Below are positions 1-37,411 of a DNA stretch of 37,411 nt, piece by piece. Position numbers and translations under genes: made by a program. The stretch is taken from contig JANJWV010000027.1 of assembly GCA_024709365.1 (NCBI GenBank), forward strand, positions 1-37,411. The letters are read 5' to 3'. Each line of letters starts with the position of its first letter. The first letter of the stretch is position 1. The notes below the pieces were generated by a model. The model ran no database searches, was not told the DNA's origin, and saw only the letters and a program-made list of their open reading frames with translations. This DNA is from Desulfomicrobium sp. GTDB taxonomy: Bacteria; Desulfobacterota; Desulfovibrionia; Desulfovibrionales; Desulfomicrobiaceae.

Positions 1-1
1 G

Positions 2-2083
2 CAGGACACGGACGTCGATGACGACGAGACGACAAACCAGCCCATCGCGCTGCTGGAGCTGTGCGCGAAGATCCGCGGCATGATCCTCGCGGCCGAGGTG
101 CCCGCAGAACTGCAGGAAGCCCTTCTCTCGGCCTACGACAGGCTGTGCGAGCAGGAGGGGCGGCAGGTGCATGTGGCCCTGCGCTCCAGCGCCCTGGGCG
201 AGGACAGCGCCGGCGCCTCCTTCGCAGGTCAGCACAAGTCCATGCTGAACCTCGACCGGGAGAGCCTCATCGACGGCTACAAGGAAATCGTGGCCAGCAA
301 ATATTCCGCCCACGCCATGACCTACCGCTACATGCTCGGCATCCGGGACGACGACGTGCTGATGTGCGTGGGGTGCCTGAGCATGGTCACCTCGCGGTCC
401 GGCGGCGTGACCTACACGACGAACCCCCTGAACGCCGCGGACGAGCGGATGCGCATCACCTCCGCCTGGGGCGTGGCCAAGGGCGTGGTCGACGGCACGG
501 CCACCACCGACGAGTTCGTGCTCGAGAAGGGCCCCGAGCCACGGATCGTCGAGAGGACAGTGCCCCGCAAGGAGTCGGCCCTGATCTGTTCGCCCACCGA
601 AGGGGTGTGCCGGGTCTCGCTGGACCCGGAGCACTGCGAAATGCCCTCCCTGGCCGACGCACAGGTCATCGATCTGGCGGTCATGTCCATGCGTATCGAA
701 GAACATTACGGGCAACCGCAGGACATCGAGTGGGCCTGCACCCCGGAAGGCGGCCTCGTGCTGCTGCAGACGCGGCCCCTGGAAGTCCGGGCGCCGGAAG
801 CCTCGCCGGCACTGCTGTCCGACGTTTCCCCGCTGGTCCACGGCGGACGCACGGCCAGCCCCGGCGCAGCCTTCGGCGTGGTGCACATCGTGCGCAAGGA
901 CGTGGACATCCTCGTGCTGCCGGACAACGCCATCCTCGTCTGCGTCGAAGCGGCACCGAAATGGGCCGCGGTCCTGAACAGGTGCCAGGGCATCATCACC
1001 GAGCAGGGCAGCGTGGCCGGGCATCTGGCCAACGTGGCCAGGGAATTCCGCGTGCCGGCGCTGTTCGGCGTGCCGTCGGCCACGACCCTCCTGACTCCGG
1101 GCCAGGAGATCACCCTCGACGCCGACAACGCCGCGATCTACCCCGGCCGCCAGGACGACCTGCTCGTGCGCAAGCCCGAGCGGCCCAACATGATGACCGG
1201 CAGCCCCGTCTTCCAGACCCTCGAACGCGTCATCCGGCACATCACCCCCCTGAACCTCCTGGACCCGGACGCCCTGGACTTCACGGCGGTCAACTGCAGA
1301 ACCCTGCACGACATCACCAGGTTCTGCCACGAGAAGTCCGTGCAGGAGATGTTCAGTTTCGGCCGCGACCACGATTTCTCCCCCAGGTCGAGCAAGCAGC
1401 TCAAGACCGTGATCCCCATGCAGTGGTGGATCATCAACCTGGAGGACGGCTTCCTGAAGGAAACCCCGGGCAAGATGGTGCCCCTGGACAACATCGCCTC
1501 CGTGCCCATGCTGGCCCTGTGGCGCGGCATCGTGGCCTTCCCCTGGGAGGGGCCTCCCGGCCTCGACGGCAGGGGCTTCATGTCCGTCCTCTTCCAGTCC
1601 GCCACCAACGCCAACCTCGAACCGGCCAGGGCGTCGCACTTCGCGGACAAGAACTATTTCATGATCTCGAAACATTTCTGCAACCTGCAGTCGAGGTTCG
1701 GCTACCACTTCACGTCCGTCGAAGCCCTGGCCGGGCCCAGACCGCGCGAGAACTACATCCGCTTCCAGTTCAAGGGAGGCGCGGCGGACCAGCAGCGGCG
1801 GGTTCGGCGGGCCCGGTTCGTGGGCGAGGTTCTCGACGAATTCGGCTTTCAGACCCGCGTGCGGGAGGACGCCCTCTTCGCCCGTCTGGACGACTGCGAC
1901 CAGACGTTCGTCGAGGACCACCTCGAAATCCTCGGCCACATCCTCATCCACACCCGGCAGCTTGACATGATCATGAACCGCGAGGAAGTGGTCCAGTTCT
2001 ACAAACAACGCATCCTGCGCCAGCTTCACGCGCTGATGGATGCAAAAAAACGGGACTCCGGCCCGACAACAGGACAGACATGA
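2..2083 (+). CDS. PEP/pyruvate-binding (PEP synthase-like) protein, 5' truncated
   Basis: The reading frame is open from the window edge, so the true start lies upstream. An ATP-grasp PPDK_N segment is visible (VALRSSALGEDSAGASFAGQ, nt 170-230), followed by a PEP-utiliser/swivelling histidine domain with EQGSVAGHLANVAREF near nt 1000-1050; the histidine codon at 1022-1024 sits where the phosphorylated His of this family lies. In PEP synthase and pyruvate phosphate dikinase a PEP/pyruvate TIM barrel follows, but here about 300 residues (nt 1190-2083) show no barrel motif I recognise. The protein is therefore probably a dikinase-like phosphotransferase with a different acceptor domain, not classical PpsA. 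The function of the C-terminal part is unknown. The stop codon overlaps the next start (ATGA), implying translational coupling. Confidence 0.8.
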   Translation, partial: QDTDVDDDETTNQPIALLELCAKIRGMILAAEVPAELQEALLSAYDRLCEQEGRQVHVALRSSALGEDSAGASFAGQHKSMLNLDRESLIDGYKEIVASKYSAHAMTYRYMLGIRDDDVLMCVGCLSMVTSRSGGVTYTTNPLNAADERMRITSAWGVAKGVVDGTATTDEFVLEKGPEPRIVERTVPRKESALICSPTEGVCRVSLDPEHCEMPSLADAQVIDLAVMSMRIEEHYGQPQDIEWACTPEGGLVLLQTRPLEVRAPEASPALLSDVSPLVHGGRTASPGAAFGVVHIVRKDVDILVLPDNAILVCVEAAPKWAAVLNRCQGIITEQGSVAGHLANVAREFRVPALFGVPSATTLLTPGQEITLDADNAAIYPGRQDDLLVRKPERPNMMTGSPVFQTLERVIRHITPLNLLDPDALDFTAVNCRTLHDITRFCHEKSVQEMFSFGRDHDFSPRSSKQLKTVIPMQWWIINLEDGFLKETPGKMVPLDNIASVPMLALWRGIVAFPWEGPPGLDGRGFMSVLFQSATNANLEPARASHFADKNYFMISKHFCNLQSRFGYHFTSVEALAGPRPRENYIRFQFKGGAADQQRRVRRARFVGEVLDEFGFQTRVREDALFARLDDCDQTFVEDHLEILGHILIHTRQLDMIMNREEVVQFYKQRILRQLHALMDAKKRDSGPTTGQT

Positions 2084-2268
2084 GCGACAGATCTCAGGAA
2101 AACTCACCGAGCCACGCGGTGCTGCGCGGCGTCATCGTCGGCGGCTCCATCGGCATGATCGCCAGCTGGTTCGGATACGAGCCGGTCAAGGCCTTCTTCA
2201 TGGGCATCGTCTGCGGCATCTTCGCGGCCTTTACCAGGATCATGGCGGACAGGCTGCGCAAGAAATAA
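2080..2268 (+). CDS. Small two-helix membrane protein
   Basis: This 62-residue protein starts in the ATGA that ends the PEP synthase-like gene, so it is probably translated by coupling with it. A short polar N-terminus is followed by two hydrophobic, glycine-rich segments (about residues 14-32 and 36-53) and a basic C-terminus (RIMADRLRKK), which fits an inner-membrane hairpin with a cytoplasmic positive tail. I do not recognise the family. The coupling suggests a role with the upstream enzyme, but that is inference only. Confidence 0.6.
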   Translation: MSDRSQENSPSHAVLRGVIVGGSIGMIASWFGYEPVKAFFMGIVCGIFAAFTRIMADRLRKK

Positions 2269-2271
2269 TCC

Positions 2272-2300
2272 TTGACTTCTTCAGCAGCGGGACTATTAAT
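2272..2300 (+). promoter_or_regulatory. Sigma70-type promoter of the candidate RNA gene
   Basis: A -35 element TTGACT (2272-2277) is followed after 16 bp by TATTAAT (2294-2300) in a locally AT-richer stretch, directly after the stop codon at 2268. Initiation is predicted near 2306, exactly where the first hairpin of the candidate RNA begins. Confidence 0.65.
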
Positions 2301-2305
2301 CCTAA

Positions 2306-2725
2306 TCAAGAACCACCGCATGCGGACTGAGCAGGTTCTTGAATCCATGGCGATGTCTTCAAGGAAACTGACGACAACATCTCTAAAGCAGAGGCGTGTT
2401 GCAAGGTAACCTGGAAAAATCCTCGAAACACAGGTGTGTAGGCAGTCAACACAATCAGGGAACATCTTTCCGAATCGAAAATCGAGGCGCGTTGGTTGGA
2501 AACCGTGAACCAGTAATGTGGTCATGGCGCGTTGGAAGGAAACCCCGAAGTGAACCAGGAAACAGACTGTTGAGGCGTTTATTCCGGTAAATCCGTACAG
2601 GAGTACTCGTGGCGCCGGCCCCAATCCGGCGCGAAACGGTTCACAAGCATCACATCGAATCTGGTTTAACGACATTCCGGTTGATCAGGGGCGGAAGAAA
2701 CGACATCTTCCGCCCCTCTCTTTTT
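2306..2725 (+). ncRNA. Candidate stand-alone small RNA of about 420 nt
   Basis: This is the longest gene-free stretch in the window. It has its own promoter (2272-2300), a 5' hairpin with 8-bp arms at 2307-2314 and 2334-2341, internal hairpins (GCGCCGG/CCGGCGC at 2612-2618 and 2625-2631), and a perfect intrinsic terminator at 2688-2725. No reading frame inside has a convincing start and composition. GGA triplets occur about ten times. Five are in A/C-R-GGA contexts, one in a perfect GUAC-AGGA-GUAC hairpin (2595-2606), a good CsrA-type binding site. A unit is repeated: GGCGCGTTGG at 2486-2495 and 2526-2535, and GTGAACCAG at 2505-2513 and 2550-2558. It does not match tmRNA, 6S, RNase P or SRP RNA by any landmark I could find. 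A CsrA-sequestering RNA is one possibility; a long leader of the 2909 gene is less likely because of the terminator. Confidence 0.55.
2688..2725 (+). terminator. Intrinsic terminator of the candidate RNA
   Basis: Perfect 11-bp stem (2688-2698 with 2706-2716, arms GGGGCGGAAGA and TCTTCCGCCCC), 7-nt loop, then a pyrimidine run ending in five Ts (2717-2725). Confidence 0.85.
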
Positions 2726-2837
2726 CCCTGCAGGCGCGTGATGCATGCACTCCTGCATCCGGCCCGCCCGCTTCGGACAGCATCGTTCCTCGGCCCCTCC
2801 GTCCCGGTTTTTCTTTTTTCAGGAAGGGTCAATCGGC

Positions 2838-2865
2838 TTGCATAAGAGAAGCTTTTCGGTATAGA
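2838..2865 (+). promoter_or_regulatory. Possible promoter of the zinc-ribbon gene
   Basis: TTGCAT (2838-2843), 16-bp spacer, TATAGA (2860-2865), about 44 bp upstream of the ATG at 2909. It is a reasonable sigma70-type match, placed after the terminator at 2725, so the gene is probably transcribed independently of the upstream RNA. Confidence 0.45.
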
Positions 2866-2908
2866 CATCCAAGTGCACACATGAACCAATTCCAATTCAG
2901 GACACGCC

Positions 2909-3589
2909 ATGTACTGTAAAAAATGCAAATTTCACTCCTTTGACCATGTCGCGGCCTGCCCCAAGTGCGGAGCGGACTGGGAAGAGACCCGCAAGGCCCT
3001 CTACCTGAGCTGGATCACCTCCAGCGGCGTCAACTGGGTGGCCCCGATCTCCGCCCAGGCGGCCCCCGCTGCTTCCGCGGCCACTCCCGCAATGGTCATG
3101 GACGTCTCCGGCGGCGAGGACGAACTCTCCCACCTCATCGCCCCGCCCCCGACACCGCCGTCCTCCAAGGATGCCGACATCGACGTTTCGCTCTTTCCTG
3201 AACTGGACTTTTCCACCGAAGAGGTGACTGCCAAGCCGCCGGCACCGTCAGCAGCAAAACCCCCGACCAAGGCGGACGATGATCTTTTCCTCGACTCCAT
3301 CCCCGTCGAGGACATGCCCGAGTTGGACTTCAGCGCGTCCTTCGATGCGCCGGCACAACCCGCGCCGCCCATCTCGAAGCCCAAACGCGAGGATCTCTTC
3401 ATTCCCGAGCTCGAAGAGATGCTCGCGCCCCTGACGGAAGAGCCGCGGCAGAACCCGGCTCCGGCCAAGAAATCCCCCATGGCCGAAGAAACGGAGATTC
3501 TGCTCGATTTCGGCGACGACTCCTCCAGGGGCAACACGAAGGAAGACATTCCCTTCCTCACCCTGGAAGACACGATCAAGCCTTCGTAG
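2909..3589 (+). CDS. Zinc-ribbon protein with long acidic, proline-rich tail
   Basis: The 226-residue protein begins with a four-cysteine zinc ribbon (C3, C6, C17, C20; CKKC and CPKC knuckles), a typical small zinc-binding fold. The remainder is low-complexity, rich in Pro, Ala, Asp and Glu, and probably disordered. A short motif recurs: PELDFS at residues 97-102 and 137-142, with PELEE at 166-170 and a related ILLDF at 197-201. No membrane segment is visible. Such repeated acidic motifs usually act as docking peptides, but the partner is unknown. I do not recognise a characterised family. It converges on the hydrolase gene with 8 bp between stop codons. Confidence 0.75.
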   Translation: MYCKKCKFHSFDHVAACPKCGADWEETRKALYLSWITSSGVNWVAPISAQAAPAASAATPAMVMDVSGGEDELSHLIAPPPTPPSSKDADIDVSLFPELDFSTEEVTAKPPAPSAAKPPTKADDDLFLDSIPVEDMPELDFSASFDAPAQPAPPISKPKREDLFIPELEEMLAPLTEEPRQNPAPAKKSPMAEETEILLDFGDDSSRGNTKEDIPFLTLEDTIKPS

Positions 3590-3597
3590 TATCGGGC

Positions 3598-4350
3598 TTA
3601 CCCGAGGGACCCCACGAAGCCGAGAACCAGGGCGCTCACCGAGGCCCTGGTTTCTTCGTGCGTGACCAGCAGGTGTCCGCTGGTGAGGGTTTCGCGCATG
3701 TGCAGGAGATGAAGTTCCCGTCTCGCGCTTGACACCCGCGAAAGGATGCCCCAGGCGTTGTCCGGGTGAACGGCCCGGTCCCGGGCGCCGTGCAGGACCA
3801 GGATCGGCGCCGTGACGCGACAGAGCCCCTGCCGCACCTTGCCGGCCGCGACTTTGAACGAGTGCAGGGGCCGGACGAAGTGCGTGCCTTCATACCCCTC
3901 CCAAGGCGCGATGCGTCTGGACTCGGGCCTGGGTGCGGAGGCTGCCAGCCGAGGGCGGCAGAAGCGCAGCAGCCCGCTGCAAAACAGCAGCGGGTCGGGC
4001 GAGAAGTAGGGGAAGAGCCGGCAGAGAAAGACAGGGGCGGCGATGGTCGAGACGCCCGCCAGCTCGTGCCGCTGCGCCAGGGCCAGGGCCAGGGTGCCGC
4101 CCATGGAGAATCCGGCCACGAAAACCCTTGGGCACCGAGCCCGCAGGTCCGAAAGCGCCCTTTCGGCCCCGGCCAGCCAATCCTCGAAGCGGCTGCGCTC
4201 GAAGGCCTCCGGGTCGCCGTCGTGCCCGGGCAGGGACGGGGCTTCGACCTCGTACCCCGCCGCGCGGAGATCGGCCGCCAGATAGCTCATTTCAAAGGGC
4301 CGTCCGGCATAGCCGTGCAGCAGAAGACAGCCGGTCTTAAGATCGTTCAT
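3598..4350 (-). CDS. Alpha/beta hydrolase (esterase/lipase-like)
   Basis: A 250-residue serine hydrolase of the carboxylesterase/monoacylglycerol lipase type. The oxyanion region LLHGYAG (residues 10-16), nucleophile elbow GFSMGG (Ser82), acid in GARDRAV (Asp191) and catalytic His in SGHLLVTHE (His226) form a complete triad. No signal peptide is seen from this start, so it is probably cytoplasmic. The frame remains open upstream to 4512, but homology with the family begins at MNDLKTGCLLLHGY, so the ATG at 4350 is preferred. The substrate cannot be predicted; short acyl esters or acylglycerols are usual for the family. A lipase role is possible, but no lid domain is obvious. Confidence 0.82.
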   Translation of the reverse strand: MNDLKTGCLLLHGYAGRPFEMSYLAADLRAAGYEVEAPSLPGHDGDPEAFERSRFEDWLAGAERALSDLRARCPRVFVAGFSMGGTLALALAQRHELAGVSTIAAPVFLCRLFPYFSPDPLLFCSGLLRFCRPRLAASAPRPESRRIAPWEGYEGTHFVRPLHSFKVAAGKVRQGLCRVTAPILVLHGARDRAVHPDNAWGILSRVSSARRELHLLHMRETLTSGHLLVTHEETRASVSALVLGFVGSLG

Positions 4351-4539
4351 GGCGGACCCCGCAACGGTGAAGAGTGCGATACGAATCAGCAATTGCGCCA
4401 GTTGCATGGAGAAAAAAAAGTCTTGACTTTTGTCACCCATTCGAAAAAGAAAACGAGTTTCCGGTGATTCGCGAACAGCCGCCGTTTCCACCGGATAAAG
4501 GCGCGGCAGCATTTCAGGTCAAAATTATGGAGGAGCCTC

Positions 4540-4809
4540 ATGGCAGTAGATTTCAGTAATGCCGTCAAGACCGACGAAGGCGTTCAGGTCAACGGCGTTG
4601 TCATGCAACAGATTGTGGAACAGTGCGAAGGCTGCGAGCGGATCAAGGAATTCGAGGGCGGTAAGTACTGCGGCAGCTACCCCCAGCCCGCCGTCAAGTG
4701 GAAGCTCGGCAGCTGCAACTTCGCGACACATACCAAGTCCGCGCCCGCCAAGGGCAAGGCCAAGGTCAACCCCCTCAAGGCTTCCAAGCGCGCTGCCAAA
4801 GGCCGCTAG
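4540..4809 (+). CDS. PxxKW family cysteine-rich protein
   Basis: An 89-residue protein with four cysteines (C29, C32, C44, C59) and the diagnostic PAVKW motif at residues 50-54, which defines the PxxKW cysteine-rich family known from sulfate-reducing deltaproteobacteria. The cysteines could bind zinc or an iron-sulfur cluster. The last 25 residues are rich in Lys and Ala and look like a nucleic-acid-binding or disordered tail. The start is supported by GGAGG at 4529-4533. The gene is monocistronic, ending in an intrinsic terminator at 4835-4859. The family's function is not known. Confidence 0.85.
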   Translation: MAVDFSNAVKTDEGVQVNGVVMQQIVEQCEGCERIKEFEGGKYCGSYPQPAVKWKLGSCNFATHTKSAPAKGKAKVNPLKASKRAAKGR

Positions 4810-4834
4810 GTCCAGCACCAGAGTTCACGCACAA

Positions 4835-4859
4835 GGCAGGATCATCCTGCCTTTTTTTT
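4835..4859 (+). terminator. Intrinsic terminator after PxxKW gene
   Basis: GGCAGGA (4835-4841) pairs with TCCTGCC (4845-4851) over a 3-nt loop, followed by eight Ts (4852-4859). Confidence 0.88.
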
Positions 4860-4908
4860 CCTCAAAATTCCGGGCGATGCCGCCCGGCGAGCAGCAAGGA
4901 GCACAGCC

Positions 4909-6138
4909 ATGCTCAGAGCCATTCTCGACATCATCGACCGCAGCGGCGACGAGCTCGTCCGGCTCCAGTCCGCTCTGGTGGCCATCCCCGCCCTCGGCCC
5001 CACCAACGGCGGCCAGGGGGAGGCGGCCAAGGCGGCATGGCTGTCCGACTATCTCTCCGGCTTCGAGGGAGTCTCGGTGGAGCGCATCGACGCCCCGGAC
5101 GCCAGGGTTGAGAGCGGCGTCAGGCCGAGCCTCGCGGTGCGGCGCCCCGGCAGAAGCCCCCGCACCCTGTGGCTCATCGCCCACACCGACGTGGTCCCCA
5201 CCGGCGACCTGTCCCTGTGGCAGTCGGACCCCTTCGTCCTGCGCCGCGACGGCGACCTCATCTACGGCCGCGGCGTCGAGGACAACCATCAGGGCATGGT
5301 CAGCGCCCTTCTGCTCCTGCGCGCCCTGGAACAGGCCAGGGCGGAGACCGGCCTGTCCCTGGGCATCCTGCTGGCCGCCGACGAGGAGACGGGCAACGCC
5401 CTGGGCATCGAGCACATCCTGCGCGAGCGGCCCGAAGTCTTTGCCAAGGACGATCTGGTCCTTATCCCGGACTTCGGGACAAAGGACGGCGCGGCCATCG
5501 AGGTGGCCGAAAAAAGCGTCCTGTGGCTCAAGTTCACGGTCCTGGGCCGGCAGTGCCACGCCTCGACTCCGGCCGAGGGCGTCAACTCCCTGATCGGCGC
5601 CTCGGCCCTGGTTCTGGCCCTGGGGCGTCTGAACGACGTCTTCGGACGCGAGGATTCCCTCTTCGACCCGCCGACCTCGACCTTCGCGCCGACGAAGAAG
5701 GAAGCCAACGTCCCCAACGTCAACACCATACCCGGCCAGGACGTCTTCTACCTCGATTGCCGCGTGCTGCCCGACTACCCCCTGGACGACGTTGAACAGG
5801 AAATCCGGCGCATCTGCGACGCGGTCGAGGCCGAACACGGCGTACGCATCGATTTCGAACGCGTGGTGCGCGAACAGGCCGCGCCCGGCACCCCGGCCGA
5901 CTGCGAGGCCGTCACCCGTCTGGCCAAAGCCCTGCGCGACGAACGCGGCATCGAGCCGCGCGTCATCGGCATCGGCGGCGGCACCGTGGCCGCGGCCTTC
6001 CGCAAGCGCGGCCTGCCCGCGGTCTGCTGGTCCACGCTGCTGAACACCGCCCACCAGCCCAACGAACACTCCTCCATCGCCAACACCATTGCCGACGCAC
6101 GGGTCTTCGCCCGCCTGCTGCTGGACAGCGAGGAATGA
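4909..6138 (+). CDS. M20 family metallo-hydrolase (DapE/ArgE-like)
   Basis: A 409-residue di-zinc amidohydrolase of peptidase family M20. The metal and catalytic motifs are in order: AHTDVVP (His92, Asp94), GRGVEDNHQG (Asp125), ADEETGN (Glu159/Glu160), and a C-terminal metal His in NTAHQPNEHSS. A dimerisation insert around residues 190-300 carries the family's conserved histidine (GRQCHASTP). Related enzymes remove acyl groups from amino acids (ArgE), deacylate diaminopimelate precursors (DapE) or act as dipeptidases; the sequence alone does not decide. The start at 4909 follows a GCAAGGAG ribosome binding site. The stop is 1 bp from the mnmG start, so the two genes are co-transcribed. Confidence 0.88.
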   Translation: MLRAILDIIDRSGDELVRLQSALVAIPALGPTNGGQGEAAKAAWLSDYLSGFEGVSVERIDAPDARVESGVRPSLAVRRPGRSPRTLWLIAHTDVVPTGDLSLWQSDPFVLRRDGDLIYGRGVEDNHQGMVSALLLLRALEQARAETGLSLGILLAADEETGNALGIEHILRERPEVFAKDDLVLIPDFGTKDGAAIEVAEKSVLWLKFTVLGRQCHASTPAEGVNSLIGASALVLALGRLNDVFGREDSLFDPPTSTFAPTKKEANVPNVNTIPGQDVFYLDCRVLPDYPLDDVEQEIRRICDAVEAEHGVRIDFERVVREQAAPGTPADCEAVTRLAKALRDERGIEPRVIGIGGGTVAAAFRKRGLPAVCWSTLLNTAHQPNEHSSIANTIADARVFARLLLDSEE

Positions 6139-6139
6139 G

Positions 6140-8020
6140 ATGAGCATCCCCACCGTGCCCGAAACCTTCGACATCATCGTCGTCGGCGCCGGCCATGCCG
6201 GCTGCGAGGCGGCCATGGCCGCGGCGCACATGGGCATGCAGACCCTGCTTCTGACCATCAACGCCGACCGCATCGGCCACCTGTCCTGCAACCCGGCCAT
6301 CGGCGGCCTGGCCAAGGGCCACATGGTCAAGGAGATCGACGCCCTGGGCGGCATGATGGGCAAATGGGCCGACCAGGCCGGCATCCAGTTCCGCATCCTG
6401 AACACCCGCAAGGGACCGGCCGTGCGCTCCAGCCGCGCCCAGATCGACCGCGCCGAGTACCTCAAGGTCGTGCAGCGCGACATCTTCACCTGCCCGAACC
6501 TCTTCGTGCGCCAGGAAACGGCGGCCTCCCTGACCGTCGAAAACGGCCGCGTCACGGGTGTGGTCACCACCCTGGGCGAGACCATCCCCTGCCGGGCCGC
6601 CCTGCTGACCACGGGCACCTTCCTGCAGGGGCTCATTCACGTGGGCCTCAAGAATTTCAGCGGCGGCCGCTACGGCGACCCCGCAAGCCAGGGTCTCTCC
6701 CCGCGGCTGAAGGAGCTGGGCCTGGAGCTCGGCCGGCTCAAGACCGGCACGGTGCCGCGCCTGCTCAAGTCCTCCGTCGACTACTCGGTCATGGAGGAGC
6801 AGCCCGGCGACAATCCGCCCCGCCCCTTCAGCTTCGACTCGCCGGGCATTGGTCTGCCCCAGCTGCCCTGCTTCGTGACCTGGACCACCGAGCGCACCCA
6901 CGAGATCATCCGCTCCGGCTTCGACCGCTCGCCCATGTTCACCGGCGTCATCAAGGGCACCGGAGCGCGCTACTGCCCGTCCATCGAGGACAAGATCGCC
7001 CGCTTCCCCGACAAGGACCGGCACCAGATCTTCGTCGAGCCCGAAGGCCTGACGAGCTTCGAAGTCTACCCCAACGGCATCCCCACGAGCCTCCCCCTGG
7101 ACGTGCAGAAGGCCCTGGTGGCATCCATCCCCGGCCTGGAGAAGGCCCAGATCATCCGCCCCGGCTATGCCATCGAGTACGATTTCGTCCCCCCGACCCA
7201 GCTGCGCCCCACCCTGGAGACCAAGGCCGTGCGCGGCCTCTACCTGGCCGGCCAGATCAACGGCACCTCGGGCTACGAGGAGGCCGCGGGCCAGGGCCTG
7301 TGGGCCGCCATCAACGCGGTCAGGGCCCTGCGCGGCGAGCCGGAATTCGTCCTGACGCGCAGCCAGGCCTACATCGCCGTCCTCGTGGACGACCTGGTGA
7401 CCAAGGGCACGCAGGAACCCTACCGCATGTTCACCTCGCGCGCCGAACACCGCCTGCTCCTGCGCGAGGACAACGCCGACGGGCGCCTGACGCCCCTGGG
7501 CCGTGAAATCGGTCTGGTGGACGCCAGCCGCTGGAAGCGCTTCTCGGCCAAACAGGCGGCCCTGCAGGAGATCATGGCGGGCCTCGAATCCATCCGCGTC
7601 CGCCCCGACGCCGCCACCAAGGACGCCGTCGAAGCCATGGGCGGCACCATCCCCCAGAAGGCCGTCAGCCTCAAGGAACTGCTGCGCCAGCCCGAACTGT
7701 CCATCGGGAGCCTTGCGCCCCTGTGGCCGGAACTGGCGAACTTTGACGCCGAGGCGCTGGAAGAGGCCGAGATCCAGGCCAAGTACGAAGGCTACCTGCA
7801 GCGGCAGCAGGACCTGGTCGACCGCTTCGAGAAAATGGAACGCACCGCCCTGCCCGAGGACATGGTCTACACCGGCATCCCGGGCCTTTCGCGCGAAGTG
7901 GTGGAAAAACTGACCCGCATCCAGCCCCGCACCCTGGGCCAGGCCGGGCGCATCTCGGGCATCACGCCTGCGGCTTTGTCCTGTCTGGAGATTCAGCTCA
8001 AGAAGATGGGGAAGGTTTAG
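6140..8020 (+). CDS. mnmG: tRNA uridine-5-carboxymethylaminomethyl modification enzyme MnmG (GidA)
   Basis: A 626-residue FAD enzyme that with MnmE builds the cmnm5/nm5 group on the wobble uridine of certain tRNAs. The Rossmann motif VVGAGHAGCEA (Gly16, Gly18, Gly21), the family signatures NPAIGGLAKGH, GARYCPSIEDKI and NGTSGYEEAAGQG, and the C-terminal helical domain that contacts MnmE are all present. Its length matches the usual 620-630 residues. The frame extends 51 nt upstream inside the M20 gene, but the ATG at 6140 fits the known N-terminus. mnmE is not in the window; here the partner is an M20 hydrolase, with which it forms a two-gene unit. Confidence 0.96.
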   Translation: MSIPTVPETFDIIVVGAGHAGCEAAMAAAHMGMQTLLLTINADRIGHLSCNPAIGGLAKGHMVKEIDALGGMMGKWADQAGIQFRILNTRKGPAVRSSRAQIDRAEYLKVVQRDIFTCPNLFVRQETAASLTVENGRVTGVVTTLGETIPCRAALLTTGTFLQGLIHVGLKNFSGGRYGDPASQGLSPRLKELGLELGRLKTGTVPRLLKSSVDYSVMEEQPGDNPPRPFSFDSPGIGLPQLPCFVTWTTERTHEIIRSGFDRSPMFTGVIKGTGARYCPSIEDKIARFPDKDRHQIFVEPEGLTSFEVYPNGIPTSLPLDVQKALVASIPGLEKAQIIRPGYAIEYDFVPPTQLRPTLETKAVRGLYLAGQINGTSGYEEAAGQGLWAAINAVRALRGEPEFVLTRSQAYIAVLVDDLVTKGTQEPYRMFTSRAEHRLLLREDNADGRLTPLGREIGLVDASRWKRFSAKQAALQEIMAGLESIRVRPDAATKDAVEAMGGTIPQKAVSLKELLRQPELSIGSLAPLWPELANFDAEALEEAEIQAKYEGYLQRQQDLVDRFEKMERTALPEDMVYTGIPGLSREVVEKLTRIQPRTLGQAGRISGITPAALSCLEIQLKKMGKV

Positions 8021-8026
8021 GAGAGC

Positions 8027-8061
8027 GCCTCCGGCGGGCAGGGGATGATCCCCTGCACCCC
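8027..8061 (+). repeat. 35-bp hairpin repeat, copy 1
   Basis: Identical to copy 2 at 8127-8161. It contains GCAGGGGA-TGA-TCCCCTGC, an 8-bp stem with a 3-nt loop, just after the mnmG stop. It resembles dispersed intergenic repeats common in Desulfovibrio-type genomes. It may help transcription stop, but there is no T run. Confidence 0.85.
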
Positions 8062-8126
8062 GGAGGGTGGGGCGTGTCGGGGCCTGTGCGGCGATTCGGC
8101 GCGGGGTGATCGGTTGGGGGGAGAAT

Positions 8127-8161
8127 GCCTCCGGCGGGCAGGGGATGATCCCCTGCACCCC
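8127..8161 (+). repeat. 35-bp hairpin repeat, copy 2
   Basis: Exact second copy, offset by 100 bp from copy 1. The 65 bp between the copies is GC-rich and holds no gene. It lies just beyond the end of the minus-strand gene at 8179. Confidence 0.85.
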
Positions 8162-8178
8162 GTTTTGGAGGCAGTCTT

Positions 8179-8493
8179 CTACTCCCTGGTTTCAGATGCG
8201 CAGTGGGCGAAGGACGGGACGTAGAAGCCGTCGACAAGTTCCTGGGCCAGGGCTTCGAGCCGCTCCACGAAGGCATCGTCGAGAACCGTCTCCAGGGTCT
8301 CGTCCGAAGGCATCACCTCTTCCTCCGGCCCCCGCACCTTGAGCAGGATGACCCGCCCGTTGCTCATGACCTCGTATCCCACCACTTTGGCCATGCCCTG
8401 ACCGTGCAGATTCCGCACGTGCGCCGTGATGATCTCGTACAATTCCACGCCCGTGTCCGGCCTGGTCACGATGGAAAAAACGCGTTCCGCCAT
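8179..8493 (-). CDS. Conserved-looking hypothetical protein, 104 aa
   Basis: The 104-residue protein starts at an ATG preceded by AAGGAG at 5-nt spacing, which strongly supports translation. It is soluble and rather acidic, with N-terminal MAERVFSIVTRP and a mixed alpha/beta pattern (GYEVMSNGRVILLKVRG looks like a beta hairpin). No cysteine motif, signal peptide or membrane segment is present. It is transcribed divergently from the ferredoxin/AOR operon. I do not recognise the family. Confidence 0.65.
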   Translation of the reverse strand: MAERVFSIVTRPDTGVELYEIITAHVRNLHGQGMAKVVGYEVMSNGRVILLKVRGPEEEVMPSDETLETVLDDAFVERLEALAQELVDGFYVPSFAHCASETRE

Positions 8494-8562
8494 ATGGATC
8501 TCCTTGGGCCTCTAGCTTTCACGTTTGCCCCGCCTTGTAAACCGCCCGCACCGCACTTCACA

Positions 8563-8595
8563 ACCGGACCGAAGACCGGTAGACTTTCTTTTTTT
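8563..8595 (+). terminator. Terminator-like hairpin upstream of the ferredoxin gene
   Basis: ACCGG (8563-8567) pairs with CCGGT (8576-8580) over an 8-nt loop, followed by a T-rich run (8584-8595). It lies only 25 bp before the ferredoxin start, with no plus-strand gene between it and mnmG. It could stop mnmG read-through or act as a leader attenuator. Confidence 0.4.
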
Positions 8596-8619
8596 GAACA
8601 CCTTTCCCGGAACCGTATC

Positions 8620-9024
8620 ATGAAACACCTCGTCGCCTCGCGCATGGAGCGCTGCATCGGCTGCCACTCCTGCTCCCTGGCCTGCGCCCGGCTGGTGCAC
8701 AAGTGCCTGTCCTGGGAGAACGCCGGCATCCGCATCCAGTCCTCGGGCGGTCTGTCCACGGGCTTCACGGCCAAACTCTGCCTCGTCTGCGACCCGGCGC
8801 CCTGCGCCGCGGCCTGCCCCACGGGCAGCCTCAAACAGCGCAAGGGGGGCGGCGTGACGCAGAACAAGAAGCTCTGCATCCAGTGCGGCAAGTGCGCCGC
8901 GGCCTGCCCCGTGGACGCCATCGCCCAGGACCGCCAGGGCAACCCCTACGTCTGCATCCACTGCGGCAGCTGCGTGGAGTTCTGCCCCCACGATTGCCTG
9001 GAAATGCGGGAGGCCGAAGGATGA
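8620..9024 (+). CDS. Four-cluster [4Fe-4S] ferredoxin, AOR partner
   Basis: A 134-residue iron-sulfur protein with sixteen cysteines in four groups: CIGCHSCSLAC (C12-C22), CLVCDPAPCAAAC, CIQCGKCAAAC and CIHCGSCVEFC, giving four [4Fe-4S] clusters as in the DmsB/HycB type of electron-transfer subunit. No signal peptide is present, so it is cytoplasmic. The ATG at 8620 is chosen because the family begins at the first cluster motif; the open frame upstream has no family similarity. The stop overlaps the AOR start (ATGA), so it is almost certainly the electron acceptor of that enzyme. Confidence 0.9.
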   Translation: MKHLVASRMERCIGCHSCSLACARLVHKCLSWENAGIRIQSSGGLSTGFTAKLCLVCDPAPCAAACPTGSLKQRKGGGVTQNKKLCIQCGKCAAACPVDAIAQDRQGNPYVCIHCGSCVEFCPHDCLEMREAEG

Positions 9025-10778
9025 TCACCGAAAATTTCAGAATCCTCGAAGTGAACCTGTCCACGGAGCGTTCGGCCATCAAGAACGTGCCCGGCGTGGA
9101 AACGGTCCTCGGCGGATCGGGCCTGGCGGCGAAACTGCACCTGGAGTACTCCCGACCCGGCCTGGCCTGGGACGACCCCTCCCAGCCCCTCATCTTTGCC
9201 ATCGGGCCCCTGACGGGGTTCTTTCCGCTGATGAGCAAGACCGTCTGCGCCTTCACCTCGCCCCTGCACGGCCAGTACGCCGAGTCCCACGCCGGGGCCC
9301 GCTCGGCCCTGGCCCTGCGCTTCGCGGGCATCGACGCCCTGGTGGTCATCGGCAAGGCCGAGCGGCCGACCGTCCTGCACCTTGGCGCCAACGTCATCGA
9401 GTTCATGGAAGCCGGCTACCTGTGGGGCAAGGACGCCCTGACCACGGGCAAGCTCCTGCGCCGCATCCTCAAGGGCTCGGGCCACCGCACCATCATGCGC
9501 ATCGGCCCGGCCGGCGAGAACAAGTCGGCCATGGCCTGCATCAACGTCGACACCTACCGCCACTTCGGACGCCTGGGCGGGGGCGGCGTCATGGGCGCCA
9601 AGAACCTCAAGGCCATCGCCATCGAGGGCAACAACGCCCTGGAACTGCCCGCAGGCAAGGAGTACGCGAACCTGTTCGTCGACATCTACCGCAAACTGAC
9701 GGACACGGACATGATGCGCAAGTACCACAACCTGGGCACGGCCTCGAACCTCGAAGCCCTGAACGAGCTCAAGGCCCTGCCCTGGCGCAACCTCCAGGCC
9801 ACCTCGGACCCGGGCATCGAAGGCATCACGGGCGAGCGCTTCGCCGACGACACCCTGCTCAGGAACGCCGCCTGCGCGGGCTGCCCCGTGGGCTGCATCC
9901 ACATCGGCTTCGTGCGCGAGAAGTTCCACAAGGACAACCAGTACCTCTACCGCCAAGTGGGCTACGACTACGAGCCCATCTTCGCCACGGGTTCCATGCT
10001 CGGCCTGACCCACGCCCCGGACGTGCTGACGGTCATGGACGAGGTGGAGAAGGCGGGCCTTGACGTCATGAGCGGCGGCGTGGCCCTGGCCTGGGCCACG
10101 GAGGCCCTGGAGAAGGGCGTGGTCACCCAGGAACAGACCGGGATCGACCTGCGCTTCGGCGATGCGCAGGGCTACATGCGGGCCGTGCACATGCTCGGCG
10201 GCGCCGTGAACGACTTCTGGCGCACCCTGGCCGGCGGGACCACGGCCGCGGCCGCGCGCTACGGCGGCGGGGACTTCGCCTGCGTGCTCGGCCAGGAGAT
10301 GGCCGGCTACGCCACGGGCGAGGTCTTCTACGTGGCCCAGGGCCTGGGCCTGCGCCACTCGCACCTCGACACCGGCGCCTACACCTACGACCAGTCCAAA
10401 GCCCCCAAGGACGTGGACAAGGCCCTGGCCTTCCTGCTGGAGGACGAACGCGAGCGCGTCATCCTGACCTCCATGGTGGCTTGCCTCTTCGCCCGCAAGG
10501 TCTACGACCCCGAAACCCTGCGCCAGTGCCTGACGGTCCTCGGCGGCCAGGCCCTGGCAGACGGCCTGGACGACGCCGCCGCCCGCATCCAGAAACTGCG
10601 CTGGCAGGCCCGCGCGGCCGGCGGCTACGACCCCATGAACGTGCGCATCCCCAAGCGCTTCCTGGAGGTCGAAACCTGGAAGGGCCGCACCGACCCGCAG
10701 TACCTGGAAGAACTCCGCCTGGCCTACGCCGGGGCCATCCGGGAGATGTGCGGCCAAGGTGATGTGAAACCGGCATGA
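9021..10778 (+). CDS. Aldehyde ferredoxin oxidoreductase (tungsten enzyme family)
   Basis: A 585-residue member of the AOR family, which oxidises aldehydes to carboxylates with a tungsto-bispterin cofactor and one [4Fe-4S] cluster. The N-terminal cofactor domain shows GGSGLAAKLH, GPLTG and ESHAGARSALALRFAGIDALVV. The cluster motif CAGCPVGC supplies C285, C288 and C292, and C488 matches the fourth ligand, spaced almost exactly as in Pyrococcus AOR. Length is about 20 residues shorter than the archaeal enzyme. It is translationally coupled to the ferredoxin gene. Whether tungsten or molybdenum is used, and which aldehyde, cannot be read from sequence; detoxification of ethanol- or amino-acid-derived aldehydes is usual. 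Confidence 0.92.
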   Translation: MITENFRILEVNLSTERSAIKNVPGVETVLGGSGLAAKLHLEYSRPGLAWDDPSQPLIFAIGPLTGFFPLMSKTVCAFTSPLHGQYAESHAGARSALALRFAGIDALVVIGKAERPTVLHLGANVIEFMEAGYLWGKDALTTGKLLRRILKGSGHRTIMRIGPAGENKSAMACINVDTYRHFGRLGGGGVMGAKNLKAIAIEGNNALELPAGKEYANLFVDIYRKLTDTDMMRKYHNLGTASNLEALNELKALPWRNLQATSDPGIEGITGERFADDTLLRNAACAGCPVGCIHIGFVREKFHKDNQYLYRQVGYDYEPIFATGSMLGLTHAPDVLTVMDEVEKAGLDVMSGGVALAWATEALEKGVVTQEQTGIDLRFGDAQGYMRAVHMLGGAVNDFWRTLAGGTTAAAARYGGGDFACVLGQEMAGYATGEVFYVAQGLGLRHSHLDTGAYTYDQSKAPKDVDKALAFLLEDERERVILTSMVACLFARKVYDPETLRQCLTVLGGQALADGLDDAAARIQKLRWQARAAGGYDPMNVRIPKRFLEVETWKGRTDPQYLEELRLAYAGAIREMCGQGDVKPA

Positions 10779-10817
10779 ACGACGAGCACAGAGCCCCTTT
10801 CTTTCGGGAGGTCACGC

Positions 10818-11228
10818 ATGGATAGCCAGGATGTCCGATGGCGCCAACGGTTGGCCCAGTTCGAGAAATCCTTCGCCCTGCTGGAATCGGCCATCGCCAT
10901 CGAAAGGCTGACCGTCATCGAACGCGCCGGGCTGATCCAGTTCTTTGAAATGGCCTTCGAACAGGGCTGGAAGCTGCTCAAGGACTACCAGGAGTCCGTC
11001 GGGTTCGAGATCGTCAGCCCGCGCCAGGCCATCAAGCAGGCCTTCCAGTCCGGGCTCGTCGCCGACGGCCACGCCTGGATCGGGGCCCTCGAAGACCGCA
11101 ACCTGACCACGCACACCTACAACGAGCAGACGGCCCTGGCCGTGGAGAACAAAATCCGCTCGTCCTACTACCCACTCCTCAAAGCCCTTCAGGAAACCTT
11201 CAAGGCAAAGGCCCGCGAAGAACAATGA
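10818..11228 (+). CDS. HI0074-family HEPN protein (nucleotidyltransferase partner)
   Basis: A 136-residue all-helical protein of the nucleotidyltransferase substrate-binding (HI0074) family, related to HepT. The HEPN signature R-x4-H-x-Y is present as RNLTTHTY (Arg94, His99, Tyr101), the motif used by HEPN RNase toxins. GGGAG at 10806-10810 precedes the ATG. The gene overlaps the MNT gene by ATGA, the usual arrangement of MntA/HepT-type (type VII) toxin-antitoxin pairs. HI0074 members were first described as substrate-binding partners rather than toxins, so toxicity is inferred, not shown. Confidence 0.85.
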   Translation: MDSQDVRWRQRLAQFEKSFALLESAIAIERLTVIERAGLIQFFEMAFEQGWKLLKDYQESVGFEIVSPRQAIKQAFQSGLVADGHAWIGALEDRNLTTHTYNEQTALAVENKIRSSYYPLLKALQETFKAKAREEQ

Positions 11229-11545
11229 ACGAACTTTCCCGTACCGGGCTTCGGGCAGACGACATCGAGCTCATCGTCGGGGCGGCGAAGCGCTTCCCTG
11301 AAATCCGCCAGCTCGTACTTTTCGGTTCGCGGGCCAAAGGCACGCACAAGCCAGGCTCGGACGTCGATCTGGCCATCAAGGGCAACCAGCTGACCTACGA
11401 CACCCCTGTCCGCCTGGCCGGCATCCTGAACGAAGAGCTGCCGCTCCCCTATTTCTTCGATGTGGTGGATTACGAAACCATTACGGAACGGCAGCTGGCC
11501 GAGCACATCGACCGCGTCGGCATCGTGCTGCTCGATCAGCCCTGA
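11225..11545 (+). CDS. Minimal nucleotidyltransferase (HI0073/MntA type)
   Basis: A 106-residue protein of the DNA polymerase beta superfamily. The signature GSRAKGTHKPGSDVD fits GS-x10-D-x-D exactly (Gly34, Ser35, Asp46, Asp48), so the metal-binding acids are intact. In MntA/HepT systems this enzyme AMPylates the HEPN toxin and so neutralises it. The start overlaps the HEPN gene stop. The 3' end overlaps the convergent thpR gene by 10 bp. Confidence 0.88.
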   Translation: MNELSRTGLRADDIELIVGAAKRFPEIRQLVLFGSRAKGTHKPGSDVDLAIKGNQLTYDTPVRLAGILNEELPLPYFFDVVDYETITERQLAEHIDRVGIVLLDQP

Positions 11546-12096
11546 TCCGCCAGGGCGACTTCCGCCACCCTGCGATACTCCGGGCCCGACGGCCGCAGGA
11601 CGCTCTGCCAGAGCACCACGCCGTCCACGCCGAACGCGGGCCAGTCCCGCGTCAGCGCCCTGGCGAGACCCGGCCAGTCGTCCCCCCTGGCCGCTTCCCT
11701 GACCCGGGCCACGGTGACGTGGGCGGCGAAGGGCTTGGTCTCGGCCGCGAAGCCCTCGCGGATAAGGGCCTCGTCCAGGGCGCTGAAGTACGCCCCGCAG
11801 GAATCCTCGCCTCGGGCGAACCCCACCCAGACCACGCGCGGCGCGCCCCTGGCCGGAAAAAACCCGCCCGCCCCGCCTTGCAGTTCGAACCGCCCCCGAG
11901 CCGCCGCCCGCATGGCCTTGACGATGCCCCCGACCTTCGCCTCGTCCGTCTCCCCCAGGAACTTGAGGGTCACGTGCGCCAGTTCGGACCGCACCCAGGA
12001 CATCCTGGACTTGAGCCGCCCTCTCCACGCGCCCTGCACCTCGCGGATGATCCGCACGTACTCGGCGGGAATGGGAATGCCGATGAAAAGCCTCAT
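11536..12096 (-). CDS. thpR: RNA 2',3'-cyclic phosphodiesterase (LigT/2H family)
   Basis: A 186-residue 2H phosphoesterase. Both catalytic H-x-T motifs are present, HVTLKFLGET (His41) and HVTVAR (His126), and the N-terminus MRLFIGIPIP is typical of the family. Such enzymes open 2',3'-cyclic phosphates of RNA and were first named 2'-5' RNA ligases. The open frame begins earlier (12123), but the family N-terminus supports the ATG at 12096. It runs in the same direction as pepA, about 280 bp downstream of that gene, with the palindromic element at 12183-12321 between them. Confidence 0.88.
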   Translation of the reverse strand: MRLFIGIPIPAEYVRIIREVQGAWRGRLKSRMSWVRSELAHVTLKFLGETDEAKVGGIVKAMRAAARGRFELQGGAGGFFPARGAPRVVWVGFARGEDSCGAYFSALDEALIREGFAAETKPFAAHVTVARVREAARGDDWPGLARALTRDWPAFGVDGVVLWQSVLRPSGPEYRRVAEVALADQG

Positions 12097-12182
12097 GCCC
12101 AGTAACCCCTGCGCCATATTCACTTCTCAGGAAAAGGAGCTGACTCCCCCGCACCGCCGCCAAGCGAGTCCGGGTCGGGACG

Positions 12183-12321
12183 GCGTTGGCGCGTCGACTG
12201 TCCGACCGATCCAGGCATCGTTTGGTTCCCCGTCGTCATCCGCCCCAAGCGCGGCCACCGCGCCCTGCACGCGACGGGGAACCATTACGAGGCCGGAGAG
12301 GAAGTTTCGACGCGCCAACGC
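12183..12321. repeat. 139-bp nested palindromic element
   Basis: Two perfect inverted repeats are nested: an outer 15-bp pair (12183-12197 with 12307-12321, arm starting GCGTTGGCGCG) and an inner 13-bp pair (12223-12235 with 12272-12284, arm TGGTTCCCCGTCG), with a short GCGCGG/CCGCGC pair near the centre. It lies between pepA and thpR. No coding frame is supported. It could be a miniature transposable element, a structured RNA or a transcription stop without a T run. Confidence 0.75.
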
Positions 12322-12377
12322 TGCCCCGACCCGGACACGCGCTCCACGCCGAAGCCCCCAATGCCCTCTTCCTTCAT

Positions 12378-13850
12378 TTACAAAGCCATCTCACCGCCAT
12401 CCTCCGCATACGCCCCGACCAGCTCCCACAGCGTCCGCACCCCGAACCCCGTGCCCCCTGGCCTGAAGACCGAGGCGTTCTCATCGGTCCAGGCCGGGCC
12501 GGCGATGTCCAGGTGGGCCCAGTCCACGCCCTCGGGCACGAAGTTCTTGAGGAACATGGCCGCGTAGATGGCCCCGCCCTCGCGCGTGGCGATGTTCTTC
12601 AGGTCCGCCACGTCGCTTTTCAGCGGCACGCCGTACTCGGCCCACAGGGGCATGGGCCAGAAGCGTTCGCCCACGCGGCTGCCGCCCTCGCGGATGCGCT
12701 GGTCCAGTTCGGCCGTGGTGGCGAAGACGGCGGCGACCTTGGTGCCCAGGGCCACGAGGCAGGCCCCGGTCAGGGTGGCCAGGTCCACCAGGATCTCGGG
12801 CTCGAAGCGCGCGCTGTAGGCCAGGGCGTCGGCCAGGATGAGGCGGCCCTCGGCGTCGGTGTTGAGGATCTCGACGGTCTTGCCGTTCATGGCCGTGACC
12901 ACGTCGCCGGGTTTGGTGGCCCGGCTGCCCGGCACGTTCTCGGTGCACGGCAGCAGGCCCACCACCCGCCGCGGCGCCCCGCCGGCCAGGCCGACGGCCT
13001 TGAACAGGCCCAGGATGGCGGCCGCGCCGGCCATGTCGCCCTTCATCTCGTGCATCTTGGCCGCTGGCTTGAGGGATATGCCGCCGGTGTCGAAGGTCAC
13101 GCCCTTGCCGACGAAGACCAGGGGCCGGCCTCCGTGCGGATTGGAATCCAGCACGATGAAGCGGGCCGGCGTGTCGCTGCCGCGGAAGACCGAGGCGAAG
13201 GTGCCCATGCCCATGGCGACGATCTCCTCGGGCTCCATGACCTGCACGCCGAATCCGTACCGCCCGGCCAGGTCGCGGGCCGTTGCGGCCAGATGCTCGG
13301 GCGTGGCCACGTTGGACGGGGTGTTGACCAGGTCGCGGGCCAGTCGCACGCCTTCGGCCACGGCCATGGCGCGGTCACGCCGGAGCCGCATGTCGGATTC
13401 ACCGCTCAGTATCGCGAAATCTGCGGGAAAATCCTCCTCGCCGGGGTCGGACTTGAAGGCCGTGAAACGGTATCCGGCCAGCAGGGCGGCCGTAACGCAC
13501 TCCGCGGCCATGTCCCCGTCCAACCCCAGCCTGTCCAGATGCCCCGCGTCGACGGCCAGGCGGGCGAGTTCCTGGTCGGCGGCGGCGCGCACGGCCGTAC
13601 CCACGGCGGAGCGGAATGCGTCGACGTCGACCTCGTCAGCCTTGCCCAAACCGACCAGCAGGCAGGACCCGGCCGCGCCGGAACACAGCCGCGTGCGCCC
13701 GGCCTTGCCGGAAAATGCCATGGCGGGATCCAGTCCAAGAGCCGTGAGCAATTCCATATCCTCCCCGCCCCAGAACGCGCCTTCGGGCCGGAACATGACG
13801 AGGACCGCGCCGCCGGATTCATCGCAATTTCGAAAGATTTCAATATTCAT
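12378..13850 (-). CDS. pepA: Leucyl aminopeptidase (M17)
   Basis: A 490-residue cytosolic di-metal aminopeptidase that removes N-terminal residues during peptide turnover. The metal-binding core is intact: VGKGVTFDTGGISLKP, MKGDMAGAA and the NTDAEGRL signature (about nt 12841-12864). The N-terminal macro-like domain of the family is present but divergent. Of two adjacent ATG codons (13853 and 13850), the second has the better spacing from GAGG. In E. coli PepA also binds DNA; nothing here shows that. It is divergent from the DUF2867 oxidoreductase gene. Confidence 0.93.
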   Translation of the reverse strand: MNIEIFRNCDESGGAVLVMFRPEGAFWGGEDMELLTALGLDPAMAFSGKAGRTRLCSGAAGSCLLVGLGKADEVDVDAFRSAVGTAVRAAADQELARLAVDAGHLDRLGLDGDMAAECVTAALLAGYRFTAFKSDPGEEDFPADFAILSGESDMRLRRDRAMAVAEGVRLARDLVNTPSNVATPEHLAATARDLAGRYGFGVQVMEPEEIVAMGMGTFASVFRGSDTPARFIVLDSNPHGGRPLVFVGKGVTFDTGGISLKPAAKMHEMKGDMAGAAAILGLFKAVGLAGGAPRRVVGLLPCTENVPGSRATKPGDVVTAMNGKTVEILNTDAEGRLILADALAYSARFEPEILVDLATLTGACLVALGTKVAAVFATTAELDQRIREGGSRVGERFWPMPLWAEYGVPLKSDVADLKNIATREGGAIYAAMFLKNFVPEGVDWAHLDIAGPAWTDENASVFRPGGTGFGVRTLWELVGAYAEDGGEMAL

Positions 13851-13977
13851 CATTGCCTCATCGCTCAAAAATGGTGACATTAGAGTCAAAGGACATACGA
13901 GGCTTGAGCGTCCGAGTAAAGGCGCGCACCCGAAGCCGGACACGACTCCCCGCGCACGCGCAACCAGGAGACCCAAC

Positions 13978-15501
13978 ATGGATCACAACCGCACCGTCGC
14001 CGTTCTCGGGGCCACGGGCTACATTGGAGGCCGCCTCGTCCCGGCGCTGCTGGAGCGCGGCTGGCGCGTCCGGGCAGTGGGGCGCAACCCCGACAAGCTG
14101 CGCTGCCGGGCCTTCGCCTCGAACCCGAACGTCGAACTGGCCCGCGCCGACGCCCTGGACGGGCCGACCCTGACCGAGGCCCTGCGCGGGTGCTTCGCGG
14201 CCTACTACCTGGTGCACTCCATGTTCCCGGGGGTCAAAGACTTCGAGGACCGCGACAAGCGGGCCGCCATGACCATGCGCGACGCAGCGGCCGAGGCCGG
14301 ACTCGAACGTCTGGTCTACCTGGGCGGCCTGGGCGACCAGGACGGCTCCTTGAGCGCGCACCTCAAGTCCCGCATGGAGGTCGGCGAAATCCTGGCCGGC
14401 GGACCCGTACCCCTGACCTGGCTGCGCGCGGCCATGATCATGGGCTCGGGCAGCGCGTCCTTCGAGATCCTGCGCTATCTGGTGGAGCGCCTGCCCGTCA
14501 TGGTCACCCCGGCCTGGGTCAAGTCCCTGTCCCAGCCCATCGCCGTGACCAACGTCATCGACTACCTCTGCGGCTGCCTGGACGTTCCCGCCACCGCCGG
14601 ACGCACCTTCGACATCGGCGGCCCCGACATCCTGAGCTACCGCGAACTCTTCGACATCTACGCCCGTGTGGCCGGCTTGCGCAAACGCATCATCATCCCC
14701 GTGCCCGTGCTCACGCCCAAGCTCTCGTCGTACTGGATCCAACTGGTCACGCCGGTGCCCACGAGCCTCTCCCGGCCCCTGGCCGAGGGCCTGCGCAACA
14801 GGGTCGTGTGCCGCGAAAACACCATCCGCGAGCTCATCCCCACCCGCCTGCTGTCGCCCGAGGAAGCCATCGCCCGCGCCCTGGACCGCACGGTCCGGCA
14901 CGAGGTCGAGACCTGCTGGTCCGACGCCGGCAGCCTGCGCGTGCCCGAATGGATCGACTGCGGGGACGCGCCCTATGCCGGCGGGACGGTCTTCGAGTCG
15001 GCCCACACCGTGACCCTGTCCGCCACGCCGACGCGGGTCTGGCACGTCCTTACCCGCCTGGGCGGCGACGAGGGCTGGATGTACGGGGACTGGCTGTGGA
15101 AAATGCGCGGTCTCCTCGACAAGCTCATCGGCGGAACCGGCCTGCGCCGGGGCCGTCGCCACCCGAGCGACCTGCGCGTCGGCGACGCCTTGGATTTCTG
15201 GCGGGTGCTGGTGGTGGAGGAGAACAGCCGCCTGCGGCTGCTGGCCGAGATGAAGGTGCCGGGCGAGGCCCTGCTGCAGTTCGACGTGGAAGAGCGCGGC
15301 CCGAACCGCACCGCCCTGACCCTGCGCGCACGCTTCCTGCCGCGGGGTTTATGGGGTATCGTCTACTGGAAGGCACTCGCCCCCGTGCACACGCCGCTGT
15401 TCAGGGGCATGCTCACGGCCCTGGCCCGCAAAGTCGGAGGAGCCATCCTGTCCGGACCCGTCACGCCACCCAAGGAGGACTCGAAATGTCGAATATCCTG
15501 A
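13978..15501 (+). CDS. SDR/NmrA-type NAD(P)-binding protein with DUF2867 domain
   Basis: A 507-residue two-domain protein. The first 300 residues form an atypical short-chain dehydrogenase/NmrA fold with the nucleotide motif GATGYIGG (residues 11-18). The C-terminal part (about 325-495) is a DUF2867 domain, a START-like fold probably binding a hydrophobic ligand. AGGAG precedes the ATG. The catalytic Tyr-x3-Lys is not obvious, so it may act as a redox sensor or atypical reductase. The last 16 bp overlap the next gene, giving a two-gene operon with a flavin protein. Confidence 0.85.
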   Translation: MDHNRTVAVLGATGYIGGRLVPALLERGWRVRAVGRNPDKLRCRAFASNPNVELARADALDGPTLTEALRGCFAAYYLVHSMFPGVKDFEDRDKRAAMTMRDAAAEAGLERLVYLGGLGDQDGSLSAHLKSRMEVGEILAGGPVPLTWLRAAMIMGSGSASFEILRYLVERLPVMVTPAWVKSLSQPIAVTNVIDYLCGCLDVPATAGRTFDIGGPDILSYRELFDIYARVAGLRKRIIIPVPVLTPKLSSYWIQLVTPVPTSLSRPLAEGLRNRVVCRENTIRELIPTRLLSPEEAIARALDRTVRHEVETCWSDAGSLRVPEWIDCGDAPYAGGTVFESAHTVTLSATPTRVWHVLTRLGGDEGWMYGDWLWKMRGLLDKLIGGTGLRRGRRHPSDLRVGDALDFWRVLVVEENSRLRLLAEMKVPGEALLQFDVEERGPNRTALTLRARFLPRGLWGIVYWKALAPVHTPLFRGMLTALARKVGGAILSGPVTPPKEDSKCRIS

Positions 15502-15974
15502 CCGAACCCCGCTCCCAGGAAAAGACCATCAACGACCCCGACGTGCGCCGCAGCCTCGAAGCCATCCTGAACGGACAGCGTAGCGGGGTTCTGGCCACGT
15601 GCTTCATGGACATCCCCCTGTGCAGCCAGATGGCCTTCGCCGTCGACGAGGACCTGCGGGCCCTGATCATGGTCACGCCAAGACAGACCGCCAAGTACGA
15701 CAACATGAGCGCCAACCCCAACGTGTCCTTTCTGGTCAGCACGGCCAGGAACGACCCGGCGGACCCGGCGCAGGCCCAGGCCCTGACCGTCACGGCCTTC
15801 GCCACGGAACTCGACGGGGAGCGCCGCCATCGCGCCGTGACCCTGTTCACGCGCAAGCACCCGAACCTCGCGGCCTTTGCCTCGGCCTCGGCCAACGCGG
15901 TCATGGAGCTCAGGATCGGCACCTATTTCCTGGTCGACAACTTCCAGCAGGTCACGCGCATCGCCATGGGGTGA
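15486..15974 (+). CDS. Pyridoxamine 5'-phosphate oxidase-like flavin-binding protein
   Basis: A 162-residue split-barrel protein of the PNPOx-like superfamily, which binds FMN, F420 or heme. The N-terminal strand pattern GVLATCFMDIPLCSQMAFAVDEDLRAL and PRQTAKYDNMSANPNVSFLV is typical of the barrel (ligand-binding region). AAGGAGGA precedes the ATG. It overlaps the DUF2867 gene by 16 bp, so both are translated from one message. The substrate is unknown; a role as a flavin reductase or nitroreductase-like protein is possible. A strong hairpin (GGCCGGTT/AACCGGCC, 15993-16014) follows. Confidence 0.82.
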   Translation: MSNILTEPRSQEKTINDPDVRRSLEAILNGQRSGVLATCFMDIPLCSQMAFAVDEDLRALIMVTPRQTAKYDNMSANPNVSFLVSTARNDPADPAQAQALTVTAFATELDGERRHRAVTLFTRKHPNLAAFASASANAVMELRIGTYFLVDNFQQVTRIAMG

Positions 15975-15992
15975 CATTTTCGGCGCGGGACC

Positions 15993-16014
15993 GGCCGGTT
16001 CTGGACAACCGGCC
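15993..16014 (+). terminator. Hairpin after the flavin-protein gene
   Basis: GGCCGGTT (15993-16000) pairs perfectly with AACCGGCC (16007-16014) over a 6-nt loop. No T run follows, so it is a weak intrinsic terminator or a leader structure of the DUF523 gene. Confidence 0.4.
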
Positions 16015-16098
16015 AGAATTCGAGAATATTTCCCGAAATGGCATTCGAGTCGGACAACCCGCGCGTCCCGGAGGCGCGCAACGGCAAGGAGAGACATC

Positions 16099-17049
16099 AT
16101 GAACAGACCCATCCGCCTGGGGATCAGCCGCTGCCTGCTCGGGGACAAGGTCCGCTATGACGGAGGGCACAAGCTCGACCCCTTCCTGACCAGAACCCTC
16201 GGCGAGTACGTGGAATACGTCCCGGTCTGCCCCGAAGTGGAATGCGGCCTGCCCATCCCGCGCGAGGCCATGCGCCTTGTCGGGGACCCGGAATCCCCGC
16301 GGCTGCTGACCCAGAAAACCGGCGTCGATCACACGCGGCGCATGAAGGAATGGGCCGCCAAACGCCTCGACGAACTGGAAAGCGAAGGCCTGTGCGGCTT
16401 CATCTTCAAGAGCAAGTCGCCGTCGAGCGGCATGGAGCGGGTCAAGGTCTACTCGGACACGGGCAATCTCATCGGCCAGTCCGTGGGCATCTTCGCCCGC
16501 ATGTTCATGGAGCGCTTCCCCCTGCTGCCCGTTGAGGAGGAAGGCAGGCTGCACGACGTCCACCTGCGGGAGAACTTCATCGACCGCATCTTCGTGCTGC
16601 GGCGCTACCGCGACATGCTCAAGGGGGGCCAGACCCTGGGCAACCTGGTGACCTTCCACACGCGCCACAAGCTGCAGATCCTGGCCCACAGCCCGGAAAT
16701 CTACCGCGCCATGGGCCGGCTGGTGGCCAAGGGCAAGGAAATGCCCAAGGAGCAGCTGTTCAGGAGCTACCACGAGCACCTCATGACGGCCATGCGCATG
16801 AAGGCCACGCCGCCCAAGCACCGCAACGTGCTGCAACACATCATGGGCTACTTCAAGAACGACCTCCTGCCCGACGAGAAGCAGGAACTGCTGGACCTGA
16901 TCAGCCAGTACGCCCGGGGCATCATCCCCCTCATCGTGCCGGTCACGCTGCTCAACCACTATGTCATGAAATACGAAGACTTCTACCTGCAGGACCAGAC
17001 GTACCTGCGGCCGCACCCCGTGGAACTCAAGCTGCGCAACCACGCCTGA
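16099..17049 (+). CDS. DUF523-DUF1722 fusion protein (YbgA/TudS-related)
   Basis: A 316-residue fusion. The N-terminal half is DUF523, the family of thiouracil desulfurase TudS, recognisable by SRCLLGDKVRYDGGH, VCPEVECGLPIPRE and KSKSPSSGMERVKVY. The C-terminal half (about 190-310) is DUF1722 (YbgA). TudS holds a [4Fe-4S] cluster with three cysteines. Here C12 and C44 fit, but the usual cysteine in SPSCG is Ser110, with C99 and C49 nearby as possible substitutes. AAGGAG precedes the ATG. The next gene starts 22 bp downstream, beginning a tight run through the kinase-like, USP and MIF-like genes. Confidence 0.86.
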   Translation: MNRPIRLGISRCLLGDKVRYDGGHKLDPFLTRTLGEYVEYVPVCPEVECGLPIPREAMRLVGDPESPRLLTQKTGVDHTRRMKEWAAKRLDELESEGLCGFIFKSKSPSSGMERVKVYSDTGNLIGQSVGIFARMFMERFPLLPVEEEGRLHDVHLRENFIDRIFVLRRYRDMLKGGQTLGNLVTFHTRHKLQILAHSPEIYRAMGRLVAKGKEMPKEQLFRSYHEHLMTAMRMKATPPKHRNVLQHIMGYFKNDLLPDEKQELLDLISQYARGIIPLIVPVTLLNHYVMKYEDFYLQDQTYLRPHPVELKLRNHA

Positions 17050-17071
17050 CGGCCGGAACGCAGGAGGCCCC

Positions 17072-18046
17072 ATGAGCAACGCTTACGACATCATCGCCAG
17101 ATACGACCCCGAATTCCCGCGCAAGCGGGCCGGAAACCTGCTGACGGACACGACGGAGTTCATGAACATCCAGTACGGCGACGTGATCGAGCTGGACGGG
17201 AAGCATTTCCTGGTGCTGCGGGACGAGAAGGAGCGCAGCTTCGGGGTGGAAGACCCCAAATACTGGGTCAAGCGTTGCCGCCAGCTGGACACCGGGGAGC
17301 GCAAGATCCTCAAGCTCGTGTTCTACGAGAAATTCCCCGTATCCCTCGGCAGCATGCAGATCGAATGCTTCCGCAGCCCGCGCAAGGAGGCGCGCATCCT
17401 GGACCTGGTGCGCGGCGACGGGCGCTTCATGCAGGGCTATTCGCGCGATGACGCGGTCGGGAACAACGTGCGCGTGCTCGACGTGGTCAAGGGCGACCTC
17501 CTGTCCCTGGCCATCGACAAGCTGGAGGCCGACCACAGGACCTACTTCTTCGAGCTGCTGCCGGACATCCTGGAGAAATTCGCCGAGGCCTGCCGGGCCA
17601 TCGATTTCCTGCACCGGCACGGCGAGAACCACGGCGACATCCGCCGCGACCACCTGTGGCTCGAACACGGCACGGGCAACTACGTCTGGATCGACTTCGA
17701 CTACACCTACGAGTTCCAGGAAAGCCCTTCGGGGCTGGACATCTTCGGCCTGGGCAACCTGCTGCTCTATCTGGCGGGCAAGAAATTCTGCACCACCTTC
17801 AACATTCCCCGTCCGGAATTCGACGGCCTGTCGAACGTGCACCTGGAGCCCGCCGACTTCTCCATGCTCTTCAAAAACCGCCTATCAAACCTGCGCAAGG
17901 TTTACCCCTATGTGCCCGAGACCCTGAACAACGTGCTCATGCACTTCTCCACCGCCTCGGAAGTGTTCTACCCGTCGGTTGGAGAAATGCTGGAGGAGCT
18001 TCTGCCCTGTATCGACGAAATCCGCCGCGGGCGGATCAACGCGTAA
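17072..18046 (+). CDS. Protein kinase-like protein
   Basis: A 324-residue protein with a kinase-like core. Visible elements are a candidate ATP-binding lysine in ILKLVFYEKF (Lys81), a possible helix-C glutamate (Glu106), a catalytic loop HGDIRRDHLWL (Asp189) and a metal loop IDFDY (Asp208) in place of DFG. The asparagine normally five residues after the catalytic Asp is replaced by His194. This resembles aminoglycoside phosphotransferase-like and bacterial Ser/Thr kinases in which HGD replaces HRD. No membrane segment is present. The protein it phosphorylates is unknown; the universal stress protein gene 9 bp downstream is an obvious candidate partner. Confidence 0.75.
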   Translation: MSNAYDIIARYDPEFPRKRAGNLLTDTTEFMNIQYGDVIELDGKHFLVLRDEKERSFGVEDPKYWVKRCRQLDTGERKILKLVFYEKFPVSLGSMQIECFRSPRKEARILDLVRGDGRFMQGYSRDDAVGNNVRVLDVVKGDLLSLAIDKLEADHRTYFFELLPDILEKFAEACRAIDFLHRHGENHGDIRRDHLWLEHGTGNYVWIDFDYTYEFQESPSGLDIFGLGNLLLYLAGKKFCTTFNIPRPEFDGLSNVHLEPADFSMLFKNRLSNLRKVYPYVPETLNNVLMHFSTASEVFYPSVGEMLEELLPCIDEIRRGRINA

Positions 18047-18055
18047 GGAGGCTTC

Positions 18056-18547
18056 ATGGACCCCAAGAAAATTCTCATCGCGGTGGACGCATCCGAGAAC
18101 TCGGCCCGTGCGGTGAACTACGTCGCCGACCTGCTGGGCGGCAGCGGCGGCTTCATGATCACGGTGCTGTACATCGAGCGCCCACCCAACCGCGACCTGT
18201 TCCCCGACGAGGCGTCCTGGGTCGAGGCCGGCCAGACGCAGGAACTGCGCATCCGCACCTTCCTGAAGCAGGCCAGGACCACCCTGACCGCCGGGGGCCT
18301 GGCCCCGGAAGCCGTGGCCATCGACTATGTCCCGCACTGCCAGTCGCCGGTCAACCAGGGGGCGGCGGAGTGCAGCATCGGCACGTCCATCGCCCGCGAC
18401 ATCCTGCAGTATCAGCAGCGCGGGGATTTCGGGACCCTGGTCATCGGGCGGCGCGGCGTGTCCCGGGCCGAGGAGTTCCTGTTCGGCAGCGTGACCACCA
18501 AGGTCACCCACCTGGCCAAGGACTGCACCGTCTGGGTCGTACAGTAA
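18056..18547 (+). CDS. Universal stress protein, ATP-binding type
   Basis: A 163-residue UspA-domain protein. It begins ILIAVDASENSARAV and carries the ATP-binding signature G-x2-G-x9-G-S in GRRGVSRAEEFLFGS, so it belongs to the nucleotide-binding USP group. It is slightly longer than average owing to a middle insertion (about residues 100-125). AAGGAGG precedes the ATG. It sits 9 bp after the kinase-like gene and 9 bp before the MIF-like gene. Confidence 0.92.
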   Translation: MDPKKILIAVDASENSARAVNYVADLLGGSGGFMITVLYIERPPNRDLFPDEASWVEAGQTQELRIRTFLKQARTTLTAGGLAPEAVAIDYVPHCQSPVNQGAAECSIGTSIARDILQYQQRGDFGTLVIGRRGVSRAEEFLFGSVTTKVTHLAKDCTVWVVQ

Positions 18548-18556
18548 GGAGGAACA

Positions 18557-18898
18557 ATGCCCTGTCTCGAACTCACGACCAACGTGCGCATCACGGACAA
18601 GAGCGCCCTGATGCGCGCCCTCTCGGACTGCGTCTGCAGGGGGCTCGGCAAGGCCGAGACCTACATGATGGTCATCGTCAACGGTGAAGTGCCCATGCTC
18701 TTCGGCGGCAGCGAGGAGCCCGTGGCGCACCTGACCCTGCGGGCCCTGAATCTGAAGGAGGAGTCCGTCCGCGTCCTGGCCGGGGATCTGACCGCCATCG
18801 TGCAGGACAGGCTCGGCATCGAGAGCCAGCGCACCTACATCGTGTTCATGGACGCCGACATGGGCAAATGGGCCTGGGACGGCCGCACCTTCGCCTGA
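18557..18898 (+). CDS. MIF-like tautomerase
   Basis: A 113-residue homologue of macrophage migration inhibitory factor, a trimeric tautomerase. The catalytic N-terminal proline follows the initiator Met (MPCLELTTNV), Lys32 fits the active-site lysine, and FGGSEEP and the C-terminal WDGRTFA match MIF closely (human WNNSTFA). The CxxC of MIF (CALC) is replaced by VAHL, so the thiol-redox activity of the animal protein is not expected. Phenylpyruvate or dopachrome-type keto-enol tautomerase activity is likely, but the natural substrate is unknown. It ends the four-gene run. Confidence 0.88.
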   Translation: MPCLELTTNVRITDKSALMRALSDCVCRGLGKAETYMMVIVNGEVPMLFGGSEEPVAHLTLRALNLKEESVRVLAGDLTAIVQDRLGIESQRTYIVFMDADMGKWAWDGRTFA

Positions 18899-18922
18899 GA
18901 CGCGGCTTGCCTGACAAGGGCG

Positions 18923-18976
18923 CCTCGTGTACAGGGTCCGGGCGCCGGAACTCCTCCGGCCCCATCCCACACGAGG
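18923..18976 (+). promoter_or_regulatory. Leader hairpin covering a ribosome binding site
   Basis: CCTCGTGT (18923-18930) pairs perfectly with ACACGAGG (18969-18976). The right arm contains the GAGG ribosome binding site, 6 nt before the ATG at 18983. The stem is extended by GGG/CCC and an inner hairpin CCGGA/TCCGG. When folded it should hide the ribosome binding site. Confidence 0.6.
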
Positions 18977-18982
18977 TGTCCC

Positions 18983-19426
18983 ATGACCGAGAAGAATTAC
19001 GCCCAGAGCATCGCCGGCGACCTGTTCCGCATGATCGAGTCCGCCAAGGAACAGGGCGTGGGCGTCGACAAGGGCTTCCGCAACCAGGCCATGTCGAGCC
19101 CCGGCATGTCCCTGACCTATCTTTTCCTGAACAAGTCCGATCTGCTGAAGGTTCCGGCCCTGCCCGGACCGGTCAAGAAGCAGGTCCGCCGCTCCAACGC
19201 CCTGGCCGTCATCGAGCTGGCCGGAGCGGGCGGCGTGAAGCAGACCGCGGGCATCCACCTCATCTGGTCCAGCGCCAAGCCCTGCTCGGGCATCGAGTCC
19301 GAGGCCGAGATGCTTGACGGCATCCAGATCCCGGGCCTGGCTGACTTCACGGCCCAGATCAAGAGCGTGCTGCGCAACGACGCGCCCCGCACCGTGGACC
19401 AGCTCGCCCCGGACCAGGCCGAATAA
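18983..19426 (+). CDS. Hypothetical protein, 147 aa, with structured leader
   Basis: A 147-residue soluble protein without signal peptide, membrane segment or cysteine cluster (one Cys, in AKPCSG). It begins with a helical segment (residues 1-30); a later strand-rich part, NALAVIELAGAGGVKQTAGIHLIWSS, looks like a beta sandwich edge. I do not recognise the family. Translation is supported by GAGG 6 nt upstream, but that site is paired in a strong hairpin (18923-18976), so translation is probably regulated. A DUF445 gene follows 37 bp downstream. Confidence 0.7.
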   Translation: MTEKNYAQSIAGDLFRMIESAKEQGVGVDKGFRNQAMSSPGMSLTYLFLNKSDLLKVPALPGPVKKQVRRSNALAVIELAGAGGVKQTAGIHLIWSSAKPCSGIESEAEMLDGIQIPGLADFTAQIKSVLRNDAPRTVDQLAPDQAE

Positions 19427-19463
19427 CTCTCCCCTTCACCGCGCATCCGACCCGGAGACGTTC

Positions 19464-20060
19464 ATGCTGCTGAAGCTCTGTCTTTCGACGCTGATCTGCG
19501 CCTTCATCGGCTGGATCACCAACTTCATCGCCATCAAGATGCTCTTCCACCCCCGCCGGCCCGTGCAGGTCGGCAGCCTGACGGTGCAGGGCATCTTCCC
19601 CAAGCGCCAGAAGGCCCTGGCCATGAACCTGGCCGCGGTCATCGAGGGCGAACTCCTGTCCCACGACGACATCCGCCAGGCCATGCAGCGCCCCGAATTC
19701 TCGGCCCGCCTCAAGGACCGGATCCTGGACGGGTTCTCGGAGTTCCTGTCCACGCGGCTGGGGAGCCTGAACCCCATGATCGCCATGTTCCTGGACGGCC
19801 CCATGATGGAGAAGGTCAAGGGCCTCCTGGACAAGGAACTGGACCGCATCGTGCCGGGCCTGCTGGAGACGGCCACGGGCGAGTTGGAGAACAGCCTTGA
19901 TTTCCGCCGCATCATCCAGGACAAGATCGAGAACCTGTCCATGGAGCGCCTGGAAATCCTGCTCATGTCCATCATGGCCAGGGAATTCCGCTTCATCGAG
20001 GTCGTCGGCGCGGTGCTGGGCGCCTTCATCGGCCTGATCCAGGGCCTGCTCTTCTTCTGA
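19464..20060 (+). CDS. DUF445 family membrane protein
   Basis: A 198-residue protein with a hydrophobic helix at each end (about 3-27 and 178-197) around a helical, probably cytoplasmic or periplasmic, domain. The N-terminal FIGWITNFIAIKMLFHPRRP and GIFPKRQKALA are hallmarks of DUF445 (YheB/YjiN group). It is about half the length of the larger DUF445 members. GGAG precedes the ATG. The function of the family is not established. It converges on yjbQ with 15 bp between stop codons. Confidence 0.85.
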   Translation: MLLKLCLSTLICAFIGWITNFIAIKMLFHPRRPVQVGSLTVQGIFPKRQKALAMNLAAVIEGELLSHDDIRQAMQRPEFSARLKDRILDGFSEFLSTRLGSLNPMIAMFLDGPMMEKVKGLLDKELDRIVPGLLETATGELENSLDFRRIIQDKIENLSMERLEILLMSIMAREFRFIEVVGAVLGAFIGLIQGLLFF

Positions 20061-20075
20061 GCGGGCCTACGAGGC

Positions 20076-20492
20076 TCACTCGCCGATAATCTTGACCAGC
20101 ACCCGCTTGCGCCGCCGCCCGTCGAACTCCCCATAGAAGATCCGCTCCCAGGTCCCGAAGTCGAGCCGCCCCTCGGTCACGGCCACGACGACCTCGCGGC
20201 CCATGACCTGCCGCTTCATGTGCGCGTCGGCGTTGTCCTCGCCCACGTTGTGCCGGTACTGGCCGACGGGCTCGTGGGGGGCCAGCCTCTCCAGCCATTT
20301 CTCGTAGTCGTGGTGCAGACCCGGCTCGTCGTCGTTGATGAAGACCGAGGCGGTGATGTGCATGGCGTTGACCAGCACGAGCCCCTCCCTGATCCCGCTT
20401 TCGCGCAGGCAGGCCTCGACGTCCCCCGTGATGTTGATGAACGCCCGGCGGGTGGGCGTCTGGAACCAGAGTTCCTTACGGTAGCTTTTCAC
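20076..20492 (-). CDS. yjbQ: YjbQ family protein (UPF0047)
   Basis: A 138-residue protein of the YjbQ/UPF0047 family. Signature stretches are visible: [26 protein letters not shown] and [20 protein letters not shown], with the conserved metal-binding histidines. YjbQ of E. coli has weak thiamine-phosphate synthase activity, and the name secondary thiamine-phosphate synthase is often used; the true role is uncertain. Length is normal for the family. It stands between the DUF445 gene and the sigma54 activator without overlap. Confidence 0.92.
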
Positions 20493-20592
20493 GTAACCCT
20501 CCGTTTCGCCGCCCTCTCGGCCGTGGCGGCGTGAAGCCCTTGGCCCTTCGGGGCTGCGGACCGCGACTTGCGCCGGGCATCCGGCCGACCCG

Positions 20593-20610
20593 CCCCTCCA
20601 AGCGGAGGGG
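20593..20610 (-). terminator. GC hairpin after the sigma54 activator gene
   Basis: CCCCTCC and GGAGGGG form a 7-bp stem with a 4-nt loop, 29 bp past the activator stop. No T run follows, so efficiency is uncertain. Confidence 0.35.
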
Positions 20611-20638
20611 GGAGGTTCGCGGCGTCTGCCCCCGAAAC

Positions 20639-22060
20639 TCAGCCCTGAATGACCTTGTGCAGGTCTATGCCGTACTTGCGCATGCGGTTGAGCACCGTGA
20701 GGCGGTTGATCCCAAGAATCCTGGCCGCTTCCGACTTGTTTCCCGCCGCCTGGCGCAGGGCCTGCAGCAGTTGCTCCTTCTGATCCGCGATCCCGGCGGG
20801 CGAGGGTTCCCGGACGCCTGAGACATTCATGCCGAACGCGCCCGGCAGGTGCCTGGGTTCGATGTGGCCGCCGTCGGCCAGGACGAAGGCGTACTCCAGG
20901 CTGCTCTTGAGCTCGCGCACGTTGCCCGGCCAGGAATAGTCCATGAACAGCCGCAGGGTCTCGGGGCTCAGGCCCTTGATGTCCTTGTCGCTCTTGACCC
21001 GCAGCCGGTGGATGAAATGGTCGGCCAGCAGCGGGATGTCCTCCTTGCGCTTGCGCAGGGGCGGCAGGTGCACGGGGATGACGTTGATGCGGAAGAAGAG
21101 GTCCTCGCGGAACAGGCCCCGCGAGATGAGCTCCGGCAGCACCTTGTTGGTGGCCGTGATGATGCGCACGTCCACGGACAGGGGACGATTCTCGCCAACC
21201 CGCTCGAAGGTCTTGGTCTCCAGCACGCGCAGCAGCTTGACCTGCACCGGCAGTGGCAGGTCGCCGATCTCGTCCAGGAAGATGTCGCCCCCGCCCGCGG
21301 CCTCGAAACGGCCCTGGCGGTGCCGGATGGCGCCGGTGAAGGCGCCCTTGACGTGGCCGAAGAGCTCGCTCTCCAGCAGAGATTCGTTCAGGGCCGCGCA
21401 GTTGACCTGCACATACGGCTCCTCACGGCGAGGCCCCAGGTCGTGGATGGCCCTGGCCACGAGTTCCTTGCCCGTGCCCGACTCGCCGCAGATGAAGACG
21501 GGGGCGTCGCTCTGGGCGGCCTTCTCGACAAGGTGGAAGACCTCGAGCATCCGGGCGGAGCGCCCGACCAGGCCGTGAAACATGTCCGACTCGCCCAGCA
21601 GCAGGGACAGCTGCTGCAGCTCGTGCTCCTTGCGGTCCAGCTCCGTGAGGTCGATCATGGTCTCCACCGCCCCCAGGGGGGTGCCGTCCTTGGCGTTGAG
21701 GATCGAGGCGCTCTTGAGAATGGGCACGTAGGTGCCGTCCTTGCGCATGATGTGGCACTTTCGCCGGACGTAGCTGCCCTGCTCGAAGAGCATGCACCAC
21801 CTCGACCGCGCCTCGGAACGGACCCTGCGGCAGGCGTCGCACTTGAAGATGGAGCAGTCCGAGCCGATGAGCTCGTCCCGGGAATACCCCGTGATCTCCT
21901 CCAGGGCCCGGTTGACCATCCTGACGATGCCGTCGGGATCCACCAGCAGAAGCCCCTCCTGCATGATTTCCACGATCTCCCGCCAATGCGTCTCCAGCTC
22001 GGGCGTCCGCGTCTGCCCTTGCGAAATCGTCTCCTGCTGAAAAATCGTGCCTTGTCCCAT
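20639..22060 (-). CDS. Sigma54-dependent activator with cysteine-rich PAS domain
   Basis: A 473-residue enhancer-binding protein: PAS domain (about 22-140), AAA+ domain (160-395) and Fis-type helix-turn-helix ([24 protein letters not shown]). Walker A is GESGTGKE and the sigma54-contacting loop GAFTGA is intact, so it should activate sigma54 promoters. The PAS domain has five cysteines (C69, C74, C77, C89, C102), suggesting a metal, cluster or redox signal rather than phosphorylation; no REC domain is present. An in-frame GTG at 22066 is an alternative start. The divergent octaheme cytochrome operon has a sigma54 promoter and is the likely target. Confidence 0.93.
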
Positions 22061-22102
22061 GGTCACTCTGCTCCATGCCCAAATTAGGCGCTTAAAATTT
22101 TA

Positions 22103-22133
22103 ACACCTGTCATCAATATATATACACATGTCA
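22103..22133 (+). promoter_or_regulatory. Direct-repeat upstream activator site
   Basis: ACACCTGTCA (22103-22112) and ACACATGTCA (22124-22133) differ at one base and are 21 bp apart, two helical turns. They lie about 110-140 bp upstream of the predicted start of the octaheme operon, the normal place for enhancer-binding protein sites. Confidence 0.55.
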
Positions 22134-22220
22134 ACGGGATCTTTTCGGAAGCCGCCCTATCTGCACGCGCTTCCCGAACAATATCGGCCGGTTTCCTGAC
22201 AGATGCGCGTCGGTCCCCCA

Positions 22221-22236
22221 TGGCATGACCGTTGCT
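22221..22236 (+). promoter_or_regulatory. Sigma54 (-24/-12) promoter
   Basis: TGGCATGACCGTTGCT differs from the consensus TGGCACG-N4-TTGCW only by T for C at position 6. The GG and GC pairs are correctly spaced. Transcription should begin near 22248, about 46 bp before the octaheme cytochrome start. Confidence 0.85.
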
Positions 22237-22293
22237 CACATACAGGGCGAGGGCAAAGAGAACGGCTTCATTTTCAACATCAAGGAGTGAACA

Positions 22294-23913
22294 ATGCACA
22301 CATTCGTACGCAGGGGAGTGTTCTGGGGCGCCCTTCTGCTCTGGCTGTGGCCCCTGTCCGCACCGGCCGCCACGGAGGAGGCCCCGGGCCGCCAGCTGGC
22401 CCGGCAGACGGTCAAGGACGACGCGACCAGATGGATCACCACGGACCACTCGAAGCACCCCATCCTCAAGCAGCCCTTCGAGAAACCCGAGGACGTGACC
22501 AAGGCCTGCCTGTCCTGCCACAGCGAGGCGGCGACGCAGATCCACAAGACCATCCACTGGACCTGGAAGGACCCGGCCGACCCCTCGGGCGAGACCGGCA
22601 AGGGCGGCCTGTCCGTCAACAACTTCTGCATCAGCGTCGGCTCGAACGAACCTCGCTGCACCTCCTGCCACATCGGATACGGCTGGAACGACAAGAACTA
22701 CGACTTTTCCAAGGCCGAAGCCGTGGACTGCCTCGTCTGCCACGAGCAGACCGGGACCTACAAAAAGTTCCCGACCAAGTCCGGCTATCCTGTGACCAAC
22801 GCTACCATGTTCGAGGGCAAGACCGAGTTCCTGCCGCCCGACTACAACGCCGTGGCCCAGTCCGTGGGCCGGCCCGACCGCAACAACTGTGGCACCTGCC
22901 ACTTCTACGGCGGCGGCGGCGACGGCGTGAAACACGGCGACCTGGACTCGTCCATGGCCAAGCCCAACAAGCAGCTCGACGTGCACATGGGCGTCGACGG
23001 CCAGAACTTCCACTGCAGCCGTTGCCACACCACCGACGCCCACAACATCGCCGGCCGCATCTACGCCACCCCGGCCTCCAAGGACCGCAAGAGCCTGCTG
23101 GAGGACGACCTGACGCCCAAGATCATGTGCGAGTCCTGCCACGGCGCGCAGCCCCACAAGACCAACCAGAAAGCCAACGACCACGCCGACAAGGTGGCCT
23201 GCCAGACCTGCCATATCCCGACCTACGCCCGCGTCAACCCGACCAAGATGCACTGGGACTGGTCCACGGCCGGCGACAAGAAGCGGGAGGCGAAAAAGGA
23301 CGAGTTCGGCAAGCCCGACTACGACCCCAAAAAGGGCTCCTTCGTCTGGGGAAAGAACATGGTCCCGCGCTACGAATGGTTCAACGGCGCCATCAAGGGC
23401 ACCACGGCCAGGGACGTCATTGATCCCTCTGCGCCGGTACGCATGTCCTGGCCCATGGGCGACGCGTCCGACCCCAAGGCGCGCATCTTCCCCTTCAAGG
23501 TGCACACGGGCAGGACGCCCTACGACAAGGTGCGCAAGACCATGGTCATCCCCAAGCTCTTCGGGCCCAAAGAATCCGGCGCCTACTGGGCCGACTTCGA
23601 CTGGGGCAAGGCCATCGCCGTGGGCCAGGCCTACAACGGGCTGCCCTACAGCGGCGAGTACGACTTCGTGGATACGGAGTACGTCTTCCCCATCACGCAC
23701 ATGGTGGCGCCCAAGGACCAGGCCGTGGCCTGCGTGGAATGCCACGCCAAGGCCGGACGCCTGGACCATCTGGGCGGCTTCTACATGCCGGGCCGCGACT
23801 CGGCGCGCCTCTTGGACATGGGCTGCTGGGCCATGGTCGGGGCATCGGTCCTGGGCGTGATTCTGCACGGCCTGGGACGTTTCCTGAGTTCCGCCGGACG
23901 TCGCAAGGAGTAA
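22294..23913 (+). CDS. Octaheme c-type cytochrome, tetrathionate reductase (OTR) family
   Basis: A 539-residue exported multiheme cytochrome. A signal peptide (residues 1-26, cut near APAA) is followed by eight CxxCH heme sites: C72, C122, C146, C199, C241, C279, C303 and C480. A C-terminal hydrophobic helix (about 510-532) with a basic end should anchor it to the membrane. The heme pattern and motifs fit the OTR family, whose Shewanella member reduces tetrathionate, nitrite and hydroxylamine; the physiological substrate here is unknown. AAGGAG precedes the ATG. The cytochrome b gene follows after 4 bp and would link it to the quinone pool. Expression is probably sigma54-dependent. Confidence 0.93.
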   Translation: MHTFVRRGVFWGALLLWLWPLSAPAATEEAPGRQLARQTVKDDATRWITTDHSKHPILKQPFEKPEDVTKACLSCHSEAATQIHKTIHWTWKDPADPSGETGKGGLSVNNFCISVGSNEPRCTSCHIGYGWNDKNYDFSKAEAVDCLVCHEQTGTYKKFPTKSGYPVTNATMFEGKTEFLPPDYNAVAQSVGRPDRNNCGTCHFYGGGGDGVKHGDLDSSMAKPNKQLDVHMGVDGQNFHCSRCHTTDAHNIAGRIYATPASKDRKSLLEDDLTPKIMCESCHGAQPHKTNQKANDHADKVACQTCHIPTYARVNPTKMHWDWSTAGDKKREAKKDEFGKPDYDPKKGSFVWGKNMVPRYEWFNGAIKGTTARDVIDPSAPVRMSWPMGDASDPKARIFPFKVHTGRTPYDKVRKTMVIPKLFGPKESGAYWADFDWGKAIAVGQAYNGLPYSGEYDFVDTEYVFPITHMVAPKDQAVACVECHAKAGRLDHLGGFYMPGRDSARLLDMGCWAMVGASVLGVILHGLGRFLSSAGRRKE

Positions 23914-23917
23914 GGAC

Positions 23918-24559
23918 ATGAAAGCCAAGAAGAAGATCTACCTGTACACGCGTTTCGAGCGCTTCTGGCACTGGGTGCAGTCGCTGCTCATCTTCATGCT
24001 GCTGCTGACGGGCTTCGAGGTCCACGGGACCTTCACCCTGTTCGGGTTCCAGAAGGCGGTGGAATACCACAACTTCCTGGGCCTGACCTGGATCGTGCTG
24101 TTCGTCTTCATCGTCTTCTGGGTGCTGACCACGGGCGAGTGGCGGCAGTACATCCCGACGACGAAGAAGCTCTTCGAGGTCATCGGCTACTACGGCTCCG
24201 GCATCTTCAAGGGCCAGCCGCACCCGGTGCAGAAGTCCAAGGAGGCCAAGCACAACCCCCTGCAGCGCCTGACGTACCTGGGCCTGACGGCGATCCTCCT
24301 GACCCTGCAGATGGGCACGGGCCTCCTGTACTGGCTCTACAACGACTGGGCCGTCTGGAACCTGACCTTCCTGAACCTGCGCCTGCTGGCGCTCATTCAC
24401 CTGGCCTGCGCCTTCGCCATCCTGGCCTTCGTGGTCGTCCACGTCTACATGACCACCACCGGCCACACCCTGACCAGCCACATCGCGGCCATGTTCAGCG
24501 GCTGGGAGGAGGTCGAGGAAGGCGAAGTGGCCGATTGGGAAGTGCACGAGAAACGCTGA
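23918..24559 (+). CDS. Cytochrome b561-type membrane subunit
   Basis: A 213-residue four-helix membrane protein (about 20-36, 52-72, 118-140, 155-178) of the b561/NiFe-hydrogenase cytochrome b group. Likely b-heme ligands are His18 (RFWHWVQ), His51, His161 and His175 (VVVHVY), two helices each giving a pair. The last 25 residues form an acidic cytoplasmic tail. It lies 4 bp after the octaheme cytochrome gene, so the two probably form a quinol-to-cytochrome electron path across the membrane. A strong terminator follows. Confidence 0.9.
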   Translation: MKAKKKIYLYTRFERFWHWVQSLLIFMLLLTGFEVHGTFTLFGFQKAVEYHNFLGLTWIVLFVFIVFWVLTTGEWRQYIPTTKKLFEVIGYYGSGIFKGQPHPVQKSKEAKHNPLQRLTYLGLTAILLTLQMGTGLLYWLYNDWAVWNLTFLNLRLLALIHLACAFAILAFVVVHVYMTTTGHTLTSHIAAMFSGWEEVEEGEVADWEVHEKR

Positions 24560-24581
24560 GTCATCCTCCCCTCCCGATACG

Positions 24582-24623
24582 GGGCCGCGGTCCGTCGCCT
24601 GACGGGCCGCGGCCCTTTCTCTT
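24582..24623 (+). terminator. Intrinsic terminator of the octaheme operon
   Basis: A 15-bp stem (24582-24596 with 24601-24615, one G-U pair) with a 4-nt loop, followed by TTTCTCTT. Confidence 0.85.
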
Positions 24624-24785
24624 GGAGGAGCGGACGCGATGCGGGTTTGTTTTGCCATGGCGGACACAATGGTGTATGCGCGAATCAAAGTCCGGCAAGG
24701 GCCGGCGTGACGGATGCGTGCCCGGTTCCGCATCCGGACCGACAGGGAAATAGCCGGATCAAACTCCCACCAAGCGAGGCACACG

Positions 24786-25496
24786 ATGGACAAACCCTCC
24801 CCGACATGCGCGTGCGGCATGAGCCGCAGAAAATTTCTGGCCGCAACCTCCAGCGCCGCCCTGCTCTTCGCCCTGGGCGGCCTGCGCGGCGCGGCCTGGG
24901 CGGCGCCCTTCGAGCTCCCCCCTCTGCCCTGGGCGGACAACGCCCTGGAGCCGGTCATCTCGGCCAAGACCATCAGCTTCCATTACGGCAAACACCACAA
25001 GGGGTATCTGGACAACCTGAACAAGCTCGTCGCAGGAACGGAGTTCGAGGGCATGCCCCTTGAAAAGGTCGTCGCCGCCACGGCGGGCAAGGCCGACAAG
25101 GTCGCCGTCTTCAACAACGCCGCCCAGACCTGGAACCACACCTTCTACTGGAACAGTCTGTCCCCCAAGGGCGGCGGCACGCCACCGGCCGGACTCAAGC
25201 AGAAGATCACGGATTCCTTCGGCGACATGGACACCTGCCTGAAGGAACTCTCGGCCGCCGCCGTGGGGCGCTTCGCCAGCGGCTGGGCCTGGCTGGTGGC
25301 CGACGGCGGGACCCTCAAGGTCATGAACACCATGAACGCCGACACGCCGCTGACCTTGGGCCTCACGCCCCTTCTGACCATTGACGTCTGGGAGCACGCC
25401 TACTACCTCGACTACCAGAACCGCCGCGCGGACTATGTCAAGGCGGTGCTCGAGAAGCTCGTCAACTGGGAATTCGCGGCCAAGAATCTGGGCTGA
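24786..25496 (+). CDS. sodB: Tat-exported Fe superoxide dismutase
   Basis: A 236-residue Fe/Mn-type superoxide dismutase with a twin-arginine signal peptide (SRRKFLAAT, Arg14-Arg15, then a hydrophobic stretch to about residue 40). Metal ligands are His66 (FHYGKHH), His118 (NHTFYW), Asp200 and His204 (DVWEHAYY); [10 protein letters not shown] favours iron. Folding and metal loading before export agree with the Tat pathway, and the periplasm is where sulfate reducers need protection for their hydrogenases and cytochromes. An inner ATG at 24819 would still give the Tat motif. An 8-bp inverted repeat (CGGATGCG, 24711-24718 with 24729-24736) lies 50 bp upstream. The gene is monocistronic. Confidence 0.93.
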
Positions 25497-25517
25497 GCCC
25501 ACAGAGCCCGAAAAATG

Positions 25518-25552
25518 AAAACGCCTTGTCCAGCCCCCAGACAAGGCGTTTT
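25518..25552 (+). terminator. Intrinsic terminator after the SOD gene
   Basis: AAAACGCCTTGT (25518-25529) pairs perfectly with ACAAGGCGTTTT (25541-25552), an A-stem-T design that can work in both directions. Confidence 0.85.
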
Positions 25553-25601
25553 CGCACAAGAAGCCATCATCCCCCAATGTACATGATCGGAGCCTGATTG
25601 C

Positions 25602-28544
<2,943 letters not shown>

Positions 28545-28594
28545 GGAGGGGGGCGGACGCCCCACGGCAGAGGGACAAGGAGGGCTGCCGGGAT

Positions 28595-29725
28595 CTATTC
28601 TTCGGGCACGTGCGGTTGCTCTTTCCTGACCAGAACGTACAAAGGCTCCCTCACCCCAAGGATTACTCCAAAATTGCGGAGCAATTCCAACGCCGCCAAG
28701 GTGATGCTCTGCCCCTTGTCGATCAAGACCACACCCTTTCCGCTCATGACGGGGCTCATCAGCAGCATGCCCTCGCTCAGTTCGTCTATCCCGACGCTGC
28801 GGATCTCGCTCTGCTGCCGCCTCTGCACGACTTCGGCCAGCGCCGAAACGACCCTCGTGTCATAGATTCCAGGCTCATCCCGCATGAGCCGCAAAGTCTC
28901 GTCGGAGGCGATGCCGGCATTGTCCCGATCGACGAAATCCAGGGCCGCCTTCAATATCCTGGCGCCCGTACACGGGTTTCCGGACAGGGGCAGTTCGTGT
29001 TCGGACACCATCTCGACCACGCCCTCCAGGCGGGGCACATGCCGCAACAGACTGCCCGCCATGGCCGGATGCATCAGGAATATCATCTGCTCATCCTTCG
29101 ACAGTTCCTGGCCGGAAATCTTCCGCTCAAGGATGTCCATGGGGAGGGATATGCAGCCGATCTGGCTGAGCATGGCCGCGAGTTCGTATTTCCAGCTGCC
29201 TTCCAGCCCAAGGAACTGCACCATGTCCGCGACCAGGGGCTTGGCTTTCTCCGCGCGCCCGAAGGCTTTGGGGCTGACCGACGCGAGCAGTTCCGACAGG
29301 ACCTGGATGCACCCGCGCAAGGTGCCGTGGAGAAGTTGCCGCTCCGATATTGCCAGCCTGTACTGCCGCAACCCGTCGTTGACCGCCAGCAGGAGCGCGT
29401 CCGGGGCGCACGGTTTGGTCAGCAACCGGAAAATACCCCCCCTGTTCACGGCGGAGATGGCCGTATCGAGGTCGGCGTGGCCTGTCAGCATGATACGGAC
29501 CGTATCCGGCCATCGGTTCTTGATGACTCCCAGCAACTCGACCCCGTCCATGACCGGCATCTTGAAGTCGGAAACGACGACGGCGAAGGGGCCGCCCGAC
29601 TCCATCAGCCGCAAGGCGTCCAGGCCGCTTCCGGCGGTCTCGATCACGAAGTGCTTGCGCAGGTTGCGCCGAAACGTCTCAAGCACGAATTTTTCATCGT
29701 CGACAAAAAGAATCCGTTCGCTCAT
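28595..29725 (-). CDS. Response regulator with degenerate HD-GYP domain
   Basis: A 376-residue protein. The receiver (1-125) has Asp53 and Lys104 intact. The output domain aligns by eye with HD-GYP c-di-GMP phosphodiesterases: LSQIGCISLPMDIL matches LHDIGKIxIPxxIL, with the HD pair replaced by Ser187-Gln188, and EHELPLSGNP stands where HHERWDGSGYP should be. His219 and His243 remain. The protein is therefore probably catalytically dead, acting as a c-di-GMP receptor or protein-binding module. It is the last gene of a minus-strand group after the histidine kinase and HDOD regulator. Confidence 0.82.
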   Translation of the reverse strand: MSERILFVDDEKFVLETFRRNLRKHFVIETAGSGLDALRLMESGGPFAVVVSDFKMPVMDGVELLGVIKNRWPDTVRIMLTGHADLDTAISAVNRGGIFRLLTKPCAPDALLLAVNDGLRQYRLAISERQLLHGTLRGCIQVLSELLASVSPKAFGRAEKAKPLVADMVQFLGLEGSWKYELAAMLSQIGCISLPMDILERKISGQELSKDEQMIFLMHPAMAGSLLRHVPRLEGVVEMVSEHELPLSGNPCTGARILKAALDFVDRDNAGIASDETLRLMRDEPGIYDTRVVSALAEVVQRRQQSEIRSVGIDELSEGMLLMSPVMSGKGVVLIDKGQSITLAALELLRNFGVILGVREPLYVLVRKEQPHVPEE

Positions 29726-29812
29726 GGGCCCTCACCGTTGGTTATCTCAAGCGACCCGGCCGCAGCTTGCCCGACAAGGCCCGGCCGATGGACGTACGCT
29801 CCGCGATTTGCT

Positions 29813-31021
29813 TCAGTTCTCCGTTTCGAGTTCGGCTTCTATCGCGGCCTTCCACCGTGCAAATTTCACCTCCCCGTCCTCCAGGCCCGACATCACCGGG
29901 GCAATGGAATGCGGTGCGTAACCGCTCGATCGCACGTAACGGTTGTGCATTTCCACATCCACGAAATGCAGGACCGCGGAAAGGTGCGAAAATTCCGGGT
30001 ACTGCAGAATGCCGTGATGCTGGGCAATGGCGACAACGATGGGCTCGGAAAATCCCCACAGCCCCAACAGGTACGCACCGACTTCCGCGTGCGTCACGCA
30101 CAGTTCGTCCGCCTCGACATCGGCCAGAGGAACGTTCCGCGCCTGGGCAAGAAGCAGGATCCGGGTGTACTCGCCGGGGCATCCTTCGGCCAGGACGATC
30201 TTCCCCACATCATGCAGAAGGCCGCACAGGAATGCGTCCTCGATCGCCCTGCCGCCCGCACCCTCGCCACGCATCGCCGCGCGACAGCAGCGCGCCACGT
30301 CGAGACAGTGGGTCCAGAGTTTTTCCGTGTCAAAACCCGGGTACATGTCCGGGTCCAGGGTCTTGAAGACGCGGTCGGCCAGCACCAGCCCCCGTATCAG
30401 GTTGACCCCGAGGATGGTCACGGCCTGCAGCATGTCGCTCACTCTGCGCGACAAGCCGAAATACGGTGTGTTGATGAGTTTCAGGATGCCGGTCGTCAGG
30501 CTCATGTCCTGGGAAACGATACTGGCCAGCGTCTGATTCGAGGTGTTTTCGTTCCTGAGCGCCCTGGTCAGGTCCGTGTACACTTTCGGCACCACGGGCA
30601 GATGTTCCATGCGATGCACGACCGACCGCAGCCGCTCGTTCATGAGCAGAAAGCGAAGCCTCGAGGCCGATTGGACGGCGTCGAGGAGCTCCGTCGGGCT
30701 GACCGGCTTGTTCAGCAGCTGATGCGCGGCGACGAGAAGGCTCGAAACCACTCCATCCTCGGCCTCGGATGTCATCAGGATGCGCATGGTCATGGGCCAG
30801 CGCTCCCTGACCCTCACCAGCAGATCCGTCCCGATCATGTCGGGCAGCCTGGCATCGGTCACGATGACGTCGCAGGCGGTGGAAGAAAGCACCTGCTCCG
30901 CCTGACTCGCGGAAGTCGTCAACAGAAGTTCGATGGGCAGCCTCCTGGACGTGACGACACGCCTGAGACTCTGGTGCACGATGGCGTCGTCATCGACGAA
31001 GAGTACCTTGAGCTTATCCAC
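29813..31021 (-). CDS. Response regulator with HDOD domain
   Basis: A 402-residue protein with a receiver (1-125, Asp56 in VTDARLP, Lys105) and an HDOD domain (about 135-340). The HDOD keeps an HD pair (LLHDVGKI, His270-Asp271). HDOD proteins are usually signalling scaffolds rather than proven enzymes. It starts at GTG inside the last codons of the kinase gene (GTGGATAA overlap of 8 bp), so kinase and regulator are translationally coupled and almost certainly cognate. Confidence 0.9.
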   Translation of the reverse strand: MDKLKVLFVDDDAIVHQSLRRVVTSRRLPIELLLTTSASQAEQVLSSTACDVIVTDARLPDMIGTDLLVRVRERWPMTMRILMTSEAEDGVVSSLLVAAHQLLNKPVSPTELLDAVQSASRLRFLLMNERLRSVVHRMEHLPVVPKVYTDLTRALRNENTSNQTLASIVSQDMSLTTGILKLINTPYFGLSRRVSDMLQAVTILGVNLIRGLVLADRVFKTLDPDMYPGFDTEKLWTHCLDVARCCRAAMRGEGAGGRAIEDAFLCGLLHDVGKIVLAEGCPGEYTRILLLAQARNVPLADVEADELCVTHAEVGAYLLGLWGFSEPIVVAIAQHHGILQYPEFSHLSAVLHFVDVEMHNRYVRSSGYAPHSIAPVMSGLEDGEVKFARWKAAIEAELETEN

Positions 31022-33836
31022 GGCGAAAATCCTCGACCCTTCCCGCTACGGGCAGGGAAATGATGAACGTGGTGCCCTGGCCGGATTCGGTTTCAAAGCG
31101 GATTCCCCCCCCATGCTCCTTGACCACCACGCGATGGGCGATGAAAAGGCCCTGTCCGGTGCCCTTGCCCACGGACTTTGTCGTGAAGAACGGTTCAAAG
31201 ACATGGTCCCGGGCATGGGGAGGAATACCCGACCCGTTATCCATGACCCGGATGCGAACCAGGTCGCCCATACTTCGGGTCTCGATCGTGATCTTGCCCG
31301 ACCGTTCCGTCCCCTTGGACACATCCATGACCGCATGGGCGGCATTGACCACAAGATTGAGCAACACCTGGCCGATACCCTGAGAGGAGCACACGACGCG
31401 CGGCAGGTTCGGGTCGAGGTCCACGGCCATGTCGGCCACATATTTCCACTCGTTGCGCGACAGGTTGACCGTCTTCTCGACCAGTTCGTTCAGGTCGACC
31501 GCCTCTTGCCTGTCGTGGCCCGGGTGCGCGAACTGCTTGACCGAATTGACGATGGCGGAAATCCGGTCGAGCCCCTGCATGGTCTCGGAAATGGCCGATG
31601 GGAGTTCATCGAGGTAGAAGGGAATCTGCAGCTCCTCCTCCCTGGACGCCAAGGCCTTCCGGTCCTCCCCTCCCGCGACGGCGGCCCGGCAGGCGTCGAG
31701 CGCCTGCCCCAAATTCTCGACGCCCTCCTTGATGAACCACATGTTGTTCATGACGTATTGGGTCGGCGTGTTGATCTCATGGGCGATGCCCGCGGCCAGC
31801 TGCCCGATGGCTTCGAGCTTCTGCGTCTGGAGAAGCTGGGATTCGAGCATCCTGCGCTCGGTGATGTCCAGAAACAGCAGCCAGTATCCCAGGGGCTGAC
31901 CGTCCCCGGTACCTTGCGCCACAGGCGTGACCAGAACGAACCGGATCTCCTGACGGGCCTTCAGGCGCAGGTCGAACCGGGAACCCGGCAGAAAACAGGC
32001 GTCCTGACCGAATATCGTGCCGAAAAGCGCCCTGTCCTCCTCATGCACCAGGGGCGTCAGGAGCATGCCGACGAGATCCTCGCGACCCTGCCGCACCAGA
32101 TCGCAGAAATGGTCGTTGCAGTATTCGACCGTGCCTGCCATGTCGACCTGCACCAGCCCCTGGCTCATGTTCTCCGCCAGGCTTCTGAAGAGCTGCTCGC
32201 TGCGCGCCAGGCTTTCCCTGGCCTCCCTGCGGCGGCTCACATCCTCGACAAACCCCTCGAAGTACATGACCCGGCCTTGAGCGTCGCGCACCAGGCGCCC
32301 GCGCAATCTGCCCCAGAACGTCGACCCGTCCGGCCGGACCAGGTTCACGTCTTTGGCGGAAATGTTGTCCTTCTCCAGGCCTTCACGGATGAGCGCGTCC
32401 CTGTCCTCGGGGCACGCATACATCTGACTGGATATATCACTGTAATAATTTATCATATCTCCGACAGAACGAAAACCGAACATCGTGGCCATGGTTTTGT
32501 TGACGCTGAGGTAAACCCCTTCGGGGGTACTTTGAAATATTCCCACCGGCGCATGGTCGAAAATGCTCTTATACTTGCTCTCGATGGACTCCATGGTTTC
32601 CCGGATTCTGTCCGAAGCCGTCGCGTCGCGGGAGACGACGACCCGGCCGATGCGCTTGCCTTCACCGTCGAGCAGCTCGCTGCTGCGGACCATGAATCTG
32701 CCGGGCAGGTTGGGATACCTCACGGAAACTTCACGCGTCTGATGTCCTTCGTCCGACAGCCTGCACTCGGTACAGCCCAGCACCTCCCTGCACGTCCTGC
32801 CGACCACGTCCCTCGGCGTCAGCCCGAGCTTGTCCGTCAGGGACCTGTTGGCGCGCTGGATGATCCCCGAATCGTCGACCAGGAACACCACGTCGGAGAT
32901 GGTGTCGAAGGTGCGTTCGAGTTCCTCCTTGGCCCTCAGGATCATCGTCCGGTTTTTCAGGGGTTCCGTCACATCCTGAAGAAGGACCGCATATCCCGGG
33001 AATTTGTCCGAGATGTCGGGCAACCGGCTGACGCATGCCTGAAAGAGCCGTTCGCCGGCGGATGAGGGAAAGACGGCAAGGCGCTCGATCGCGCCTCCCG
33101 GCGTCCCTTCCCCCTCGCGCAACACGTCTGCAAGCCACGGAAAGACCTTCTCGGCTTTCTCCCCGCAAAGACTGGCGGCGCCGACGGCCGAGCGCCGTGC
33201 GTAATAATCCCGGCCATGCGCGGCGTTCCCGTCCAGCAGACGCGCGGCGGCGCGGTTCAGGTTCTCGACGGTCCCGTCGGGCGAGACGAAGATGACCGGA
33301 TGAACGAGACTCTCGAAAAAGGTCAGGTACCGATTCTTTTCATTGGTCATCTCCCGCAGGCTTGCGGCCATGCAGGTCCCGGAAGCCTGGTCCCCCAGGC
33401 TCGCCCATTCGGAGCAGAACGCCGCGCTCATGCGGTCGCAAAGACGCATGATGAGGTACTCATACCGCTCCCGCTCCCCGCCCGGGGACATGAACTGCCT
33501 GATGCAGTCCAGGAATGCCTGCCTGTAGTACACGAACATCCCCAGAAACATGCCGATATCTATGCCACGCTCCCGGTGTCTGCGGGCCTCCTCCAGTCCG
33601 AAGCGGGTTACCGGATCCGCATCCCAGTCCGTATGCACCTTGATCTCGATGCCGGACGTGCCCCCGTTCTCAATGGCGGCGGCCAGCGCATCGGTCAGGC
33701 CGACAACGGAAAGCCGCCATGCTTCGGCGAGGGTGGACGTGTACGCGACGTAGCCATGCTCCTGCGCATAGAAGAGGATGCGCGCAATCAGCCAGTCTTC
33801 CTCCTTACGGAGCAGGTCAACGAGATGATCACCCAT
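31014..33836 (-). CDS. Multi-PAS sensor histidine kinase
   Basis: A 940-residue kinase without transmembrane helices. The N-terminal 150 residues form a helical domain resembling the RsbRD-type sensor domain (RRHRERGIDIGMFLGMFVYYRQ), followed by four PAS domains between about 165 and 670. The HisKA-type box AAGIAHEINTPTQYV carries His686, and the ATPase domain has NLVVNAAHAV, DNGSGIP and GTGQGLF. No receiver is attached; the regulator whose start overlaps its stop by 8 bp is the expected partner. The second PAS has a CREVLGCTEC cluster. It is divergent from the REC-PAS-HD-GYP gene at 34134. Confidence 0.92.
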   Translation of the reverse strand: MGDHLVDLLRKEEDWLIARILFYAQEHGYVAYTSTLAEAWRLSVVGLTDALAAAIENGGTSGIEIKVHTDWDADPVTRFGLEEARRHRERGIDIGMFLGMFVYYRQAFLDCIRQFMSPGGERERYEYLIMRLCDRMSAAFCSEWASLGDQASGTCMAASLREMTNEKNRYLTFFESLVHPVIFVSPDGTVENLNRAAARLLDGNAAHGRDYYARRSAVGAASLCGEKAEKVFPWLADVLREGEGTPGGAIERLAVFPSSAGERLFQACVSRLPDISDKFPGYAVLLQDVTEPLKNRTMILRAKEELERTFDTISDVVFLVDDSGIIQRANRSLTDKLGLTPRDVVGRTCREVLGCTECRLSDEGHQTREVSVRYPNLPGRFMVRSSELLDGEGKRIGRVVVSRDATASDRIRETMESIESKYKSIFDHAPVGIFQSTPEGVYLSVNKTMATMFGFRSVGDMINYYSDISSQMYACPEDRDALIREGLEKDNISAKDVNLVRPDGSTFWGRLRGRLVRDAQGRVMYFEGFVEDVSRRREARESLARSEQLFRSLAENMSQGLVQVDMAGTVEYCNDHFCDLVRQGREDLVGMLLTPLVHEEDRALFGTIFGQDACFLPGSRFDLRLKARQEIRFVLVTPVAQGTGDGQPLGYWLLFLDITERRMLESQLLQTQKLEAIGQLAAGIAHEINTPTQYVMNNMWFIKEGVENLGQALDACRAAVAGGEDRKALASREEELQIPFYLDELPSAISETMQGLDRISAIVNSVKQFAHPGHDRQEAVDLNELVEKTVNLSRNEWKYVADMAVDLDPNLPRVVCSSQGIGQVLLNLVVNAAHAVMDVSKGTERSGKITIETRSMGDLVRIRVMDNGSGIPPHARDHVFEPFFTTKSVGKGTGQGLFIAHRVVVKEHGGGIRFETESGQGTTFIISLPVAGRVEDFRRG

Positions 33837-34133
33837 GAGTATTCCTTGACTTCCGGCTGTGCCTATCCGGCCCCTCCGCGATGGGAGTGCAGTGCCTGCG
33901 CAAGGCGTGACGCACCGCCGGGATTCAGATTTTTCTTGTCATCGTTCGCGCCCATGCCATACGTACATGATGGAGCTGGCAAGCTACTTCAAGGGCCTAG
34001 GTTCTGCAAGAACGTACGGTTAATTTCGACTCCAGAACACGAAAAAGACAAATCTCTTCCGACAGGCAGTCAGCGACCGGCGAGGCAATCCCGGCTTTCG
34101 ACCGCACCGATACGGCAACAGCAGAGGTGTTTC
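33837..34133. other. Divergent intergenic region between two signalling units
   Basis: About 300 bp without a gene separates the divergent kinase and HD-GYP genes and must hold both promoters. I see one clean 13-bp inverted repeat, GTTCT-GCA-AGAAC (34001-34013), but no convincing -35/-10 pair and no sigma54 site. Confidence 0.4.
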
Positions 34134-35525
34134 GTGACCACAACCCAGAAGCATCGCGAACAGGCGGTCCTTTTCGTCGATGATGAACCGGCAGTGTTGC
34201 AAGGGCTGCACCGAGCCTTCCACAACGCCCCCTTCCACTGCCATTTCGCAGAATCCGCGTTCCAGGCCCTGGAGCTCATCGACTCGGGCAAAATCGACAT
34301 CGTGGTCGCCGACGAGCAGATGCCGGGCATGTCGGGCACCGATTTCCTGGCCATAGTCCGCAACCGCCAGCCCCAGATCATCCGCATCATCCTCTCCGGC
34401 CACGCGAGTCTCGAGCGCGTCATCGCCGCCATCAACACCGGGCAGATCCATCGGTTCCTGACCAAGCCCATCGAGACGCAACAGCTTTTGGCCATCCTCG
34501 AGGAGTACCTGACCGCCCTGCGGCTGCAGGCCACCAAAATGGCGTTGAGCAGCCGGACGGACACCATCGGGAGATGGGAGTGGGACATCATCGAAGGGAC
34601 ATGGAACTGGAGCGAAAGCTTCGAGCGCATCATGCACGTCCGGCTGGACGAGGGGCAGGTCAACATCTCCTCCCTGTTTTCGAGCGTCCATGCGGAGGAC
34701 CGCGCGGAACTCCTCTCCATCATCTACAACTGCCGCGACAGCGGTCAGACGAGAGAGGCCGAGCACCGCATCGTCACCGCCGACGGGGACATCCGCTGGG
34801 TCGTGCAGTTCATGGACGTCTTCAGGGACGGCGACAGGATCTGGAAGCTCTTCGGCATGCTCCGCGACATCACGGACCATAAGGAAAAGGAGACTCTCCA
34901 GGCGGAACGCCTGATCATGCTCCAGGCGACATTGAACAAGACCGTCGAAGCCCTGGGACGCGTCACCGAAATCAGGGACCCGTACACCGCAGGCCATCAG
35001 GCCCGCGTCGCCCGCCTGGCCAAGGAGATGGGAAAACGCATGGGGCTGGACCCGGCACGCCTGGAAGGGCTGGAAACCGCAGCCAAACTTCACGATATCG
35101 GCAAGATATACGTGCCGGCCGAATTCCTGACGAAACCCGGCACACTGCGCGAGGCCGAAATGAGCCTGATGAAGTACCACCCTGAAATCGGGCATCAGAT
35201 CATTCAGGACATACCCTTCACCGTGCCCGTGGCCGACATCGTGCTGCAGCATCACGAACGCCTCGACGGATCCGGCTACCCCGCAAAGCTGAAAGGGGAC
35301 GACATTCTCCCCGAGGCCCGAATTCTGGCGGTGGCGGACGTGTTCGAGGCCATGTCCTCCTTCCGCCCCTACCGCCCCGGGCTGGGCCCGTTGGCCGCCA
35401 TGAGGGAGCTGGACTCGGGCAAAGGGATCGCCTTCGATCCCGCTGCGGTCGAGGCCCTGGAGAGGATCATGGAAGAACAGCCGGGTTTCCTGAACAACAC
35501 CCGGGTGATCGACCATGCCGTTTGA
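34134..35525 (+). CDS. Response regulator with PAS and HD-GYP domains
   Basis: A 463-residue protein starting at GTG after GAGG. The receiver (10-125) has Asp60 in VADEQMP. A PAS domain follows (145-265; GDIRWVVQFMDVF and RDITDHKEKE). The HD-GYP domain (275-455) is complete, with LHDIGKI (His320-Asp321) and HHERLDGSGYP (Gly381-Tyr382-Pro383), so it should hydrolyse c-di-GMP. The upstream open frame has no domain similarity. It contrasts with the degenerate paralogue at 28595. Confidence 0.92.
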   Translation: MTTTQKHREQAVLFVDDEPAVLQGLHRAFHNAPFHCHFAESAFQALELIDSGKIDIVVADEQMPGMSGTDFLAIVRNRQPQIIRIILSGHASLERVIAAINTGQIHRFLTKPIETQQLLAILEEYLTALRLQATKMALSSRTDTIGRWEWDIIEGTWNWSESFERIMHVRLDEGQVNISSLFSSVHAEDRAELLSIIYNCRDSGQTREAEHRIVTADGDIRWVVQFMDVFRDGDRIWKLFGMLRDITDHKEKETLQAERLIMLQATLNKTVEALGRVTEIRDPYTAGHQARVARLAKEMGKRMGLDPARLEGLETAAKLHDIGKIYVPAEFLTKPGTLREAEMSLMKYHPEIGHQIIQDIPFTVPVADIVLQHHERLDGSGYPAKLKGDDILPEARILAVADVFEAMSSFRPYRPGLGPLAAMRELDSGKGIAFDPAAVEALERIMEEQPGFLNNTRVIDHAV

Positions 35526-35674
35526 CCCTCCTGATGAACCGCAGCGTGGGCGCGCAAATCCCTGAACGAGGGAGAATCCCGCGCCAAAACTGGCTTGCCG
35601 CGCGAAGCGAAGTTCCGTATCCATCAGTTTTTATACGTATTGCACGCGTCACTCGCCGGAGGATTGCCGACGTC

Positions 35675-36085
35675 ATGAAGTTCCTGATCGTTGAAGACGA
35701 CACCGCAGGGGCGACACTGCTGAAGAAGATTCTTGCCGAACACGGGCACGTCGACGAAGTGCAGGACGGCCCGTCGGCCATCGAGGCTTTCAACGGCGCG
35801 TGGTCGGAAGGAAAGCCCTACGACGTCATCTTCCTGGACATCATGATGCCGGAGATGAACGGACACGATGTCCTCAGGATCATTCGGGAGCGAGAGCGGG
35901 CTCTCCGCCTGCCCCAGATCAGGGAGGTCAAGGTCATCATGACCTCCGCCCTCGACAGTGCCGAAAGCGTGAGCCAAGCCTTCCACGAAGGCAGAGCCTC
36001 CGCCTATCTCGTCAAGCCGATTCACATGCACAGCGTCATCGCGGAAATGAGGAAGCTCGGCATCCTCCCGGCGCACGGAGTCTGA
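35675..36085 (+). CDS. Single-domain response regulator (CheY-like)
   Basis: A 136-residue receiver without output domain: acidic pocket EDD (residues 7-9), phospho-acceptor Asp55 in FLDIMMP, Thr/Ser in MTSALDS and Lys in LVKP. GGAGG lies 12 nt before the ATG, rather far. It could shuttle phosphate from the hybrid kinase or act directly on a target protein. It stands 149 bp after the HD-GYP gene, in the same direction. Confidence 0.88.
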   Translation: MKFLIVEDDTAGATLLKKILAEHGHVDEVQDGPSAIEAFNGAWSEGKPYDVIFLDIMMPEMNGHDVLRIIRERERALRLPQIREVKVIMTSALDSAESVSQAFHEGRASAYLVKPIHMHSVIAEMRKLGILPAHGV

Positions 36086-36236
36086 CTCCTCCGGTCACGG
36101 CCGGGACGAATTCGAAGGCCGGACTGCGCCCGCCGACATCGCTGCGCATGGAGGAATTTCGTTCCGATCCGGCCGCAGCAACCCAACCGACCGTCATTCC
36201 TGCATGCAGCAGGGCAAACCCAAATCGCTCCCGTCA

Positions 36237-36265
36237 TTGACCCGACGCCGGTTCCCGGATATTGG
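36237..36265 (+). promoter_or_regulatory. Promoter of malate synthase gene
   Basis: TTGACC (36237-36242), 17-bp spacer, TATTGG (36260-36265), 36 bp before the ATG at 36301. Confidence 0.6.
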
Positions 36266-36275
36266 TAGGACCAAT
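36261..36275 (+). promoter_or_regulatory. PdhR/GlcC/LldR-type operator (GntR-FadR family)
   Basis: ATTGGT-AGG-ACCAAT is a perfect palindrome matching the PdhR box (ATTGGTNNNACCAAT) and the general TNGTNNNACNA pattern of FadR-subfamily GntR regulators. It overlaps the -10 element, which fits repression relieved by an organic acid. Confidence 0.65.
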
Positions 36276-36300
36276 TTCCATTCCAACCAAGGAGCAGCCC

Positions 36301-37411
36301 ATGACCTACATTCCCGTCGGCGGACTGAACGTCGCAAAGCCCCTCTATGACCTTATCCGTGAACAGGTCGCGCCCGGAACCGGCGTGGCCGACACCGCGT
36401 TCTGGGCATCCCTGGAAACGATCCTGCGCGACCTGACCCCGCGCAACGAGGCGCTGCTGGCCAAACGTGACGATCTGCAGAAACGGATCGACGCCTGGCA
36501 CCGGGAACGCGCTGGCAAGCCCCATGACCCGGAAGCCTACAAGGAATTCCTCGCGTCGATCGGCTACGTCGTGCCCGAGGGCGGCCCCTTCTCCATCGCC
36601 ACCGCAGGCGTCGACCCAGAAATCTCGACTATCGCCGGCCCGCAGCTCGTGGTGCCCGCCACCAACGCCCGCTACGCCCTGAACGCCGCCAACGCCCGCT
36701 GGGGCAGCCTGTACGACGCGCTCTACGGCACCGACGTACTGCCCGAGGACGGCGGCGCGACCCGCACCGGAAAGTACAACCCGGTGCGCGGCGCCAAGGT
36801 CATGCAGTTCGCGGCCGCATTTCTGGACAAGGTGCTGCCCCTGACCGCGGGCAGCCACGCCGACGTCATCGAGTACCGCACCCGGACGGAAGGCGGACAG
36901 GAGGTCTTCGAGGCCGCCCTCCCCGGCGCCGTCACGGGCCTGCGCAACCCGGCGGCCTTCGCCGGCTACGCGCCCGGCACCCTGCTCTTCAGCAACCACG
37001 GCCTGCACATCGAGCTGTGCATCGACCGCGCCCACCCCATCGGCTCGGCCCACCCCGCGGGTCTCAAGGACGTGATCCTGGAGGCGGCCGTGACGACCAT
37101 CGTGGATTTCGAGGACTCCATCGCCGCCGTGGACGGCGAGGACAAGGCCCAGACCTACGCCAACTGGTTGGGCCTGCTGCGCGGGGACCTGCAGGCCGCC
37201 TTCGACAAGGGCGCCAGGACCGTCTGCCGCAGCCTGAACCCCGACCGCTCCTACACCGCCCCCGACGGTTCGATCCTGACCCTGCCCGGCCGCAGCCTCC
37301 TGCTGGTCCGCAACGTCGGTCACCTCATGACCACGGGCGCAGTACTTCTGGACGGCCGGGAAGTCCCCGAGGGCATCCTCGACGCCATGGTCACGGGCCT
37401 CGTCGCCATGC
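36301..37411 (+). CDS. glcB: Malate synthase G, 3' truncated by window end
   Basis: The first 370 residues of a protein normally about 720 long; the frame is open to the window edge. Family signatures are clear: TAGPQLVVPxxNARYALNAANARWGSLYDALYG-like region (nt 36610-36735), TTIVDFEDSIAAVDGEDK and NWLGLLRGD. Malate synthase condenses glyoxylate with acetyl-CoA to malate. GlcB is the isoform linked to glycolate/glyoxylate use, in contrast to AceB. CAAGGAG precedes the ATG. The operator at 36261-36275 suggests control by a GntR-type regulator sensing glycolate, lactate or pyruvate. Confidence 0.93.
   Translation, partial: MTYIPVGGLNVAKPLYDLIREQVAPGTGVADTAFWASLETILRDLTPRNEALLAKRDDLQKRIDAWHRERAGKPHDPEAYKEFLASIGYVVPEGGPFSIATAGVDPEISTIAGPQLVVPATNARYALNAANARWGSLYDALYGTDVLPEDGGATRTGKYNPVRGAKVMQFAAAFLDKVLPLTAGSHADVIEYRTRTEGGQEVFEAALPGAVTGLRNPAAFAGYAPGTLLFSNHGLHIELCIDRAHPIGSAHPAGLKDVILEAAVTTIVDFEDSIAAVDGEDKAQTYANWLGLLRGDLQAAFDKGARTVCRSLNPDRSYTAPDGSILTLPGRSLLLVRNVGHLMTTGAVLLDGREVPEGILDAMVTGLVAM

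Follow-up and report, generated by a model that had tools for sequence, protein, structure and literature searches.

CsrB and RsmZ are protein decoys that titrate CsrA. Many bacterial sRNAs regulate mRNAs through base pairing, and large structured bacterial RNAs such as OLE, GOLLD, ROOL, HEARO and raiA fall in a size range similar to that of the RNA described below. Sulfate-reducing bacteria matter for corrosion, sulfide production and gut health, and in the literature that we searched their regulatory RNAs appear almost solely as genome-wide predictions; a computational ncRNA survey exists for Oleidesulfovibrio alaskensis (PMC11124144). We analyzed a 37,411-nt stretch of DNA (the window) from a Desulfomicrobium genome of 3.65 Mb, in which an initial annotation had proposed an undescribed regulatory RNA of about 420 nt.

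A predicted RNA gene with its own promoter and terminator

Positions 2272-2725 of the plus strand are predicted to be a free-standing noncoding RNA gene with its own promoter and terminator, lying between an ORF of 62 aa (2080-2268) and a gene at 2909-3589. The promoter comprises a -35 box TTGACT (2272-2277), a 16-nt spacer and a -10 box TATTAA (2294-2299; TATTAAT to 2300), with the -35 box beginning 3 nt past the TAA (2266-2268) of the 62-aa ORF, exactly as the initial annotation had it. A strict sigma-70 consensus scan returned 0 promoter-like sites at this position because the -10 box is weak, and sequence comparison found both boxes retained among the homologues as TTGACtt and TAyTAn. The RNA itself would run for ~420 nt from a predicted start at 2306 to the end of a T run at 2725, and its assignment as noncoding is based on conservation at the same site and the lack of a conserved ORF.

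The transcript would open with a hairpin (2306-2342) in which TCAAGAACC (2306-2314) pairs with GGTTCTTGA (2334-2342) around the apical palindrome CCGCATGCGG (2316-2325). The hairpin does sit at the predicted start as had been described, with a stem of 9 bp and not 8 bp. Among 12 homologues (9 distinct), 5 of 10 pairs changed on both sides, for instance GAACC/GGTTC to GAGCC/GGCTC and CCG..CGG to ACA..TGT. None of 500 shuffles matched the covariation score; the arms were aligned by hand, a procedure that favors the structure. The palindrome remains palindromic among relatives, as ACGCATGCGT, CCGTATACGG and ACACATGTGT, and could serve either in a kissing contact of the RNA or, lying just past the start, as an operator in the DNA. 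At the other end, the intrinsic terminator (2687-2725) consists of a stem (2687-2698/2706-2717), a 7-nt loop and then the T run CTCTTTTT. Its end at 2725 agrees with the earlier description; its stem has 12 bp, one more than the 11 bp given there. In this stem 5 of 11 pairs were altered on both sides, and again 0 of 500 shuffles reached the covariation score. The comparison of the same intergenic region in relatives, which the initial annotation had suggested, thus uncovered compensatory changes in both the 5' hairpin and the terminator; an absence of hairpin conservation in close relatives, which it had named as evidence against an RNA, is the opposite of what was found. A further hairpin near the 3' end, GCGCCGG/CCGGCGC (2612-2632; arms 2612-2618 and 2626-2632), has a shorter stem in most homologues.

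The folding energy of the whole transcript in this single genome is unexceptional (z = -1.66; 8 of 100 shuffles as good), so the case for an RNA rests on conservation and not on energy. RNAalifold applied to 10 close homologues gave mostly invariant pairs with little covariation in the repeat core described below and no convincing helix, and we therefore claim no structure for the repeats. Two local folds were considered there. A GNRA hairpin formed by GGNAAC was rejected on inspection, its closing pairs not being kept. A GUU/AAC mini-hairpin around each motif looks plausible in some copies, involves mostly invariant letters with mismatches elsewhere, and is not claimed.

The interior had been described as having no credible reading frame, and this was borne out, as no ORF is conserved among the homologues. 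ORFs of 29-64 aa can be found mechanically, as they would be in the mRNA of a small protein, but for every plus-strand ORF of at least 10 aa with a widely kept start, no more than 2 of 9 homologues retain start and stop together, and indels break the frame among homologues. The chance that the region is such an mRNA is very small. An antisense ORF of 193 aa (2094-2675, minus strand) was set aside, its length not being conserved.

Searching Rfam 15 with covariance models, as had also been proposed, yielded no family for the 2272-2725 RNA at gathering or relaxed thresholds, in line with the earlier remark that it resembles none of the usual long bacterial RNAs. 6S RNA (RF00013) gave no match here; the 6S RNA of this genome lies elsewhere (G000:C4:6887-7069). 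No description of the RNA was found in the open-access literature searched, and as far as Rfam 15 and those papers extend the word "undescribed" is upheld. With conservation at the locus in 13 of 16 genomes, the compensatory changes, the missing ORF and the lack of an Rfam match, we concur with the reading as a free-standing regulatory-type RNA gene. Two features that the initial annotation did not contain, a repeated bipartite motif and relatives in other genera, are presented below.

Conservation within Desulfomicrobium

BLAST detected the RNA unit in 10 of 16 Desulfomicrobium genomes, the window genome included, with the others 71-97% identical, and found no copy in the family's other genera. 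These ten loci have common neighbor genes. Reading downstream from the upstream 62-aa gene recovered three further copies beyond the reach of BLAST (L049, L052 and L053), which keep the promoter layout, the 5' CAAGA(A/G)CC, the repeats and the terminator. In all, 13 of 16 genomes have the unit at this site, and in the other three it is missing downstream of the 62-aa gene (L048, L050 and L051). A sequence profile (profile R1) also counts 13 of 16, a figure that is not independent, as the profile was trained on those same 13 genomes. Between the two main Desulfomicrobium clades the core (2351-2600) is 71% identical, versus 36% for the adjacent spacer (2728-2830). One of the genomes without the RNA (L048, G011) retains CTTGACTTTTT at the promoter position after the 62-aa ORF, a probable remnant of a lost RNA gene.

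The upstream 62-aa ORF encodes a small protein, probably of the membrane, which has relatives in 69 of 150 Desulfovibrionales genomes and no family in Pfam. On the downstream side, a second conserved block (2831-2908), 73% identical between clades and containing TTGCATAAGAGAAGC and a TATAGAC-like sequence, lies right before the gene at 2909-3589 and is probably the promoter or leader of that gene itself. Neighbors are constant within Desulfomicrobium and include PEP-synthase-like and zinc-ribbon-like genes, as would be the case if the RNA belonged to the transcript of an adjacent gene, either as a leader or attenuator for the gene downstream or as a tail made by read-through from the gene upstream. 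However, a strong conserved terminator stands ~180 bp ahead of the downstream ATG, the 2831-2908 block resembles that gene's own promoter, and other genera have other neighbors: rubredoxin in much of g22, and in both g19 and g57 an unnamed gene. We consider a leader or tail very improbable, and since neighbor genes differ between lineages, the RNA probably acts in trans.

A repeated bipartite motif

Inside the RNA a bipartite motif, YGU-N5-GGNAAC, recurs four or five times at intervals of ~40-53 nt, with near-copies at ~2390, 2431, 2484, 2524 and 2573. Repeat R1 (TGT-TGCAA-GGTAAC, 2397-2410), repeat R3 (CGT-TGGTT-GGAAAC, 2490-2503) and repeat R4 (CGT-TGGAA-GGAAAC, 2530-2543) are exact, the last two being also matched by the cross-genus profile described below. 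Repeat R2 (TGT-AGGCA-GTCAAC, 2437-2450) is imperfect, and repeat R5 (GGCG-TTT-ATTCC-GGTAAA, 2574-2591) is degenerate yet near-invariant in 10 close homologues; by eye it resembles the final repeat (GAGGC...GGCAAC) of the g22 RNAs. All five lie on the plus strand. The exact motif YGTN5GGNAAC occurs 3 times in the window; the mean over shuffles is 0.022, and none of 3000 has as many. Over all sets the spacer is N5 in 65 copies, N6 in 8, N7 in 4, N4 in 1 and N3 in 0. The counts come from the data that served to define motif and spacing, which makes these figures descriptive and not a test. No exact copies were found in three Desulfomicrobium loci (L018, L052 and L053), and no second repeat cluster was found elsewhere in the genome from which the window comes.

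Repeats of this kind could be multiple copies of one seed (GGCGYGUUGG/GGNAAC) in a trans-acting base-pairing sRNA, a mode that is common among bacterial sRNAs and that would fit the GC-rich conserved stretch ahead of YGU in the Desulfomicrobium repeats. Across genera, however, the conserved letters fall into two blocks, YGU and GGNAAC, and a seed would poorly tolerate the variable positions that separate and interrupt these blocks. Matches to the repeat beyond the locus were also at control level on both strands: the genome holds 9 and 8 on its two strands versus 6 and 7 for the control, and three of the 9 are this RNA itself. Protein recognition suits the motif better than base pairing because the third letter of GGNAAC varies (A, U or C). 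A base-pairing sRNA thus seems unlikely to us, if still a serious alternative.

Relatives in other genera

Motif-bearing, free-standing RNA-like units were found in four other genera (g22, g19, g30 and g57), which belong to a second family of bacteria, with 2 to 5 motif copies per RNA across genera. The first leads were weak matches to the Desulfomicrobium-only profile R1, one in g57 (L085, a unit of ~200 nt), two in g19 (L086 and L090, ~500 nt each) and two in g22 (L087 and L089); over 65 kb, E-values were 5.8e-5 for L085, 2.2e-4 for L086 and 3e-4 for L097. The g19, g30 and g57 units span ~200-550 nt. The g22 form, recovered in ~30 genomes by BLAST from L087 and a second profile (profile R2), has a TTGC-promoter, a length of ~165 nt, three repeats, a GC-rich terminator and a near-invariant long-range CAAAGGA/UCCUUUG pairing; in L097, which belongs to it, the 3 motif copies are spaced by exactly 48 nt. 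Two-repeat forms of ~110 nt, with a closing stem as in the g22 form, occur in the same genus (L180 and L181), and the family thus also shrinks. Profile R3, a model of two adjacent repeats drawn from every group, added a unit in g30 (L204); its strong matches to its own members are expected and partly circular. Its weak matches L200-L203, L205, L206 and L208-L212 were put down to chance, being mostly coding sequence or missing the architecture, and the profile R1 matches L084, L088, L091 and L093-L096 were likewise rejected. Rfam gave no match at any of the loci scanned.

On the strength of these short motifs, all groups are likely homologous, convergence on a shared motif being the conceivable alternative, and the Desulfomicrobium RNA and those of the other genera are probably one undescribed RNA family of the Desulfovibrionales. 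A role as the structural or scaffold component of a larger ribonucleoprotein, in which the repeats would make tertiary or protein contacts and not titrate a protein, would suit the long-range pairing and the hairpins of the g22 form, as well as the apical palindrome of Desulfomicrobium, which is maintained by paired changes as in kissing or dimer contacts. Such a role is rather improbable, as the RNA differs greatly from genus to genus in length (~165 to 550 nt) and in repeat number and has been lost from three Desulfomicrobium genomes.

A possible decoy for an RNA-binding protein

The variable copy number, the single short and sharply spaced motif and the length of the RNA make up a CsrB-like design, and because of this we favor a decoy. 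In that model the transcript would begin at ~2306 with the 5' hairpin as a cap, display its four or five YGU-N5-GGNAAC copies along a core in which no long helix is convincing, and end at the intrinsic terminator. Each copy would be a putative binding site for one RNA-binding protein, which the RNA would draw off lower-copy sites in mRNAs, as CsrB and RsmZ do with CsrA. That the RNA is a trans-acting noncoding RNA of an undescribed Desulfovibrionales family and a multi-site decoy titrating such a protein is, in our estimate, an evenly balanced proposition. More tentatively, the order may possess a control system parallel to CsrA/CsrB, in which a family of multi-repeat RNAs, as dedicated decoys, titrates a new Desulfovibrionales regulator that recognizes YGU-N5-GGNAAC. 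A conserved multi-repeat RNA with so sharp a motif offers a ready bait for finding an RNA-binding regulator in this group.

One perfect motif (GGCGCGTCGGCAGGCAAC) was observed ahead of the ATG of a small membrane-like protein in another genome (L207; G328:C139, ~78904-78960, minus strand). This single weak case may mark an mRNA that the presumed RNA-binding protein targets, or may be due to chance.

Comparison with known RNAs

CsrA itself might be the titrated protein, making the RNA a member of the CsrB/RsmZ/CsrC type: CsrA is encoded in the host genome, the architecture is alike (several short motifs in a free-standing unit with its own terminator), and the terminator region gave a sub-threshold match to CsrC (8.9 bits versus a cut-off of 61). 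Yet GGA is not enriched in the RNA (10 observed versus 9.45 in shuffles), ANGGA occurs 3 times versus 2.6 in shuffles, short of the excess over chance that a CsrB/RsmZ-type decoy would show, and GGC or GGU can replace GGA in the repeated motif. None of the Rfam models for CsrB, CsrC, RsmX, RsmY and RsmZ matched at gathering score, and all 16 Desulfomicrobium genomes have CsrA, even the three that lack the RNA. We regard sequestration of CsrA as highly unlikely.

With 6S RNA (RF00013) the locus has in common that it encodes a bacterial noncoding RNA in its own, here predicted, transcription unit. It is unlike OLE, GOLLD, ROOL, HEARO and raiA in its tandem short motifs and the lack of an Rfam match at gathering score. 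CsrB, CsrC and RsmX/Y/Z of gammaproteobacteria resemble it in being free-standing sRNAs with a promoter, a terminator and a repeated short motif, with a copy number that varies between species and no conserved ORF, whereas the motif here is YGU-N5-GGNAAC and not ANGGA, and the RNA is found in Desulfovibrionales. If the decoy model is correct, this would be an independent instance of the CsrB-type design.
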